Shown: positions 1 to 60,835 of the stretch, piece after piece | Layout of the letters: every line of letters begins with the position of its first letter | Position numbering within the stretch: the first letter of the stretch is position 1 | Assembly: GCA_017404665.1 (NCBI GenBank) | Contig: JAFRBX010000061.1 | Coordinates: 1-60,835, forward strand | Direction of reading: 5' to 3' | Origin: Ruminococcus sp. | Lineage (GTDB): Bacteria; Bacillota; Clostridia; Oscillospirales; Acutalibacteraceae | DNA length: 60,835 nt | The notes under the pieces: model-generated | The model's database searches: none | Seen by the model: the letters and a program-made list of their open reading frames with translations, nothing else | Told to the model about the DNA's origin: nothing | Made by a program: the position numbers and the translations under genes

Positions 1-45
1 AATCGATTCGTTTCTTAGCTTTATGTTTTCTCGGTTTATAAAAAA

Positions 46-166
46 TATTATCACCAATGTGCTGTCACGGCGTTGTAGGCTTATTCCTACATTTTCGCCG
101 ACCAGTACAGCCATTGGTGATAATAGTTTATTGGTGATAACGAGTTTTATCACCAATTGGTGATAA
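46..166. repeat. Nested palindrome array with TTATCACCAA half-sites
   Basis: Arms of 14 bp at 46-59 and 112-125 are perfect inverted copies. Between them lie further nested pairs (62-65 with 107-110, 69-72 with 96-99, 75-79 with 86-90), so the whole stretch can fold into one long interrupted hairpin. A further half-site lies at 130-140, and 147-166 is the perfect 20-bp palindrome TTATCACCAATTGGTGATAA. Half-sites are repeated in both orientations, which would suit a dimeric repressor operator or a folded mobile repeat. The gene it might control is not visible; it may lie left of the window. Confidence 0.6.
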
Positions 167-285
167 AACTTGCAAGCAATGCAAAGTAATATTACTTTTG
201 CCATAACGCTTGCCGGTGATGAATCCCCAACCCCCTGAGATCGTCAACTTTGTTGACGGACTGCGCGTTCATAGACGCTGTATCA

Positions 286-1062
286 TCAATTGTTATTACG
301 CTTTGCATTCTGTATGTAATGAATTGTAGAAAGAAAAGCTTTGATGATTTGATTCACTTTACAATAGTTTTCTGCCTGACTGTGCAAGAAATGATTACCG
401 TTCGGTATCATATGGTATTGAAAATCAGGCAGATACTGTTTTAACCGGTCGACTTCCGAATCGAGCACCATTTCGTCCTGCCCGCCGCGGATAAGCAGTA
501 CCGGTACAGCAATTCGCATCAGATCTTCATCAGAAAAAACCGGATATACCGAGCAATTCCAAATCGTGCGTTTGATAAAATCCTCCCATTCTTCCTCATA
601 TCTGTTTTGCAATTTATCGATCAGCTTAGCATACCGCTGATGATCTATTCTATCCGGTCGGAGTCTCTCGAGATAGGCCGTTACACGGTCATTGACTGCC
701 GCGCCATCGCTGATAAGAGCAACAGATGAAACTCTATTCGGATGATTTAACGCACAGTACATAGCTACATCTCCGCCCATACTGTGACCGATCAAATGCG
801 CGCTGATAATGCTCTTCTTATTCATAAATTCAGCGATATCTTCTGACAGCAATTTCGTATCCCATTGAGAGCTGTTCCCGCTGCTCTTTCCATGACACCG
901 CAAATCAGGACAGATGCACCGAAATGACGATTCAAAATAGTGGATCTGTTTTTGAAAAGTCTCATTCCCGGTGGATAAGCTTCCGTGAATAAAAATCAGG
1001 GGCTCTCCCGCTCCGTATTCTTCATAGAATATTTTTGTTTCCTGCAGATTTTGATAGGGCAT
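286..1062 (-). CDS. Alpha/beta-hydrolase fold protein
   Basis: This 258-residue protein has the layout of a single-domain alpha/beta hydrolase. HG at residues 26-27 is the usual oxyanion-hole motif, GHSMGG at 92-97 is the nucleophile elbow with Ser94, Asp196 (in GGQDE) is the likely acid and His224 (in NGNH) the likely base, so the triad is complete. No signal peptide is seen, so it should act in the cytoplasm. Its substrate cannot be told; esterase, C-C hydrolase and peroxidase-like relatives share this fold. It runs alone, ending beside the palindrome array at the window edge. A small hairpin (242-258) follows its stop but lacks a clear T-run. Confidence 0.85.
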   Translation of the reverse strand: MPYQNLQETKIFYEEYGAGEPLIFIHGSLSTGNETFQKQIHYFESSFRCICPDLRCHGKSSGNSSQWDTKLLSEDIAEFMNKKSIISAHLIGHSMGGDVAMYCALNHPNRVSSVALISDGAAVNDRVTAYLERLRPDRIDHQRYAKLIDKLQNRYEEEWEDFIKRTIWNCSVYPVFSDEDLMRIAVPVLLIRGGQDEMVLDSEVDRLKQYLPDFQYHMIPNGNHFLHSQAENYCKVNQIIKAFLSTIHYIQNAKRNNN

Positions 1063-1097
1063 ATTTATCTCCGTATGATTAATCAGTTTTAGAAATT

Positions 1098-1154
1098 ATG
1101 ATTGATATCGCTCGTGTGCGAGCAGCGTGCAACTAAGTGTGGACTATCAATCAT
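1098..1154 (-). terminator. Hairpin after the LRR gene
   Basis: Ten-bp arms ATGATTGATA (1098-1107) and TATCAATCAT (1145-1154) enclose a second hairpin, GCTCG/CGAGC, at about 1110-1122. It begins three bases after the stop codon of the minus-strand LRR gene and fits the end of that operon. There is no strong T-run, so termination efficiency is uncertain. Confidence 0.45.
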
Positions 1155-1156
1155 TT

Positions 1157-1654
1157 TTATGTGTTCAACTCTTTTGATTCGAAGGCTTTTTGGCTGATTT
1201 CAACATCATTGCCATGGATAAACTCTGTCAGTTTATCACAGCCGGAGAACACCCACGAATAGACCTTCCTGAGGCCTTTGCCGCAAACGACTTTCCTCAG
1301 ATTCTTACAATCCTTGAAGGCGAACGGCGGGATGGTCACCAGTTTATCGGGCAGGGTGATCTCCTCGATCCCGCAGCGCACAAAGGTATATCCCCACAGA
1401 CATTCGAGCTGCGAGGGCAAATCGATATGGCGCAGGTTCTCACATCCGTCAAAGATGAATTCGCCCATATTGGTAACGGTATCAGGGATATGTACCGACT
1501 CGATCTCCTTGTGACCGCTGAACAGCTTATCACCGATAACGGTGATCACGCCGCTGCCGTAGCTGTCGGGGATCACGACATTCTTTTCATCGCCCTTGTA
1601 TCCCGACACGCTGTAGGTGCCGTCGCCGGTCGGTGAAAACATAAACTTCTGCAT
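1157..1654 (-). CDS. BspA-like leucine-rich repeat protein, short
   Basis: The 165-residue protein is built of LRR_5/BspA-type repeats. About five copies of the pattern IxLPxxLxxIxxxxFxxCxxL are seen, for example around IDLPSQLECLWGYTF and ITLPDKLVTIPPFAF. There is no signal peptide or anchor, unlike many BspA surface proteins, so it is probably cytoplasmic and may bind protein. The start at 1654 is chosen because GTGAGG lies just upstream; an in-frame start at 1687 would overlap the sirtuin gene. It is the last gene of a three-gene operon behind the sirtuin (7-bp gap). No function is recognised. Confidence 0.7.
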   Translation of the reverse strand: MQKFMFSPTGDGTYSVSGYKGDEKNVVIPDSYGSGVITVIGDKLFSGHKEIESVHIPDTVTNMGEFIFDGCENLRHIDLPSQLECLWGYTFVRCGIEEITLPDKLVTIPPFAFKDCKNLRKVVCGKGLRKVYSWVFSGCDKLTEFIHGNDVEISQKAFESKELNT

Positions 1655-1661
1655 AATAACC

Positions 1662-2651
1662 TCACAACAATTCTTTGATGATCTCATTTGCGTCGCCGTT
1701 GATACAGATGGACTGTATCTGTATCTCTACGGGACAGAACGCTTCGTTATAGTTCAGACAAGCATAGGTAGCGTTATCGTTCTTCAGTGTCATCTGCCAG
1801 AAAGGATACTTCACGATCACAGGCGTATTCGCTCCTACTCCAATTTCAAAATACAGCACGCGCAGATCTTCGTGACGGCGCAGAAAGTCCGCATAGGCAG
1901 CTGACGCTCTGTGCCAGCCCTCGTCCTCGACAAAGCTGTCATCACTCCGCAGATTTAGAGTCATATCACTGTTGTCATCAGGACACTTCGGAATCATCTC
2001 CGTCGGGATACGCATGCGGAGTTCGCCGTTTTCGGGCGGCTGATACACGCCGTTTTCGTCCTTGACGAAGCCCTGCGCATCCATCGCCTTCATAACCCAA
2101 TTTTCATTGTCATAGGTCTTTTTGATTTTGCGGTTGACACTCTGGAACAAACCGTAATCGCCCTGTGTATAGAACAGCCGTTTTTTGTCAAAGCCTGCTT
2201 TCTGGAATTGGTGATCCACATTCGTGGTGATGACGAAGTAGTCCTTGCCCTCAACCAGCTTAAGCAGATTGGAATACACAGACTTTGGTGCGTCGATATA
2301 GCGGTTGTAGTAGATGTGGCGCGCCCACCACGCCCAGAAGGTCTCTTTATCCGGGAAAGGATAGAAACCGCCTGAGTACATATCACGGATTTTGAAACGG
2401 CGGGCAAAGTCATAAAAGTATTTTTCGAAGCGCTCTCCGCTGTAGGTCAATCCGGCAGCAGTAGACAGCCCGGCTCCTGCACCTATGACAATTGCCTCGG
2501 CATGAGCAACAGCTTCTTTTAACTTTATGACGCTTTCATCCATAGACAGAAAATCTCTGCTTGTACCCTGATAGAAATATTTGACGGCGCTGAGTCCTTT
2601 TTCGATTGTATCCCGATAACCGTTAGGCATATTTTCATAGATATTATTCAT
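1662..2651 (-). CDS. Sir2-family protein with altered catalytic site
   Basis: The 329-residue protein carries the sirtuin NAD-binding signatures: GAGAGLST at 57-64 and TTNVDHQFQKAG at 142-153. The next motif, normally HG with the catalytic histidine, reads QG here (Gln163 in YTQGDYG). Only one cysteine (Cys223) is found in the region that normally holds the four zinc ligands. A Gln at the catalytic position is known from class-M sirtuins (SirTM), which transfer ADP-ribose to proteins instead of deacetylating; that this protein does so is inference, and the usual macrodomain and GcvH-like partners are absent. It is tightly coupled to the upstream flavin/ferredoxin gene (3-nt gap, Shine-Dalgarno GAAGG inside that gene's end). 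Confidence 0.8.
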   Translation of the reverse strand: MNNIYENMPNGYRDTIEKGLSAVKYFYQGTSRDFLSMDESVIKLKEAVAHAEAIVIGAGAGLSTAAGLTYSGERFEKYFYDFARRFKIRDMYSGGFYPFPDKETFWAWWARHIYYNRYIDAPKSVYSNLLKLVEGKDYFVITTNVDHQFQKAGFDKKRLFYTQGDYGLFQSVNRKIKKTYDNENWVMKAMDAQGFVKDENGVYQPPENGELRMRIPTEMIPKCPDDNSDMTLNLRSDDSFVEDEGWHRASAAYADFLRRHEDLRVLYFEIGVGANTPVIVKYPFWQMTLKNDNATYACLNYNEAFCPVEIQIQSICINGDANEIIKELL

Positions 2652-2654
2652 AGC

Positions 2655-3275
2655 TTACCTTCTTTCTACTGCCCCTACGGGACATATTTCTTTGCAATTG
2701 CCACAGTGCAGACAGTTTTCCTGACGGATGACCGCAGGGTTGTTGCTAATATCAATACACTGCTGCGGGCAAACCTCAAGGCAGCTCCCGCAGCCGATAC
2801 AGTTCTTATTGATAAAGTATCCGTTTGGATCGATTTCCTCTTTTCCAAATAAAAAGCTCGCACGCTCGATCGGCTTTTTGGAGAGGTCGAACCATTCTCC
2901 GTCGCCCTCATATATCTGAAACACCGTCAGCGCTTTTCGGGATTCCTCAGTTGGGTAGATCTCGTTCATATACAGATTCTTTTTGAAAAGTTCAGGTATC
3001 TTTTCAAAGCCTAATTCCCTGACCTTACCCTGAACAGATATCGCCACGCTCGACATCGTATCCTTGCCTTTCAAAGCGGTAAAGGCAAGAAACTCTCGTT
3101 TCTTCAGCCTGTCATAGAATGCCTTACCCTTTGCAGTGAGAAAATACAAGCTGTTTTCGTCGCAGTCCATCATATCGATTGCGCAGGTAACAGGCAACCC
3201 CTTGTCATCCACTGTTGCGACAATGGTGCTGTGTATTTTATTGACGACGTATTTCAGGTAATCGGGCGTGTTCAT
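2655..3275 (-). CDS. PNPOx-like flavin protein fused to 2[4Fe-4S] ferredoxin
   Basis: The N-terminal ~140 residues resemble the pyridoxamine-5'-phosphate oxidase-like FMN-binding split barrel. The C-terminal ~50 residues carry two cluster motifs, CIGCGSCLEVCP and CLHCGNCKEICP, each CxxCxxCxxxCP, so two [4Fe-4S] clusters are expected. It is likely a cytoplasmic electron-transfer or flavin reductase protein. The start at 3275 has GGAAG eight bases upstream; an upstream in-frame ATG at 3302 lacks this. It leads the operon with the sirtuin and LRR genes and is divergent from a LysR gene 101 bp away, which probably controls it. A TATAAT on the minus strand at 3306-3301 could be its -10 only if the upstream start is used less. 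Confidence 0.8.
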   Translation of the reverse strand: MNTPDYLKYVVNKIHSTIVATVDDKGLPVTCAIDMMDCDENSLYFLTAKGKAFYDRLKKREFLAFTALKGKDTMSSVAISVQGKVRELGFEKIPELFKKNLYMNEIYPTEESRKALTVFQIYEGDGEWFDLSKKPIERASFLFGKEEIDPNGYFINKNCIGCGSCLEVCPQQCIDISNNPAVIRQENCLHCGNCKEICPVGAVERR

Positions 3276-3327
3276 GTCGGTCACTTCCTTTGTCTTAACC
3301 ATTATAGCTTAACCTTTTGAAAAAGTC

Positions 3328-3356
3328 TTGCTACGATTTGAAATTGTTGTTATAAT
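3328..3356 (+). promoter_or_regulatory. Predicted sigma-A promoter of the lysR gene
   Basis: TTGCTA (3328-3333) and TATAAT (3351-3356) are separated by 17 bp, just upstream of the LysR start and facing away from the flavin/ferredoxin operon. LysR proteins usually bind in such shared divergent regions. Confidence 0.6.
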
Positions 3357-3376
3357 TATTTCTATGAGGTGGTCGT

Positions 3377-4264
3377 ATGGAATTCAAGCATATCGAATAC
3401 TTTATTGAAACAGCGAAATACAAAAGCATTTCCAAAGCGGCTGAGGGATTGTTCATCTCTCAACAGGCGCTGAGCCGCTGTATTCAGAATCTGGAGACGG
3501 AGCTTGACTGTAAGTTGTTTGAGCGTACCGTTAAGGGCAGTGTTCTCACAGAAAGCGGTAAAACGCTGTATGACAAATTCTTTCCTATCGTAGAACAATA
3601 CCGCAATACAGAAGAAGAGATATTTGCTGCTTTATCCAACCGCTCACAGACGCTATCCTTTGCTTGCGTTCCCTCGATCTTTCGCGTTCTTGATACCGAC
3701 CTACTGTTTGAATTTGAAGAACGCTATCCGAACATCACTCTTGACCGCAAAGAGATGTCGGGATTTGACGCCGACAATTATGTCAAAGAGGATTCCAAAC
3801 ATTTTGGTCTTATTGCCATTCCCGAAAACCGTCACGGGATGCGCTTTAAATATTTGCCGATCAAAACACTTCCGATTATGCTGTGTGTCCATAAAGACGA
3901 TCCGCTGGCGCAACAGGAAACCGTCAGTTTCGGTCAGCTAAAGGATAAAAACTTTTTGATGTTTGAAAAGCGTTCGCACTTTCACAATATTATTGCCGAT
4001 CACGGAAAAAAGCACGGATTTAAACCCAAAGGCAATTATGTATCCTCCGACATCAATCAGATTTTCAACCTCGTCAACAAGGGCAAAGGTGTGTTTATTT
4101 CTCCGCCCGATGAAAGTGCGAAAATGCTGTTCAAAAATATCCGTATGATTCCCTTCGACGACGATACGCTGACCTACTGCATTGCCTTTGTGTTCAAGGA
4201 TTATGACAGGCTCAGTCCGACAGCGAAGAGGTTTATGGATTTCATCAAAGAGAATACCGTTTAA
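3377..4264 (+). CDS. LysR-family transcriptional regulator
   Basis: This protein of 295 residues is the usual LysR length. The N-terminal winged helix-turn-helix is clear (residues 1-60, with ISKAAEGLFISQQALSRCIQNLE as helix-turn-helix and recognition helix), followed by a periplasmic-binding-like effector domain from about residue 90. A Shine-Dalgarno GAGGTGG lies before the ATG. It is divergent from the flavin/ferredoxin-sirtuin-LRR operon and is therefore the natural candidate regulator of it; the inducer is unknown. Confidence 0.9.
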   Translation: MEFKHIEYFIETAKYKSISKAAEGLFISQQALSRCIQNLETELDCKLFERTVKGSVLTESGKTLYDKFFPIVEQYRNTEEEIFAALSNRSQTLSFACVPSIFRVLDTDLLFEFEERYPNITLDRKEMSGFDADNYVKEDSKHFGLIAIPENRHGMRFKYLPIKTLPIMLCVHKDDPLAQQETVSFGQLKDKNFLMFEKRSHFHNIIADHGKKHGFKPKGNYVSSDINQIFNLVNKGKGVFISPPDESAKMLFKNIRMIPFDDDTLTYCIAFVFKDYDRLSPTAKRFMDFIKENTV

Positions 4265-4269
4265 AGATA

Positions 4270-4296
4270 AAAGCGTGAGGTCAGCCCCCACGCTTT
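4270..4296. terminator. Bidirectional terminator
   Basis: AAAGCGTG (4270-4277) pairs with CACGCTTT (4289-4296). It lies between the convergent LysR and NTF2-fold genes and can serve both. Confidence 0.7.
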
Positions 4297-4314
4297 CTCT
4301 GTATCTGAAACGAA

Positions 4315-5085
4315 TCAGAATTTGCCGTTATCGTTCGCCCAAGTTTCCTTATCGGCGATGGTCTCCATCACATCCCAGTGCTCGGCGATCTTGCCGTTCT
4401 CAACACGGAACAGGTCATAGTAAGCAGTGGGAGTGCCGCCGAAAGTACCTTCAGATACCGCGAGACCGTAATTTGCGTCCGCAAGTACCATATAGGTCTT
4501 GTTGTAAATCATCTGAATGCCCTGCTCGGCGAGAGCCGCAAGAGCCTTGCCTAAGCCTGAGAGACCGTCAGCGATACCGGTGTTGTGCTGGATATAATTG
4601 TCGCCGTCGAAGTAATTGGTGATGTTATCGGGGTTCTCACCGCGGAGGATATCGCCTACGAAGTCAGCAACAACCTTGCGGGTCGCTTCTTTATCGGAGC
4701 CGTCCTTTTCGAGGGTGCCGTCTATCTGAGTATGGCGTGAGGGGTTCGGTTCAGCCTTGTCAGCAAGGTTGTCCCAATGCTCGGCAATCTTGCCGTCAGC
4801 GTCGAAGCGGAAGATATCGAACGCTACCTGCTCGCCTGCACCGGCGAAGTTGTAAACGGTCTGTAAGAATACCTTGTCGCCGTCCTCGAAGGCGCGGATG
4901 TTGTTGACAGTGGTCTTGACGGGAGCGGAAGCGAGATACTGTACCGAGCCGACAAAAGCGTCTCTGCCTGTGCCGTATGCGAGGTTGTGCTGGATGTAAC
5001 CCTCGGCGAGTAAGGACGCAGCCTTCTCTGTATCACCGGTTGCGAATGTGTTGATCAGTGCTAAAGCCTTTTCGATGTTTGTCAT
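4315..5085 (-). CDS. Tandem NTF2/SnoaL-like fold protein
   Basis: This 256-residue protein contains two consecutive NTF2-like (SnoaL) domains. Each half repeats the same landmarks: a YIQHN motif (about residues 30 and 165) and a late FR-x-(D/E)-x-GKIAEHWD motif (about residues 105 and 235). SnoaL-like proteins bind small hydrophobic molecules or act as isomerases/aldol-type enzymes; the actual activity here is not known. The internal duplication suggests a fused dimer. It has a strong Shine-Dalgarno (AGGAGG in reverse at 5093-5098) and is monocistronic. Confidence 0.8.
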   Translation of the reverse strand: MTNIEKALALINTFATGDTEKAASLLAEGYIQHNLAYGTGRDAFVGSVQYLASAPVKTTVNNIRAFEDGDKVFLQTVYNFAGAGEQVAFDIFRFDADGKIAEHWDNLADKAEPNPSRHTQIDGTLEKDGSDKEATRKVVADFVGDILRGENPDNITNYFDGDNYIQHNTGIADGLSGLGKALAALAEQGIQMIYNKTYMVLADANYGLAVSEGTFGGTPTAYYDLFRVENGKIAEHWDVMETIADKETWANDNGKF

Positions 5086-5735
5086 TTTTATTTCCTCCTA
5101 AATGTTGTTATGTTTATTCAGCTTTTCTCTTGCTGTGACTAAAGTATAGCCCATAACTGAGGATTTGAAAATGACCGAAAACTTGTAATGGGTACAATTT
5201 TATGTTGTGGCAGGAGCTATTAGATACATCCACAAGTAAACCCATTTGAAAGCGTTCACTATAATGCAGAGAATGATAATTGTCGAGAATCGCTAAAAGG
5301 TGATATTTTGGAAAGATACTATACAGAAAAAAGTGTCCCAACAGATTTGTTTAACCTCAGGTCAAATCTCGGCATGATCCTTTTGCAGAAGAAATGGCTT
5401 AAATACTGGCTTTTTGAGCATAGAACGCATTATTTGCCTGCATTTTTGATCAAAATTTCAAAAAGGTTGTGAAATTACCCTACCTCTCCAAAAAAATGCG
5501 ATACAGCTCAATTCTGGACGTTTTAGAGCTATTCTTCGCTACAGTTCCGGCTTTTCTAATAAAGCGCATACAAACAGCTACTAATTCTCACTTAATGCCC
5601 CCTAAATCAAACTGTAACGCCTAAACTACATAAGCCATAGATTTACCCTACCTATGGTTTTTCGAGCCCCTAAGGCCTCATAAATAGTGCATTTCTAATC
5701 CGAAAAGCGTTACATTTCAGCCATATTGACGCACA

Positions 5736-5763
5736 TAAAAAGAGCCGAGAAAATCTCGGCTCT
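5736..5763 (-). terminator. Intrinsic terminator, minus strand
   Basis: A ten-bp perfect stem, AGAGCCGAGA (5741-5750) with TCTCGGCTCT (5754-5763) and a 3-nt loop. On the minus strand it is followed by TTTTTATG, so it ends a transcript running leftwards from the structured region. Confidence 0.7.
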
Positions 5764-6060
5764 AATACGTTATGCTACTCTCGATTGTACTCTACTGTCC
5801 TTAACGACAATATACTTCCGAACTGTCGCCAAACAATTGTAAATATCAGCATAACCATATCTGTTTTGCATGAACTAAGTGATGATAGAGCTGTATAATA
5901 GAGCTGTGTTTTTTACATAGAAAAAACACTCTATCTACAACTTAGTTTTCACGCAAAAAGACACAGTTATCCCTTGGTAAATACTGTTACGCTGAATATT
6001 CAATTTACAATTGTTGGCTCTTTTATTTTACCATACCGCCATCCGTTAGGCAATCCAAAA
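5736..6060 (-). ncRNA. Candidate structured RNA
   Basis: On the minus strand, arms at 6018-6004 and 5843-5828 pair over 15-16 bases with one bulge (GCCAA-CAATTGTAAA). They continue into a second helix (5998-5986 with 5855-5844). Inside the loop, AACTAAGT...ACTTAGTT (5873-5947) and an AAAAAACAC hairpin (5906-5929) form further stems. The series ends at a perfect terminator (5763-5741) followed by TTTTTA. This nested folding with a terminator is what a regulatory RNA looks like. A degenerate palindromic mobile element is the main alternative. No Rfam family is recognised and no clear promoter was assigned. Confidence 0.35.
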
Positions 6061-6137
6061 AACGAATGGGGAATTTAGCTATAATGCACAAAACAGCGCT
6101 TTATAATGGCTACTCCTACAAGCAGAATTAGAACAAA

Positions 6138-6153
6138 TGTTTCACGTGAAACA
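6138..6153. other. parS: ParB/Spo0J binding site
   Basis: TGTTTCACGTGAAACA is a perfect 16-bp palindrome identical to the conserved bacterial parS site bound by ParB (Spo0J in Bacillus) to load the partition complex and SMC. Such sites cluster around the replication origin, so the window is probably in the origin half of the chromosome. No parAB genes are in the window. Noc sites differ at internal bases, so parS is the better reading. Confidence 0.85.
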
Positions 6154-6178
6154 TTTTGATTTTTCAGCGGAGGCGGTA

Positions 6179-6207
6179 TTGTGTTTTTGTGAGCGATATG
6201 CTATAAT
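6179..6207 (+). promoter_or_regulatory. Predicted promoter of the DUF1858-trmK-nif3 operon
   Basis: TTGTGT (6179-6184) and TATAAT (6202-6207) are 17 bp apart, with an extended -10 TG at 6199-6200. The next genes downstream are the DUF1858 gene and trmK, with a repeat copy in the leader. Confidence 0.5.
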
Positions 6208-6234
6208 CGGCTTGTCAAGACACAAACTAAAAAA

Positions 6235-6271
6235 GGTTGAGATTGCCACGGGACAAATCCCTCGCAATGAC
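6235..6271. repeat. GAGATTGCC/CGCAATGAC repeat, copy 1
   Basis: GGTTGAGATTGCC begins and CTCGCAATGAC ends the copy. It sits in the leader of the DUF1858 gene. Confidence 0.75.
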
Positions 6272-6293
6272 GATCAAAAACGGAGGTATATTT

Positions 6294-6488
6294 ATGATCA
6301 CAAAAGACGCTATCATCGGCGACGTACTGGACAAGTATCCCGCTACCGCTCCCCTGTTCCTGCAGATGGGCATGCACTGCTTAGGCTGTCCCGCATCCCG
6401 CGGCGAGAGCATCGAGGAAGCGTGCATGGTTCACGGTGCTGACGCGGACGCGCTGGTCGCGGCGCTGAACAAGACGGTCGGCGCATGA
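6294..6488 (+). CDS. DUF1858 domain protein
   Basis: This 64-residue protein matches the DUF1858 family of small cytoplasmic proteins related to the hybrid-cluster-associated disulfide domain. The region MGMHCLGCPAS (about residues 26-36) carries the family's CxxC. The start at 6294 has GGAGG 8 bases upstream; earlier in-frame ATGs fall inside a repeat copy. Its stop overlaps the start of trmK (ATGA), so the two are translationally coupled. Its role is unknown; the CxxC suggests redox or metal sensing. Confidence 0.8.
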   Translation: MITKDAIIGDVLDKYPATAPLFLQMGMHCLGCPASRGESIEEACMVHGADADALVAALNKTVGA

Positions 6489-7156
6489 CGCCGATACTCA
6501 AACCTGACGGGCGGCTGCATCTGTGTGCCGATATGGTGCGCAGGGGCAGCCGCCTTGCGGATATCGGCACCGATCACGGCTATCTGCCGATCGCGCTTTG
6601 TCTGGAGGGTAAGATCCCCTCAGCGCTCGCGTGTGATATCAATCCGATGCCCCTGAAATCGGCGCAGGAAAATATCGCAAGGTACGGTCTATCGAACAAA
6701 ATACAAACGCGTTTGTCGGACGGGCTGAAAGCGGTGCGTCCCGAGGAGACCAACGATATCGCGATCGCAGGTATGGGCGGCGAGCTGATTCGTGATATCC
6801 TTGCCTCCGCAGAGTGGGTTAAGGATGAAACGAAGAAGCTGATCCTCCAGCCGATGACGCACCATGAGGATTTGGTGCTGTGGCTGTATGAAAACGGCTT
6901 TATGATCACCGCACAGAAGGCGGCGTTCGACGAGGGGAAGTACTACACCGCTCTCTCGGCATGCTATACCGGCGAAAAACGCACGCACAGTCTTTCCTTC
7001 GCCGTTGTCGGGATGCTGGATTTGGAGGAAAAGGTCAGCCGCTGGTTCATCCGCCGCTGTCTGCAGAACTATCGCAACAAAAGCAAAGGCGACCCGTCGT
7101 TTTTGCGCGTTGTCAACGATTTAGAGGAGCTGCTTCAACGCTATGAATATCAATGA
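6485..7156 (+). CDS. trmK: tRNA (adenine(22)-N1)-methyltransferase
   Basis: This 223-residue SAM-dependent methyltransferase matches TrmK, which makes m1A22 in bacterial tRNAs. The SAM motif ADIGTDHGYLP lies near residues 25-35 and the family motif IAGMGGELI near residue 95. It overlaps the DUF1858 gene by 4 bp and nif3 by 14 bp, so the three form an operon; trmK next to a nif3/yqfO gene is a conserved Firmicutes pair. Confidence 0.92.
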   Translation: MTPILKPDGRLHLCADMVRRGSRLADIGTDHGYLPIALCLEGKIPSALACDINPMPLKSAQENIARYGLSNKIQTRLSDGLKAVRPEETNDIAIAGMGGELIRDILASAEWVKDETKKLILQPMTHHEDLVLWLYENGFMITAQKAAFDEGKYYTALSACYTGEKRTHSLSFAVVGMLDLEEKVSRWFIRRCLQNYRNKSKGDPSFLRVVNDLEELLQRYEYQ

Positions 7157-7886
7157 GATCATCAAATTCGCGCAGGAGATCGCGCCTTTTGACACTGCAG
7201 CCGAATGGGATAACGTCGGCTTGCTGGTCGGCTCTCCCGACCGGGAGGTCGAGCGCGTTTTGCTGGCGCTGGATATCACGCCCGGCGTCGTCAATGAAGC
7301 GAAGGAACAGGGCGCGGAGCTGATCGTCAGCCATCATCCAGTCATCTTCTCTCCCCTGCACTCCCTGACGCCGGACAGCGCGGAATATCTGCTGGCAAAG
7401 CACGATATCGCGGCGCTGTGCCTGCACACCAACCTCGACCGCGCTCAGCAGGGCGTGAACACCGCTCTGGGAGCGGCTTTGGGACTGAAAAACACTGCAT
7501 TATATCCCGATGATTTTCTGCTGGTCGGCGACGCCGAACAGCCATGCTCCGCAGAGCGTTTCGCCGCTTTCATCAAGGAGCGTCTGCGCGCGCCGTCGGT
7601 ACGCTTTACCGCAGGTACGGTCAGCCGCGTCGCGGTATCCTCGGGAGGCGGCGGAGAAGGCGTAGGGCTCGCGAAAAAATACGGCTTTGACGCCTTTGTT
7701 ACGGGCGAGCTGAAGCATCATCAATACCTGTATGCACTGCAGCACGGGATCGCAGCCTTCGACGCGGGGCATTTTCCGACCGAGGATGTTGTCGTCAATC
7801 CGCTGAAAAAGCTGATGGAAGAACGCTTCCCCGCGATTGATTTCATCATCAGCGAAGCCTGCGGCTGTCCCTATCGTGAAGTGTAA
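7143..7886 (+). CDS. Nif3-like dinuclear metal centre protein
   Basis: At 247 residues this is a compact member of the Nif3/YqfO (GTP cyclohydrolase I type 2-like) family, which forms hexameric rings with a dinuclear metal site. Metal-ligand motifs are visible: SHHPVIF near residue 63, HTNLD near 97 and a late GHFPTED near residue 213. It lacks the middle PII-like insert of longer homologues. The biochemical function of the family is not settled. It ends the trmK operon and is followed by a repeat and a strong terminator. Confidence 0.9.
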   Translation: MNINEIIKFAQEIAPFDTAAEWDNVGLLVGSPDREVERVLLALDITPGVVNEAKEQGAELIVSHHPVIFSPLHSLTPDSAEYLLAKHDIAALCLHTNLDRAQQGVNTALGAALGLKNTALYPDDFLLVGDAEQPCSAERFAAFIKERLRAPSVRFTAGTVSRVAVSSGGGGEGVGLAKKYGFDAFVTGELKHHQYLYALQHGIAAFDAGHFPTEDVVVNPLKKLMEERFPAIDFIISEACGCPYREV

Positions 7887-7896
7887 ATACGGTTCA

Positions 7897-7944
7897 TTTC
7901 AACTGACCGTTAACTACTAACCACTGACCACTAATCACTAATCC
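7897..7944. repeat. ACTGACCACTAATCACTA-type array, copy 1
   Basis: Seven- to eight-base units of the type ACTGACC/ACTAATC/ACTAACC follow one another between nif3 and its terminator. Similar arrays occur at about 11130-11238, 33352-33393 and 33668-33715. Confidence 0.55.
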
Positions 7945-7978
7945 AAGCGTGTTCGCGATGAACACGCTTTCTTTTTTG
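7945..7978 (+). terminator. Terminator after nif3
   Basis: AAGCGTGTTC (7945-7954) pairs with GAACACGCTT (7960-7969) and is followed by TCTTTTTTG. Confidence 0.9.
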
Positions 7979-8081
7979 TCACAAAAGAATTATAGTTCTA
8001 TTACTATTTTAACAAAATGTAAATTTTGACTCGTTTTGACACGCAACGATAAAAAGTTTGCTATATATATGTAAAAAACAA

Positions 8082-8110
8082 TTGCAAAAACCACAAGGGT
8101 TTGTTATAAT
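8082..8110 (+). promoter_or_regulatory. Predicted promoter of trmB
   Basis: TTGCAA (8082-8087), 17-bp spacer, TATAAT (8105-8110). A leader of about 100 nt follows before the trmB start. The 333-bp gap between nif3 and trmB otherwise holds the repeat array and terminator. Confidence 0.7.
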
Positions 8111-8220
8111 ATTGTAGTGTTTATAACTATATCATGTGATAGTGTGGGGTATCGGGGGTTAAAAATGCCGCGCGTACCTTTCACCGACGCCGCGTGAAAC
8201 AGACAGGAATATGAAAATTC

Positions 8221-8880
8221 ATGAGAATCAGAAAAAAGAAATGGGCTGAGCCGGAGCTGGCGGAATGCCGCTACTATGTGAATGAGCCGGAACGCTTTCG
8301 CGGCAAATGGAAGGAATTTTTCGGCAATGATAAACCCACCCAACTGGAAATAGGCTGCGGCAAATGCACCTTTATCGCTCAGAAGGCACTGCGCAATCCC
8401 GGCGTCAACTATATCGCTGTCGATATCAAAAGCGATATGCTGGGCGTGGGGCGCAGGAACGTCGAGCGGATCTTTGCTCAAGCCGGCAGGGAAAGCCCCG
8501 ACAACGTCGCGCTGGTACGGTGCAACGTCGAACAGATCGACAGAGCGTTTTCCGCTGAGGACGGCATCGGAGTAATGTACATCAACTTCTGCAATCCGTG
8601 GCCTCGTTTGAAACACCGGAAGCGCCGCCTGACCTATCCGAAAAAGCTCAGGATGTACCGTGACTTTCTGACAAAGGACGCGGTCATCTACTTCAAGACC
8701 GATGATGACGAGCTGTTTGAGGACAGTGTCGGATACTTCAAAGAAACGGGCTATACCATCCGCTGCATCACCCGCGATCTGCACAACAGCGATATCAAAG
8801 GCAACATCGTCACCGAGCATGAACAGATGTTCACCGACGAGGGGATCCCGATCAAGTATCTGGAAGCGGTCTTATCGTAG
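8221..8880 (+). CDS. trmB: tRNA (guanine(46)-N7)-methyltransferase
   Basis: This 219-residue enzyme matches TrmB, which methylates G46 in the tRNA variable loop using SAM. LEIGCGKCTFIAQKA near residue 43 is the SAM site, and NFCNPWPRLKHRKRRL near residue 122 is the family's NFPDPWPKxRHxKRRL signature; the D-to-N and P-to-C differences there are tolerable but noticeable. Its TAG stop codon is formed by the first bases of a GTAGGGACGA repeat element. It has its own promoter. Confidence 0.92.
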   Translation: MRIRKKKWAEPELAECRYYVNEPERFRGKWKEFFGNDKPTQLEIGCGKCTFIAQKALRNPGVNYIAVDIKSDMLGVGRRNVERIFAQAGRESPDNVALVRCNVEQIDRAFSAEDGIGVMYINFCNPWPRLKHRKRRLTYPKKLRMYRDFLTKDAVIYFKTDDDELFEDSVGYFKETGYTIRCITRDLHNSDIKGNIVTEHEQMFTDEGIPIKYLEAVLS

Positions 8881-8984
8881 GGACGACCACTGGTCGTCCG
8901 CAAGCAGAAGCGTTTACGATTCAACTCAGGTTTCGACTATAATGAACGCCCGTCATTCTGCGGATGGTCAATGACCATCCCTAC
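8877..8984. repeat. GTAGGGAC-ended palindromic element, copy 1 (108 bp)
   Basis: It begins GTAGGGACGACC and ends GGATGGTCAATGACC..CCCTAC, so its ends are inverted copies; both halves also contain small hairpins (GACGACCACTGGTCGTC). The TAG at 8878-8880 is the stop codon of trmB. Copy 3 at 47116-47223 has exactly the same length. Confidence 0.75.
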
Positions 8985-9029
8985 AAACCATCGTCTATCC
9001 GTCATCAACAGCCAAAAGGAGGCAAAAGC

Positions 9030-10325
9030 ATGAAAGTACAGCGACTGTTGGCTGCCGTGATCCTGACGGCGGTACTGATGTCGGGCTGTACCTCGCTGAG
9101 CCTCAGCGATCCCGATATCCTTTCTCCGCCGAAAGCGGCAGGTGACCGCGCCGAGGTGCAGAGCATCATCGAAAAGGACGCAAAGGGAGCATACGCGCTG
9201 ATCTATCCCGCTGCGGGCGACTATAAAAACGGCATCATCCAAAATGATTTGAACGGCGACGGCGTCAACGAGGCGATTGCTTTGTTTACCGCCTCGGACG
9301 GCACCCCGCGGCTGCTGGCGGCGATGAAGCAGGACGACAGCTACAGGCTGTACGGCAGCACAGAGCTGCCCTCAGCCGACGTCAGCCGACTGAGCTTTGC
9401 GGACGTAAACGCTGACGGCACCAAGGAACCCGTTATCGGCTTCGGCGACGGTACATCGTTCATGCAGACGGAGGTCTTCCTCTTCGATGAAGGCGTCAGC
9501 GGTATTACGGTCGGCGAGGGCTGTATCGACTATGTGATCGGCGATTTTGACGGCAACTCGTCGGACGATATCCTACTGATGACGCCGTCCGGGGGAACTG
9601 CCGCAAAGGCAAGGCTTCTGGTTTACTCCGAAGACGGCTTCGGCGAGAAATCCTCCTGTGAGACCGACGCCGAGGTGACCGCCTTCCTCAGCCTGCGTTT
9701 TGATCAGATCAGCGACGGCTTATACGGCGCTGTTGCAGACGGAATACGCGGCGACGGCGCATATTCCACCCAGCTTTTGTACTATGATTCAGCGGCGCAT
9801 ATTATGGTCAACCCGCTGTACATGAACAGCAGCTACAGCGAGAGCGTGCGCGCCTCCGACGTAACCTGTACCGACATCGACGGCGACGGAATCATCGAGA
9901 TACCGCTGTGCAGCCTGTCGGAGCACACCGAGGACGAAGACCCTGATACGGTATGCAGCATCGTCCGCTGGAGTGATTATGATCCCGAGCTGATGGCGCC
10001 GGTTTTTACGCAGGGCGCCGTGCTGTGCGACAAGCTGGACTGCATGCTGCGCTTCAGCGCGGAGATGCTCGCCATCATCGCCGCGCGTTATACCGCCGAT
10101 AACGCAGTCACGCTGTATGACCTTAGCTTCAAGGGCGACGAGCCGGTACTGGGCAGAGAGCTGCTGACCGTCAAGCGTTACGCGAAGAACAGCTATGACA
10201 GCAGTCTGACGGCGGAGGCAAAGCTGCGCGACAGCGCCTCCTATACCTACACCTACATTTTGAGCGAGGGTTCGACCTTCACCCACGACGATATCAATGA
10301 CAGCTTTTATCTTTTAACACTTTAA
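9030..10325 (+). CDS. Lipoprotein with FG-GAP/VCBS-like repeats
   Basis: This 431-residue protein starts with a lipoprotein signal peptide: a positively charged start, a hydrophobic stretch, and LMSGC with Cys20 as the lipidated residue. The mature part contains Asp/Gly-rich calcium-loop-like repeats such as DLNGDGVNEAI, DVNADGTKEPV and DIDGDGIIEIP, as in FG-GAP/VCBS beta-propellers. It should be anchored on the outer face of the membrane. The start at 9030 has AAAGGAGG upstream; an earlier ATG lies inside a repeat element. It lies just upstream of the two-component system genes and may be its sensor partner or target, which is inference. Confidence 0.8.
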   Translation: MKVQRLLAAVILTAVLMSGCTSLSLSDPDILSPPKAAGDRAEVQSIIEKDAKGAYALIYPAAGDYKNGIIQNDLNGDGVNEAIALFTASDGTPRLLAAMKQDDSYRLYGSTELPSADVSRLSFADVNADGTKEPVIGFGDGTSFMQTEVFLFDEGVSGITVGEGCIDYVIGDFDGNSSDDILLMTPSGGTAAKARLLVYSEDGFGEKSSCETDAEVTAFLSLRFDQISDGLYGAVADGIRGDGAYSTQLLYYDSAAHIMVNPLYMNSSYSESVRASDVTCTDIDGDGIIEIPLCSLSEHTEDEDPDTVCSIVRWSDYDPELMAPVFTQGAVLCDKLDCMLRFSAEMLAIIAARYTADNAVTLYDLSFKGDEPVLGRELLTVKRYAKNSYDSSLTAEAKLRDSASYTYTYILSEGSTFTHDDINDSFYLLTL

Positions 10326-10368
10326 TCGGGTGAGATTGCCACACCCCGCAAGCGGGTTTCGCAATGAC
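10326..10368. repeat. GAGATTGCC/CGCAATGAC repeat, copy 2
   Basis: It starts directly at the stop codon of the lipoprotein gene (TAATCGGGTGAGATTGCC) and ends TTCGCAATGAC. Its centre (CCCCGCAAGCGGG) is a hairpin. Confidence 0.75.
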
Positions 10369-10410
10369 ATTTAAAATATAAATAAAACATCCTGAACGGA
10401 GGTTAACTTT

Positions 10411-11115
10411 ATGAAAAAGATTCTGGTTTGCGAGGACGAAGCCGCTATCCGCGACTTTGTCGTGATCAACCTCAGAAGAGCGGGCTACGAAGTAGTGGAA
10501 GCGGACTGCGGCGAGATGGCGCTCGAAAAGTATGAGGAGCAGGGCGGCGACTTTGACGTCGCGATCCTCGACATCATGATGCCCGGCATCGACGGTCTGC
10601 AGGTGTGCAAGGAGCTGAGAAACCGCAACTCGGGCATCGGCATCATTATGCTGAGCGCCCGCACACAGGAGATGGACAAGGTCACCGGTCTCATGCTGGG
10701 CGCCGACGACTACATCACCAAGCCCTTCTCCCCCTCTGAGCTGACCGCGCGCGTCGACTCGCTGTATCGCAGAGTATCCCTCTCTGAGCAAAGGAATGAG
10801 AACAACTTCAAGGAAGAGCTGCAGAGCGGCATCTTTACGCTCAATCTCAGAAATCGCGCCTTGATGAAAAACGGCAAGATGATCGAGCTGACGCAGGTGG
10901 AGTTCCAGATCATGGAATACTTCTTCTCGAACCCCGGCGTGGCGCTCGACCGTACCGATATCCTCAACCATGTATGGGGCGAGGCGTATGTCGGCGAGGA
11001 AAAGATCGTCGACGTGAACATCCGCCGCCTGCGCATGAAGGTTGAGGACGAGCCCAGTAACCCCAAGTACATCGTCACCGTATGGGGTCTGGGGTATAAA
11101 TGGGACACGGTCTGA
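10411..11115 (+). CDS. OmpR/PhoB-type response regulator
   Basis: This 234-residue protein has an N-terminal receiver domain with phosphoacceptor Asp54 (LDIMMPG), acidic pocket residues at 8-10, and Lys in the ITKPFSP loop. A C-terminal winged-helix DNA-binding domain follows (residues ~135-232, ending YIVTVWGLGYKW). GGAGG lies upstream. It should be phosphorylated by the histidine kinase encoded 136 bp downstream. The target genes are unknown; the PhoPR-like order (regulator then HAMP kinase) fits phosphate or envelope control but proves neither. Confidence 0.93.
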   Translation: MKKILVCEDEAAIRDFVVINLRRAGYEVVEADCGEMALEKYEEQGGDFDVAILDIMMPGIDGLQVCKELRNRNSGIGIIMLSARTQEMDKVTGLMLGADDYITKPFSPSELTARVDSLYRRVSLSEQRNENNFKEELQSGIFTLNLRNRALMKNGKMIELTQVEFQIMEYFFSNPGVALDRTDILNHVWGEAYVGEEKIVDVNIRRLRMKVEDEPSNPKYIVTVWGLGYKWDTV

Positions 11116-11129
11116 TTGCGGAGCGATCA

Positions 11130-11238
11130 GAGTGACCGGTTATCAGTGAACAGTGTACAGCTCAAGAGCGGGCTGTGCTCGCGCCCATATTTGTCTTTAC
11201 AACTGATCACTGACCACTAATCACTATTCACTAAAAAA
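11130..11238. repeat. ACTGACCACTAATCACTA-type element, copy 2
   Basis: Arrays of TGACCGGTTATCAGTGAACAGTG and CTGATCACTGACCACTAATCACT-type units flank a short GC-rich centre. It separates the response regulator and kinase genes without a terminator, so co-transcription is still likely. Confidence 0.6.
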
Positions 11239-11251
11239 GGGGGGTGCTGCG

Positions 11252-12709
11252 ATGTTCAAGGGCATCAGCCGCAGATGGCTGATTAATACTTTCGGCGTTA
11301 TTTTGGCGATCATCATTTTGCTGATCGTCTCCCTGTCCGTCGCTGTGCACTCGCTGTGTTATGCGACGGTGGAAAACGCGCTGCGCTACCACTGTGAGGA
11401 GCTGGACAGCGTTTTCCCCGAGGGCGTATCGGACAGTGCCGACGTCTTTGTCGAGACGGCGTCAGCATACGCCGCCGACGTCATCTATAAGGACGAAGCA
11501 GAGATTCAGGTGCTCAACGCCTCAGGACGCGTCGTGATGTCCTCGACAGGCTTTGTAGCCGAGGACGAAACCGCTCCCGATTATGTCAGCGCATCAAAAA
11601 GCGACGCGGATTCCGCGCGCTATGTCGGGCGCTCTCAGGCGGGCGAAAAGATCATGGCTGTTTCCAGAGTCATCCGCAGTCCGCAGGGCGCTCAGCTCGG
11701 GGCGGTACGGTACATCTCCTCGCTGAGAAAAGCCGATATCAAGGTGCTGATATACACCCTGATCGCCGTCGCGGTCGGTCTGCTGATCGTTTCGGTCGTC
11801 GCGCTGTCCGGCTACTACTTTATCCGCTCCATCGTCAAACCCGTTCGTGAAATGACCGATACCGCCCGGCGCATCGCGCAGGGCGATTTTACCGCTAAGG
11901 TCGATAAAATGTATGACGACGAGATCGGCGACCTGAGCGACAGCATCAACGACATGGCGAAGGAGCTCGACGCGAACGAAAAGCTCAAAAATGATTTTAT
12001 CTCGCGTGTATCTCACGAGCTGCGTACCCCGCTGACCGCCATCAAGGGCTGGGCGGAGACCATGCAGTACGGCGTTCCCGACCGCGTGACGCTGGAAAAG
12101 GGCATGAGCGTCATCGTCAAGGAAAGCTCGCGCCTGACCTCTCTGGTAGAAGAGCTCTTAGACTTCTCAAAGCTCCAGAGCGGCAGACTGACGATGCAGA
12201 TGGCGCGCATGGATATCCTCGCCGAGATCGACGAGGCGGTCTATATGCTCAAGGAACGCGCCCTCTCGGAAGGCAAGCACCTGCTGTATGACGATCCCGA
12301 GGAGATGCCCATCATCTACGGCGACCGCAACCGCTTAAAGCAGGTGTTCCTGAACGTGATCGACAACGCGCTGAAGTACACGCCCGAGGGCGGCATGATC
12401 GGCGTACAGGTCTATCAGGATTTCAAAGAACATACCATCAAAATCGTGATCGCCGATAACGGCTGCGGCATCAACCCCGAGGATCTCCCGAAGGTCAAGG
12501 ATAAATTCTATAAGGCAAATCAGAAGATCAACGGCTCCGGCATCGGATTGGCGGTAGCCGACGAGATCATCAAGATGCACAAGGGCACGCTGGAGATCGA
12601 AAGCTCGCCCGAGGTCGGCACCACCGTCACCATCACCATCCCGATCTTTAATGAAGCGGCAGCGCTGGATGACGATACCCAGCCGCTTGGCGGGATGACG
12701 ACTGCATAA
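11252..12709 (+). CDS. Sensor histidine kinase with HAMP domain
   Basis: At 485 residues, it has a first membrane helix at about 11-33, an extracellular sensor of ~130 residues, a second helix at about 164-190, HAMP (~190-243), HisKA with the phosphorylated His255 in SHELRTP, and an HATPase_c domain with N box (NVIDNALKYTP), G1 (DNGCGI) and G2 (GSGIGLA). GGGGGG upstream of the ATG gives the ribosome site. It pairs with the preceding response regulator. The signal sensed is not known. Confidence 0.93.
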   Translation: MFKGISRRWLINTFGVILAIIILLIVSLSVAVHSLCYATVENALRYHCEELDSVFPEGVSDSADVFVETASAYAADVIYKDEAEIQVLNASGRVVMSSTGFVAEDETAPDYVSASKSDADSARYVGRSQAGEKIMAVSRVIRSPQGAQLGAVRYISSLRKADIKVLIYTLIAVAVGLLIVSVVALSGYYFIRSIVKPVREMTDTARRIAQGDFTAKVDKMYDDEIGDLSDSINDMAKELDANEKLKNDFISRVSHELRTPLTAIKGWAETMQYGVPDRVTLEKGMSVIVKESSRLTSLVEELLDFSKLQSGRLTMQMARMDILAEIDEAVYMLKERALSEGKHLLYDDPEEMPIIYGDRNRLKQVFLNVIDNALKYTPEGGMIGVQVYQDFKEHTIKIVIADNGCGINPEDLPKVKDKFYKANQKINGSGIGLAVADEIIKMHKGTLEIESSPEVGTTVTITIPIFNEAAALDDDTQPLGGMTTA

Positions 12710-12880
12710 AAGCCTTTCCCTTGAGGGGAAGGTGTCACCGTTAAGGTGACGGATGAGGCGGAAACGTTTATGCCTCATCCCGTGAATTGCTATATCGGAA
12801 AGGCTTCCGCCTCATCCGACCTTTTCGACTCCGGTGATTCGAAAAGCCAACCTTCCCTTCAAGGGGAAGGCTTTCCATTA
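12708..12880. repeat. CCTTCCC...GGGGAAGG palindromic element (~170 bp)
   Basis: The ends AAGCCTTTCCCTTGAGGGG and CCCTTCAAGGGGAAGGCTTT are inverted copies, and inside are inverted GGATGAGGCGGAAACG / GGCTTCCGCCTCATCC arms. It resembles a MITE. A shorter related piece lies at 48927-48956, after the Rrf2 gene. Confidence 0.65.
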
Positions 12881-12898
12881 CATCAAAGAAGGTACTAT

Positions 12899-13924
12899 AT
12901 GAAAAAACAAAATGAAAAACCGAAGCGCATCACCTCCATCGGCGGCTCCGCGCTGATCGAAGGCATCATGATGCGCGGACCCAAGCGCACCACGGTCGCT
13001 TGCAGGGTCGACAAGGATACCATTTACACCGAAGATATTGCGGTCAAGCCGCTGTTCAAGGCAAAATTCTGGAAGCTGCCGCTGATCCGCGGGCTCGCGG
13101 GCATGATCGACAGCATGCGGCTGAGCTACAAGGCGCTGGGGCTCGCCGCCGACAAGGCGATGGAATCCGGTCTGGTCGAGGAGGAAGAGCCCTCCAAGTT
13201 CGAAAAATGGCTGGACGAGAAGCTCGGCGACAAGCTGATGAACGTCATCATGGTCATCGCGTCCGTTCTGGGCGTCGCGCTGGCGCTGGGGCTGTTCGTC
13301 TTTCTGCCGGCAGCGCTCTTTGACTGGACGCTGGGCGGAATGTTCAAGACTATCGATCCCGCAACCAACGCCGAGACCTATACCGTAGCCGGTCAGTTTG
13401 TCAAATCCGCCTTTTGCGGCGTGCTGAAGATCCTGCTGCTCATCGGCTATCTGCTGCTCGTATCGCTGATGAACGATATGAAGCGCGTGTTCCAGTATCA
13501 CGGCGCGGAGCATAAAACCATCTTCTGTTATGAAAACTTCGAGGAGCTGACGGTTGAGAACGTCCGCAAACAGACGCGTTTCCATCCCCGCTGCGGCACC
13601 TCTTTCTTAGTCGTCACCCTGCTGGTCAGTATCTTTGTGGGTCTGTTTATCCCCGTCGCACCCTTCGGCGTCAAGCTGCTCAATCCGGTCTTCCGTCTCC
13701 TGCTCCTGCCGATCATGGTCGGTTTGGGTTATGAATTCATCAAGCTGTGCGGCAGACACGATAACAAGCTCACCCGTATCCTTGCCGCGCCCGGTCTGTG
13801 GGCACAGCGCATCACCACGAGAGAACCCGACGACGAGATGATCGAATGCGCGATCGAAGCGATGAAGGCGGTCATCCCCGATGACGGCTCGGATATCCTC
13901 AATGACTGTTCCTGCGCTTCATGA
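12899..13924 (+). CDS. DUF1385 (YqhQ-like) membrane protein
   Basis: This 341-residue protein matches DUF1385/YqhQ. Recognisable features are the N-terminal GGSALIEGIMMRGP (about residues 14-27), membrane helices near residues 110-145 and 175-200, the conserved FQYHGAEHKTIFCYE block (~residue 205) and HPRCGTSFL (~residue 235), then more helices. The conserved His/Glu/Cys suggest a metal site. Its role is unknown. It overlaps prmC by about 23 bp, an arrangement typical of Clostridia. The start at 12899 follows AAGAAGG; an earlier ATG lies within the repeat element. Confidence 0.88.
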   Translation: MKKQNEKPKRITSIGGSALIEGIMMRGPKRTTVACRVDKDTIYTEDIAVKPLFKAKFWKLPLIRGLAGMIDSMRLSYKALGLAADKAMESGLVEEEEPSKFEKWLDEKLGDKLMNVIMVIASVLGVALALGLFVFLPAALFDWTLGGMFKTIDPATNAETYTVAGQFVKSAFCGVLKILLLIGYLLLVSLMNDMKRVFQYHGAEHKTIFCYENFEELTVENVRKQTRFHPRCGTSFLVVTLLVSIFVGLFIPVAPFGVKLLNPVFRLLLLPIMVGLGYEFIKLCGRHDNKLTRILAAPGLWAQRITTREPDDEMIECAIEAMKAVIPDDGSDILNDCSCAS

Positions 13925-14747
13925 CGAGATACTCGGCATACTGACCCGCGCGAACATTCCGTATGCCAAGGGTGAAACGCTGGAGATCATGATTGCGGCG
14001 GCGCATCTCAGACATACGATCGAGCTGCATGAAAGACACGCTTATGTCAGCGACGAGGACTGTGAGAAAGCACTCAATATGGCAAAACGCCGCGCGAAGG
14101 GCGAACCGCTGCAATATGTCCTCGGACACTGGTTCTTTATGGGGCGCGAATACAAGGTCGGCGAAGGCGTGCTGATTCCCCGCGACGACACCGAAGTGCT
14201 CGTCGGCGAGGCTATCACCCTTGCGAGGGCTTTTCCCTCCCCTTCTATCGTTGATTTGTGTTCGGGCTCGGGCATCATCGCGATCACGCTCGCCAAGGAG
14301 CTCCATAACGCGACTATATACGCGGTTGAGAAAAGCGAACAGGCTTTCCGCTATCTCACAGAGAACATCGCGCTGCATCAGGCGGACGTCAAGGCGATCT
14401 GCGCCGATTTAGCAGATTGTGTCAGCGAATTTGAGGACGGTTCGCTGGACATGATCGTGTCCAATCCGCCTTATATCCGCACCGATGAACTGCCGACGCT
14501 CCAAAGCGAAGTACAGTACGAGCCGCGGCTCGCGCTCGACGGCGGCGCGGACGGCTGTGACTTATACCGCCTGATCGTCGATCTGTGGACAAGGAAGCTG
14601 AAAAAGGGCGGCTGTATCGCCTTTGAGATCGGCGAGGGACAGTTCGAAACTATCCGCGACCTGCTCTCAGAATACGGCTATACCGATATCGTCGGCACTC
14701 CCGATATTCAGGGGACGATCCGTGCCGTGACGGCACGAAAAAGATAA
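13902..14747 (+). CDS. prmC: Release factor glutamine methyltransferase
   Basis: About 281 residues, matching PrmC (HemK), which methylates the GGQ glutamine of peptide release factors. An N-terminal helical domain is followed by the SAM site VDLCSGSGIIAI and the catalytic NPPY motif (VSNPPYI). The start is uncertain: ATG 13902 and an in-frame ATG at 13881 both lie inside the DUF1385 gene and neither has a clear Shine-Dalgarno, so coupling is likely. The partner prfA is not next door. Confidence 0.92.
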   Translation: MTVPALHDEILGILTRANIPYAKGETLEIMIAAAHLRHTIELHERHAYVSDEDCEKALNMAKRRAKGEPLQYVLGHWFFMGREYKVGEGVLIPRDDTEVLVGEAITLARAFPSPSIVDLCSGSGIIAITLAKELHNATIYAVEKSEQAFRYLTENIALHQADVKAICADLADCVSEFEDGSLDMIVSNPPYIRTDELPTLQSEVQYEPRLALDGGADGCDLYRLIVDLWTRKLKKGGCIAFEIGEGQFETIRDLLSEYGYTDIVGTPDIQGTIRAVTARKR

Positions 14748-14784
14748 CAGATAACAGAGAATAGAATTTTTGTTCGAAAATCTC

Positions 14785-14813
14785 TTGATTCTTTCGCACA
14801 TACATGCTATAAT
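14785..14813 (+). promoter_or_regulatory. Predicted recA promoter with weak LexA-like site
   Basis: TTGATT (14785-14790), 17-bp spacer, TATAAT (14808-14813). Just upstream, 14763-14776 reads AGAATTTTTGTTCG, a partial match to the Gram-positive SOS box (GAAC-N4-GTTC with one mismatch). LexA control of recA is expected from the family, but this site is weak. Confidence 0.55.
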
Positions 14814-14839
14814 ATTTGTATCAAATACATAGAGTATTT

Positions 14840-14880
14840 GGTTGAGATTGCCACAGCTCCTCAGGGAGCCTCGCAATGAC
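14840..14880. repeat. GAGATTGCC/CGCAATGAC repeat, copy 3
   Basis: It lies in the recA leader between the promoter and the start codon. Centre GCTCCTCAGGGAGC is a hairpin. Confidence 0.75.
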
Positions 14881-14913
14881 GCTTTTAAATAGAAACCAAA
14901 GGAGATAATAATT

Positions 14914-16038
14914 ATGGCTCTGGATAAGAACAAAGCGCTGGAAACCGCGCTGTCACAAATTGAAAAGCAATTCGGCAAGGGCGCCGTCATGAAGCTCGGT
15001 CAGAATACACATATGAATGTCGAGCATATCTCGACCGGTTCGCTGAGTCTCGATATCGCGCTGGGCATCGGCGGTCTGCCGCGCGGCAGAATCGTCGAGA
15101 TCTACGGACCCGAAAGCTCAGGCAAGACTACCCTCTCCCTGCACTGCATTGCAGAGGGTCAGAAGAACGGCGGCAATGTCGCCTTCATCGACGTAGAGCA
15201 CGCGCTCGATCCGGTTTACGCCGCTGCCTTAGGCGTCGACGTAGACAGCCTGCTGGTTTCACAGCCGGACACCGGCGAGGACGCGCTGGAGATCGCCGAG
15301 GCGCTGATCCGCTCCGGCGCGATCGACGTCATCGTCATCGACTCGGTCGCAGCTCTCGTACCCAAGGCGGAGATCGAGGGCGAAATGGGCGACAGCCACG
15401 TCGGCTTGCAGGCGAGACTGATGTCGCAGGCGCTCAGAAAGCTCGCGGGCGCCATCAACAAGAGTAACTGCGTCGCGATCTTCATCAACCAGCTGCGCGA
15501 GAAGGTCGGCGTGATCTACGGTAACCCCGAGGTCACCACGGGCGGCAGAGCGCTGAAATTCTACTCCTCCGTGCGTATCGACATCCGCCGCATCGAGACC
15601 CTCAAGGTGAACGGCGAAATGGTCGGCTCGCGCACCAGAGCTAAGGTCGTCAAAAATAAGATCGCTCCCCCCTTCAAGGAGGCGGAGTTCGATATCATGT
15701 ACGGCGAGGGCATCAGCCGTGTAGGCGAGCTGATCGACCTAGCCGTCAAGGCGGACGTCATGCAAAAGAGCGGCGCATGGTTCTACTACGGCGAGACCCG
15801 TCTGGGTCAGGGTCGCGACAACGTCAAGGAGCTTTTGAAAAACGACGACCGTCTGCGCAGCGAGATCGAGGCGAAGCTGTGGGAGAACATCGACAAGCTC
15901 TCCTCACGTCCCAAAAAGCCCGCAAAAGCGGCTGCCTCCGCCGCTGCCGCAAAGGCAGAGCCGGTCCCCGCTCCTGCAGCGGCTCCCGCGGACAAGAAAA
16001 AGAAAAGCGCTAAGATCGACATCCTTGTTGAAGACTGA
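14914..16038 (+). CDS. recA: Recombinase RecA
   Basis: This 374-residue protein is RecA, the ATP-dependent strand-exchange protein and SOS co-protease. Walker A GPESSGKT is at 65-72, Walker [11 protein letters not shown] near residue 142, and the L2/ATP region [21 protein letters not shown] is intact. The C-terminal tail (~residues 330-374) is Ala/Pro/Lys rich before an acidic end, a lineage-specific linker. It has its own promoter and is followed by recX. Confidence 0.98.
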
Positions 16039-16050
16039 ATTCTTATGTAA

Positions 16051-16106
16051 ATCGGTTGAGATTGCCACAGCCCCGAACACGCGTGTTCAAGAGGCTTCGC
16101 AATGAC
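16051..16106. repeat. GAGATTGCC/CGCAATGAC repeat, copy 4
   Basis: It sits between recA and recX; the last bases include an ATG that is in frame with recX but is not the likely start. Confidence 0.75.
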
Positions 16107-16122
16107 TTTTTGGAGAAATACC

Positions 16123-16737
16123 ATGCAAATAACCGCTGTTGAGCCCCGTAAAAAGGGGCTCTCCGCGCTCTATATCGACGGTGAGCTCGCGATGAAGCTC
16201 GACGCCGAGGTGCTGCTCGCCCACCGCTTTGACGTGGGACGCGAGATCGATGACGAACAGCTTCACGCGTGTGTGAAGGATTCGGACAAAAAGCGCTGTA
16301 AGGACAAGGCGCTGTGGCTGATCTCCTTTCGCGATCACTCGCGCAAGGAGCTGATCGACAAGCTCAGACGGGATTACCCGGAGGATATCTGTGAAGCGGC
16401 GGTCGATCGTCTCGAAGAGCTGGGGCTCATCGACGACGGGCGATTTGCGCGGCGCTATGCCGCTGACCTGATCGGTCTCAAGCACTTGTCCGCGCGCGGG
16501 GTACGTCAAAAGCTGTATGAAAAGGGGATCGACCGCGATCTGATCGACGAGGTGCTCGACGAGGTTTTCATCGACGAGAAGGAACAGATCAGAACGCTGA
16601 TCGAGAGAAAATACGCGCGCTCCCTATCGGATGAAAAGGGTCAGCGCCGCTGTGCGAATGCGCTGGCGCGTATGGGCTTCGGCTACAGTGACATCAAAAG
16701 CGTAATGAGAGAATATATAGAGATAGAGGATATATAA
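16123..16737 (+). CDS. recX: Regulatory protein RecX
   Basis: This 204-residue protein matches RecX, which binds RecA filaments and limits their activity. It has the three-helix tandem repeat pattern (residues ~60-200), with the typical LGLIDDGRFARRYAADLI block. The start at 16123 has GGAG nine bases upstream; the earlier ATG at 16102 belongs to a repeat copy. It sits directly downstream of recA, the classic arrangement, and 2 bp before rimO. Confidence 0.9.
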   Translation: MQITAVEPRKKGLSALYIDGELAMKLDAEVLLAHRFDVGREIDDEQLHACVKDSDKKRCKDKALWLISFRDHSRKELIDKLRRDYPEDICEAAVDRLEELGLIDDGRFARRYAADLIGLKHLSARGVRQKLYEKGIDRDLIDEVLDEVFIDEKEQIRTLIERKYARSLSDEKGQRRCANALARMGFGYSDIKSVMREYIEIEDI

Positions 16738-16739
16738 CC

Positions 16740-18065
16740 ATGCCAAGTGTAGGAATCGTATCGCTCGGCTGCGCGAAAAACCGCGTGGACGCCGAGATGA
16801 TGATGTATCAATTGAATCTTGCAGGCTTTCAGCTCAAGCAGGATCCCGCGATGGCGGACGCGGTCATCGTCAACACCTGCGGCTTTATCGAATCCGCCAA
16901 GCAGGAAAGCATCGACGAGATATTGGAGCTTGCCCAATTGAAAAAAGAAGGCAGGATCAAAGCGATCATCGTCACCGGCTGCCTCGCTGAGCGTTATAAC
17001 AGCGAGATCATGAAAGAACTGCATGAAGTGGACGCGGTGATCGGCATCGGCAAGAACGCCGATATCGCCGACGTGGTGCGGCAGGCGCTGGACGGAGAAA
17101 AGGTCGAGAGCTTCCCCGATAAGATGCTGCTGCCCATGGAGGGCGGCAGGGTACAGAGCACACAGGAGCACTGGGCGTATCTGAAAATCGCCGACGGCTG
17201 CGACAACTGCTGCACCTACTGCGCCATCCCGCTGATCCGCGGACGCTTCCGTTCGCGTCAGATGGAAAACATCATCGAGGAAGCCGAACGCCTTGTACAT
17301 AACGGCGTCAAGGAGCTCAACGTCATCGCGCAGGATACCACCCGCTACGGCGAGGACAACTACGGCAAGCTGATGCTGCCCGAATTGCTCCGCAGGCTCT
17401 GCAAGATTGAGGGGTTACGATGGATCCGCGTGCTGTACTGCTATCCCGACCGCCTTACCGACGAGCTGCTGGACATCATCCGTGAGGAAGAGAAGATCGT
17501 CAAATACATCGATCTGCCGCTCCAGCACTGCAGCGGCAGGGTGCTGCGCGCGATGAACCGCCGCGGCGATAAAGAGAGCTTATTACAGCTTGTCAGGCAT
17601 ATCAGAGAGAAGATCCCGGGCGTGGTGCTACGCACAACGATGATCGCAGGCTTTCCCGGCGAAAGGGACGAGGATTTTGAAGCGCTGAGCGACTTTATTG
17701 CGCAGACGCGCTTTGAACGCCTCGGGTGCTTTGCCTACTCACAGGAGGAGAACACGCCCGCCGCGCTGATGGAGGAGCAGATCGACGAAGAGGTCAAGAA
17801 CCGCCGCGCGGAGATCATCACCGAGCAGGAAGCGATGATCATCGACGCTTGGTGCGAAACACAGGTCGGCAAAGAGCTCGACGTGCTGGTCGACGGCTTT
17901 GACCGCTACGCCGACTGCTTTGTCGGTCGTTCGCCCTATGACGCGCCGGAGGTCGACCCCTGCGTATTCTTTACCGTATCCGGCAAAAAGCCGCAGGCGG
18001 GAGATATCGTGCGCGTGCGCATCACCGACCACATCGACTGTGACCTGACGGGAGAAATGATATGA
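16740..18065 (+). CDS. rimO: Ribosomal protein S12 methylthiotransferase
   Basis: This 441-residue radical-SAM enzyme has an N-terminal UPF0004 domain (VSLGCAKNRVDAE), a radical-SAM motif CxxxCxxC in the GCDNCCTYCAIP region near residue 160, and a C-terminal TRAM domain. The S12-type signatures fit RimO, which methylthiolates Asp of ribosomal protein S12, better than MiaB. Two [4Fe-4S] clusters are expected. It starts 2 bp after recX and overlaps pgsA by 4 bp. Confidence 0.93.
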   Translation: MPSVGIVSLGCAKNRVDAEMMMYQLNLAGFQLKQDPAMADAVIVNTCGFIESAKQESIDEILELAQLKKEGRIKAIIVTGCLAERYNSEIMKELHEVDAVIGIGKNADIADVVRQALDGEKVESFPDKMLLPMEGGRVQSTQEHWAYLKIADGCDNCCTYCAIPLIRGRFRSRQMENIIEEAERLVHNGVKELNVIAQDTTRYGEDNYGKLMLPELLRRLCKIEGLRWIRVLYCYPDRLTDELLDIIREEEKIVKYIDLPLQHCSGRVLRAMNRRGDKESLLQLVRHIREKIPGVVLRTTMIAGFPGERDEDFEALSDFIAQTRFERLGCFAYSQEENTPAALMEEQIDEEVKNRRAEIITEQEAMIIDAWCETQVGKELDVLVDGFDRYADCFVGRSPYDAPEVDPCVFFTVSGKKPQAGDIVRVRITDHIDCDLTGEMI

Positions 18066-18718
18066 AAAAAATGAACCTGCCCAACAAGCTGACGCTGCTG
18101 CGCATCCTCCTGGTGCCGTTCGTGATTGCCGCGATCCTGATCGACTTCCCGTTTCACTTCACGGCGGCAGGACTGCTGTTCGGCGCGGCTGCCATCACCG
18201 ACGCGTTCGACGGCAAGATTGCCCGCCGCGACAATCTGATCACCGATTTCGGCAAATTTGCCGATCCGCTGGCGGATAAGATACTGGTGATCTCGGTACT
18301 GGTTTGCTTCGTCAAGCTCGGGCTGTGCGGCGCAATACCGCTGATCATCATCATTTTTCGCGAGTTTGCCGTAACCTCGGTGCGGCTGGTCGCGTCCGCA
18401 AAGGGCAAGGTGATCGCCGCGAATCTATGGGGCAAGGTCAAGACCGTGACCCAGATCGTCGCGATCGTCGCTGTCTTTGTCTTTATGACCGCAATGGATA
18501 TCATTTCGCTGTGTCTGATCGAAAAGGTACTGCCGCTGTCGGAATATGACTTCATGAAGATTGCGCTCAATAGTAACTCGCTGTACCATGATCTATATCA
18601 AATTTTTACCATCTTCAATATCATCGGTCAGGCGCTGCTGTGGATCGTCGCGGTCATCACCGTGATCTCCGGCGTCAAATATCTTGTGGATAACAAAGAG
18701 GTCATCAGCGATATGTAA
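18062..18718 (+). CDS. pgsA: CDP-diacylglycerol-glycerol-3-phosphate 3-phosphatidyltransferase
   Basis: This 218-residue integral membrane enzyme has the CDP-alcohol phosphotransferase motif, DGKIARRDNLITDFGKFADP... (D-G-x2-A-R-x8-G-x3-D-x3-D), near residues 43-65, and several hydrophobic helices. It makes phosphatidylglycerol phosphate, the first step to phosphatidylglycerol and cardiolipin. The N-terminal MNLPNKLTLLRILLVP is typical of PgsA. It overlaps rimO by ATGA and ends the recA-recX-rimO-pgsA run. Confidence 0.92.
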   Translation: MKKMNLPNKLTLLRILLVPFVIAAILIDFPFHFTAAGLLFGAAAITDAFDGKIARRDNLITDFGKFADPLADKILVISVLVCFVKLGLCGAIPLIIIIFREFAVTSVRLVASAKGKVIAANLWGKVKTVTQIVAIVAVFVFMTAMDIISLCLIEKVLPLSEYDFMKIALNSNSLYHDLYQIFTIFNIIGQALLWIVAVITVISGVKYLVDNKEVISDM

Positions 18719-18761
18719 ATCGGTTGAGATTGCCACAGTCGCTTTGCTCCTTCGCAATGAC
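18718..18761. repeat. GAGATTGCC/CGCAATGAC repeat, copy 5
   Basis: It starts at the pgsA stop codon (TAAATCGGTTGAGATTGCC) and ends CTTCGCAATGAC. Confidence 0.75.
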
Positions 18762-18777
18762 AATTTGATAATTATTG

Positions 18778-18806
18778 TTGCAAAATCGTAAAGAATCGTA
18801 TATAAT
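18778..18806 (+). promoter_or_regulatory. Predicted promoter of the T-box-cysE-cysS unit
   Basis: TTGCAA (18778-18783), 17-bp spacer, TATAAT (18801-18806). Transcription would begin at the T-box leader. Confidence 0.75.
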
Positions 18807-18812
18807 AGTATG

Positions 18813-19048
18813 GATATGATGAAAAGGCATTGAGCAGGAAAAGTATCTGCACGAAAGCTATCAGAGAGGGCAGCGTATGCTGAAAGCTGTCTTAGCGGAC
18901 GTACAGAGAAATGCGCCTGTGAGCCTGCGGGAGGAAATGCCCGCGCGTCAGCCCGCGTTAAGGGCAAAGAGGGCATTAATGAAATTAATGCCGAATTTGG
19001 GTGGAACCACGGCGCTGTCGTCCCTGCGGACGGCTTCGCCGTTTTTAT
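18813..19048 (+). ncRNA. T-box riboswitch, probably tRNA-Cys specific
   Basis: The conserved T-box sequence TGGGTGGAACCACG lies at 18998-19011. It is followed by a terminator region (CGTCC/GGACG and ACGGC/GCCGT stems, then TTTTTATTT at about 19041-19050). A stem I region lies near 18830-18890, with TGC in the probable specifier loop at about 18848-18850 (ATCTGCACG). TGC is a cysteine codon and the downstream genes are cysE and cysS, so uncharged tRNA-Cys should allow readthrough. The specifier position is read by eye. Confidence 0.85.
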
Positions 19049-19051
19049 TTA

Positions 19052-19118
19052 CAGATAACAGAGAAAAGATAACAGATAATAGTGTCTGTTATCTATTATC
19101 TATTCTCTATTCTCTTTT
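19052..19118. repeat. AGATAACAG-type inverted array, short copy
   Basis: AGATAACAGAGAAAAGATAACAG-type units face CTGTTATCTATTATCTATTCTC-type units. It lies between the T-box terminator and cysE, so it is transcribed in the cysE leader. Confidence 0.65.
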
Positions 19119-19135
19119 TTAAGGATTTGATTCAA

Positions 19136-19861
19136 TTGTTCAACACATTAAAAGCCGATCTGGACGCGTATTTGCTGCGCGACCCGGCGGCGCGAAATAA
19201 AATGGAGGTCTTTTTCCTCTACTCCGGCTACAAAGCGGTGCGCAAATATCGCCGTGCGCACTGGTTTCATATCCACAACATGAAGTTCATCGCCCGCTGG
19301 CTCAGCCAGCGAGCCCGCAGTAAAACGGGCGTGGAGATCCACCCCGGCGCGACCATCGGCAAGGGACTGGTGATCGACCACGGCATGGGCGTTGTGATTG
19401 GTGAAACGACCGTGATCGGCGACAACTGCCTGATCTACCAGAACGTCACGCTCGGCGGCACCGGCAAGGATCAGGGTAAGCGCCATCCGACGCTTGGCGA
19501 CAACGTAATGGTCGGCTCGGGCGCAAAGGTGCTGGGTCCCTTCAAGGTGGGCGATAACTCGCGCATCGCTGCAGGCGCTGTGGTGCTCACCGAGATACCG
19601 CCCAACTGTACCGCGGTCGGCGTACCGGCGCGGGTGGTGCGGATCAACGGCGTGAGGCCCGATCTGCTCGACCAGATCCACTACTCGGATCCCGTGGCGC
19701 AGGAGCTCTGCCGCATGCATAACGAAATCCAGCAGCTGAGCAATGAAGTGCAGCATTTGAAACAGTTATCTGGAAAAACAAGAAAGAACCATAACGATAA
19801 CCCTCAGTCAGCTGACGCTGACAGCTCCCTTAGAAAAGGGAGCCTTTGGGACTCGCAATGA
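19136..19861 (+). CDS. cysE: Serine O-acetyltransferase
   Basis: This 241-residue protein matches CysE, which makes O-acetylserine from serine and acetyl-CoA. It has the left-handed beta-helix hexapeptide repeats (residues ~65-170, with IDHGMGVVIGET, GGTGKDQGKRHPT and PPNCTAVGVPARVV). The start is a TTG at 19136 (FNTLKADLDAYLLRDPAAR follows) with AAGGA ten bases upstream; a GTG at 19082 lies within a repeat. The last ~20 residues (from QSADADSS) are encoded by repeat sequence and its stop TGA is the repeat's AATGAC, so the tail is an addition. Controlled by the T-box; cysS follows. Confidence 0.93.
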   Translation: MFNTLKADLDAYLLRDPAARNKMEVFFLYSGYKAVRKYRRAHWFHIHNMKFIARWLSQRARSKTGVEIHPGATIGKGLVIDHGMGVVIGETTVIGDNCLIYQNVTLGGTGKDQGKRHPTLGDNVMVGSGAKVLGPFKVGDNSRIAAGAVVLTEIPPNCTAVGVPARVVRINGVRPDLLDQIHYSDPVAQELCRMHNEIQQLSNEVQHLKQLSGKTRKNHNDNPQSADADSSLRKGSLWDSQ

Positions 19862-19870
19862 CAGTTTTGG

Positions 19871-19914
19871 ATCGGTTGAGATTGCCACAGCCTCTAAAGA
19901 GGCTTCGCAATGAC
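19871..19914. repeat. GAGATTGCC/CGCAATGAC repeat, copy 6
   Basis: It lies between cysE and cysS. A partial copy (CTCGCAATGAC, 19853-19863) joined to an AGCTCCCTTAGAAAAGGGAGC hairpin lies immediately before it, inside the cysE end. Confidence 0.75.
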
Positions 19915-19940
19915 GATATAGAAAAGGAAGGTAAACGATC

Positions 19941-21413
19941 ATGATTTTATATAACTCTCTCGGCGGCGTCAGGCAGGAATTTGTCCCCCATGAGGCGGGC
20001 AAGGTCAAGATGTACACCTGCGGTCCCACCGTCTATCACTATGCGCACATCGGCAACCTCAGGACCTACATCATGGAGGATGTGCTGGAAAAGTACCTGC
20101 GCTACTCGGGCTACGACGTACTGCGCGTGATGAACATCACCGACGTGGGACACCTCAGCTCCGACGCGGACACCGGCGAGGACAAGATGCTGGCGGGCGC
20201 GAAGCGCGAGCACAAGAGCGTGATGGATATCGCGAAGTTCTACACCGACGCGTTCTTTGCGGACGCTGCAAAGCTGAACATCAAGACTCCGGATGTGGTA
20301 GAGCCTGCTACCAACTGTATCCCCGAATTCATCGAGATGGTTAAGACGCTGATAGATAAGGGCTATGCCTACTTCGCGGGCGGCAACGTGTATTTTGATA
20401 CCTCCAAGCTCGACAATTACTTCGTTTTCGGCAACATGAACGAAGAAGAGCTGCAGGTCGGCGTGCGCGAGGACGTCACCGAGGATCAGAACAAGCGCAG
20501 CAAAAACGATTTCGTGCTCTGGTTCACGCAGAGCAAGTTTGAGGATCAGGCGCTGAAATGGGAGTCGCCGTGGGGTCTGGGCTACCCGGGCTGGCACATC
20601 GAGTGCTCCGCGATCTCCATCAAGCACGCCGGCGAATATCTGGATATCCACTGCGGCGGCGTGGACAATGCCTTCCCCCATCACACCAACGAGATCGCGC
20701 AGTCTGAAGCCTATCTCGGTCATCAGTGGTGTCCCTACTGGTTCCACGTGCTCCATCTCTTAGATAAGCGCGGCAAGATGAGCAAGTCGAAGGGCGGCTT
20801 TCTGACCGTATCCCTGCTGGAGGAAAAGGGCTATGATCCCCTCACCTACCGTTTCTTCTGCCTGCAGTCGCATTACCGCAAGCCGCTGGTGTTCACCTTT
20901 GAAAATCTCGACAACACCGTGCAGGCTTACAACAAGCTGGTCGCGCGCATCGCAAAGCTGAGCGCGGACGGCGCGTCATCCGGGGCGCCCGACCTCAAAG
21001 CTGCCAAGCCTTATCAGGACAAATTCAAGGCGGCGCTGGACAACGACCTGAACACCTCGCTCGCGATCACCGCTCTGTATGATGTACTCAAGGGCAATAT
21101 CGACGACGTGACCAAGCGGTATCTTGTCGCTGACTTTGACCGCGTACTGTCGCTGGGGCTGATCGAAGCGGCAGACGCCGAAATCAAAAAGGCTGCCGCG
21201 GCAGAAGCTGAGAAAGCGGCGCTGCAGGAAAAATATCTGACAGAAAACGGTCTGGCCAAAGCGTGGGTCGAGGAGCAGATCGCTGCGCGCGCGACTGCAA
21301 AAGCCGAAAAAAACTGGGCGGAAGCCGACCGCATCCGCGATGCTCTGCTGGAGCACGGCATCGTGATCAAGGACAGCAAGAACGGCGCCAGCTGGGAGAT
21401 CAAGCAATCATAA
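19941..21413 (+). CDS. cysS: Cysteinyl-tRNA synthetase
   Basis: This 490-residue class I synthetase has the HIGH-type motif HIGN at 36-39, a zinc ligand Cys27 (TCGPTVY), further zinc ligands in HIECSAISIKH and the HHTNE block, and KMSKSKGG near residue 272. It charges tRNA-Cys with cysteine. It shares the T-box leader with cysE, coupling cysteine synthesis and charging to tRNA-Cys. GGAAGG lies upstream of the ATG. The C-terminal ~60 residues are Ala/Glu/Lys-rich helical linker plus the DALR-like end. Confidence 0.97.
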   Translation: MILYNSLGGVRQEFVPHEAGKVKMYTCGPTVYHYAHIGNLRTYIMEDVLEKYLRYSGYDVLRVMNITDVGHLSSDADTGEDKMLAGAKREHKSVMDIAKFYTDAFFADAAKLNIKTPDVVEPATNCIPEFIEMVKTLIDKGYAYFAGGNVYFDTSKLDNYFVFGNMNEEELQVGVREDVTEDQNKRSKNDFVLWFTQSKFEDQALKWESPWGLGYPGWHIECSAISIKHAGEYLDIHCGGVDNAFPHHTNEIAQSEAYLGHQWCPYWFHVLHLLDKRGKMSKSKGGFLTVSLLEEKGYDPLTYRFFCLQSHYRKPLVFTFENLDNTVQAYNKLVARIAKLSADGASSGAPDLKAAKPYQDKFKAALDNDLNTSLAITALYDVLKGNIDDVTKRYLVADFDRVLSLGLIEAADAEIKKAAAAEAEKAALQEKYLTENGLAKAWVEEQIAARATAKAEKNWAEADRIRDALLEHGIVIKDSKNGASWEIKQS

Positions 21414-21419
21414 CTGACA

Positions 21420-21445
21420 AAGCCCTTCCGATTGCGGAAGGGCTT
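21420..21445. terminator. Bidirectional terminator
   Basis: AAGCCCTTCCG (21420-21430) pairs perfectly with CGGAAGGGCTT (21435-21445), between the convergent cysS and RyR-domain genes. Confidence 0.85.
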
Positions 21446-21463
21446 AACCTTTGTACTGCTGTA

Positions 21464-23245
21464 TTATTCCGTGTCGGCGAATTCTTCATCCCGATAGGCG
21501 AGCGCCTGTTCGACGTTTGCCGTATCATAGCTGCGGATCTCACCCTCTGTGCGCTGCGGCAGCTTATCGAGCTCGTCCCACGGGATCAGGCAGGCATGCA
21601 GCTTCTGCTGTTCGCGTTTGAGGATATAATTGTCCTTTTCTTCCTGCGTGAGCTCTCCAAGCGGCAGCAGCTTCCAGCCGTGGGAACGGGTAAAAGCACA
21701 CCATCGCTCATGCTCATATCGCGCGAGGAATTTCATCCGCTCTTTTTCATGCGCGGTGCACATCCCGTACAGTTCTTTCTTGATGTGAATATCATAAAAG
21801 GTCGAGCGGTTGAGCGCCTGCAGATAGGTGCCGAGCTTCCGCCACGGCTTTCCTCTGCCGCTCTTTTGGTTGTAGGTATCGTTGATCTGCTTGGCTACGC
21901 CGTCGATCTTTGCCTCGATCAAATCTGCATAGTTGAAGATCTCCTCGTTGAAATCCATCATTTTAACGTTGGGATAATCCTTGAACAAGCTTTCGGCGCC
22001 CACCATGCTGTCACTCAGGATGACAACGATCTGCGGTCGATTCTCATAGCAGCCCAAGCGGTCAAAAAAACGGCAGATGCTCAGCGCGGCGGCAACGTTC
22101 TCGCGGGTATTGCCGATAGCGACGACGATCTGATGCAGACGATCCGCGCGCTTTAAGATCGCGTCAAAATACGCTTCGGAGTCCACATCCGTCTGCAGGA
22201 ATTCCACCATCTTGTTCTCACAGAAATACGGTGCGTTGTTGACGAATCCCTGTTCGAGCACAGACGCAAATCTGTCGACCACCAGCGCCTCAAAGGACGG
22301 CGACCCGTCCGCAGTCAGGAAGGATGAGGTCTCGTAGCTTCTCAAAAGAAATTCCTGCCCGATCTTGCCGAAGCCGATGACGCACAGAGAGAAGGGCTGT
22401 TCCTGATACGGCAGAGCTCCGTCGGAAAACGCTCCGCGGCTCTTGAGCAGCTCAAAGGGACTGCTTTGCTTCAAGAAGTGCTCAACCAAAACCTGATCGA
22501 CGGATATCACGCAGTTTTCAATATTATCGATATGAAGGTCATGGTACCTCACCACGTCGTTGTTAAGGAACGCCGTGACATACAGACTGCTGTTGCCGCA
22601 GTCGTTGAGCATATAGAGGCGGTCGAGGTTCGAATACTCCGAATCGGGAAGCAGCACAATATGGATCTTTTTCCGCTTGGAGATCTTCTCCAGATAATCC
22701 GTCTTTTCCACCCTGCATCTGAGATAGAGCGGATCGTCATCCTTGAGCTCGTCTGTAGGCAAAAAGATGATATACGGTTTTTTGACATGCCGGATGATAT
22801 CCTTGATCAGCGTCCGCGCGCTTTCGGCGTCGCCGAGTATGATGTACTGTTCCTTTTTGAAGCCGCCTTTGATCTTCATATCCAGCTGATTCAAAAACTT
22901 GCCGAAAACGGTCGCTACAACGGAATGTACCGTCACCATCGACGCGACAAACGCAATCACCCAGATCTGTCCTTTGGTGAAAGCCGATATCCGGACGCTC
23001 TCCGCCCATGCCAGTGTTCCGGTAAAGGTGATGCTCTGAACAGTGGTGTAGATACTGGTACCGAAGATCTCAAAAACCTTATCAAACGGCGGATCGTAAT
23101 ACAGCATCAGCCGCAGGATTCCCTGCAGCGCCAGCAAAAAGAGAAAGCTGTAGGTCACTCTGAATATTCTGCGGACGATCTCCGGAAGCCTGCGCGCAGC
23201 AACGGAAAACATGATCAGCGGCGCGAGATAGATGAGAACCAGCAT
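21464..23245 (-). CDS. Channel-like membrane protein with two Rossmann domains and a C-terminal RyR domain
   Basis: In this 593-residue protein, hydrophobic helices lie at about 2-16, 28-47 and 92-115, with a possible pore-like segment at 62-80. Two nucleotide-binding/RCK-like Rossmann domains begin at about 133 (YIILGDAES) and 285 (CVIGFGKIG, 288-295). The C-terminal part (about 505-580) reads like a ryanodine-receptor (RyR) domain: YEHERWCAFTRSHGW (510-524), KREQQKLHACLIPWDEL (543-559), then a Tyr-Asp (573-574). The arrangement recalls Castor/Pollux-type channels and bacterial RCK-RyR proteins predicted to sense nucleotide-derived signals. Ion and ligand are unknown. It is a single gene downstream of a small unknown gene. 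Confidence 0.7.
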   Translation of the reverse strand: MLVLIYLAPLIMFSVAARRLPEIVRRIFRVTYSFLFLLALQGILRLMLYYDPPFDKVFEIFGTSIYTTVQSITFTGTLAWAESVRISAFTKGQIWVIAFVASMVTVHSVVATVFGKFLNQLDMKIKGGFKKEQYIILGDAESARTLIKDIIRHVKKPYIIFLPTDELKDDDPLYLRCRVEKTDYLEKISKRKKIHIVLLPDSEYSNLDRLYMLNDCGNSSLYVTAFLNNDVVRYHDLHIDNIENCVISVDQVLVEHFLKQSSPFELLKSRGAFSDGALPYQEQPFSLCVIGFGKIGQEFLLRSYETSSFLTADGSPSFEALVVDRFASVLEQGFVNNAPYFCENKMVEFLQTDVDSEAYFDAILKRADRLHQIVVAIGNTRENVAAALSICRFFDRLGCYENRPQIVVILSDSMVGAESLFKDYPNVKMMDFNEEIFNYADLIEAKIDGVAKQINDTYNQKSGRGKPWRKLGTYLQALNRSTFYDIHIKKELYGMCTAHEKERMKFLARYEHERWCAFTRSHGWKLLPLGELTQEEKDNYILKREQQKLHACLIPWDELDKLPQRTEGEIRSYDTANVEQALAYRDEEFADTE

Positions 23246-23341
23246 TTTTCACCCTCCACATCGAAATCATTTTGTAGATTATAACATATCGGTACAGGTT
23301 TTACAATCGGCAGTTTTGCTTTTTCGTCGTTTTCATACAAA

Positions 23342-23370
23342 ATACCGCCGCTGTGGGAAGGCGGCGGTAT
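23342..23370 (-). terminator. Terminator of the 55-residue gene
   Basis: ATACCGCCGC (23342-23351) pairs perfectly with GCGGCGGTAT (23361-23370); read on the minus strand it is followed by TTTTG. Confidence 0.75.
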
Positions 23371-23450
23371 CTGCTTAAGCGCTATATTAAAGCTATAGGA
23401 GGAATTCATTAATCATCTTGTTCAGGCGGAATCTTTTCTCCGCTCACGTT

Positions 23451-23618
23451 TCAAGCAGTACGGTCGAGGTCGTGCAGCAGCCTGACCTTCATCCTGTCAC
23501 CGTCCACGATGATATCCACCGCGTCGATGTGCTTGTCGGGGTGAGCTTTGACAAGCTCGGTAACATACATTTTGATTACTTTTTCAGATACGTGTTCTCC
23601 TTTGACATTGACCTTCAT
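23451..23618 (-). CDS. Small protein of 55 residues, unknown
   Basis: The frame starts MKVNVKGEHVSEKVIKMYVT and ends HDLDRTA. GGAG lies eight bases upstream of the ATG and a terminator follows 80 bp downstream, so it looks like a complete gene. It is charged, has no signal peptide or membrane helix, and alternates strand-like and helical stretches as a single small alpha/beta fold. I do not recognise a family. Confidence 0.6.
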   Translation of the reverse strand: MKVNVKGEHVSEKVIKMYVTELVKAHPDKHIDAVDIIVDGDRMKVRLLHDLDRTA

Positions 23619-24034
23619 ACAATCATCTCCGATCTTTTATTCGAACAGTTGTTTTATTTCTTACAGTTATATTGTAACAGAGAACCCCCGAAAATTCCAG
23701 TTACAGGTACGGAATTTTCATATCAGTTTATTAACGGTTAATTCCTTTTTGAACAAAAATAATGTCACTTTGTAACCGTTAATTCCCGTTAAAAAATATA
23801 GGGATTTTTAATATATTTTGAAGAAAAATAACCAAAAAACACTATATTTTGTATCTTCCGCAGGAGAATATTCCATATTTTTTCAGAAGAATTATGGCGT
23901 TTTTTCGCGAAAAATATTCGAACAAAAAACAAGAGCAGGCACATCGCTGTACCTGCTCACGTATATAGCCTGTCAATAATCGGTTGAGATTGCCGCGGCT
24001 CCTCCAAAAGCCTCGCAATAACAATTTAACAAGA
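23619..24034. other. Intergenic region with inverted repeat and hppA terminator
   Basis: No gene seen. An 11-bp inverted pair ATTAACGGTTA (23730-23740) and TAACCGTTAAT (23773-23783) lies in an AT-rich stretch; it could be an operator for the 55-residue gene. GAGCAGG/CCTGCTC (23933-23958), with a T-run on the minus strand (complement of 23921-23930), is the hppA terminator. A repeat copy follows. Confidence 0.55.
23978..24022. repeat. GAGATTGCC/CGCAATGAC repeat, copy 7
   Basis: TAATCGGTTGAGATTGCC to CTCGCAATAAC, one base changed at the end. It lies just after the hppA stop. Confidence 0.7.
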
Positions 24035-26140
24035 TCAGAACGGGATATACTGGCTGACGAATACGACCAGCGCCGCGAAGACGATGGATACCATCGAGAG
24101 CAGCTTGATCAGGATGTTGATGGAGGGACCCGAGGTATCCTTGAAGGGATCGCCTACGGTGTCGCCGACAACAGCCGCCTTGTGCTGATCAGATCCCTTG
24201 CCGCCGTGGTTGCCCGCCTCGATATACTTCTTGGCGTTATCCCACGCGCCGCCGGAGTTAGACATAAAGATCGCCATCAGGAAACCCGAAGCGGTAGCGC
24301 CGGCGAGCATACCGACAACGCCGTAGTAGCTCAGCACCAGACCCACAACGACCGGGACAGCGATCGCGATAACGGTGGGCAGGATCATCTCCTTCAGAGA
24401 AGAACGCGAGCACATATCGACGCACTTCGCGTAATCGGGATCCGCCTTGCCCTGCATCAAGCCCTTGATGGACTTGAACTGGCGGCGCACCTCGATCACA
24501 ACGCTCTGCGCGGCTCTGCCGACAGCGTCCATGGTGAGGGCGGCGAATACGAAGGGCAGGCACGCGCCGATGAACAGACCGATCAGAACCTTCGGGTTCA
24601 TGACGCTGAAGCTCATATAGTCGATGCCGTCGACCATACCCTTGATCTTATCGATGTAAGAGGCGATCAGCGCCAGCGCGGTGAGCGCGGCGGAACCGAT
24701 CGCAAAGCCCTTGCCGGTTGCGGCGGTGGTGTTGCCTAAGGAATCCAGCGCGTCGGTGCGCTCGCGAACCTCGGGCTCGAGACCGCTCATTTCGGCGATG
24801 CCGCCGGCGTTATCCGCTACGGGACCGTAAGCATCGGTCGCGAGGGTGATGCCTAAGGTGGACAGCATGCCGACAGCCGCCAGCGCGATGCCGTACAGAC
24901 CCATCTGGGGTGCTTCGATCGTGCCGCCGGATACAAAGAAGCTGACCAGCACCGCGATGCCGACGATGATGATCGGGATAGCAGTGGACAGCATGCCCAG
25001 ACCCAAACCGCCGATGATGATGGTGGCGGAGCCGGTCTCGGACTTGGCAGCCAGATTTTTGGTGGGCTTATAGGTATCGGATGTAAAGTACTCGGTCGCT
25101 TTGCCGATCAGAACGCCCGCGATCAGGCCGGCGATAACGGCAAAGTAAAGCTTCCAGTTCTCGGCGCCGAGAATGAACCAGATCAGCGGGAACGCCGCGA
25201 TTGCGATCAGGATCGCCGAGAGGTTGGTGCCGCGGGAGAGCGCCTTCAAGAGGAGCTTCTGCTCGGTTTTCTCACCGGTGCGGACAAAGAAGGTGCCGAT
25301 GATGGAGCACAGGATACCCAGCGCCGCCATGATCATCGGGATCGCCATCGCCTGGAAGCCCATGCCCTGGCTGTTGAACGCCGCGACGCCCAGCGCGGAG
25401 CAGGAGATAACAGAGCCGACATAGCTCTCATACAGATCGGCGCCCATGCCGGCTACGTCGCCGACGTTGTCGCCGACGTTATCGGCAATAACGGCAGGGT
25501 TGCGGGGGTCGTCCTCGGGGATGCCGGCTTCGACCTTACCGACAAGGTCTGCGCCGACGTCGGCAGCCTTGGTGAAGATACCGCCGCCGACACGGGCAAA
25601 CAGCGCCATAGAGGACGCGCCCATACCGAAGGTCAGCATCGCGGAGGTGATCTCCGCAGCGTCCTGATTAAATACGAATTTCAACAGAGTGAACCAGATC
25701 GAAATGTCGAGCAGACCCAGTCCGACGACGGTAAAGCCCATGACGGAGCCCGCCGAGAAAGCGACTCTCAAACCCTTGTTCAATCCGGTACGGCAGGCGT
25801 TCGCGGTACGCGCGTTCGCCGCCGTCGCGATCTTCATGCCGATAAAGCCCGACAGACCCGAGAAAAAGCCGCCCGTGATAAAGGCGAAGGGTACAAAGGG
25901 GGTCAGCAGACCGAAAATCGCCATCACGCCCAGGATCACAAACATCACCGCAAAGAAAATCGCGACGATCGTATACTGTCTTTTCAGATACGCGTTGGCG
26001 CCCGCACGGATGGAAGCGGAAATTTTCTTCATCCTGTCTGTGCCTTCGTCGAAGCTCAGCACGCGCTTAGCCATGATCAGCGCAAAAGCGAGCGCCAGCA
26101 GCGAGCCGACGAAAATAGCAATTACAAGATATAATTCCAT
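24035..26140 (-). CDS. hppA: Membrane-bound ion-translocating pyrophosphatase
   Basis: This 701-residue integral membrane protein couples PPi hydrolysis to H+ or Na+ export. The catalytic loop block [22 protein letters not shown] is intact, as are [16 protein letters not shown] and the late [10 protein letters not shown]...[36 protein letters not shown] has Ala where potassium-independent enzymes carry Lys, so it belongs to the K+-stimulated class, many of which pump Na+. About 16 membrane helices are expected. It is monocistronic, with a promoter about 135 bp upstream and its own terminator. Confidence 0.95.
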
Positions 26141-26221
26141 TTTGTTCTACGTCTCCTTTCTGAATACCGCACCGCGGAAAAACGCAATTTCACCGCTGCC
26201 GGTATGCCTCGCGCCGCATTT

Positions 26222-26249
26222 TTGCAGGAAAAGTTCCGCAATCCTGCAA
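26222..26249 (-). other. Hairpin in the hppA leader
   Basis: TTGCAGGA pairs with TCCTGCAA in the 5' untranslated region of hppA. No T-run follows, so it is more likely an mRNA-stability or translation feature than a terminator. Confidence 0.4.
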
Positions 26250-26271
26250 GCAACGAATTTTCGTAACCACT

Positions 26272-26300
26272 ATTTTACTATATTAAAGCGGAATAGTCAA
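26272..26300 (-). promoter_or_regulatory. Predicted promoter of hppA
   Basis: On the minus strand TTGACT (26300-26295), 17-bp spacer, TAAAAT (26277-26272). Confidence 0.6.
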
Positions 26301-26400
26301 GAAAATATCCATAAAATAGTTCGGTTTATCCTCGTGCAATATGCCGAAATCACGACGGCTTTTTCGTGAAAAATGCAAAAAGCATATGATATCATGTCAA

Positions 26401-26610
26401 ATCAGTCCCTCGGCTTGCCCGAGCAAGCGCTTCCGGCGCGTTGTTTTTGTTATTGCCATTGTTTTCGTCTTCGTCTTTGTCTTCGTCTTTGTATTGGCAT
26501 GATTCGCATGCTCTGGATGCGTTTGCATGCATTTGGATGCGTTTGCTTGTTTTTGCTTGTTTTGCCTGTTTGACGATGCGCCGCCAGCGCGGCAAGCATT
26601 AACAAAAGCC
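26401..26610. repeat. Low-complexity stretch with short tandem repeats
   Basis: A run of TCTTCG/TCTTTG six-mers lies at about 26465-26500, followed by GATGCGTTTGCATGCATTTG and TTGCTTGTTTT units up to about 26570. It lies between the divergent hppA and ABC exporter genes. The 560-bp gap holds no gene; frames across it are composition artefacts. Confidence 0.6.
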
Positions 26611-26634
26611 TTGCGGAAAAACAGCGTTTCGGTA

Positions 26635-26663
26635 TTGCGCGCGGCGATGCAATATGATACAAT
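26635..26663 (+). promoter_or_regulatory. Possible promoter of the ABC exporter operon
   Basis: TTGCGC (26635-26640), 17-bp spacer, TACAAT (26658-26663); a second TATAAT follows at about 26663-26668. Confidence 0.4.
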
Positions 26664-26702
26664 ATAATGATAAAAGAATAAATATCTAAAGAAGGGTTGC
26701 TT

Positions 26703-28463
26703 ATGAAATCTATCATGCGGCATTTTACCAAGCTCGACTGGCTCGCCACCGCGGGCGCTGTGGTGCTGATTGCGCTGTCGGTATGGCTGGAGCTGCTGAT
26801 GCCCGCGTATATGAAGGACATCACCGAGCTGCTGATCGTACCGGGTTCCCGGATATCCGATCTGCTGTGGGCGGGCGGCAAGATGCTGCTCTGCGCGCTG
26901 GCGAGTCTGATCGTCAGCGTACTGGTCACGGTGATCTCGGGCTTTCTCGCCGCGAACTATTCCTTCAATGTCCGCGCAAAGCTCTATGACGCGGTAGAGG
27001 GCTTCTCCATGGCGGAGATCAACCGCTTTTCCACCGCTTCGCTGATCACCCGTTCCACCAACGACATCACACAGGTGCAGACCATCATCGTCTTCGGTCT
27101 GATGGTCATCGTCCGCGCGCCGCTGATGGCGGTCATGGCGATCACCCAGATCGCCGACAAGAGCGCCGAATGGACGATCTCCGCGGGCGTCGCAGTCGTG
27201 CTGGTCATCATCGTCCTCGCGATCTGCTTTTTGTTCGCGCACCCGCTGTTCCAGCGCATCCAGACCCTGACCGACAACATCAACCGCATCACCCGCGAGA
27301 ACCTGACCGGTATCCGCGTCGTCCGCGCCTACAACGCCGAGAGCTACCAGAAGAGCAAATTTGAGCAGGCGAACGACGAGATCACCAATAATAATATGAA
27401 AGCGCACCGCATCATGTCGCTGATGATGCCGTCCATGATGCTGATCATGAACGGACTGAGCCTGATCGTTTACTGGATCGGCGCGTATCTGATCGACGGC
27501 GCGCCGCTTGAGGGCAAGGCGGAGCTGTTCCTCGACATGACCGTCTTCTCGCAGTACGCGCTGATGGTCATCATGGCATTCATGATGCTGAACATGATCT
27601 TCATCATGGGCCCGCGCTCGCTCGTCGCCGCCAAGCGCATCAACGAGGTCATCGACACCAAGTCGTCGATCACAGACGGCAAGGGCGTCGATCATACCGA
27701 TCAAGTCGGCGAGATCGAGTTCAGGGGCGTGAGCTTCAAATATCCCGGCGCCGCCGACTATGTTCTCAAGGACATCAGCTTCAAAGCGAAAAAGGGCGAG
27801 ACCGTCGCCATCATCGGCTCTACCGGCTGCGGCAAAAGCACTATGATCAACCTGATCCCCCGCTTTTATGACGCGACCGAGGGCGAGGTGCTGGTCGACG
27901 GCGTGAACGTGAAGGAATACACCCTCGAGCAGCTGCACAACAAGCTCGGCTATGTTCCCCAAAGGGCAGTGCTGTTCTCCGGCACGATCAACACCAACGT
28001 CGCCATGGGCTCCAACGGTACCGAGGGCTATACGCAGGAGGACGTCGCCCGCGCCGTCGAGATCGCGCAGGCAAAGGACGTCGTCGAAAACTATCCCGAG
28101 GGCTATGAGCACCCTGTCGCGCAGGACGGCTCCAACCTCAGCGGCGGTCAGAAGCAGCGCGTCTGCATCGCGCGCGCGATCTGCCGCGACCCCGAGATCC
28201 TGATCTTTGACGACAGCTTCTCGGCGCTTGACTACAAGACCGACCGCGCCCTGCGCGATACCTTGAAGAAAGAGACCGCCGGCACGACCAACATCATCGT
28301 CGCCCAGCGTATCGGCACCATCAAGGACGCCGATCAGATCATCGTCCTCGACGAGGGCAGGATCGCCGCGATCGGCAAGCATAAGGAACTGCTCAAGACC
28401 TGCAAGATCTACCACGAGATCGGCTTGTCGCAGCTCGGAGAGGAGGAATTGAACAATGTCTGA
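26703..28463 (+). CDS. ABC exporter half-transporter, degenerate-site subunit
   Basis: This 586-residue protein has a six-helix exporter membrane domain (residues ~15-310) fused to an ATPase domain. Walker A is GSTGCGKST (about 376-384) and the signature LSGGQKQR. Walker B reads LIFDDSFSALD, with Asp where the catalytic Glu normally stands. That substitution, with a partner carrying the normal Glu, is typical of heterodimeric multidrug or lipid exporters (LmrCD/TmrAB-like). The start at 26703 has GAAGGG upstream. It overlaps its partner gene by 8 bp. Substrate unknown. Confidence 0.92.
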   Translation: MKSIMRHFTKLDWLATAGAVVLIALSVWLELLMPAYMKDITELLIVPGSRISDLLWAGGKMLLCALASLIVSVLVTVISGFLAANYSFNVRAKLYDAVEGFSMAEINRFSTASLITRSTNDITQVQTIIVFGLMVIVRAPLMAVMAITQIADKSAEWTISAGVAVVLVIIVLAICFLFAHPLFQRIQTLTDNINRITRENLTGIRVVRAYNAESYQKSKFEQANDEITNNNMKAHRIMSLMMPSMMLIMNGLSLIVYWIGAYLIDGAPLEGKAELFLDMTVFSQYALMVIMAFMMLNMIFIMGPRSLVAAKRINEVIDTKSSITDGKGVDHTDQVGEIEFRGVSFKYPGAADYVLKDISFKAKKGETVAIIGSTGCGKSTMINLIPRFYDATEGEVLVDGVNVKEYTLEQLHNKLGYVPQRAVLFSGTINTNVAMGSNGTEGYTQEDVARAVEIAQAKDVVENYPEGYEHPVAQDGSNLSGGQKQRVCIARAICRDPEILIFDDSFSALDYKTDRALRDTLKKETAGTTNIIVAQRIGTIKDADQIIVLDEGRIAAIGKHKELLKTCKIYHEIGLSQLGEEELNNV

Positions 28464-30333
28464 GAAGAATACCTCCTCCGAAAAGAAATATATCCGCAAG
28501 GAACGTGAAGCGCTGATCGGCGTCGACAGCAAGCGTCCGCAGGCAAGAAAAGGCATGGGCGGTCCGCGCGGCGTGGTCACCGAAAGATCCGATAATTTCG
28601 GCGGCGCGTGGAAGCGGATGATCGCCTACGCAAAGCCTCAGATCCCCGCGACGATCATCGCGATGACCTGCGCCGTCATCGGTACGATCATTTCCCTGAT
28701 CGGTCCCAAGCAGATCCAGAAGATCACCGATCTGATCACACAGGGCATCACCGGCTCGATCGACCTCGACGCAGTGACAGCCACCTGTACCTTCCTGCTG
28801 ATCCTCTACGGCGTCAGCTGGCTGATGAACTTTACCCAGCACTTCATCATGGCGACCGTCGCCCCGACAATCAGCCGGCGCATGCGCACGGATATCACGG
28901 CAAAAACCAACCGCATGCCGCTGAAATACTTTGACGCGACGCCCTTCGGCGATATCCTCAGCCGCATCACCAACGATATCGACACCATCGAGCGCACGCT
29001 GAACCTCTCTATCGCGCAACTGATCACCTCGATCGCGCTGTTCTTAGGCTCCGTGCTGATGATGTTCATCACCAACTACATCCTCGCTCTCACCGCGATC
29101 GGCGCTTCGCTGCTCGGCTTCATCCTGATGTCCGTCATCATGAAGCGCTCTCAGCTCCATTTCAACCGCCAGCAGCGTCACCTCGGCGCGATCAACGGTC
29201 ATGTGGAGGAGATCTACGCCGGACACAACATCGTCAAGGCGTACAACTACGAAAAGGACAGCAAAGAGGAATTCAGCCGCATCAACCGCCATCTGCGCGA
29301 CAGCGCCTTCAAGTCCACCACCCTTTCGGGCGTGATGCAGCCGCTGATGACCTTCATCGGCAACCTCGGCTTTGTCGCCGTATTCCTCGTCGGCGCGATC
29401 CTCGTGAAAAACGAGCTCATCACCTACGGCGTCATCATTGAGTTCACGATCTACGTCCGTCTGTTCACCCAGCCGCTCCAGCAGCTGGCACAGAGCTTTT
29501 CGAGCATGCAGAGTACCGCCGCCGCAGCGGAGCGCGTCTTTGAGTACCTCGACGAGGAAGAACTCTCCGACGAAAGCAAAAAGACCCGTACCCTCGACAC
29601 CGTCAGGGGTGACGTGCACTTCGACCACGTGCGCTTCGGCTACAACCCCGACCGCACCATCATCAAGGACTTTTCCGTTGACATCAAAGCCGGTCAAAAG
29701 GTCGCGATCGTCGGCCCGACCGGCGCGGGCAAGACGACCATCGTCAATCTGCTGATGCGCTTCTATGAGCTCAACTCCGGACGCATCTACATCGACGGCG
29801 TACCGATCGACGAGCTGACGAGAGAGAACGTCCACGATCTGTTCTGCATGGTTCTGCAGGACACATGGCTCTTTGAGGGCACGGTGCGAGAGAACCTTGT
29901 CTACAGCAAAGAGGGCGTCACCGACGAAGAACTGGAGCGCGCGACCAAGGCGGTCGGCATCCACCACTTCATCCATACGCTGCCCAAGGGCTATGACACG
30001 GTGCTGGACGACAAGGCGAGCCTGTCGGCGGGTCAGAAGCAGCAGCTGACGATCGCCCGCGCGATGATCGAGAACGCGCCGCTGCTGATCCTCGACGAAG
30101 CGACCTCCTCGGTCGACACCCGCACCGAGCGCATCATCCAGAAGGCGATGGACGGACTCACCGAGGGCAGAACGAGCTTCGTGATCGCGCACCGCCTGTC
30201 CACCATCAAGAATTCCGACCTGATCCTCGTCCTCAAGGACGGCGACATCATCGGCTCCGGCACCCACGAAGAACTTCTCGCCGAGGGCGGCTTCTACGCC
30301 GATCTGTACAACAGCCAGTTTGAGCAAAATTAG
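28456..30333 (+). CDS. ABC exporter half-transporter, catalytic subunit
   Basis: This 625-residue protein has a ~55-residue cytoplasmic N-terminal extension, an exporter membrane domain (~60-350) and an ATPase with Walker A GPTGAGKTT, signature LSAGQKQQ (Ala for Gly) and a full Walker B LLILDEATSSVD. It overlaps the preceding half-transporter and should form a heterodimer with it in the cytoplasmic membrane. The changed signature here and the changed Walker B in the partner mark asymmetric nucleotide sites. Confidence 0.92.
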   Translation: MSEKNTSSEKKYIRKEREALIGVDSKRPQARKGMGGPRGVVTERSDNFGGAWKRMIAYAKPQIPATIIAMTCAVIGTIISLIGPKQIQKITDLITQGITGSIDLDAVTATCTFLLILYGVSWLMNFTQHFIMATVAPTISRRMRTDITAKTNRMPLKYFDATPFGDILSRITNDIDTIERTLNLSIAQLITSIALFLGSVLMMFITNYILALTAIGASLLGFILMSVIMKRSQLHFNRQQRHLGAINGHVEEIYAGHNIVKAYNYEKDSKEEFSRINRHLRDSAFKSTTLSGVMQPLMTFIGNLGFVAVFLVGAILVKNELITYGVIIEFTIYVRLFTQPLQQLAQSFSSMQSTAAAAERVFEYLDEEELSDESKKTRTLDTVRGDVHFDHVRFGYNPDRTIIKDFSVDIKAGQKVAIVGPTGAGKTTIVNLLMRFYELNSGRIYIDGVPIDELTRENVHDLFCMVLQDTWLFEGTVRENLVYSKEGVTDEELERATKAVGIHHFIHTLPKGYDTVLDDKASLSAGQKQQLTIARAMIENAPLLILDEATSSVDTRTERIIQKAMDGLTEGRTSFVIAHRLSTIKNSDLILVLKDGDIIGSGTHEELLAEGGFYADLYNSQFEQN

Positions 30334-30460
30334 TAGAGAACAGAGAATAGATAACAGAGAACAGTTAAGGTATCTCGCTGTGCTCGATCAATTATTATTT
30401 GGGTGCGGGTGTCCCGCCCTTCCCTGTTATCTGTTATCTGATATCTGTTATCTATTAAGC
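30334..30460. repeat. AGATAACAG-type inverted element, full copy
   Basis: Left array of AGAGAACAG/AGAATAG/AGATAACAG units, a GC-rich centre (GGTATCTCGCTGTGCTCG ... GGGTGCGGGTGTCCCGCCC), and a right array of CTGTTATCTGTTATCTGATATC units. The copy at 31945-32068 has the same centre in the opposite orientation. It begins right at the stop of the second ABC gene. Confidence 0.75.
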
Positions 30461-30491
30461 ATAACCCTTAAATTAGCAATTGGAGTAAGCT

Positions 30492-31073
30492 ATGAACATA
30501 TGTGTATACGGCGCGTCATCACGCACCATCGACAAAAAATTTACCGACGCGGGCTATGAGCTGGGCTTCCAACTCGCAAAGCGCGGCTACGGGCTGGTTT
30601 TCGGCGGCGGCGACACCGGCATGATGGGCGCCGTGGCACGCGGCGCACACGACGGCGGCGCGCACATCACCGGCATTGCGCCCTCTTTCTTCAACGTCGA
30701 CGGCGTCCTGTATCCGCATTCGGACGAAATCATCTACACCGAGACGATGCGTCAGCGCAAGCAAAAGATGGAGGATATGAGCGGGGCGTTCATCGTAACC
30801 CCCGGCGGCATCGGGACCTTTGAGGAATTCTTTGAAATGCTCACGCTCAAGATGCTCGACCGAACCCAAAAGCCGCTGGTCATCCTCAACACCGACGGTT
30901 ATTATGATCTGCTGATCGCGATGATGCACCATACCGCGGATACCAAATTTATGACGCAGGGCACCTTTGACCTGATCTATGTCGCGCACAGCGCCGACGA
31001 CGCACTGGATTACATCGCGCATTATGAAGCAAAAGAGGTTGACGTCAAAAAGCTGCGGAATCTAATATCATAA
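30492..31073 (+). CDS. LOG-family protein
   Basis: This 193-residue protein has the LOG signatures: a GGGDTGMMGAVARGA nucleotide-binding loop (~residue 36) and PGGIGTFEEFFE (~residue 98, PGGxGTxxE). Family members cleave nucleoside 5'-monophosphates to base and ribose 5-phosphate; in bacteria the physiological role is mostly unclear. A strong terminator follows. Confidence 0.88.
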   Translation: MNICVYGASSRTIDKKFTDAGYELGFQLAKRGYGLVFGGGDTGMMGAVARGAHDGGAHITGIAPSFFNVDGVLYPHSDEIIYTETMRQRKQKMEDMSGAFIVTPGGIGTFEEFFEMLTLKMLDRTQKPLVILNTDGYYDLLIAMMHHTADTKFMTQGTFDLIYVAHSADDALDYIAHYEAKEVDVKKLRNLIS

Positions 31074-31080
31074 TTGACAA

Positions 31081-31109
31081 AAACGACCTGACAGCACATC
31101 AGGTCGTTT
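31081..31109 (+). terminator. Terminator after the LOG gene
   Basis: AAACGACCTGA (31081-31091) pairs with TCAGGTCGTTT (31099-31109). Convergent with the HAD gene; it can serve both directions. Confidence 0.85.
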
Positions 31110-31140
31110 CTGCTTTATTAATCCGCTTTTTATGTTCCAT

Positions 31141-31854
31141 CTATAACGCTTCCAAAAACGCGACCAACTCCTCATATGTCCCCTTTCGGAAGATATCGAA
31201 CGGTAAGCCGTGGGTGATCTTATGATTCGTGACGAGGAATGTGTCGATCCCGAGCTCTTTGCAGGGGTACATATCCTCGCGAACGTCGTTGCCGATCATC
31301 AGCGCCTCCTGCGGCATGACGCCGAAGCGGTCAAGGATCTCCTGAAAATAGTTCGGGTTAGGCTTGCACCAGCAGCTGGTGTGCGCTGTCGTGACGAGGT
31401 CGAACATCTCGGGTTTGAGTCCTACCCAGCTCATCCGCATGGCGACCGCCTCGATCGTGAACACTGGCATCGTGGCGACGACGGCATGCTCCGCCTTCTG
31501 ATGCATCAGCTCGGCGATGCGCATTGCAAAGGGATTGGGCAGAGTGATATCATAGACGTTTTCAAAGGTCGTCGTATAGTATTCGAGCGTCGGCGGCTCG
31601 ATCTGTTCGCGGGTATAGCCGCTGACCTTTTCGACCTCTTCATAAAAGACTTCGATGTTTTTTCTGCCGCTCTCGTTATACAGCATAGCGCGGATACCTT
31701 GGTTCACGCCGTTCACAGCGCGGGCGGGGTCGAGCCCGTAGGAGCGGAAAACCTTGACGATATCGCGGAACCAGATTTCGACAAATCTGTCCTGCGTGTA
31801 GATCGGCAGGAGCGTATTATCGAGGTCGCTCATAATCAATTTGTACTTACTCAT
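31141..31854 (-). CDS. HAD-superfamily hydrolase
   Basis: This 237-residue protein carries HAD motif I SDLDNTLLP (DxDxT, about residues 9-17), a helical cap, motif III Lys in WCKPNPNYF and motif IV IGNDVREDMYPCKELG. It is probably a phosphatase with a small-molecule substrate. The start at 31854 is preferred over two upstream in-frame ATGs, with a weak GGTGAT upstream. It is monocistronic. Confidence 0.85.
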   Translation of the reverse strand: MSKYKLIMSDLDNTLLPIYTQDRFVEIWFRDIVKVFRSYGLDPARAVNGVNQGIRAMLYNESGRKNIEVFYEEVEKVSGYTREQIEPPTLEYYTTTFENVYDITLPNPFAMRIAELMHQKAEHAVVATMPVFTIEAVAMRMSWVGLKPEMFDLVTTAHTSCWCKPNPNYFQEILDRFGVMPQEALMIGNDVREDMYPCKELGIDTFLVTNHKITHGLPFDIFRKGTYEELVAFLEAL

Positions 31855-31944
31855 AGCCATCACCATGCAATAGTTTAGCATGATTCACGAAATTTCACAA
31901 TACTTATTGTCAAACGATTTTTTTCGTGGTATGCTGTCGTCAAG

Positions 31945-32068
31945 AAAGAGAGAAAAGATAACAGAGAAAAGATAACAGTGAATGGCGGGCTCTGCCCGCA
32001 CCCGATTTCTGTTTCCTTGACCGAGCAAAGCGAGATACCGACACTATTATCTGTTATCTATTATCTGA
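31945..32068. repeat. AGATAACAG-type inverted element, reversed copy
   Basis: AGAGAAAAGATAACAG units on the left, CTATTATCTGTTATCTATTATCTG on the right, and the centre GGCGGGCTCTGCCCGC...GAGCAAAGCGAGATACC, which is the reverse complement of the centre of the copy at 30334-30460. It is the leader of the DUF1015 gene. Confidence 0.75.
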
Positions 32069-32081
32069 ACGGAGTGATCAT

Positions 32082-33272
32082 ATGAAGCATTTTAACCCCG
32101 CAGATATCCTGCTGCCTAAGAACAACTTTGAGAAATGGGCGGTGGTCGCCTGTGACCAGTACACCAGCGAGCCCGAATATTGGAATGACGTCGAGTCGAT
32201 CGTCGGCGACACCCCATCGGCGCTCCGCATTATCCTGCCGGAGATCTATCTCTCCGACGACAGCAGCGAGCGCATCGCCGCTGTGAACGAAAACATGCAG
32301 CGCTATATCGACGAAGGCGTTTTCGATGTACACGAAAACAGCATGATCTATGTCGAGCGCGAGTCCAACAACGCTGTGCGCCGCGGTATCGTCGGCGTGA
32401 TCGACCTCGAGGACTATGACTACCGCAAGGGCGCGACCTCCGCGATCCGCGCCACCGAGGCGACCGTGCTCGAACGCATCCCTCCGCGCGTGCAGATCCG
32501 CAAGGACGCGCCGCTGGAGATGCCGCACGTGCTGCTGCTGATCGACGACCCCTCCTGCTCCGTTATCGAGCCGCTTGCCGCCAAAAAAGCAGATTTTGAA
32601 CAGGCTTACGGCTTTGAACTGATGAAGGACGGCGGTCATATCGACGGCTATTTCCTGCCCGACGCAGTCATCGCGCAGGTACAGGATGCGCTGGAGGCGC
32701 TGATCGCCGATAAGGACGACAAGCTGCTCTTTGCCGTAGGCGACGGCAACCACAGCCTCGCCACTGCGAAGGAATGTTATAACCTGAGCAAGAACCCTCT
32801 TGCGCGCTACGCGCTGGTCGAGGTGGTTAATATCCATGATGAATCTATCGAGTTCGAGCCGATCTACCGCGTGCTGTTCAACGTAGACGCCGAGGATTTC
32901 ATTGAGAAATTCTCCTCCTACACTGACGCCCACGGCATCGGCATCCGCCAGACCTTCCGCTGCATCACCCCCGACGCCGACGGCGAGCTGGAGGTCAAGG
33001 CGACCGCAAAGCTGCCCGTAGGCACCCTGCAGGGCTACATCGACCGCTATATGAAGCAGCACCCCGAGGTCAAGATCGATTATATCCACGGCGAAGAAGT
33101 CGTCGAGAACCTGTGCCGACAGGAAGGCACCTTGGGCTTCATCTTTGAGGGCATGGGCAAGGACGAGCTGTTCCCGGCGATCACCGCCGACGGCAGCCTG
33201 CCGAGAAAGACCTTCTCGATGGGTCACGCGCATGATAAGAGATATTATATCGAGGCGAGAAAGATCAAATGA
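32082..33272 (+). CDS. DUF1015 family protein
   Basis: This 396-residue protein matches DUF1015. Marks are the N-terminal ACDQYTSEPEYW block, the internal GDGNHSLATAKECY (family motif DG-H-H/S) near residue 225, and the C-terminal FSMGHAHDKRYYIEARKI. The family is related to ParB-like/serine-kinase (SbnI, SerK) folds, but the activity of this member is not known. It is cytoplasmic and monocistronic, followed by a strong terminator. Confidence 0.88.
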   Translation: MKHFNPADILLPKNNFEKWAVVACDQYTSEPEYWNDVESIVGDTPSALRIILPEIYLSDDSSERIAAVNENMQRYIDEGVFDVHENSMIYVERESNNAVRRGIVGVIDLEDYDYRKGATSAIRATEATVLERIPPRVQIRKDAPLEMPHVLLLIDDPSCSVIEPLAAKKADFEQAYGFELMKDGGHIDGYFLPDAVIAQVQDALEALIADKDDKLLFAVGDGNHSLATAKECYNLSKNPLARYALVEVVNIHDESIEFEPIYRVLFNVDAEDFIEKFSSYTDAHGIGIRQTFRCITPDADGELEVKATAKLPVGTLQGYIDRYMKQHPEVKIDYIHGEEVVENLCRQEGTLGFIFEGMGKDELFPAITADGSLPRKTFSMGHAHDKRYYIEARKIK

Positions 33273-33351
33273 TGCGCACGTGACGCGTACGTCTTTTCCC
33301 CGTCAACCAACAACTACCCCGGCGCATGCCGCGGGGTATGATACCCAATCC

Positions 33352-33393
33352 AACCAGTCACTTGCCACTGGTCACTAGCCACTGGTCACTAAT
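33352..33393. repeat. ACTGGTCACTAGCCACTGGTCACT array, copy 3
   Basis: Tandem CACTTGCCACTGGTCACTAG-type units lie directly before the terminator of the DUF1015 gene. Confidence 0.55.
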
Positions 33394-33420
33394 AAGGCGT
33401 CCGAGCGATCGGACGCCTTT
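33394..33420. terminator. Terminator after the DUF1015 gene
   Basis: AAGGCGTCCGA (33394-33404) pairs with TCGGACGCCTT (33409-33419), followed by TTTAT. It lies between convergent genes. Confidence 0.9.
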
Positions 33421-33425
33421 TATCA

Positions 33426-33650
33426 TTATTGATCTTTATTTTTTTCGGGAGCTTTGACAAAATGATGCACGATCAGCAGCATGAATAATCCGCCGACGGC
33501 GTTGCCGATCCACACAGCCTTCATATCAAGCGTCATGCGCGTCATGCTCATGTACCAGTACAGCCCCGCGACCACCAGCCCCAGCAGGACAACGGTCACG
33601 CCGAGCGAGATCAGCCACTCGCGCAGCTTACGTTTTGTATTTTTCTTCAT
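33426..33650 (-). CDS. Small membrane protein, two helices
   Basis: This 74-residue protein has a basic N-terminus (KKNTKRKLREW) and two hydrophobic segments at about 13-33 and 46-63, with charged ends facing the cytoplasm. AAGG lies upstream of the ATG and a TTGTAT-17-TATAGT promoter is found on the minus strand at 33747-33719. No family is recognised. Confidence 0.7.
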   Translation of the reverse strand: MKKNTKRKLREWLISLGVTVVLLGLVVAGLYWYMSMTRMTLDMKAVWIGNAVGGLFMLLIVHHFVKAPEKNKDQ

Positions 33651-33667
33651 TCATACACCTTCTGTAT

Positions 33668-33715
33668 AGTGGTCAGTGACAAGTGATTATGACCGGTTAA
33701 TTGTATAACTGCAGG
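33668..33715. repeat. TGGTCAGTGACAAGTGATT array, copy 4
   Basis: Units like GTGGTCAGTGACAAGTGATTATGACCGG are the reverse complement of the arrays at 7897 and 33352. It is in the leader of the 74-residue gene. Confidence 0.45.
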
Positions 33716-33718
33716 TCT

Positions 33719-33747
33719 ACTATATCACAGTCAACAGATAAATACAA
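33719..33747 (-). promoter_or_regulatory. Predicted promoter of the 74-residue gene
   Basis: On the minus strand TTGTAT (33747-33742), 17-bp spacer, TATAGT (33724-33719). Confidence 0.5.
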
Positions 33748-33775
33748 CCGGTATTTGTAAACAAATTCAATCGGT

Positions 33776-33818
33776 CCGGTCGAGATTGCCACACCCCGCA
33801 AGGGGGCTCGCAATGACG
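33776..33818. repeat. GAGATTGCC/CGCAATGAC repeat, copy 8
   Basis: GGTCGAGATTGCC to CTCGCAATGAC, with a CCCCGCAAGGGGG centre; just after the stop of the 765-residue gene. Confidence 0.7.
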
Positions 33819-33824
33819 ATTACA

Positions 33825-36122
33825 TTATGTATTGAACATCGAGAACATCCTGCCGAAGCGCTCGAAGGAGGCTTCCGCGCCCGCGACATAGTTGCCGGGA
33901 TACCAGTAGGCGTAGACCAGCCCCATGTTGATGAACAGGCAGGCAAATAGCATGATCAGCAAAAGGTGCTCATAGATACGCTTTGCGTCCTTGCCCTTGA
34001 TATTGCGGTAGAACAGGAACATCACGAGGAAAGCGCCCGTGAGCATCTGCCACGCGAAATCCATCATGTAGCGCGTACCGTAGCCGGACTCCCAGATGGA
34101 CGCGATGATGACGCAAGGGGCGATCAGCGCCGCCGCGCCGAACAGTACTGCTGCGCGAGCGCGCTTTTCTTTATCTACAAACTTGAGCGCGAATGGAGAC
34201 GCAAAGAGGAAGAAGGTGGGCAGCGCGCGGTACAGCAGACCCGCGCCGTTGTTGGTCGCCTCAAAGTAGTAACCGTTGACGCCGAGCTTAGAGAGCGTGC
34301 TGTGGACATAGGGGAACTCGCCCGTGAAGGACGGCGGCGCAAAGAGATAATCAAAGAAACCGATCGCGGAAAGCTGGGTATGGAACTCGGTATGGGTGAA
34401 ATCGTTGATGGTCAGCGAGTAGGCGATGCCGAAATCGGTAAAGGAGCCGAAGCGCGCGTAGTTATAGAGCATCTGTGCGCCGCCGATCACGACGAACGGC
34501 AGCAGCGCCGCGATCAAATATTTGACATAGGATGACTTTTCGCTTTTACTGCGTTTCAGCTTCAAAACTCCCGCGACGATGAATACCAGCGCGACAATAC
34601 ACCATACGGCGGTCGTCGGACGGCAGGTCACCGCGATCGAGAGAAACAGCGAGGACAGCGCCGCACGCAGGGGTCTGACAGGCTCCTTATCGCTGCCGAT
34701 CACGTTGGACGATACAAGGAAATACGCGCCTATGATCGTAAAGCAGAAGCCGGAGCTTTGGGCGATCTCATAGAAGTTCGCCATCACGGTGCAATACCAC
34801 ACGCCGCAGGAGGCGTAGATCATGACAAGCGCCGCGGTATACATCGACAGCGGGATATCCTTGAACAGCTTTTTCATCAGCACATAGAAGGTCATGCCGA
34901 GGAAGATCAGCGCGAGCGTATTGAACAGCACCACACCAGGCAGACTCGCCAGATAATGCCCCGTCAACAGGTGATACGGCAGATACAGCAGGATCACGGG
35001 ACCGACGCCGTAGTAGGAATAATACTTGCCGTCATACAGAACATGGTCCCATTTGGCGCTGATGTTCTGCTCCGCGCGCGCCGACCAGTCATAGGGATTC
35101 TCCATGCTCAGCAGGTCTGTTCCGGGCTTGTCCTTGAGCTCGACCTGACCCGATTCAAACGCGTCTACCAGCTCCTGCGTGATCTGGTTGCCGGAGCTTT
35201 GGTTAAAGTCGGTCGCGGAATCCAGCCCGACAGAGGACAGAATCAGCGAAATGATCACCATGATCAGTACGATGACTGCCGTCACCGCCTTTGTCGTCTG
35301 CGGGCGGTCTCCCAGCGCCTTGCGGAAATTCACGCTGCGCTTGAACAGCCGGACAAAGGCAACGCCGAGCAGAATCAGCAAAAAGCGCAGGTAGGAAAAA
35401 TGCGCGGGGACATCCGCGTTCAGCGTCACGCCGCTGAGGGTCACGACATTATTCTTGAGATCCTTCAGATTGATCCTTATTTTACTGACTTTTCCGGAGA
35501 AATCACAGACGATATACTTTGTCTGCTCGATATCGTTGAACACCGAGCCCGTGACCAGACCCGAGCGCAGATAGTAGGAGGCGTTGGTCTCGTCGGAAAA
35601 GTCGATAGAATAATCGGTTTTATACGCGGTACCCTTCAAATCAAGCTTGATGACGCCGATCTTTTGATCGAGGTTCAAAAACTCAATAGACGCGGTTTCC
35701 GCAGTGGTGCGCAGATCGCTGCCGCTCTGCGTCATATCTGAAACCGCCGCGGCGCTCATATCAAGGGGCGTTTCTTCATAGCCGCCCTTCCACAAATGAT
35801 AGCTGTTGAAATTGAAGCAGATCGCTTCGAGCAGCAGGACGACCAGCATCGCCTTCGCCGTATATTTCGCAAAGTCTCTGACGTTGTCCTTTCTGATGCG
35901 GTCGGCAAAGACGGATATCACAAAGCTCAGCGCCGTGAAGATCGCAACGCCTATCCCGAGCGAACGCAGATAAGGCGCGGCGATCGCCGCGACAAGAGAG
36001 AGCACTACCGCCGCGCCGCAGGAGATCAGCCGCACGGGCTTGGTATATTTTCTCTCTTTGAGGATACTCGAAACGGCAAATATCAACAGCGAGAGTATCG
36101 CAAATATAAAGATGATTTTCAT
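33825..36122 (-). CDS. Large polytopic membrane protein, GT-C-like
   Basis: This 765-residue protein has several hydrophobic helices at the N-terminus (2-120), a predicted extracellular beta-rich domain (about 125-235), and a long set of further helices (250-760). Loops contain Tyr/Trp-rich segments (YYSYYGVGPVILLYLPY, WYPGNYV). The layout is that of GT-C type lipid-linked sugar transferases or YfhO-like proteins, but no diagnostic motif is certain, so this is a structural guess. It is monocistronic between repeats. Confidence 0.6.
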   Translation of the reverse strand: MKIIFIFAILSLLIFAVSSILKERKYTKPVRLISCGAAVVLSLVAAIAAPYLRSLGIGVAIFTALSFVISVFADRIRKDNVRDFAKYTAKAMLVVLLLEAICFNFNSYHLWKGGYEETPLDMSAAAVSDMTQSGSDLRTTAETASIEFLNLDQKIGVIKLDLKGTAYKTDYSIDFSDETNASYYLRSGLVTGSVFNDIEQTKYIVCDFSGKVSKIRINLKDLKNNVVTLSGVTLNADVPAHFSYLRFLLILLGVAFVRLFKRSVNFRKALGDRPQTTKAVTAVIVLIMVIISLILSSVGLDSATDFNQSSGNQITQELVDAFESGQVELKDKPGTDLLSMENPYDWSARAEQNISAKWDHVLYDGKYYSYYGVGPVILLYLPYHLLTGHYLASLPGVVLFNTLALIFLGMTFYVLMKKLFKDIPLSMYTAALVMIYASCGVWYCTVMANFYEIAQSSGFCFTIIGAYFLVSSNVIGSDKEPVRPLRAALSSLFLSIAVTCRPTTAVWCIVALVFIVAGVLKLKRSKSEKSSYVKYLIAALLPFVVIGGAQMLYNYARFGSFTDFGIAYSLTINDFTHTEFHTQLSAIGFFDYLFAPPSFTGEFPYVHSTLSKLGVNGYYFEATNNGAGLLYRALPTFFLFASPFALKFVDKEKRARAAVLFGAAALIAPCVIIASIWESGYGTRYMMDFAWQMLTGAFLVMFLFYRNIKGKDAKRIYEHLLLIMLFACLFINMGLVYAYWYPGNYVAGAEASFERFGRMFSMFNT

Positions 36123-36160
36123 ATGATCCTCCGTCTGATATTGTTATCATCCGCTTTTCC

Positions 36161-36242
36161 GTAGGGACGAGCATTGCTCGTCCGCCGGTAGAAGCGTTAC
36201 GATCCTATCTATAGTTTCCGTATCGGAAATGTCCGTCCCTAC
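36161..36242. repeat. GTAGGGAC-ended palindromic element, copy 2 (82 bp)
   Basis: GTAGGGACGAGCATTGCTCG begins and GTCCGTCCCTAC ends the element. Its right end supplies the TAG stop codon of the minus-strand ogg gene (36239-36241). Confidence 0.75.
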
Positions 36243-37072
36243 AAAAACAAATCCTGATGTGTGCGGGAATAATGAAAAATGTACTGCTGGGCGATCCCGG
36301 CGTACCGCCCGAAAGCCTTTGGCTCCAGCCCCGGGAACAGCACCGCCATCGCGCGCTTCATCCATACATCCAGCGGAAAGCCGTCCAGTCGATGCAGCCC
36401 GTAGAGCAACACGCAGTCGGCAACCTTGACGCCGACGCCCGTGATCTGCATCAGCGCCGCTCTTGCCTCGTCATACGGTAACGTACGCAGGCTCTCCAAA
36501 ACCACCGTACCGTCGGCAACCTTGCGCGCCGCGTCGATAATATAGCGGTGGCGGAAGCCTGCGCGGATCGGAGCGAGGTCATCGGGCGACAGCGCCGCCA
36601 AGCGTTCTACGGTCGAGAAAGCATATCGGATACGGGAAGCATCGCCATTTGTACCGATGATCGGCTCCCCAAAATTCACACACAGCCGCTCCACGATGCC
36701 CGTTATCCGCTTGATGTTGTTGTTCTGTGAGATGATGAAGCTGATCAGCGCCTCGAACGGCTCCTGATCGAGGATGCGTATTCCGGGCGCATAGCGCGCC
36801 GCCTCGGCAAGCGTCGGATGGATCGCGCTCAGCTCGCGCTTGACCTCGCTGTAATCCAAGCCGAGGTCGAAGTAATCGTGCCACAGGGAACGGTCGGCTT
36901 CGTCGGCGCCGTCGATTATCAAACGATCTCCGTCCATCGATACCCGTGCCGCTTTGCCGCGAACGACGCCGGCAAAGCTGCCGTCAGTCTGTTCCTTCCA
37001 CCGAAAGCACTGACCACAGTCGAGCGTTTCGCGCAGATCAAGATCATGCACATTTTCAAAGACAATACCCAT
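36239..37072 (-). CDS. ogg: 8-oxoguanine DNA glycosylase
   Basis: This 277-residue protein has the OGG layout: an N-terminal domain (DCGQCFRW) followed by a helix-hairpin-helix-GPD domain. ITGVGVKVADCVLLYG contains the catalytic Lys and FPLDVWMKR the conserved Asp. It excises 8-oxoguanine and nicks the strand. AAGG lies upstream of the ATG. Its stop codon is provided by the flanking repeat element, so the last residues (QDLFL) lie at the repeat border. Confidence 0.92.
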   Translation of the reverse strand: MGIVFENVHDLDLRETLDCGQCFRWKEQTDGSFAGVVRGKAARVSMDGDRLIIDGADEADRSLWHDYFDLGLDYSEVKRELSAIHPTLAEAARYAPGIRILDQEPFEALISFIISQNNNIKRITGIVERLCVNFGEPIIGTNGDASRIRYAFSTVERLAALSPDDLAPIRAGFRHRYIIDAARKVADGTVVLESLRTLPYDEARAALMQITGVGVKVADCVLLYGLHRLDGFPLDVWMKRAMAVLFPGLEPKAFGRYAGIAQQYIFHYSRTHQDLFL

Positions 37073-37148
37073 ATTAAACCTTTTTTCAAAAATTATAAAA
37101 ACAGTATATCATATTCCAAATCAATATGCTATAATAATTTTAAAATAT

Positions 37149-37191
37149 TCGGTTGAGATTGCCGCGGCACATGAATGTACCTCGCAATGAC
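37149..37191. repeat. GAGATTGCC/CGCAATGAC repeat, copy 9
   Basis: CGGTTGAGATTGCC to CTCGCAATGAC. An extended -10 (TGCTATAAT, ending 37135) upstream makes it part of the next gene's leader. Confidence 0.75.
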
Positions 37192-37212
37192 GATTTGTTT
37201 CAGGAGGCGCCT

Positions 37213-37914
37213 ATGAAACCGAACATCACCACCATTCCGATCACCGACCTTTTCACCGAAACAGAAGGCTGCCCGATCTGCCGTATGTATGGCATGCTCG
37301 AGGAGCAGTATGTCGAATTCATCACCGGCGACGCAATGATGGCGCCCGACGTGCGCGTACAAACCAACAAAACCGGCTTTTGCCACCGTCACTTCTCAAT
37401 GATGGTCAATCACGGTCCGCGCCTGTCGAACGCCCTGCTGCTGCAGACCCATATCGACGAGCTGCGCAAAAAGGCGTTTCCGAAGAAGAACACCGACGCT
37501 CCCGATAAAAAGATGCTCGCCGCCATCCGCGAGAACGCGCATACCTGCTACCTGTGCGACCGCATCGATCGCGATATCCTTCACCTGCTGGCGACGGTTT
37601 ACGTGCAGTACGGTCAGGACGAAAAGCTCCGCACACAGTATAAGGCGCAGGATTTCATCTGTCTTGACCACTACGCACTGATCATGGCGAACTTCAACAA
37701 AAAGGCGATGGACAAAAAATGTGCAAACGATTTTTTTGAAGCGACCAACGCGCTTTCTAAGGGCTATATGGACACGCTGTATGACGACGTGACGCATTTC
37801 ACCACCATGTTCGACTACCGCAATCAGGGCAAGGATTATAAAAACAGCAAGGACGCCATCGAGCGCAGTGTGCGCTTTCTGACGTCTTATCCGGTGGATG
37901 AAAATCTGAAATGA
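37213..37914 (+). CDS. Cysteine-pair protein, DUF6062-like
   Basis: This 233-residue cytoplasmic protein has two similar halves, each with a CxxC and a Cys/His: GCPICRMYG (~residue 19) with FCHRHF (~57), and CYLCDRID (~115) with CLDHY (~153). This suggests two zinc sites or a disulfide-reactive core. It resembles DUF6062 proteins as I recall them; the activity is unknown. The start at 37213 has CAGGAGG upstream; earlier ATGs lie in a repeat. Confidence 0.7.
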   Translation: MKPNITTIPITDLFTETEGCPICRMYGMLEEQYVEFITGDAMMAPDVRVQTNKTGFCHRHFSMMVNHGPRLSNALLLQTHIDELRKKAFPKKNTDAPDKKMLAAIRENAHTCYLCDRIDRDILHLLATVYVQYGQDEKLRTQYKAQDFICLDHYALIMANFNKKAMDKKCANDFFEATNALSKGYMDTLYDDVTHFTTMFDYRNQGKDYKNSKDAIERSVRFLTSYPVDENLK

Positions 37915-37955
37915 AGCCTTTACAACAATGTTTACGATACTGATGTTCACGCATA

Positions 37956-37994
37956 AAAAATAACCGCCCCTCTTCCAAAAGCGCGGTTATTTTT
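37956..37994. terminator. Terminator between convergent genes
   Basis: AAAAATAACCGC (37956-37967) pairs with GCGGTTATTTTT (37983-37994), with T-runs in both directions. A second weak structure lies at 38003-38030. Confidence 0.8.
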
Positions 37995-38073
37995 AATCCA
38001 CTTTAGAGGCTAACCGTCTATCGGATAGCTCCTTGTATTTATATTATAACAGATGTTTCATCAATGTCAAGCG

Positions 38074-38961
38074 TCAAAAATGCTTATACATTTTTAATAA
38101 GTCACCGTCGACGATTCCGAGTGAGAGAAAGGCTCCCTGCCTGTCCTTCACGCGGAATATTTTTTTGTCTGCGGCATTATTTTTCAGCGCGGTGCGAGCG
38201 ATATCGAGCGGATTGCCGTTTTTGAAGCGGTGCGCCTGTTTGTCGCTGACCACAAGCTCTTCATAGCACATAAAGATACTTTCCACGCTGTGAAGATAAT
38301 CGGTTTCACCGTTTTCGATCTTTCGGCGCAGCTCGTCGAGCGTCAGACAATCGTCAAGCTCATAGCCGCAGGCTTCATACCTGACCAGATCGGTCATCAC
38401 GCCGACCGTTCCGAGCGACCGCGCCAAGTCGTCGATCAGGGTGCGGATGTAGGTGCCGCCCGAACAGAAGATATCGAGCCGTCCGCTCTGGGTGCTCTTG
38501 TCAAAAGATACAAGCTCCAGTGAGTAGACTGTTACCGTCCGCGGACGCCGCTCTACCTGTTTGCCCTCGCGGGCGTACTGGTAGAGACGTTTTCCGCCCA
38601 CGCTGACGGCGGAGTACATCGGCGGGAGCTGCTGTATCTCCCCCCGAAAGGAGCCGAGGGCTCTTTTTATCTCTTCTTCAGTGACGTGAGCGGGTTTTTC
38701 TTCAATAATCTCTCCCCATATATCGAGGGTATCGGTCGCAGCGCCGAATTTAAAATCAGCGCAGTATTTTTTATCGTGACAGGGAATGATATCCTGCGCC
38801 TTAGTCGCGGTACCCAGCAGCACCGGCAGCACACCGGTTGCGTTGGGGTCGAGGGTGCCGGTATGACCGACCTTCCTCACGCCCGTCAGCTTGCGCACGA
38901 CCGCAACGACGTCAAAGGAAGTGAAATCCTTTTCCTTTTTGATCAGGATGACGCCGTTCAT
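38074..38961 (-). CDS. truB: tRNA pseudouridine(55) synthase
   Basis: This 295-residue enzyme makes pseudouridine 55 in the T-arm of tRNAs. The catalytic block VGHTGTLDPNATGVLPV contains Asp38. GGTYIRTLIDDLARSLG near residue 175 is the conserved RNA/uridine pocket. A C-terminal PUA-like part follows. It overlaps nrnA by 4 bp at the end of the rimP-nusA-infB cluster. Confidence 0.95.
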   Translation of the reverse strand: MNGVILIKKEKDFTSFDVVAVVRKLTGVRKVGHTGTLDPNATGVLPVLLGTATKAQDIIPCHDKKYCADFKFGAATDTLDIWGEIIEEKPAHVTEEEIKRALGSFRGEIQQLPPMYSAVSVGGKRLYQYAREGKQVERRPRTVTVYSLELVSFDKSTQSGRLDIFCSGGTYIRTLIDDLARSLGTVGVMTDLVRYEACGYELDDCLTLDELRRKIENGETDYLHSVESIFMCYEELVVSDKQAHRFKNGNPLDIARTALKNNAADKKIFRVKDRQGAFLSLGIVDGDLLKMYKHF

Positions 38962-39905
38962 CGCAAGAATTCCTCAGCCGCGTCGATCAGCAGCTTCTTG
39001 ACAGTACCCAAATCGCCCTCGATCGAGCAGCCTGCCGCCGCGGGATGTCCGCCGCCGCCGAATTGCTGACAAAACGCGGACGCGTCGATCCCGTCGTTGG
39101 TACGGACGGAAACCTTGAAGACGCCGCCTTCCTTTTCACGCATGGTGATGCCCATCTTCACGCCCTCGATACGGCGCGGGATGTTGGCAAGCCCTTCCAT
39201 TTCATCGTCGCCCGTCCCCAGCGCCTCGCACATTGCGAGAGTGGTATACACAACAGCGCATTTACCGCCCGCGTAAAACTCCATGGTCTTGTAGATCATG
39301 CGCTCCATCTTGACCTTCGCGCGGGTCTTGATCACAAAATTGATGTTGTTGATCTCCCGCCAGTCGCAGTACGGCATCACGGACGCCGCGATATGATGAG
39401 TCCGCGGGGTAGTGTTAGTATACACAAAGCATCCGGTATCGGTAGAGATACCGGTATAGATGCCGCCGGCGATGTCCTCGTCGGGCTCGACATGCAGCAG
39501 CTGCAAAAGCTGCCAGATAATCTCTGCCGCTGCAGCCGCGGTACTGTCAACATAGCGATTGTCCGCCTCGATCGAATTGGTGCCGTGATGATCGATGCAC
39601 AGATCGATATGATCCACGCCGTCCATCACACTGTCACCCAGCAGCGTAGGCGCGGCAACGTCGACACTGATAATGTACTGCGGTACAAAGTCCTGCTCCT
39701 CGTAGTTTTTCACCAGATAGGTGAACTTGGAGGGCAGCTTGCCGTCTACGGCAACATTTGCTTTTTTCCCAAGCCTGCGCAGGGCGAACGCCAGCGCGTA
39801 GCCGCTGCCGAGACAGTCGCCGTCCGGATAGCTGTGCGTCAAAATTTTAAAGTTGTCATGCTCCGCGAGCAGCGAAGCGGCTTCGTTAAGCGTTATCTCC
39901 CTCAT
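38958..39905 (-). CDS. nrnA: DHH-DHHA1 phosphoesterase NrnA
   Basis: This 315-residue protein matches NrnA, a bifunctional nanoRNase and pAp phosphatase. It has HSYPDGDCLGS (metal site), the DHH motif in CIDHHGTNS near residue 105 and the DHHA1 motif GGGGHPAAAG near residue 290. It recycles short RNAs left by RNA decay. The start at 39905 is chosen for AGGAGG six bases upstream; it overlaps rbfA. Confidence 0.93.
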   Translation of the reverse strand: MREITLNEAASLLAEHDNFKILTHSYPDGDCLGSGYALAFALRRLGKKANVAVDGKLPSKFTYLVKNYEEQDFVPQYIISVDVAAPTLLGDSVMDGVDHIDLCIDHHGTNSIEADNRYVDSTAAAAAEIIWQLLQLLHVEPDEDIAGGIYTGISTDTGCFVYTNTTPRTHHIAASVMPYCDWREINNINFVIKTRAKVKMERMIYKTMEFYAGGKCAVVYTTLAMCEALGTGDDEMEGLANIPRRIEGVKMGITMREKEGGVFKVSVRTNDGIDASAFCQQFGGGGHPAAAGCSIEGDLGTVKKLLIDAAEEFLR

Positions 39906-40272
39906 CAGAGTCCTCCTCGTCATCATGAGAGATATCCAAGCTGTTCAGGATACGGGATATCTCAGCGCTGTACTCGATGGAGTCGGTGGGTGTGAAGATC
40001 AGCTCGGGCACATGTCTGAGCCTGAGTCTGTGTCCCAGCTCTCTGCGGATAAAGCCCGAAGCGCTTTTCAGCCCCTTGACCGCCGCCTTCGATGCGTCCA
40101 AGCCCTCCAGCGCGCTGACATACACCGTGCAGTAGGAGAGATCATTGGTAACCTCTACGCGCACGATGGACAAAAAGCATGCATTCACCCTGGGGTCCTT
40201 GAGTTCACGGAAGATCGCCGTCAGCTCGCGCTTAACGTCCTCGGTGATCCTGTCTATTTTATGATTAGCCAT
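39886..40272 (-). CDS. rbfA: 30S ribosome-binding factor RbfA
   Basis: This 128-residue protein has the small KH-like RbfA fold with the LKDPRVNACFLSIVRVEVTNDL pattern. It helps mature the 16S rRNA 5' end in the 30S subunit. The C-terminal tail is acidic (DISHDDEEDSDEGDN). It follows infB by 9 bp and overlaps nrnA by 20 bp, a standard cluster order. Confidence 0.95.
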   Translation of the reverse strand: MANHKIDRITEDVKRELTAIFRELKDPRVNACFLSIVRVEVTNDLSYCTVYVSALEGLDASKAAVKGLKSASGFIRRELGHRLRLRHVPELIFTPTDSIEYSAEISRILNSLDISHDDEEDSDEGDNA

Positions 40273-40281
40273 AGTAATTCC

Positions 40282-42690
40282 TTAATCTTCTCTGTATTCC
40301 TCGATGGTGAACACCTCGAAGATGTCGCCTTCCTTGATATCGTTGTATTTTTCGAGACCGATACCGCACTCGTAGCCTTCAGCGACCTCTTTGACGCTGT
40401 CCTTGAAGCGCTGGAGAGAAGCGATGGTGTCGTCAGCGATGATGATGCCGTCGCGTACGACGCGGACGCCCGCGCCGCGCTGGATCTTACCGCTCTTAAC
40501 ATAGCAGCCGGCGATGTTGCCGACAGACTTGATACGGATGACGCTGCGCACCTCGGCGGTACCGAGGATGACTTCTCTGGTCTTGGGAGCGAGCATACCC
40601 TTCATCGCACTCTCGATCTCTTCTATGCAGTCGTAGATGACGCGGTACATACGCATATCCACGCCGTCGCGCTCGGCGTTCGCCTGAGCGGTGGCGTCGG
40701 GTCGTACGTTGAAGCCGACGATGATCGCGTTAGAAGCGTTCGCCAGCATGACGTCGGACTCGTTGACAGCACCCACAGCGCCGTGGATAATGTTGACGCG
40801 CACCTCGTCGTTCGAGAGCTTCTCGAGGCTCTGGCGTACCGCTTCTACGGAGCCCTGTACGTCTGCCTTGACGATGATTTTCAGCTCCTTGACCTCGCCG
40901 AGCTTCATCTGATCGAAGAGGTTGTCGAGGGTGACCTTGGTGCGGGCGTTGAACTCGGCTTCCTTCGCCTCGTGCTTGCGCTGTTCGACCAGCTCGCGCG
41001 CCAGACGCTCGTCGGTAACGGCGTTAAAGGTATCGCCGCCGGTGGGGACGTCGTCTAAACCGGTGATCTCAACGGGGATGGAGGGACCTGCGCTCTCGAC
41101 GCGGCGGCCCTTATCGTCCGTCATGGCACGGACATGACCGACCGCCATGCCGGCTACCACGACGTCGCCGGTGTGCAGGGTGCCGTTCTGTATGAGGATG
41201 GAGGCGATGGGACCTCTGCCCTTATCCAGACGCGCTTCGATGACCGTACCCTTGGCGGCGCGGTCGGGATTCGCCTTGAGTTCTTTCATGTCGGCTACCA
41301 GCAGAACCATTTCGAGCAGATCGTCGATGCCCATGCCGGTCTTGGCGGATACGGGCACACAGGGCGTATCGCCGCCCCACTCCTCGGGAACCAGCTCATA
41401 CTCGGTGAGCTGCTGTCTGACGCGGTCGGGATTCGCGCCGGGCTTATCCATTTTATTGATCGCGACGATGACGGAAACGCCCGCCGCCTTCGCGTGGTTG
41501 ATCGCTTCGACCGTCTGCGGCATGATACCGTCGTCCGCTGCAACGACAAGGATCGCGATATCGGTGACCTGAGCGCCGCGCGCGCGCATGGTGGTGAACG
41601 CTTCGTGACCGGGGGTGTCGAGGAAGGTGATGTCGCGGTCATTGATGTTGACGCGGTACGCGCCGATATGCTGGGTGATGCCGCCCGCCTCGGTGGCAGT
41701 GACGTGCGCGTTGCGGATGTAATCGAGCAGCGAGGTCTTGCCGTGGTCGACGTGACCCATGACGACAACGACCGGAGCGCGCTCGATCAGGTTCTCATCG
41801 CTGTCCTCGCTGTCGTCGATGATGCGCTCTTCGATCGTGACGACGACTTCCTTCTCGACCTTCGCGTGGAACTCCATCGCGATCAGGGAGGCGGTGTCGA
41901 AGTCGACGACGTCGTTCGCGGTGACCATCGTGCCCATCAGGAACGCCTTTTTGACGACCTCGGCTACGGTCGCCTTAAGCTTTAAGGCGAGATCGCCGAT
42001 CGAGATCTCGTTGGGGATCAGGACGGTCATCTTTTTCGCCTTGCGCTCTTTCTCGATACGCGCCATACGCTCGCGCTCGGTTTCGCGCTTGGCGGAACGG
42101 CGGTTCTTCTGCTTAGAGCGCTGGTTGATCTTCTGCTTCTTTGAGGACATGTTATTCTCGTTCTTCACCTTATCGAGAGCGAGATCATCATACTTCTGGT
42201 TATAGCGGTCGACGTTGACCTCCGCGGCGCCGGTATCGACGATACGGCCGGTACCGCGCTTAGATTTGATCTCTGATTTGAGATCGATCTCGGCGGTCTT
42301 GTCGGGCTTTTCCTTCTTAGGCTGCGCGGACTTTGCGGGCTGTTCTTTGCCGGCCTTTTTCGCAGATTCGGGGCGAAGCTTATCCTTCTCCGCCTCGCGG
42401 CGGCGCTTTTCTTCCTCGCGGCGCTGCTTTTCTTCCTCGCGGCGCTTTTCAGCCTCTTCCTCCTGCTTCTTGATCGCGTCGTCACGCACCGCAAAGTAAG
42501 CGGACAGGTCGGAAACCGCGTTTTTCTGTGTAAAGTAATCGAAGATGAAGTTCAGCTCATCCTCCGTCAGGGCAGTCATCGCCTTTTTATCGACGCCGAG
42601 CTTATCCTTCAGTACGGTGATAAGCTCCTTAGTCGTGACGTCAAGGTCAGTCGCCACCTCTTTGACTTTATATTTAATCATAATAGCCAT
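40282..42690 (-). CDS. infB: Translation initiation factor IF-2
   Basis: This 802-residue GTPase brings initiator tRNA to the 30S subunit. The N-terminal IF2-N domain (residues 1-50) is followed by a long charged Lys/Glu/Arg linker (~85-220), a second IF2-N domain, and the G domain with [17 protein letters not shown] (G1), [15 protein letters not shown] (G3) and [10 protein letters not shown] (G4), then domains II-IV. AGGAGG precedes the ATG at 42690. Confidence 0.97.
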
Positions 42691-42702
42691 GGTAATTCCT
42701 CC

Positions 42703-43005
42703 TTAGTTGATAAGATCGAGAATCTTTTCGGCAAAGCCTGTATCCGTGGTGCAGATAATCCCGCAGTGCTTTCCGAGCGCATAGCTGAGCTCTTCCTTGC
42801 CGCGGGAGAGCCGGAGAACAGGAATGTTATGTTCCCGTGCCGCTCTGAGCACCTGCTTTAAGCTGTTTTCGGATACGTCCGATGCGTAAAGCACCAATAC
42901 TGCTTTATCCTCATTTACCGCCTTCGTGACGGTATCGGCTCCGGATATCAACCGGCCGGCACGTTTGCATATGCCGAGAAAGCTCAGCAGTCTGTCGTCA
43001 TTCAC
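42703..43005 (-). CDS. ylxQ: L7Ae-family RNA-binding protein YlxQ
   Basis: This 100-residue protein has the ribosomal L7Ae/L30e fold (LGICKRAGRLISGADTVTKAV; LVLYASDVSENSLKQ). Such YlxQ proteins may bind K-turn RNAs. It overlaps ylxR by 8 bp in the nusA-infB operon. Confidence 0.93.
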   Translation of the reverse strand: MNDDRLLSFLGICKRAGRLISGADTVTKAVNEDKAVLVLYASDVSENSLKQVLRAAREHNIPVLRLSRGKEELSYALGKHCGIICTTDTGFAEKILDLIN

Positions 43006-43261
43006 TGAGTTCTCTCCTTAACGCGTCGTAAATCTCAGGCTCGATCGCTGCCGAAAAAGCGCGTTCCAGCCGTTTCGCCTTCTGCGCCTTGTTCAGACAC
43101 TCCTCGCTTTTACATATATACGCGCCCCTGCCGGGCTTTTTGCCCACAAGGTCTACGGAAATCTCGCCTTCCTTATTGCGTACGATGCGGACCAGCGTGC
43201 GCTTGTCCTTCATCTCACCGCAGCCGACGCATTTTCTAAGCGGTATTTTTCGCTCTGCCAT
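42998..43261 (-). CDS. ylxR: YlxR / RnpM RNA-binding protein
   Basis: This 87-residue DUF448 protein begins with KCVGCGEMKDKRTLVRIVR and contains GRGAYIC, the family signatures. Homologues (RnpM) bind RNA and modulate RNase P; others are nucleoid-associated. It lies between nusA and ylxQ as in other Firmicutes. Confidence 0.94.
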   Translation of the reverse strand: MAERKIPLRKCVGCGEMKDKRTLVRIVRNKEGEISVDLVGKKPGRGAYICKSEECLNKAQKAKRLERAFSAAIEPEIYDALRRELSE

Positions 43262-43272
43262 AAAGCTTCTCC

Positions 43273-44355
43273 TTAATCTGTATCCTTGTCGTCTTCCGTA
43301 TCTTCGCCCCAGAAGCCGGATTCGGGACGGATATCGATCTTATAACCGGTCAGCTTTGCCGCCAGTCGGACATTCTGACCCTTGTTGCCGATCGCCAGCG
43401 AGAGCTGGCCGTCCGGAACGGTAGCCTTGCATGCCTTGGTGCCGTCATCGGCGAGCTCGACCTTTACCACGTTCGCAGGGGACAGTGCCGCCGCAATGAA
43501 TTTTTCGGGTTCTTCGCTGTAGGGCACGATGTCAATCTTTTCACCGCCGAGCTCTTCGACGATGGTATTGACGCGAGCGCCGCGGGTGCCGATGCACGCG
43601 CCGACTGCATCGATCTCGGGATCGTCGGAATAAACCGCCATCTTGGTGCGCGAGCCTGCCTCGCGGGAGATGGACTTGATGATCACGGTGCCGTCATAGA
43701 TCTCGGGGATCTCTTTCTCAAACAATCTCTTGACAAAATCGGGATGGGTACGCGAGATGATCGCGCGCGGACCGCGTTCGGTCTCCTTGACGCCCGCAAC
43801 ATACACCTTGACGGTGTCGCCCTCGCGAAGGATATCGTTCGGGATCTGTTCGGACTTGGGAAGCACAGTGATCGCGTTGCCGAATTTCAGAGTCGCATTG
43901 CCGGTGACTGGATCGACGCGTTCGATGGTCGCGGTAGCGATCTCCTGCGCCTTAGACTGGAACTCGACCAGCATTTGATCCTTCTCACCGTCGCGGATGC
44001 CCTGACGGATCACGGAGCGGGCGGTCTGGACGGCGATGCGTCCGAACTGCTTGGGTTCGAGCGGGATGCCGATCTCCTTGCCGACAGCGGCACGCTTGCT
44101 GATAATCATCGCGTCTGCGAGAGAAATCTCGTAGTTCGGATCCTCCACCTCTTCCACGACCGTTTTCATCAGCTTAACGGAGAAGGTGTTCTTCTCGGGA
44201 TCCATCTTGATCTCGACGTTTTCGTTGCCGCCGTACAGATTGCGGCAGGCGGTGACGATCGCTTTCTTTATCTGAGTGATCATGTACTCAGCGGGGATTC
44301 CTTTCTCTTTTTCGAGGAGCTTCAGCGCCTCAAAGAGCTCTTTATTGCTTGCCAT
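43273..44355 (-). CDS. nusA: Transcription termination/antitermination factor NusA
   Basis: This 360-residue protein has a NusA N-terminal RNA polymerase-binding domain (residues 1-125), S1 (~135-200), KH1 and KH2 (~230-345, with GTRGARVNTIVEELGGEKIDIV and IGNKGQNVRLAAKLTGYKIDI). It lacks the C-terminal acidic repeats, as usual for Firmicutes. It is downstream of rimP but separated from it by a repeat element. Confidence 0.96.
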   Translation of the reverse strand: MASNKELFEALKLLEKEKGIPAEYMITQIKKAIVTACRNLYGGNENVEIKMDPEKNTFSVKLMKTVVEEVEDPNYEISLADAMIISKRAAVGKEIGIPLEPKQFGRIAVQTARSVIRQGIRDGEKDQMLVEFQSKAQEIATATIERVDPVTGNATLKFGNAITVLPKSEQIPNDILREGDTVKVYVAGVKETERGPRAIISRTHPDFVKRLFEKEIPEIYDGTVIIKSISREAGSRTKMAVYSDDPEIDAVGACIGTRGARVNTIVEELGGEKIDIVPYSEEPEKFIAAALSPANVVKVELADDGTKACKATVPDGQLSLAIGNKGQNVRLAAKLTGYKIDIRPESGFWGEDTEDDKDTD

Positions 44356-44403
44356 TTTTCCAAATCAAACCTTTCTATATAAAATGAAAATTGAAAACAA
44401 TTT

Positions 44404-44538
44404 TTAGATAAGAGAGAACAGATAAAAGAGAACAGTTATGGATTCTCGCTTTGCTCAATCAATCTTAGGAAAACAAAACGCGAAGCGTTTCCCTTCACTG
44501 TTATCTGTTATCTATTATCTGTTATCTGATAACTAAGG
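44404..44538. repeat. AGATAACAG-type inverted element in the rimP-nusA gap
   Basis: AGATAAGAGAGAACAGATAAAAGAG units on the left, CTGTTATCTGTTATCTATTATCTG on the right, and a centre with TCTCGCTTTGCTCAATC. It interrupts what is normally a tight rimP-nusA pair. Confidence 0.75.
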
Positions 44539-44545
44539 CTCCGCC

Positions 44546-45025
44546 TCAGTCGAAGTCGTCCAGCTTGATATAAGCCGCGTCTTTCTTATTGATCGTGACG
44601 GTATTCTCGCCGCTGTGGTCGGTGACGGTGACCATACCGTCCTCATACGCTGTCAGCACGCCCTTGAACTCCTTGCCGATCCCATCGAGCGGACGGATCA
44701 TCTTGACCATGATATCCGCGCCGATGAACTGTTCAAAGTGTTCGGGGCGTATCAGCTCGCGTTCGACGCCCGGGGAGCTGACCTCGAGGATGTACTCGCC
44801 GTCGATGGGATCCGCCTGATCGAGCGGTTCGTCCAGCGCGCGGGACATCCGCTCGCAGTCGTTGATATCCACGCCGCCGTCTTTGTCGATAAATACCCGC
44901 AGATACCACTGCGAGCCCTCCTTCAGATACCGCACGTCCCATATCCTCAGTCCTAAGCTGTCGGCGATCGGTGCGGCGATCTCTTCGACAACGGAGACGG
45001 TGTTTTTTCCTTTGCTGTTCGCCAA
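44546..45025 (-). CDS. rimP: Ribosome maturation factor RimP
   Basis: This 159-residue protein matches RimP, needed for 30S assembly. The N-terminal domain carries the LRVFID and IDDC-like (VDINDCERMSRAL) blocks and the C-terminal SH3-like domain the EVSSPGVERELIRPEHFEQFIG pattern. The start is a TTG at 45025 with AAAGGAGGG just upstream; an upstream ATG lies in an attenuator-like leader without a ribosome site. It heads the operon running to truB. Confidence 0.93.
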   Translation of the reverse strand: MANSKGKNTVSVVEEIAAPIADSLGLRIWDVRYLKEGSQWYLRVFIDKDGGVDINDCERMSRALDEPLDQADPIDGEYILEVSSPGVERELIRPEHFEQFIGADIMVKMIRPLDGIGKEFKGVLTAYEDGMVTVTDHSGENTVTINKKDAAYIKLDDFD

Positions 45026-45056
45026 AGTATCCCTCCTTTGGAGTGTAAACAATAAC

Positions 45057-45086
45057 AAAGAGCGGGTCCGTCAAGACCCACTCTTT
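45057..45086 (-). promoter_or_regulatory. Hairpin in the rimP leader
   Basis: AAAGAGCGGGTC and GACCCACTCTTT form a near-perfect 12-bp stem (one G-T pair) just before the rimP ribosome site. Similar AAAGAGTGGG hairpins precede the nusA operon in related Firmicutes, as I recall. It may attenuate transcription; NusA autoregulation is a guess. Confidence 0.55.
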
Positions 45087-45212
45087 ACGCTAACATATCT
45101 TACTGTAGCTTATTTTATCACTATTATTCTTTATTGTCAAGTAAATGGTCACCAAATATGCGTCTCAACTTACGGCGGTTTTTACTCATTTTGATTATTT
45201 TTCAAAAAAGTA

Positions 45213-45241
45213 TTGACAAAACAATGATTTCCTGCTATTAT
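45213..45241 (+). promoter_or_regulatory. Predicted cysK promoter
   Basis: TTGACA (45213-45218), 17-bp spacer, TATTAT (45236-45241). The 413-bp gap between rimP and cysK otherwise holds the rimP leader, an Rrf2-like operator and a leader of about 185 nt with no gene. Confidence 0.65.
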
Positions 45242-45243
45242 AA

Positions 45244-45266
45244 TACCAACCTACTTGATTGGTAGG
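45244..45266. promoter_or_regulatory. Candidate Rrf2 operator upstream of cysK
   Basis: TACCAA (45244-45249) and TTGGTA (45259-45264) form a dyad, extended by GATTGGTAGG (45257-45266). The reverse complement CCTACCAATC occurs in the promoter of the Rrf2 gene at 48399-48408. It overlaps the transcription start region, fitting repression. Confidence 0.6.
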
Positions 45267-45438
45267 ATTGATTGAAGGTGATTTGATGTATCTAAGTGGT
45301 TTTCGATGTTGAAGCAAATAATGAACACGGCAATTTCCTGACGATATTTTTGGGAAGAGCTGACAGGTGTATCTCGCCCCTGATCTGCAATGAGGCTTTA
45401 CAAACAAAATTTGATACTATATAATAAGGAGAACCATT

Positions 45439-46371
45439 ATGGCTAATATTTATACTTCCGCCGACCAGCTGATCGGCAAGACCCCGCTGCTCGAACTGAG
45501 CAATATCGAAAAAAATCTGAACCTGAACGCGAAAATCCTCGCGAAGCTGGAATACTTTAATCCCGCAGGCTCGGTCAAAGACCGTATCGCAAAGGCGATG
45601 ATCGACGACGCCGAAGCAAAGGGACTGCTGCATGAGGGCAGCGTCATCATCGAGCCGACCTCCGGCAACACCGGCATCGGTCTGGCGGCTGTCGCGGCGG
45701 CAAGAGGCTATCGCATCATCATCGTGATGCCCGAGACGATGAGCGTCGAGCGCAGACAGCTGATGAAGGCATACGGCGCTGAGCTGGTGCTGACCGAAGG
45801 CAGCAAGGGCATGAAGGGCGCGATCGCCAAGGCCGATGAGCTCGCCGCAGAGATCGAAGGCGCGTTCATTCCCGGTCAGTTCATCAATCCCGCCAACCCT
45901 GCCGCTCACCTTGCGACCACCGGTCCCGAGATCTATGAGGATACCGACGGCAAGGTAGACATCTTTGTCGCAGGCGTCGGCACGGGCGGTACCGTCACCG
46001 GCGTAGGCGAATATCTGAAAAGTAAAAATCCCGACGTCAAAGTCGTTGCTGTGGAGCCCGCCTCCTCACCCGTGCTCAGCAAGGGTACCGCAGGCGCGCA
46101 CAAGATACAGGGTATCGGCGCGGGCTTTGTCCCCGATGTGCTGAATACCGGCGTTTACGATGAGATCATCGCCGTTGAGAACGACGATGCTTTCGCGACA
46201 GGCAAGCTCATCGGCAAGAACGAGGGCGTGCTGGTCGGCATCTCCTCCGGCGCGGCGGCTTACGCGGCGATCCAGCTCAGTAAGCGTCCCGAGAATGCGG
46301 GCAAGAACATCGTCGTTCTTCTGCCGGATACGGGCGACCGCTACCTGTCGACTTCGCTGTTCCAAGACTGA
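45439..46371 (+). CDS. cysK: Cysteine synthase
   Basis: This 310-residue PLP enzyme converts O-acetylserine and sulfide to cysteine. [10 protein letters not shown] contains the PLP Lys47, SGNTGIGLA is the substrate loop, and [14 protein letters not shown] the phosphate pocket. AAGGAG precedes the ATG. It completes the pathway begun by cysE elsewhere in the window. A candidate Rrf2 operator upstream and the Rrf2 gene nearby suggest repression when cysteine or Fe-S status is sufficient. Confidence 0.96.
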
Positions 46372-46380
46372 TAAAAACTG

Positions 46381-46411
46381 ACGGCTTCGGGTAACACCGG
46401 AGCCGTTTTTC
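46381..46411 (+). terminator. Terminator after cysK
   Basis: ACGGCTTCGG pairs with CCGGAGCCGT, followed by TTTTTC. Confidence 0.85.
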
Positions 46412-46441
46412 GGATGTAAGTATTTCACTTTGATCTGATTA

Positions 46442-46492
46442 ATCGGTTAAGATTGCCACGTCGTCGGCTTTGTGCCGACTCCTCGCAATGAC
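46442..46492. repeat. GAGATTGCC/CGCAATGAC repeat, copy 10
   Basis: ATCGGTTAAGATTGCC to CTCGCAATGAC with a GTCGGCTTTGTGCCGAC hairpin centre. In the leader of the S-component gene. Confidence 0.75.
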
Positions 46493-46516
46493 ATTTTGTA
46501 TAAAGAAGGAATGTAT

Positions 46517-47056
46517 ATGAAGACTAGACACTCGGCGCACACCCTGCACATCGTGATCGCGGCAATGTTTGCGGCGATGATCGCGGTGATGACGGCGTTT
46601 GTCCAAATCAAAACGCCTACCGGCGGCTACGTTCATCTAGGCGATTCGATGATCTACCTGACAGCGAGCTTTCTGCCCCTGCCGTTTGCGGTTGCGGCGT
46701 CCGCCATCGGCGGCGGCATAGCCGACCTGCTGGTCTATCCCGAAACGCTGATCTACACCGTCATCATCAAAGCGGTCAACGCGGTGTTTTTCAGCGCGAA
46801 AAGCGATAAGCTGCTGACAAAGCGCAATGCTCTGATGACCATCCCGTCGGGACTGGTCACCGTCGTCGGCTATTCGATCTCCAAGCTGATCCGTCTGCTG
46901 CTGGCGGGCGACAGCCTTCAAAGCGCCTTAGTCAACGCTCTGTGGAAGATGCCCGAGAACGCGATACAAGCGGTCGCCTCGGCGATCATCTTCATCCTGA
47001 TCGCTGCTGCGTTCGATAAAGCGGACATCAAAAAGCGCATGCTGGGTATGCAGTAA
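46517..47056 (+). CDS. ECF-type transporter S component
   Basis: This 179-residue membrane protein has about five to six helices and the ECF S-component features: a small N-terminal helix with AAMFAAMIAVMTAF (an Ala-rich docking pattern for EcfT) and GGYVHLGDSMIYL, followed by PFAVAASAIGGGIADLL. The ligand is not told; it resembles the TIGR04002/HmpT-like group. The shared EcfA/T module would be elsewhere. The start at 46517 is preferred over ATG 46511 for spacing to AAGGA. Confidence 0.82.
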   Translation: MKTRHSAHTLHIVIAAMFAAMIAVMTAFVQIKTPTGGYVHLGDSMIYLTASFLPLPFAVAASAIGGGIADLLVYPETLIYTVIIKAVNAVFFSAKSDKLLTKRNALMTIPSGLVTVVGYSISKLIRLLLAGDSLQSALVNALWKMPENAIQAVASAIIFILIAAAFDKADIKKRMLGMQ

Positions 47057-47080
47057 CAGAATTATTGAGTGATTTAGAAA

Positions 47081-47112
47081 AACGCCTTGCGAAATCATTT
47101 CGCAGGGCGTTT
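47081..47112. terminator. Terminator after the S-component gene
   Basis: AACGCCTTGCGAAAT pairs with ATTTCGCAGGGCGTT (one mismatch), followed by TTATT. Confidence 0.8.
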
Positions 47113-47115
47113 ATT

Positions 47116-47223
47116 GTAGGGACGAGCATTGCTCGTCCGCAGAATGACGGACGTTGTTGTTATCGAAAATGTAAGATAGGATGGAACACACCTACCACGC
47201 GGACGACCGGTGGTCGTCCCTAC
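47116..47223. repeat. GTAGGGAC-ended palindromic element, copy 3 (108 bp)
   Basis: GTAGGGACGAGCATTGCTCG begins and GACGACCGGTGGTCGTC..CCTAC ends the element. Its right end provides the TAG stop codon of mnmA (47220-47222). Confidence 0.8.
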
Positions 47224-48269
47224 ATGATAACTCCCCCGCCGAGAACGACGTCCCCGTCGTACAGCACGCACGCCTGACCGGGGGTGATTGCGCGAATCGG
47301 CTCGTCAAAGATCACCGTCACGCTGCCATCCTCATTCGGATGAGCGGTCGCGGGCTTCTCCTTCTGGCGGTAGCGGGTCTTTGCCTTGCAGCGGACCGGT
47401 GCAGCCGGCGTCGTTCCCGTGATCCAGTTAAAATCCTCCACCTGAGCGACAGTGCTGAACAGATAGCTTTCGTCGCCCAGCACAACGGTGTTGTCATCAG
47501 CGCTGATCTTCACCACGTAGATCGGTCTGCCGACGCTGATACCCAGATGCTTGCGCTGACCGATCGTATAATGCGAGATGCCCTTGTGCCGTCCGAGCAC
47601 CTCGCCGTCAACGGTCACAAAATCGCCTGCGGGCGTCCCGCCGCCGAACCGTTCGATGAATCCCGCGTAGTCGCCGTCAGGTACAAAGCAGATATCCTGA
47701 CTGTCGGGCTTTTGCGCATTGACAAAACCATTTTCTGCGGCGATGCGGCGCACCTCGTCCTTAGTCAGTTCGCCGAGCGGAAAACGGATGCGGGCAAGCT
47801 GCTCCTGCGTCAGGCAGTACAGCACATAGCTTTGATCCTTTGCGGGATCAAGCGCCTTTTTCAGCACATATTTCCCATCTTGCTGTTCGATACGGGCGTA
47901 GTGACCCGTTACCGCCAGCTCACAGCCGAGCTCCCGCGCGCGGAGCAGGAGCTTATCGAACTTCATATAGCGATTGCAGTCGATGCAGGGGTTGGGCGTG
48001 ACGCCGCGGCGGTAGCAATCAACGAACTTGCGGATGATCTTTTCTTCAAAATCGCCGGTGAAATTAAAGACATAATACGGGATCCTGAGGCGGTGACACA
48101 CCGCGCGTGCGTCCTCGACCTCCTTGAGCGAACAGCAGGACTTTTCGCTGTCATCGTCTTCGGGCTTATCGAACAGACGCATCGTACAGCCGATACGCTC
48201 ATGATCCTTCATCAATAATGCCGCGACAGACGAATCCACGCCGCCGCTCATCGCGATCAATGCTTTCAT
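47220..48269 (-). CDS. mnmA: tRNA-specific 2-thiouridylase
   Basis: This 349-residue enzyme adds sulfur to U34 of Lys, Glu and Gln tRNAs. The ATP pyrophosphatase loop AMSGGVDSSVAALL is N-terminal. NPCIDCNRYMKF carries a catalytic Cys near residue 100 and DSQDICFV the second Cys near residue 195. It depends on a cysteine desulfurase for sulfur, so it is a fitting neighbour for the cysK and Rrf2 genes. Its stop codon is formed by the repeat element. Confidence 0.95.
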   Translation of the reverse strand: MKALIAMSGGVDSSVAALLMKDHERIGCTMRLFDKPEDDDSEKSCCSLKEVEDARAVCHRLRIPYYVFNFTGDFEEKIIRKFVDCYRRGVTPNPCIDCNRYMKFDKLLLRARELGCELAVTGHYARIEQQDGKYVLKKALDPAKDQSYVLYCLTQEQLARIRFPLGELTKDEVRRIAAENGFVNAQKPDSQDICFVPDGDYAGFIERFGGGTPAGDFVTVDGEVLGRHKGISHYTIGQRKHLGISVGRPIYVVKISADDNTVVLGDESYLFSTVAQVEDFNWITGTTPAAPVRCKAKTRYRQKEKPATAHPNEDGSVTVIFDEPIRAITPGQACVLYDGDVVLGGGVIM

Positions 48270-48288
48270 AGGAGACTCGCTTTCAAAA

Positions 48289-48336
48289 TTCGATAAAGAT
48301 TGACACGGGATGAATGTGCGTTCACCCTCGCAATGC
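48289..48336. repeat. GAGATTGCC/CGCAATGAC repeat, copy 11, degenerate
   Basis: CGATAAAGATTGACACGG to CCCTCGCAATGCCGG; several changes from the other copies. It lies between the divergent mnmA and Rrf2 genes. Confidence 0.5.
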
Positions 48337-48390
48337 CGGTTGATATGCTGACATTATATAATAAAAAAAGAAAAGTGTAAAGAGAAAAGC

Positions 48391-48420
48391 TTGATTTACC
48401 TACCAATCCTGTGGTATAAT
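48391..48420 (+). promoter_or_regulatory. Rrf2 gene promoter with operator inside
   Basis: TTGATT (48391-48396), 18-bp spacer, TATAAT (48415-48420). Between them lies CCTACCAATC (48399-48408), the reverse complement of the block upstream of cysK, and TACCAATCCTGTGGTA forms a dyad. Autorepression is likely. Confidence 0.6.
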
Positions 48421-48498
48421 ATAATTAATAATAAATATTTTGTTTTTATAATCGGGAGGAACAAGCCCCTCCCCCTACTGTTGATAAGGGTGATTTTT

Positions 48499-48927
48499 AT
48501 GATGGTATCAACCAGAGGCCGCTACGCGCTGCGCGTGCTGATTGATCTTGCCGAGCATAATAACGGCGCGTATATTCCGATGAAGGACGTGGCTGCGCGG
48601 CAGGAAATTTCGTTGAAATATCTGGAGCGTATCCTTCCCACGCTCTCCAAAGCAAAGCTGATCGAGGGCGTTCACGGCAAGGGCGGCGGCTACAAGCTGA
48701 CCCGCGACCCCGACCAATACACGGTCGGTGAGATCCTGCGCCTGACAGAAGGCGACCTCTCCCCTGTCGCGTGCCTTTCTCCGGACGCCGCGCCTTGCGA
48801 GCGCGCCGCGGAATGCCGCACCCTGCAGATGTGGCAGGGATTTTACGACCTGACCAACAAATACTTTGACGGCATCACGATCGCCGACCTTGCTCAAACC
48901 GACAGTGCGGATAATTATGTGATTTAA
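48499..48927 (+). CDS. Rrf2-family transcriptional regulator
   Basis: This 142-residue protein begins MMVSTRGRYALRVLIDLAEH and has the winged helix with EISLKYLERILPTL as recognition region. Three cysteines, Cys92, Cys100 and Cys106 (VACLSPDAAPCERAAECRTLQMW), match the Fe-S ligand triad of IscR-like members, with one extra residue pair in the first spacing. It may sense Fe-S or cysteine status. Its promoter and that of cysK share the operator motif. The start at 48499 has AAGGGTG upstream; an upstream in-frame ATG is not used. Confidence 0.88.
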   Translation: MMVSTRGRYALRVLIDLAEHNNGAYIPMKDVAARQEISLKYLERILPTLSKAKLIEGVHGKGGGYKLTRDPDQYTVGEILRLTEGDLSPVACLSPDAAPCERAAECRTLQMWQGFYDLTNKYFDGITIADLAQTDSADNYVI

Positions 48928-48961
48928 AGCCTTACCCTCAAGGGGAAGGCTCAGCATCAAC

Positions 48962-48994
48962 AACGCCCCTCCGAACGATCGGAAGGGCGTTGTT
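48962..48994 (+). terminator. Terminator after the Rrf2 gene
   Basis: AACGCCCCTCCGA (48962-48974) pairs with TCGGAAGGGCGTT (48979-48991, one mismatch), then TGTT. A CCTTACCCTCAAGGGGAAGGC fragment of the GGGGAAGG element family lies at 48927-48956. Confidence 0.7.
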
Positions 48995-49070
48995 CATGGG
49001 TTTACGGTTTACTTTTGTCCCGCCGTTGATGAAACGTCAAATCAAAATGACGTTTGCAAAGGGCGGAAAG

Positions 49071-49112
49071 CGGTTGCGATTGCCGCGGCAAATGCATTTG
49101 CCACGCAATGAC
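49071..49112. repeat. GAGATTGCC/CGCAATGAC repeat, copy 12
   Basis: CGGTTGCGATTGCC to CACGCAATGAC, one or two changes from consensus. It ends 2 bp before the glgP stop. Confidence 0.65.
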
Positions 49113-49114
49113 AA

Positions 49115-51469
49115 TCATTTAACTTTCCAGATCTCGGTCGCGTACTGGAGGATGGTGCGGTCGGAGCTGAATGTGCCGCAGTGCGCTACGTTCTTGAGGC
49201 ACTTGGTACCGAAGGCGATGCGATCCTTGTAATCGTTGTTCGCCTGCAGCTTCTTCGCAACATAATCCTGCAGATCATAGAGCAGGAAGTAGTGGTCACA
49301 GTGGTGCCAGTTGGTGCCGTTGATGAGTGCGTTGTGCAGCTCGGCGAAGGAGCCCTCGCCGGTAGCGCCGTTGTCAGAGAAGGTACCGTCGATCAGGGTG
49401 TCGACGACACGCTTGATCATCGGGTTGGCATTGTAGATCGCGCGCGCGTCGTAGCCTTCCTTCTTCAGGCGCTCGATATCCTCGACTCTGCCGCCGAAGA
49501 TATACTCGTTCTCTTCGCCTGCCTGCTGCGCGATCTCAACGTTCGCGCCGTCGTAGGTACCCAGCGTCACGGCGCCGTTGAACATAAACTTCATGTTGCC
49601 GGTACCGGAGGCCTCTGTACCCGCTGTGGAGGTCTGCTCGGAAATATCCGCCGCTACGACCAGTTTCTCGGCGTAGGAGACGTTGTAGTTCGAAACGAAT
49701 ACGACCTGCAGCTTATCCTTGGTGTCGGGATCGTTGTTGACGAGGTTCGCGATCTCGTTGATGTACTTGATGATCGCCTTTGCTCTCTTGTAGCCGGGAG
49801 CCGCCTTCGCGCCGAAGATGAAGCAGGTGGGCTGGAAGTCGGGCAGCTGACCGCTCTTGATGCGGAAATAGATCCACATGATCGAGAAGGCGTTGAGCAG
49901 CTGGCGCTTATACTCATGCAGACGCTTGACTTGGATGTCGAAAATGAACTTGGGATTCACCTCTACGCCGTCCATCTTCTTGATATAGGCTGCGAGCTGC
50001 TTTTTCTTTGTATACTTGATCTTGTTGAATTCCTTGACGGAATCGGGGTTGATGTGCGCGTCGAGCTGTTCCATCTTGCTCATATCCTTGAGCCAGCCGG
50101 AGCCGATGCGGTCGGTGATGAAGGACGCAAGCTCAGGGTTGCACAGACCGAGCCAGCGGCGCTGGGTGATGCCGTTGGTCTTGTTCTGGAAGCGCTCGGG
50201 GTAGACCCAGTACCACTCCTTGAGCACGTCGTTCTTCAGGATCTCGGTGTGGATCCACGCAACGCCGTTGACATAGGAGGATACATACATCGCGAGTCGC
50301 GCCATATGGACCTTGCCGTCGCGGATGATGCCCATCGCGTTGATGTTGTGCTCTTCGACGCCCTTATACTTGAGGTCATGCCACTGGCGCTCATTGATGC
50401 GCTCGATGATGGCAAACACATCGGGGATGATCATCTTCATCAGACCGGTATCCCACTTCTCCAGCGCCTCAGCCATAACGGTGTGGTTGGTGTAGTTGAA
50501 GACCTTCTGCGCTACATCGAACGCGAAGTCAAAGTCGCAGCCCTCATTCTGAAGCAGACGGATCAGCTCAGGAATGGATACGACGGGATGCGTATCGTTG
50601 AGCTGGATGGTGGTCATCTCGGCAAAATGCGAGAAGTCGCTGCCGAACTTCATCTTATATCTGCGGATGATGTCCTGCAGGGACGCAGAGGAGAAGAAGT
50701 ACTGCTGCTTTAAGCGCAGGATCTTGCCCTCGTAGCTGTTATCGTTGGGATAGAGGACCTTAGAAATGTTCTCACAGTTGTTCTTGTTCTTGACGGCGTC
50801 GTCATAGCGGCCGTCGTTAAACGCGAGGAAGTCGAAGCCCTCTACCGGCTCCGCCTGCCACAGACGCAGGGTGTTGACGTTCTTGGTGCCGTAGCCGATG
50901 ATCGCCATATCATAGGGAACGGCAACAACGGTGCTGTCGGCAAAGTTAACGACCTGAGTCTGATCGACGCGGCGGATGCACCACGGATCGGCATACTTGA
51001 GCCAGTCGTCTGCGACCTCTACCTGATAGCCGTCCTTGATCAGCTGCTTGAACAAACCGTAGCGGTAGAAGATGCCGTAGCCGTCCAGCGGGACCTCCTG
51101 CGTCGCTGCGGAATCAAGGAAGCAGGCAGCCAATCTGCCCAGACCGCCGTTACCCAGCGCGGCGTCCTCGATATCCTCAAAGCGGTTGATATCGATACCC
51201 TTGCTCTTTAAGAGGTCCTTGACCTCGTCGAGGATGCCCATGCAGTACAGGTTGTTGTAGAACATCCTGCCCATCAGGAACTCGGCGGAGAAGTAGTAAG
51301 CCCTTCTGCCTTCCTCATGTTTTTTCTTGCTCTTGCGCCAGTTGTCGGCGATCTCACCCATGATCGCCTTACCGATGACAAGATGAAGCTGCTCGGTATT
51401 CAGGCTTCTGGGTTTTTTACAATATGCGGCCTTCGCAATCGCGGTAATCTGATCCATTGTGATAGCCAT
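49115..51469 (-). CDS. glgP: Glycogen/maltodextrin phosphorylase
   Basis: This 784-residue protein cleaves alpha-1,4-glucans with phosphate to glucose 1-phosphate. The family marks are RRAYYFSAEFLMGR near residue 55, the nucleotide/glucan domains, and TEASGTGNMKFMFNGAVTLGTYDGANVEI near residue 640 with the PLP Lys in GNMKF. Total length is normal. GGAGG lies before the ATG, and it starts 3 bp after the malQ stop, so malQ-glgP is a coupled operon. Confidence 0.97.
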   Translation of the reverse strand: MAITMDQITAIAKAAYCKKPRSLNTEQLHLVIGKAIMGEIADNWRKSKKKHEEGRRAYYFSAEFLMGRMFYNNLYCMGILDEVKDLLKSKGIDINRFEDIEDAALGNGGLGRLAACFLDSAATQEVPLDGYGIFYRYGLFKQLIKDGYQVEVADDWLKYADPWCIRRVDQTQVVNFADSTVVAVPYDMAIIGYGTKNVNTLRLWQAEPVEGFDFLAFNDGRYDDAVKNKNNCENISKVLYPNDNSYEGKILRLKQQYFFSSASLQDIIRRYKMKFGSDFSHFAEMTTIQLNDTHPVVSIPELIRLLQNEGCDFDFAFDVAQKVFNYTNHTVMAEALEKWDTGLMKMIIPDVFAIIERINERQWHDLKYKGVEEHNINAMGIIRDGKVHMARLAMYVSSYVNGVAWIHTEILKNDVLKEWYWVYPERFQNKTNGITQRRWLGLCNPELASFITDRIGSGWLKDMSKMEQLDAHINPDSVKEFNKIKYTKKKQLAAYIKKMDGVEVNPKFIFDIQVKRLHEYKRQLLNAFSIMWIYFRIKSGQLPDFQPTCFIFGAKAAPGYKRAKAIIKYINEIANLVNNDPDTKDKLQVVFVSNYNVSYAEKLVVAADISEQTSTAGTEASGTGNMKFMFNGAVTLGTYDGANVEIAQQAGEENEYIFGGRVEDIERLKKEGYDARAIYNANPMIKRVVDTLIDGTFSDNGATGEGSFAELHNALINGTNWHHCDHYFLLYDLQDYVAKKLQANNDYKDRIAFGTKCLKNVAHCGTFSSDRTILQYATEIWKVK

Positions 51470-51472
51470 GTG

Positions 51473-52972
51473 TCAGTCCTCCAATCGTGAATATGTTTTT
51501 GCTAAGTTTTTGAGCCTCTCGGCTAATTCTTTATTCAGAGCATCGTCCTTGATACGCCATACCCAGTTGCTGCCCAGCGTGGAGGGAACATTGATCCTCG
51601 CCTCGCTGCCCAGACCTAAGATATCCTGCATCTGAATGATCGCGTAATTCGCGATGCTTTTATATGCTGCTTCAATGAATTTCCAGTTGACCTCGTCGCC
51701 GTACTTCATGCCGACGTACTTCGCCATGTACTGATCGCAGTGCTCCTTCTCCCAGCCTTCCGCCAGAGCGTACCAGCCCAAGATGGTATCATTATCGTGG
51801 GTGCCGGTATATACGACGCAGTTCTCGGTATAGTTGTGCGGCAAAAAGTCGTTTTCATCATCGTCGGCAAAGGCGAATTCCAGCACCTTCATGCCCGGAT
51901 AGCCGCTCTCCTTGAGCAGCTCCTTGACGCTGTCGAACAACTCGCCCAAGTCTTCGGCGACGATCTGGATATCGCCCAGCGTCTCGCGCATCACATTGAA
52001 GAATTCGATGCCGGGACCGTCGATCCACTCGCCGTCGATGGCGTTCTCGGCGCCGAAGGGGATAGCGTAGTAGGTATCAAAGGCGCGGAAGTGGTCGATA
52101 CGGGTGATGTCGAACAGCTTGTCAGCAGCGGCGATGCGGCCCATCCACCACTTGAAGCCGGTTTCCTCGAGATAATCCCAGTCGTACAGCGGGTTGCCCC
52201 ACAGCTGACCGGTCTCAGAGAAATAATCGGGCGGACAGCCGGCGACACAGACGGGGTTGAGCTCCTCGTCCAGCCAGAACACCTCCGGATTCGCCCATGT
52301 GTCGGCGGAATCCATCGCGACGTAGATCGGCATATCGCCTAAGATCTTGATGCCGAGACCGTTGACGTAAGCGCGGAACTCCTCCCACTGCTTATAAAAC
52401 TCGAACTGGGTCCATTTCCAGAAGTCGATCTCCTTGCGGAACTTGCGGGTATAGTAGTTGACCGCCTTTTCTTCGCGGGTGCGGATCGCCGCGTCATCCC
52501 ACTCGGGCCACGCCTTGTTGCCGAAATACTTTTTGACCGCCATGTACAGGGCATAGTCCTTGATCCACTTCGAATTCTTTCTCTTAAAGGAGTTAAAGGC
52601 CCGCTGGTCGCCCTCCTTAAACTTTTCGTAAGCGATCTTCAGCACCTCAAAGCGGCTGAAGTAGATCGCGCCGTAGTCGATCTCCTCCGGGTTGTTGCCC
52701 CAGTAGAACTGTTCGATCTGCGCCTTGGTCAACAAGCCTTCCCCGATCAGCGTATCGAGGTCGATCATGTAGGGATTGCCCGCGTAGGTAGAAAAGCTCT
52801 GGTAGGGGCTGTCGCCGTAGCTGGTGGGACCGACCGGCAGGATCTGCCAGATCGACTGACCCGCGGCTTTCAGAAAGTCCGCGAACTTCCTCGCCTCTTT
52901 GCCTATGGTGCCGATTCCGTACGGCGACGGTAAAGAGGTGATGGGCATGAGCACACCGGAAACTCTTGCCAT
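51473..52972 (-). CDS. malQ: 4-alpha-glucanotransferase
   Basis: This 499-residue GH77 enzyme transfers maltodextrin chains. The N-terminal RVSGVLMPITSLPSPYGIG and PSPYQSFST-like block, DMPIYVAMDSADTW, RIDHFRAF (nucleophile region) and THDNDTILGW near residue 395 are conserved. It works with glgP to break down maltodextrins or glycogen. The start at 52972 has AGGAG eight bases upstream; an earlier in-frame ATG has none. It has no signal peptide, so acts in the cytoplasm. Confidence 0.96.
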   Translation of the reverse strand: MARVSGVLMPITSLPSPYGIGTIGKEARKFADFLKAAGQSIWQILPVGPTSYGDSPYQSFSTYAGNPYMIDLDTLIGEGLLTKAQIEQFYWGNNPEEIDYGAIYFSRFEVLKIAYEKFKEGDQRAFNSFKRKNSKWIKDYALYMAVKKYFGNKAWPEWDDAAIRTREEKAVNYYTRKFRKEIDFWKWTQFEFYKQWEEFRAYVNGLGIKILGDMPIYVAMDSADTWANPEVFWLDEELNPVCVAGCPPDYFSETGQLWGNPLYDWDYLEETGFKWWMGRIAAADKLFDITRIDHFRAFDTYYAIPFGAENAIDGEWIDGPGIEFFNVMRETLGDIQIVAEDLGELFDSVKELLKESGYPGMKVLEFAFADDDENDFLPHNYTENCVVYTGTHDNDTILGWYALAEGWEKEHCDQYMAKYVGMKYGDEVNWKFIEAAYKSIANYAIIQMQDILGLGSEARINVPSTLGSNWVWRIKDDALNKELAERLKNLAKTYSRLED

Positions 52973-53365
52973 AATCTCAACTCCTGTCATATTATAATGT
53001 ATCGGTATTGTCTATCTTGCACAGATACACACAGTGCTACCGACCCTATTCTTAAATAGTTTAACATACAGATAACCAAAATACAACCTTTTTTACAAAA
53101 AACCGCGACAAAATCGTAAAGAAAAATCAGCATAACATGTGACGCCGTCCGCCGCGGGTCAAACTGACCTATGGATCACTATTGCAAAACTTCGGAAAGG
53201 GCAGCAAAAGGAGGTATCGGAAAGGCTGACACGGACCGGCAGAAGGTCGGCAGGCGCAGCACATTGTTAACGGAAAACGAAATTCACACAGGGAAAAGCG
53301 TTTATTTCACTCTTTTTTGCCTTGCCTTTGTACAATATGCTGAAAAACAAGGCTTAAATTTTGGC

Positions 53366-53394
53366 TTGCCTGCTGAAGAACTGTATGATACAAT
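53366..53394 (+). promoter_or_regulatory. Predicted promoter of the dockerin-like gene leader
   Basis: TTGCCT (53366-53371), 17-bp spacer, TACAAT (53389-53394). Transcription would start near 53402, 185 nt before the gene. Confidence 0.55.
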
Positions 53395-53517
53395 AGTATG
53401 CGCGAATCCACCCCGTAACTTGAACGGCGTTGGTTTCGATTTTGTCAGTCTGAGCTGTAATAAAAAGCTGAAAGGCAGAACGCTTTTGCAGAGAGATGAA
53501 GCGTATTTCTATGCAAA

Positions 53518-53546
53518 ACAATTTGTAATATTTACAAATTGTTTTT
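53518..53546 (+). terminator. Intrinsic terminator inside the leader
   Basis: ACAATTTGTAA (53518-53528) pairs perfectly with TTACAAATTGT (53532-53542), followed by TTTTGTTG. It lies 40 bp upstream of the dockerin-like start, so it either attenuates that gene or ends a ~140-nt RNA. Upstream, TTTTGCA (about 53486-53492) can pair with TGCAAAA (about 53512-53518), overlapping the first arm. Confidence 0.65.
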
Positions 53547-53586
53547 GTTGGGGCTCAACATTTGCAAACACCAAGGAGGCAAAAGC

Positions 53587-53985
53587 ATGAAAAATCAAAC
53601 AAAAATCTTATCCGTACTGCTGGCGCTGGTAATGGCGCTGGGCGCATTCACCGCCGTACCGCTCGGCGCGTCCGCCGCGGGGGTCGATCCTGCCGTGGCA
53701 GGATCTGAGCAGTATATGAGCTTTGACGACCCCAACGGCAGTGTATATGTCTGGGAAAATGATCCGTCGGGATCACCCGGCGTCCTGTCCGTGATCACTC
53801 ACGTTTATTCCTTCCACCACAATCTCATACTGCCGACATATCTGGTAGATACTGAGCACGATCGTGACGGCGGCGATCGGTTTTACTTCGCCGACGTCGA
53901 TAAGAACGGACTGATCGAGATCATCGACGCGACATGGATCCAGCGCCACGCGGCAGGGATGGAGATCCCCTATACCATCGAATAA
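53587..53985 (+). CDS. Secreted protein with a single dockerin-like repeat
   Basis: This 132-residue protein has a signal peptide (KNQTK, hydrophobic LSVLLALVMALGAF, cleavage near ASAAG, residues 1-32). A ~70-residue middle is of unknown fold. The end reads FADVDKNGLIEIIDATWIQRH, which is the calcium-loop plus helix of a type I dockerin repeat. Normal dockerins carry two such repeats; this one has one. It may bind cohesin weakly or be a remnant; calcium binding is likely. Strong AAGGAGG site. Starch- or fibre-degrading ruminococci carry many such proteins. Confidence 0.7.
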   Translation: MKNQTKILSVLLALVMALGAFTAVPLGASAAGVDPAVAGSEQYMSFDDPNGSVYVWENDPSGSPGVLSVITHVYSFHHNLILPTYLVDTEHDRDGGDRFYFADVDKNGLIEIIDATWIQRHAAGMEIPYTIE

Positions 53986-54071
53986 ACCTGTCATATAATA
54001 TATCCGTTACTAAGAAAGCGTGCGCCTCATGCAGTTGTTCTTAACGGAGTAATTGCTGATGCGGGGCCACT

Positions 54072-54103
54072 GGAAGGCGAAAGCCTTCCGGTTTTTCTTT
54101 TTT
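54072..54103 (+). terminator. Terminator after the dockerin-like gene
   Basis: GGAAGGC (54072-54078), a GAAA loop, GCCTTCC (54083-54089), then TTTTTCTTTTTT. Confidence 0.85.
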
Positions 54104-54112
54104 ATGGCTTTG

Positions 54113-55744
54113 TTATGCGGGAATCGGGATATTGCTCTCTTCAGATGATTCAAGTTCTTCGTGAGTCGGAAAGCCTTCTCCGACCATGATTTTTGCATTT
54201 TCTTGAGGTGTCAGCTGATATTTATAATATATCATTACCGGATTCCCCTCGGTTCGGGAATATTTGGTTGGCTTCTCATAGACATCCACACGGTCAATGA
54301 AGGCGTGGAGCAGCTCTGCTGTCAGCTTCGGCATCTCAACGTATTCCTTTGCTTTAGCGATAAAGTCTTTGATCGCCTGCTGCTGTTTTGAGTAGAGCGT
54401 GAGGTCATTGTTGAGTTCGATCAGTTTCTTCTTTTGTTCTGCCAACTCTTCTTCATAACCCGCGACCATCTCGTCATAGCGTTCAGGGGTGATTCTGCCA
54501 ACCACTCGATCCTCATACAAACAACGGATGATACCGTCGATCTTCTTGATGCGTTCTTCAACGGAAGCCTTTTCCTGTATCGCTCTCCTTGCGATCTTAT
54601 CGGATTCCGATTTGCCTTTCTGCATTGCGATCTCATAGAACTTTTCAGGTTCGGATCTTGCAAACGAGGTGACCTTTCTCAGGTTTTCAAGAACGATCTG
54701 ATCGATCACGCTTTCCCTTATGTTGTGAACGGTACAGTTGTGTTTACCTGTTTGGTAACCGCCGCACTGGAACATATTCTTCTCGGGACTGATGGTCTTA
54801 CCTCTATGAAGATACATTCTCTTTCCGCAGTCACCGCAGTAGAGGTATCCGGCAAATTTATCCATTTCTCCCATCTTGTCAGGACGCTTACGACCGACAA
54901 AATGCTTTTGAACAGTCTCGAACAACATTCTGTCTACTATCGGTTCATGCGTATCCTTGAAGATCAGAACCTTTGTGGACTCGTTCTTCAGCCTTTTCTT
55001 CAGTTTGTTGGATTTGCTGTAGGTCTTGAAGTTCACCGTATCTCCGCAGTAGAACTGATTGCTGAGCATCCTTCTGACGGTTGTGATCGTCCAGCGATAT
55101 GGTTGAGACAGATTCGGATGGCTCGCTTTTGTTCCTGTCAGATGGAATAAGTATACGCCTGGAGCGGTGATTTTCTCTTCCTCAAAGGTAGCGCATATCC
55201 TTCTGATCCCAATGCCGGAAGCGTACATTTCGAAGATCCTTTTTACAATCGGCGCTGTCTGAGGATCGATTATCAGCCATGGGGCTTCCTTCTGATTACC
55301 TTTGTATTCGGGATTCTTTAGATAACCATAAGGCACCGTTGTTCCGACAGGCTCGCCGCGTTCACCTTTAGCTTTCTGCACCGCGCGGATCTTCTTGGAA
55401 GTGTCCGCCGCGTAGAAGTCATTAAAGTAGTTGCGGATGCCGGACATCTCGTTCAGTCCGTTGATGGTATCCACGCCGTCGTTCACGGCGATGAAGCGGA
55501 CGTCGTACTGAGGGAACACCAGCTCCATCATTGCATCGGTCTCGAGGTGGTCACGTCCGAGTCGGGATTGATCCTTGACGATGATCGTGCCGATCTTGCC
55601 TGCCTCCATATCTCGCTTCATCTGAACATACGCGGGACGAGTGTTATCGGTGCCGCTGTAGCCGTCGTCAATGTAGAAGCGGCAGTTATGAAGACCAAGC
55701 TGTTCAGCGTGTTTACTGAGGATGATCTTTTGAGACGAGTTTTG
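54113..55744 (-). pseudogene. Large serine recombinase, 5'-truncated
   Basis: The remaining ~543 codons carry most of a large serine recombinase: DDGYSGTDNTRP and KDQSRLGRDHLETDAMME of the catalytic domain, a recombinase domain (GTTVPYGYLKNPEYKG), a zinc-ribbon with YCGDCGKRMYLH and later Cys, and a coiled-coil end. The first intact ATG is at 55621, but the family alignment continues upstream in frame (QNSSQKIILSKHAEQLG) to a TGA at 55747-55745. The first ~25-30 codons, which hold the catalytic Ser of the YxRLS motif, are absent. It is therefore probably inactive. Its end meets the AT-rich island. Confidence 0.85.
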
Positions 55745-56046
55745 TCAAGGGTATTTTCTGAATTGTTAGTAGTTTTTTATCACGAACTCATTATTTGTCT
55801 GTTTTTTGCTTCCTTAAGCGCATGTTCACAACTTTGTATGCGTTTATTTGTGCGTTTTTCATAATTGAGATAATGTATTTTTTCTGTTTTGTTGCTTTGG
55901 TTTTATGGAAAAAGCGGACGAAACGTGTTACAATAAGTATAATATTCATAATTATTGTAAAATTTTGATTATCAATAGAAACAGGGCAGAACATATAAGA
56001 CGTCAGAATGTATAATCCAACAAGGTGTAGAGAGGAGGAACTATAG
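55745..56046. other. AT-rich junction between recombinase remnant and ABC-3C operon
   Basis: No gene is seen in this 302-bp stretch. Base composition drops sharply from the recombinase to the island. A possible promoter (TACAAT, 55928-55934, and TATAAT, 55938-55943) faces the ABC-3C genes; no good -35 is seen. The sequence ends with a GAGGAGG ribosome site. Confidence 0.5.
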
Positions 56047-57198
56047 TTGACAAAAGCTTTAAACGATGCTACGCTCACAAAAGCAGGAGATACTTTTCAG
56101 CATTTAATCGCATTAAAAGATTGCTTTGATATGGAGAGCGGAGAAACTTTGCAAATTGAAGTAAACGGAGACGTTAGCGTAATTAATAGCAAAGGAGGGC
56201 GTTTCCAGAAGGAAGTGAAACATCACTTCGATAATCAAACTTTGTCAGATCGAAGTATTGATTTTTGGAAAACGTTAGCTAACTGGTATGAAGATTATGA
56301 TAGAATCAAAGATTTTACTTACCTAATTCTATACACTACTGCATGTGTGGAGAAAACATCTTTTGATAATTGGAATAAAAAAACAAAAGAAGAGAAGCTA
56401 GTTATCATCCTTGAAATTGGAAAAGAAAACAAAAAATCAGAAGAGACTTTCAGAAAACAATATAATAGGATTTTTAATGCGAACTACAACAAAGAACGGT
56501 TATTAAATATTCTCGATAGATTTAGAATAGATTTTTCACAAACATCATTGGTTGGGATTTCAAATGATTTTGCAAAGCATATCGGTTACATTCCAACCGA
56601 AAACAGAGATGCTTATATCGGAGCTTTGCTTGGATTAATACAGATAAAAGTAAAAGATCCTCCACACAAATGGGAAGTTACAAGAGAAGAATTTGACGAG
56701 CTACTTCAATCCCAAACGGCTGCATATGCAACCAAAGGAATTGCCCCACTTCCTAATGAATTTGCAAAGACTGATGTTCCTTTAGCGGATATGCCGAGGC
56801 TCAAACAGAAAACGTTTGTTGCCGCTATCCGTGAAATAAAATATGATCAAATGATTCCATCTGCAATTTCAGATTATTGGAAAGCTGACACAACAATCGC
56901 CAAGTATTTTCGAGACAATATTATGTATTTACAAAGTCTTGATTCTTATATAGATAACTTGTCTGAACAAATGAGATATACAAAAGAAAAAAGTGAACTT
57001 GACGCTGAAGGGAAAACAGAAGCAGAACAGATCAAAGCATCAAAACATCTTTACAATGATATTATGCGTTGGGATGCAAAAGATTTTGGCTCAATCGTTC
57101 GTAACCAAGGATATTTTCAAAGAGGTGTCATACATAACATAGTAGATGAATCAGATTTTATTTGGAGAGTAGGTGGAGAAAAAGATGAGCATCAATAA
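56047..57198 (+). CDS. ABC-3C system protein with restriction-endonuclease-like N-terminal domain
   Basis: This 383-residue protein starts at TTG with GAGGAGG eight bases upstream. The N-terminal ~100 residues (AGDTFQHLIALKDCF...LQIEVNGDVSVI...QKEVKHHF...WKTLANW) look like a PD-(D/E)xK nuclease of the Cap4/DUF4297 type: Asp42, Glu56 and Lys58 are in the expected D...ExK order. The C-terminal ~200 residues should be the ABC-3C C-terminal domain that links effector to the ATPase; I recognise it from gene context more than from motifs. In such systems this is the predicted toxic effector. Codon use is AT-rich, unlike the flanking genome. It overlaps the next gene by 14 bp. Confidence 0.75.
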   Translation: MTKALNDATLTKAGDTFQHLIALKDCFDMESGETLQIEVNGDVSVINSKGGRFQKEVKHHFDNQTLSDRSIDFWKTLANWYEDYDRIKDFTYLILYTTACVEKTSFDNWNKKTKEEKLVIILEIGKENKKSEETFRKQYNRIFNANYNKERLLNILDRFRIDFSQTSLVGISNDFAKHIGYIPTENRDAYIGALLGLIQIKVKDPPHKWEVTREEFDELLQSQTAAYATKGIAPLPNEFAKTDVPLADMPRLKQKTFVAAIREIKYDQMIPSAISDYWKADTTIAKYFRDNIMYLQSLDSYIDNLSEQMRYTKEKSELDAEGKTEAEQIKASKHLYNDIMRWDAKDFGSIVRNQGYFQRGVIHNIVDESDFIWRVGGEKDEHQ

Positions 57199-57673
57199 TA
57201 TCAAAATACTATCTTTAAATCCGCATTTCTATTCTTTACTCATTCAAAACTTCTTATCAGGATACGGGAAGCCATGTGACATCAAATTATTATTCATGGC
57301 TATTCCGATTTTGATATATAAAGAATCACGAGAAAAACTTGTTAGAGCCAATAAGAAGAGCCGTATTGAAACATTATTTCAAGATTCTCAAACTATCGAA
57401 GATAGTAAAATATCTGGAAAAACGCGGTTGTCCGGTTATATTGATAGGTATAAAGCATTAATGCCTTATTGCAAAGAAGCGTTAATTATTTTATCCTCTG
57501 AAAGCAAAATAGCCATGCGTAATAAAAAATTAGTTGTTACAAAAAAAGATAAGTATGACAGACACGACGGAATAATAAAAGAGTGGACAAGATGCGCATA
57601 TTATCTTGGAGTCGTTTTCTCAAAGACAACAGAAGATCATTTGTCTTATTATTTAGGAGTTGATGCCGAATGA
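57185..57673 (+). CDS. ABC-3C middle component
   Basis: This 162-residue protein is probably the middle component (MC) of an ABC-three-component system. NPHFYSLLIQNFLSGYG (about 10-26), the LFMAIPILIY helix and the late YYLGVVFSKT block fit the family as I know it, and its place between effector and ATPase fits. The start at 57185 follows GGTGGAG; an upstream GTG is inside the effector gene. It overlaps both neighbours (14 bp and 4 bp), so the three are coupled. Confidence 0.75.
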   Translation: MSINNIKILSLNPHFYSLLIQNFLSGYGKPCDIKLLFMAIPILIYKESREKLVRANKKSRIETLFQDSQTIEDSKISGKTRLSGYIDRYKALMPYCKEALIILSSESKIAMRNKKLVVTKKDKYDRHDGIIKEWTRCAYYLGVVFSKTTEDHLSYYLGVDAE

Positions 57674-58245
57674 AAAGTTACATAAAAGCTATTGTCATTT
57701 TCAACCAAGACGGAGAAAAAAGGACAGTTCCGTTAGAAGCGGGCGTTAATATCATTACCGGAGAATCGAAGACCGGAAAAAGTGCATTGGTTGAGATAAT
57801 CGACTATTGTTTGTGTAGTGCTCGGTGCACGATACCAAAAGGGAAAATAACTGAGTTTTCTTACTTATACTCCCTAATAATGGTAATAGGTGAAAACTCA
57901 TATATAATTGCTCGCTATAATTGGGAGAATGGCGGAAAAATGTATTTTTCAAAAGAACCCATAGACTTTAATCCTGATTGTTTAGAATTAGGTTATTTCT
58001 CAGAGAAGCCGATACTACAATGCAAAGAAGCGAAAAGTGACATCGAATCTGTATTAGGTTTATTAGTAACAAATATGGTTACTGATGCTGACCAAAAGAG
58101 CAAGAAAGCTTCATTGAGAAATATGGTATCTTATATGTTTCAGCATCAAAATCTTATGGCAAGTAAGTTTGCTTTGTTTTATCGGTTCTCTGATTTTTAT
58201 AAAAGAAAGGATATAATAGATCAGTTTCCTGTTTTTGCAGAATGA
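57670..58245 (+). CDS. DUF3732 ABC ATPase, N-terminal part
   Basis: This 191-residue fragment has Walker A GESKTGKS (31-38) in the DUF3732 setting (INIITGESKTGKSALVEIIDYCL-like), then an ATPase N-lobe. Family members continue for about 450 more residues. The reading ends QFPVFAE-stop; the family continues FPVF-x-x-W and then the D/S-QEYY block that begins the next frame. A single missing base at 58241 (TG instead of TGG) explains the break. Alternatives are a sequencing error, or a working pair by ATGA-coupled reinitiation. Confidence 0.8.
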   Translation: MKSYIKAIVIFNQDGEKRTVPLEAGVNIITGESKTGKSALVEIIDYCLCSARCTIPKGKITEFSYLYSLIMVIGENSYIIARYNWENGGKMYFSKEPIDFNPDCLELGYFSEKPILQCKEAKSDIESVLGLLVTNMVTDADQKSKKASLRNMVSYMFQHQNLMASKFALFYRFSDFYKRKDIIDQFPVFAE

Positions 58246-59597
58246 TAAGCCAAGAATACTATAGCGATCTGATTCAGCTAAACAAACTAAAGAGCGATTT
58301 AAAGCAGCTGTATAAGAAACAAAAAGCAAACGAAAAAAGTAATTCTTATATTAGAGATAATTTATTACAGTTATTATCGGATTTTTTTGCCCTGCTTGAT
58401 CAGGAATTTGATGGCAGCGCTTCGGTTCAGGATATGCTAAAAACAGCATCTAATCTACCCGATTTTGATGATTCACAGCTTTTTGGTGAAGCTGGATTAG
58501 CAGAACATTATAGCTCATTACAAGCAGAATTAGAAGAATTAAGGGACAAAGATAGAGAAATTGTAATAAAAATAAAGAATCTAGAACAAACGTCAGATAA
58601 AGGTCACGACTTTCATGAAATGTTGAAGGAGTTGAAAGAAAAAACAGACGCATCAGAAATAACAACCAGCGAATACACTTGTCCTCTTTGCGGACACGAT
58701 TGCCAAAACTTATCTGAAAAAGATTTGGAAATAACTAAGGCATCGGAGTGGCTAGATAATGAATTAGCAATCACTGAGAAATATACTACTGATTTTTCTG
58801 AAGATATCAGAAAACTTAAAGAAGCACACTCGAATACAGAAAAGAGAATCCGAACTGTTTGGAAACAGATTAAAACCATTGAGGAAAAGTTCATTTCGTC
58901 AGAAACTCTTACTTCTAAACGGGCTAAGGTTAATTATGCTAAATCAAAAATTGCCTTGTATGCTGAAATGAACAGTGCCGGCCTTTTTGAAACAGTAGAT
59001 GAAGATATCGAGAGTCTCAAAGAAGAGATATCCAAACTAGACGAAAAGATTAAAGGCTTTGATGTTGAGAAGAAGATGCAAAAAGCGGAAGCATTTTTAT
59101 CAGAAAATATGAATCGCCTTGCATTAACTCTTGATTTTGAAGAAGAGTATAGACCCATTGATTTAAACTTTGGATTAACCGACGGTAGTTTCGATATTTA
59201 TCATCATCAGAATAATCGTGAAAAAATTCATTTATATGAAATGGGAAGCGGAGCAAATTGGGTTTCTTGTCATATTGCATTGTTTTTGAGCTTTCTTCGT
59301 TTCTTTGCAAAACAAGAGAAATCTCCAATGCCTTTAATTCTGTTTTTCGATCAACCCAGTCAGGTGTATTTCCCTCAGGGAGATGAAAATGAAAAAGAGG
59401 TTGCTCAAGCTGATTTAATCGCTGTCAATAAAATGTACACTACCATTTTTTGTGAAATAAAATCAATTGGGGAAGAAACGGGAACTCTCCCTCAAATCAT
59501 TATTGTTGATCATGTCGACGGCAAGAGGTTAGAGTGTAAAAAAGAGTTTGAGAGTTATATCAGATGCAACTGGAGAAACAATACTGGATTGATATAA
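58242..59597 (+). CDS. DUF3732 ABC ATPase, C-terminal part
   Basis: This 451-residue fragment begins MISQEYYSDLIQL, which continues the family right after the break. It has coiled-coil arms (~10-130 and ~170-290) around a CPLCGHDC motif (147-154) like a zinc hook, the ABC signature region EMGSGANWVSCHIALFLSF (333-351), and Walker B LILFFDQPSQVYFP (365-378). Together with the preceding frame it gives a ~640-residue Rad50/SMC-like ATPase, as in DUF3732 proteins. A strong terminator follows. Confidence 0.8.
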   Translation: MISQEYYSDLIQLNKLKSDLKQLYKKQKANEKSNSYIRDNLLQLLSDFFALLDQEFDGSASVQDMLKTASNLPDFDDSQLFGEAGLAEHYSSLQAELEELRDKDREIVIKIKNLEQTSDKGHDFHEMLKELKEKTDASEITTSEYTCPLCGHDCQNLSEKDLEITKASEWLDNELAITEKYTTDFSEDIRKLKEAHSNTEKRIRTVWKQIKTIEEKFISSETLTSKRAKVNYAKSKIALYAEMNSAGLFETVDEDIESLKEEISKLDEKIKGFDVEKKMQKAEAFLSENMNRLALTLDFEEEYRPIDLNFGLTDGSFDIYHHQNNREKIHLYEMGSGANWVSCHIALFLSFLRFFAKQEKSPMPLILFFDQPSQVYFPQGDENEKEVAQADLIAVNKMYTTIFCEIKSIGEETGTLPQIIIVDHVDGKRLECKKEFESYIRCNWRNNTGLI

Positions 59598-59604
59598 GTT
59601 ATAA

Positions 59605-59651
59605 AAAGCCACCAACAAAGTCCTCTTAAGTAGGATTTCGTCGGTGGCTTT
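59605..59651 (+). terminator. Terminator of the ABC-3C operon
   Basis: AAAGCCACC (59605-59613) pairs with GGTGGCTTT (59643-59651) with an inner partial stem. It lies 8 bp after the ATPase stop. Confidence 0.8.
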
Positions 59652-59812
59652 CAAATTGCTGGTCAAATAGTATGGTTTTCTTTTTCGATAAATGTATAGT
59701 TTCCTTTTGGGATTTGTCAAAGGTATTCTCTACCAAATATACTTTTTCCTTTCTTTGAAAAACTTACAAAAGGACAAAAAGCATTTTTGGGGGAGTAATA
59801 TATCTAAAAGTA

Positions 59813-59841
59813 TTGCCAACAATTCTTTTTTGTGGTATCAT
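59813..59841 (+). promoter_or_regulatory. Predicted promoter of the hairpin RNA
   Basis: TTGCCA (59813-59818), 17-bp spacer, TATCAT (59836-59841). Its start site would be at about 59848, the first base of the hairpin below. Confidence 0.5.
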
Positions 59842-59846
59842 TAACT

Positions 59847-60060
59847 TGCGACACAAAATTAAATTAAGTCCATATTCAGAAGTTTGTATTTTTATCCTTG
59901 GTAAAAATGCAGGCTCTTATATCTCATACTTCTGTATATGGATAGAAATTTTGTGTCGCAGCAAAGGGCGATGTCCTTAGCGGAAAAAACAAGAATCGAA
60001 TAGGATATACAAAGCCTTCAGAATCTATCGCTGTCGATAATTCTGAAGGCTTAGTTTTTA
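59847..60060 (+). ncRNA. Candidate noncoding RNA with long 5' hairpin
   Basis: TGCGACACAAAATT (59847-59860) pairs with AATTTTGTGTCGCA (59947-59960), and inside it TCCATATTCAGAAGT (59869-59883) pairs with ACTTCTGTATATGGA (59928-59942, one mismatch). About 50 nt later a strong terminator follows. With the promoter just upstream this forms a ~210-nt unit between the ABC-3C operon and the DUF4143 gene. A MITE carrying a terminator is the other reading. No coding frame is convincing. No Rfam family is recognised. Confidence 0.4.
60012..60060 (+). terminator. Terminator ending the hairpin RNA
   Basis: AAGCCTTCAGAAT (60012-60024) pairs with ATTCTGAAGGCTT (60040-60052), with inner ATCG/CGAT, followed by TTTTTA on the plus strand. 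It is convergent with the DUF4143 gene. Confidence 0.85.
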
Positions 60061-60142
60061 TGATCTGCTTTTAACAGACAAATAGTCAATCGTTTATCCT
60101 TGAAAAAACGATGCATTTGCTTTTGTCGGACAAATAACGGAT

Positions 60143-60835
60143 TTATTGATCCAACAGCCAGTTGACTACATTCAAGGACTCTATCCCTTCAAATTCATTT
60201 TCTAAGCCGGTATCGGTTGAGAGAATGATTTTTTTATAGTTATCACGAATCTTTCGCAGCGGCGTCAGCTCGCGTTCTCTGACCGTTTCGCTGCGCATTG
60301 ACTCGGTAATTTGGAAATATATCTTTTCGTTCGCGTTCACAGCGATAAAATCGATCTCGCTGTTGCCTGCTTTACCGATCGCAACGTCATATCCGCGTCT
60401 GAGCAGTTCAAGATAGACGACGTTCTCCAGAATATGCCCGCTGTCACGGTCACGGTAGCCTAACAGATAGTTGCGTAATCCAATATCGACGACATAATAT
60501 TTTCCGAGAGTTCTCAGATATTCCTTCCCCTTGATATCAAAGCGCTTGACCTCATAGAAAAAATACGCTTCCAGCAGCGCGTCGACATACGCCTGCACGG
60601 TGTGAGAGCTCGGAACGGTCTTCCGTCCGTCATTCAGTAAGCCTTCATTGACCAGTACGTTTCCGATCGATGAAACTGAAATATTGCTCCCGATATTATC
60701 CGCAAGAAACAGAATGATTTTTCTCAGCAGTACCGCGTCGGTGATCTGTCTTTGTCCTCTGCGCTTCTCGCGTTCCAGAATATCCCTGACGACTACGGTA
60801 GAATAGATACCGTCCAGCAGCGTCAACGCACGCTC
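60143..60835 (-). CDS. DUF4143 AAA-type ATPase, C-terminal part, cut by window end
   Basis: The visible ~230 residues are the C-terminal DUF4143 domain of an AAA_14 ATPase (YYVVDIGLRNYLLGYRD, ILENVVYLELLRRGYDV, SEIDFIAV, YFQITES), where the last part is restriction-endonuclease-like (E...EIDF..Q). The N-terminal P-loop ATPase domain lies right of the window, so the gene is partial and has no real start here; frames are open to 60835. Such proteins are common, of unclear function, and often sit in accessory regions. Confidence 0.85.
   Translation of the reverse strand, partial: ERALTLLDGIYSTVVVRDILEREKRRGQRQITDAVLLRKIILFLADNIGSNISVSSIGNVLVNEGLLNDGRKTVPSSHTVQAYVDALLEAYFFYEVKRFDIKGKEYLRTLGKYYVVDIGLRNYLLGYRDRDSGHILENVVYLELLRRGYDVAIGKAGNSEIDFIAVNANEKIYFQITESMRSETVRERELTPLRKIRDNYKKIILSTDTGLENEFEGIESLNVVNWLLDQ

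Follow-up and report, generated by a model that had tools for sequence, protein, structure and literature searches.

The question raised by this locus was what kind of conflict system is encoded in an AT-rich island of a Ruminococcus sp. contig (JAFRBX010000061.1, positions 1 to 60,835; this whole stretch of 60,835 nucleotides is called the window here), how many genes the system comprises, and whether this copy is likely to work. We consider it highly probable that the island is a Lamassu type II (ABC-3C) anti-phage or anti-plasmid operon in which the LmuB gene is interrupted, the copy being probably inactive unless the interruption is an assembly error. As such, the operon is a copy of a known, experimentally studied system, and is ordinary in kind. 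The compositional island that drew attention to the locus in an earlier note is real: the GC content of positions 56047-59597 was 34.1%, against 53.4% for positions 1-54000, and the lowest value among 100 segments of 3551 bases (starts 1-49,501) was 43.6%, with the lowest 1-kb segment left of 54 kb (5001-6000) at 37.4%. The operon is AT-rich in the hosts of its relatives too (30.3-36.9% GC). Homology to one genome of the same genus (G033) extended over positions 55737-59779, and to a second (G039) only over 56033-59600, so the operon appears to move with little flanking sequence.

The genes lie in the order LmuA-LmuC-LmuB, all on the forward strand, between 56047 and 59597. The effector LmuA (56047..57198, 383 aa) matched the PADLOC LmuA model (E = 3.1e-44) and carries at residues 257-373 the ABC-3C C-terminal domain CTD7 (PF20283; E = 2.7e-8, with a score over the Pfam cut-off), the type of domain that the earlier note had named as support for its reading. 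The middle component LmuC (57173..57673) matched MC3 (PF20131; 1.3e-15) and PADLOC LmuC (8.5e-12), and is 166 aa long if started from the GTG at 57173 or 162 aa from the ATG at 57185. Its overlap with LmuA is 14 bp from the ATG, as previously described, and 26 bp from the GTG, and the described 4-bp overlap with LmuB was also found (57670-57673). LmuB spans 57670..59597 but is divided between two ORFs. The first (57670..58245, 191 aa) corresponds to positions 1-180 of the 611 positions of the PADLOC LmuB model, and the second (58242..59597, 451 aa) to positions 185-604; a single model, PDLC03859, spans both. The second part also carries DUF3732 (PF12532; E = 1e-46), which brings three ABC-3C Pfam families together within one operon. 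The ORFs lay where they had been placed from the letters alone, and the ABC-3C trio recognized there, of effector, middle component and Rad50-like DUF3732 ATPase, was the one returned by Pfam and PADLOC. The components that define a Lamassu type II (ABC-3C) operon are therefore present, namely an SMC/Rad50-like LmuB of the DUF3732 family, LmuC, and LmuA with an ABC-3C C-terminal domain, and the linked A-C-B order that further marks the class was found in relatives. A search of Rfam over 52000-60835 gave no matches, and neither predicted promoters (16, against 16.3 in shuffled sequence) nor predicted terminators (2, against 2.2) were in excess.

Among solved structures, the identified relatives were 9hqu and 9hqx, in which one chain bears the name LmuC; 9ny5, 9uxh and others contain chains of the DUF3732 family and are presumably Lamassu as well. 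The second part of LmuB alone matched chain A of 9hqu (1.1e-23), and a profile made from the relatives and both LmuB parts matched the same chain over positions 5-616 of 642 (5.5e-56), while profile matches to the other 9hqu chains were weak (0.0088 for LmuA, 0.078 for LmuC). The locus resembles Lamassu type II, or DdmABC, in gene order, in the middle component, in an effector with an ABC-3C C-terminal domain and a nuclease-type N-terminal domain, and in a DUF3732, SMC-like LmuB, the zinc hook and DQPSQ Walker B of which also occur in 9hqu. It differs in the large distance of its LmuA and LmuC from the solved proteins and in its broken LmuB frame. Compared with ABC-3C systems, in which CTD7, MC3 and DUF3732 have their counterparts in this operon, the LmuB break is the only difference.

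The function of the system can be described by analogy. Such modules had been called mostly untested in the earlier note, which is outdated, as ABC-3C, Lamassu and DdmABC are treated as one superfamily with experimental work in two reviews (PMC10586767, PMC12409362). The same reviews give LmuB as the likely sensor, and cite newer preprints in which liberated LmuA tetramerises, activating its Cap4 nuclease; sensing of hairpins and DNA ends is listed in a third paper (PMC12904381). Carried over from these accounts of relatives, LmuB would act jointly with LmuC to recognise abnormal DNA of phages or plasmids, such as hairpins and ends, and sensing would free the LmuA effector, which would then form a tetramer, cut DNA and stop the infected cell. 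ATPase-gated DNA cleavage, proposed from the sequence, is the class of mechanism reported for relatives (PMC10586767, PMC12409362, PMC12904381).

Whether LmuA is a nuclease of the Cap4 kind was examined by alignment. The residues D42, E56 and K58 are present as previously written. In an alignment of 13 LmuA sequences (L010 left out, and five distant LmuA chosen from database matches included), Q18, E38, D42 and K58 were invariant down to 18% identity, while position 56 was E in nine, Q in three and S in one. Against the effector of 9hqu, a weak match (E = 0.0088), D42 stands opposite D, position 56 opposite Q, and K58 opposite K. The effector of 9hqx has alanine in place of that last lysine and is otherwise the same protein over the stretch shown, and is presumably an engineered catalytic mutant. 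Another effector of known structure, 9ny1 (E = 0.19), has I opposite K58 in the printed alignment, and so has no bearing on the K58 question. The Pfam family Cap4_nuclease (PF14130) gave no match to the window LmuA at E up to 1; of seven other LmuA scanned, three distant ones matched at 0.0017, 0.034 and 0.07, all below the cut-off, and four gave no match. The protein therefore shares with Cap4 nucleases, which occur in CBASS and many Lamassu according to the reviews (PMC10586767, PMC12409362), the arrangement D-x13-[E/Q]-x-K, aligned with its LmuA relatives, but differs in lacking a match to the Pfam family. The conservation of D42 and K58, the alignment to 9hqu, and the Cap4_nuclease matches below the cut-off in three relatives make it likely, as far as sequence can tell, that LmuA consists of an N-terminal Cap4-like nuclease domain (E38, D42, E/Q56, K58) and a CTD7 docking domain.

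The locus had been described as three to four coupled genes. Three genes were confirmed, LmuA, LmuC and LmuB, while the supposed fourth is half of LmuB. The two ORFs cover adjacent portions of a single LmuB profile, and in the two same-genus genomes the gene is one frame of 642 aa, with 96% identity over the second part for G033 and 90% identity for G039, so that LmuB is to be regarded as a single gene. The 4-bp overlaps do resemble those of coupled genes, but a set of four separate coupled genes, belonging to some different conflict system, was rejected on the LmuB profile and the unbroken same-genus LmuB, and is scarcely credible. By tblastn, the two LmuB parts are read in two frames that meet at about 58238, and comparison with the single frame of the same-genus relatives placed the frame change at 58238..58245 (forward strand). 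There is a difference in length of one position from the closest relative found (G033) at about 58238, the sole such difference in the alignment of the three genes. The Walker A (57760-57783) and Q-loop (58141-58152) motifs lie in the first part, upstream of the break, and the zinc hook CPLCG (58680-58694), signature (59238-59261), Walker B/D-loop DQPSQ (59334-59363) and H-loop (59499-59516) in the second, all on the forward strand. In this copy the predicted N-lobe, with Walker A and the Q-loop, would be severed from the coiled coil, zinc hook, signature and Walker B. The 4-bp ATGA overlap between the halves is not an evolved junction: the methionine at which the second ORF restarts has its counterpart inside the chain in six of seven intact relatives, with isoleucine in its place in the seventh. 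The broken LmuB frame of this assembly, with which the copy may not work, went unremarked in the earlier note.

In age, the break appears young. Further stops or length differences relative to G033 were sought in both LmuB parts and none were seen. In the C-terminal part, 11 nonsynonymous and 9 synonymous changes fell on the window branch, which differs from an absence of constraint (P = 0.008, equal-rate count), and 7 and 15, respectively, on the G033 branch, with no difference between the two branches (Fisher, 0.21). Since the broken gene looks undecayed, the break is either a recent event or a sequencing or assembly error, a single assembly having been seen. We regard the latter, by which the genome would carry a normal, working Lamassu operon, as a tentative reading, somewhat improbable but to be taken seriously: the break is single, no other decay accompanies it, constraint is still seen on the window branch, the LmuA and LmuC frames are open, and the break is preceded, at about five bases, by five consecutive T. 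Against it, these T do not include the break as aligned, and the contig shows mostly long ORFs, as judged by their lengths in an ORF tiling.

LmuB might alternatively function as two chains, the first ORF yielding the N-lobe and the second, by stop-restart at ATGA, the coiled coil and C-lobe, with the two pairing like ABC heads. The break does come after the N-lobe motifs and ahead of the coiled coil, a position at which division of an ABC head is possible in principle, and the Rad50 head has reportedly been studied as two co-expressed parts. However, the second ATG is without a ribosome-binding site (+0.4 kcal/mol, compared with -12.0 for LmuA, -6.4 for LmuC and -6.8 for the LmuB start), the ATGA derives from an internal Met codon, and seven of eight relatives have one chain and the eighth a stump, none having such a split, which together make this arrangement very unlikely. 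A programmed -1 frameshift, by which the two frames would be joined during translation, is also unlikely, as no slippery heptamer was found by eye and the gene is unbroken in seven of the eight relatives.

An interrupted LmuB, probably broken recently, is the reading preferred here. The unbroken LmuB that characterizes a working Lamassu is lacking in this assembly, and the sensor is probably not produced whole. As all Lamassu components are reported in the reviews (PMC10586767, PMC12409362) to be essential wherever tested, the copy is predicted to be inactive, provided that the break is no artefact of assembly, and we infer a loss of function. Against this stands a study mentioned in PMC12409362, in which ddmABC mutants with truncations still protected against one phage, VIB04; the review itself advises that this study be read with caution. 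LmuB is broken in two of nine close loci (the window and L009-L016), the other being that of Flintibacter muris (L016), in which it ends at residue 55, ahead of a region that carries a mobilisation gene.

In all eight relatives LmuC comes after LmuA, with an intact LmuB in seven, which rules out the case, put forward in the earlier note as contrary to its reading, that homologues occur only as unlinked single genes. The suggested search for the trio in defence islands was also productive, as other defence genes were found among the flanking ORFs scanned (a chosen set) at four of the eight relative loci: AbiEii on the contig of L009 (L007), an SIR2-like gene and an 'Effector Endonuclease' match on that of L010 (L008), RloA/RloB or AbiL at L014, and type I RM at L015. 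Genomes with LmuB (E up to 1e-20) numbered 3 among 198 relatives and 6 among 394 of the order, and those with LmuA (E up to 1e-10) numbered 2 among 391 of the class, the own genome included in each count. The near relatives of LmuA are mostly from Clostridia, going by record titles. Among plasmids, relatives of LmuB were found in 85 records and of LmuA in 18, all with less than 60% identity; among phages there was one match record, unannotated and unverified, and viral contigs held no LmuB relatives. L045, L046, L047 and L092 were left out of the comparisons.

At the left edge, the island adjoins a large serine recombinase gene (54113..55733, reverse strand; Pfam Recombinase and Zn_ribbon_recom) that is cut at this point and is without its first ~31 residues, within which the catalytic serine presumably lies; an intact relative is present in G041. 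The edge is marked by a motif, TTGTCAAGGGTATTTTCT, at 55742..55759 (forward strand), which is common to the Lamassu cassette of G033, and which has a second copy on the same strand downstream of LmuB (59714..59731); any chance figure for the two copies is after the fact, the motif having been built from the very copies counted. The Lamassu of G033 begins at the same motif at a site other than a recombinase gene, and the motif was looked for at the G039 Lamassu and was absent. A third copy in the same genome, at C55, adjoins another cut recombinase gene. Across 120 genomes of the genus (own included), the motif was found with at most one mismatch at 30 places, compared with 9 for a reversed control, and among the 29 of these examined, recombinase homology begins at the motif in six (the window, G000:C55, G117, G034, G012 and G103), at residue 31-32 of the intact relative. 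The five recombinases other than that of the window share 33-61% identity with it. At a seventh place (G114:C5) there is a 28-aa recombinase trace (E = 3.7). At C15, an orphan piece from the N-terminal end of a recombinase stops close to this codon, and motif-like sequence comes after it. The latter is inverted along the gene and its likeness was judged by eye, being beyond three mismatches; an open search with it gave no second copy within three mismatches.

The motif next to cut recombinase genes, together with the orphan piece, suggests a family of mobile elements that inserts into recombinase genes. A recombinase belonging to the putative element itself was not found. The more specific proposal, that the Lamassu cassette lies in an integrative element with an end that is site-specific for rival large serine recombinase genes, at the same codon just after the catalytic-serine segment, is speculative and on balance doubtful. 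If it were true, one insertion would both deliver a defence system and disable the recombinase of a resident element. The edge motif, on further study, could explain how such cassettes move.

This operon is a further Lamassu, and its effector is divergent and likely Cap4-like. That a three-gene system with one gene broken could be read as four genes shows how annotation can be misled. A real break would be one of two losses of LmuB among nine close loci, in line with defence genes that are costly or disposable.

The motif at the left edge of the island (55742-55759) was present in a second copy at 59714-59731 of the window, and further places were located on another contig of the same genome (G000:C55:183717) and in the loci L061, L064, L070 and L071. 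Six large serine recombinase genes carried this motif, at the same codon in each, and the first ~31 residues were absent from all six of these motif-adjoining genes. Contig ends lay close to several of the motif places. A separate contig of the genome (G000:C15; L094/L096, 5530-5660) carried an orphan recombinase N-terminal piece, which stopped near the codon where the motif abuts the six recombinase genes, and was followed by a motif-like sequence, the likeness being judged by eye.

Left of the island, a small protein is encoded at 53539-53985, and the DNA of its end was repeated elsewhere in the genome at 76-80%. One end of the protein is dockerin-like; a Pfam scan of the protein returned no match. 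To the right of the Lamassu operon, a perfect 14-bp inverted repeat, TGCGACACAAAATT, with arms 86 nt apart (59847-59960), is MITE-like, and parts of 59951-60013 were found again at 84-92% in four other contigs of the same genome. Beyond these, a gene truncated by the contig end (60143-60835) specifies a DUF4143 protein, PADLOC candidate PDC-S01 (1.9e-75).

Relatives of the operon were also seen in phage-filed and plasmid records. In L049, a human faecal record filed under phages and marked unverified, a small ORF separates relatives of LmuA and LmuB (3896-7622); the DNA of this record is perhaps bacterial. The middle component of a Methylosinus plasmid (L048, 4649-5138) was annotated as two overlapping genes, and the DUF3732 gene of a Rhizobium plasmid (L050, 5128-6618) was short, at 496 codons.

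A Lamassu remnant was seen in Flintibacter muris (L016, 7623-8730), and this remnant, too, is adjoined by a DUF4143 gene. The LmuA and LmuC frames were open, and the homology of LmuB stopped after 55 residues and was followed by a NikA/MobC mobilisation gene.
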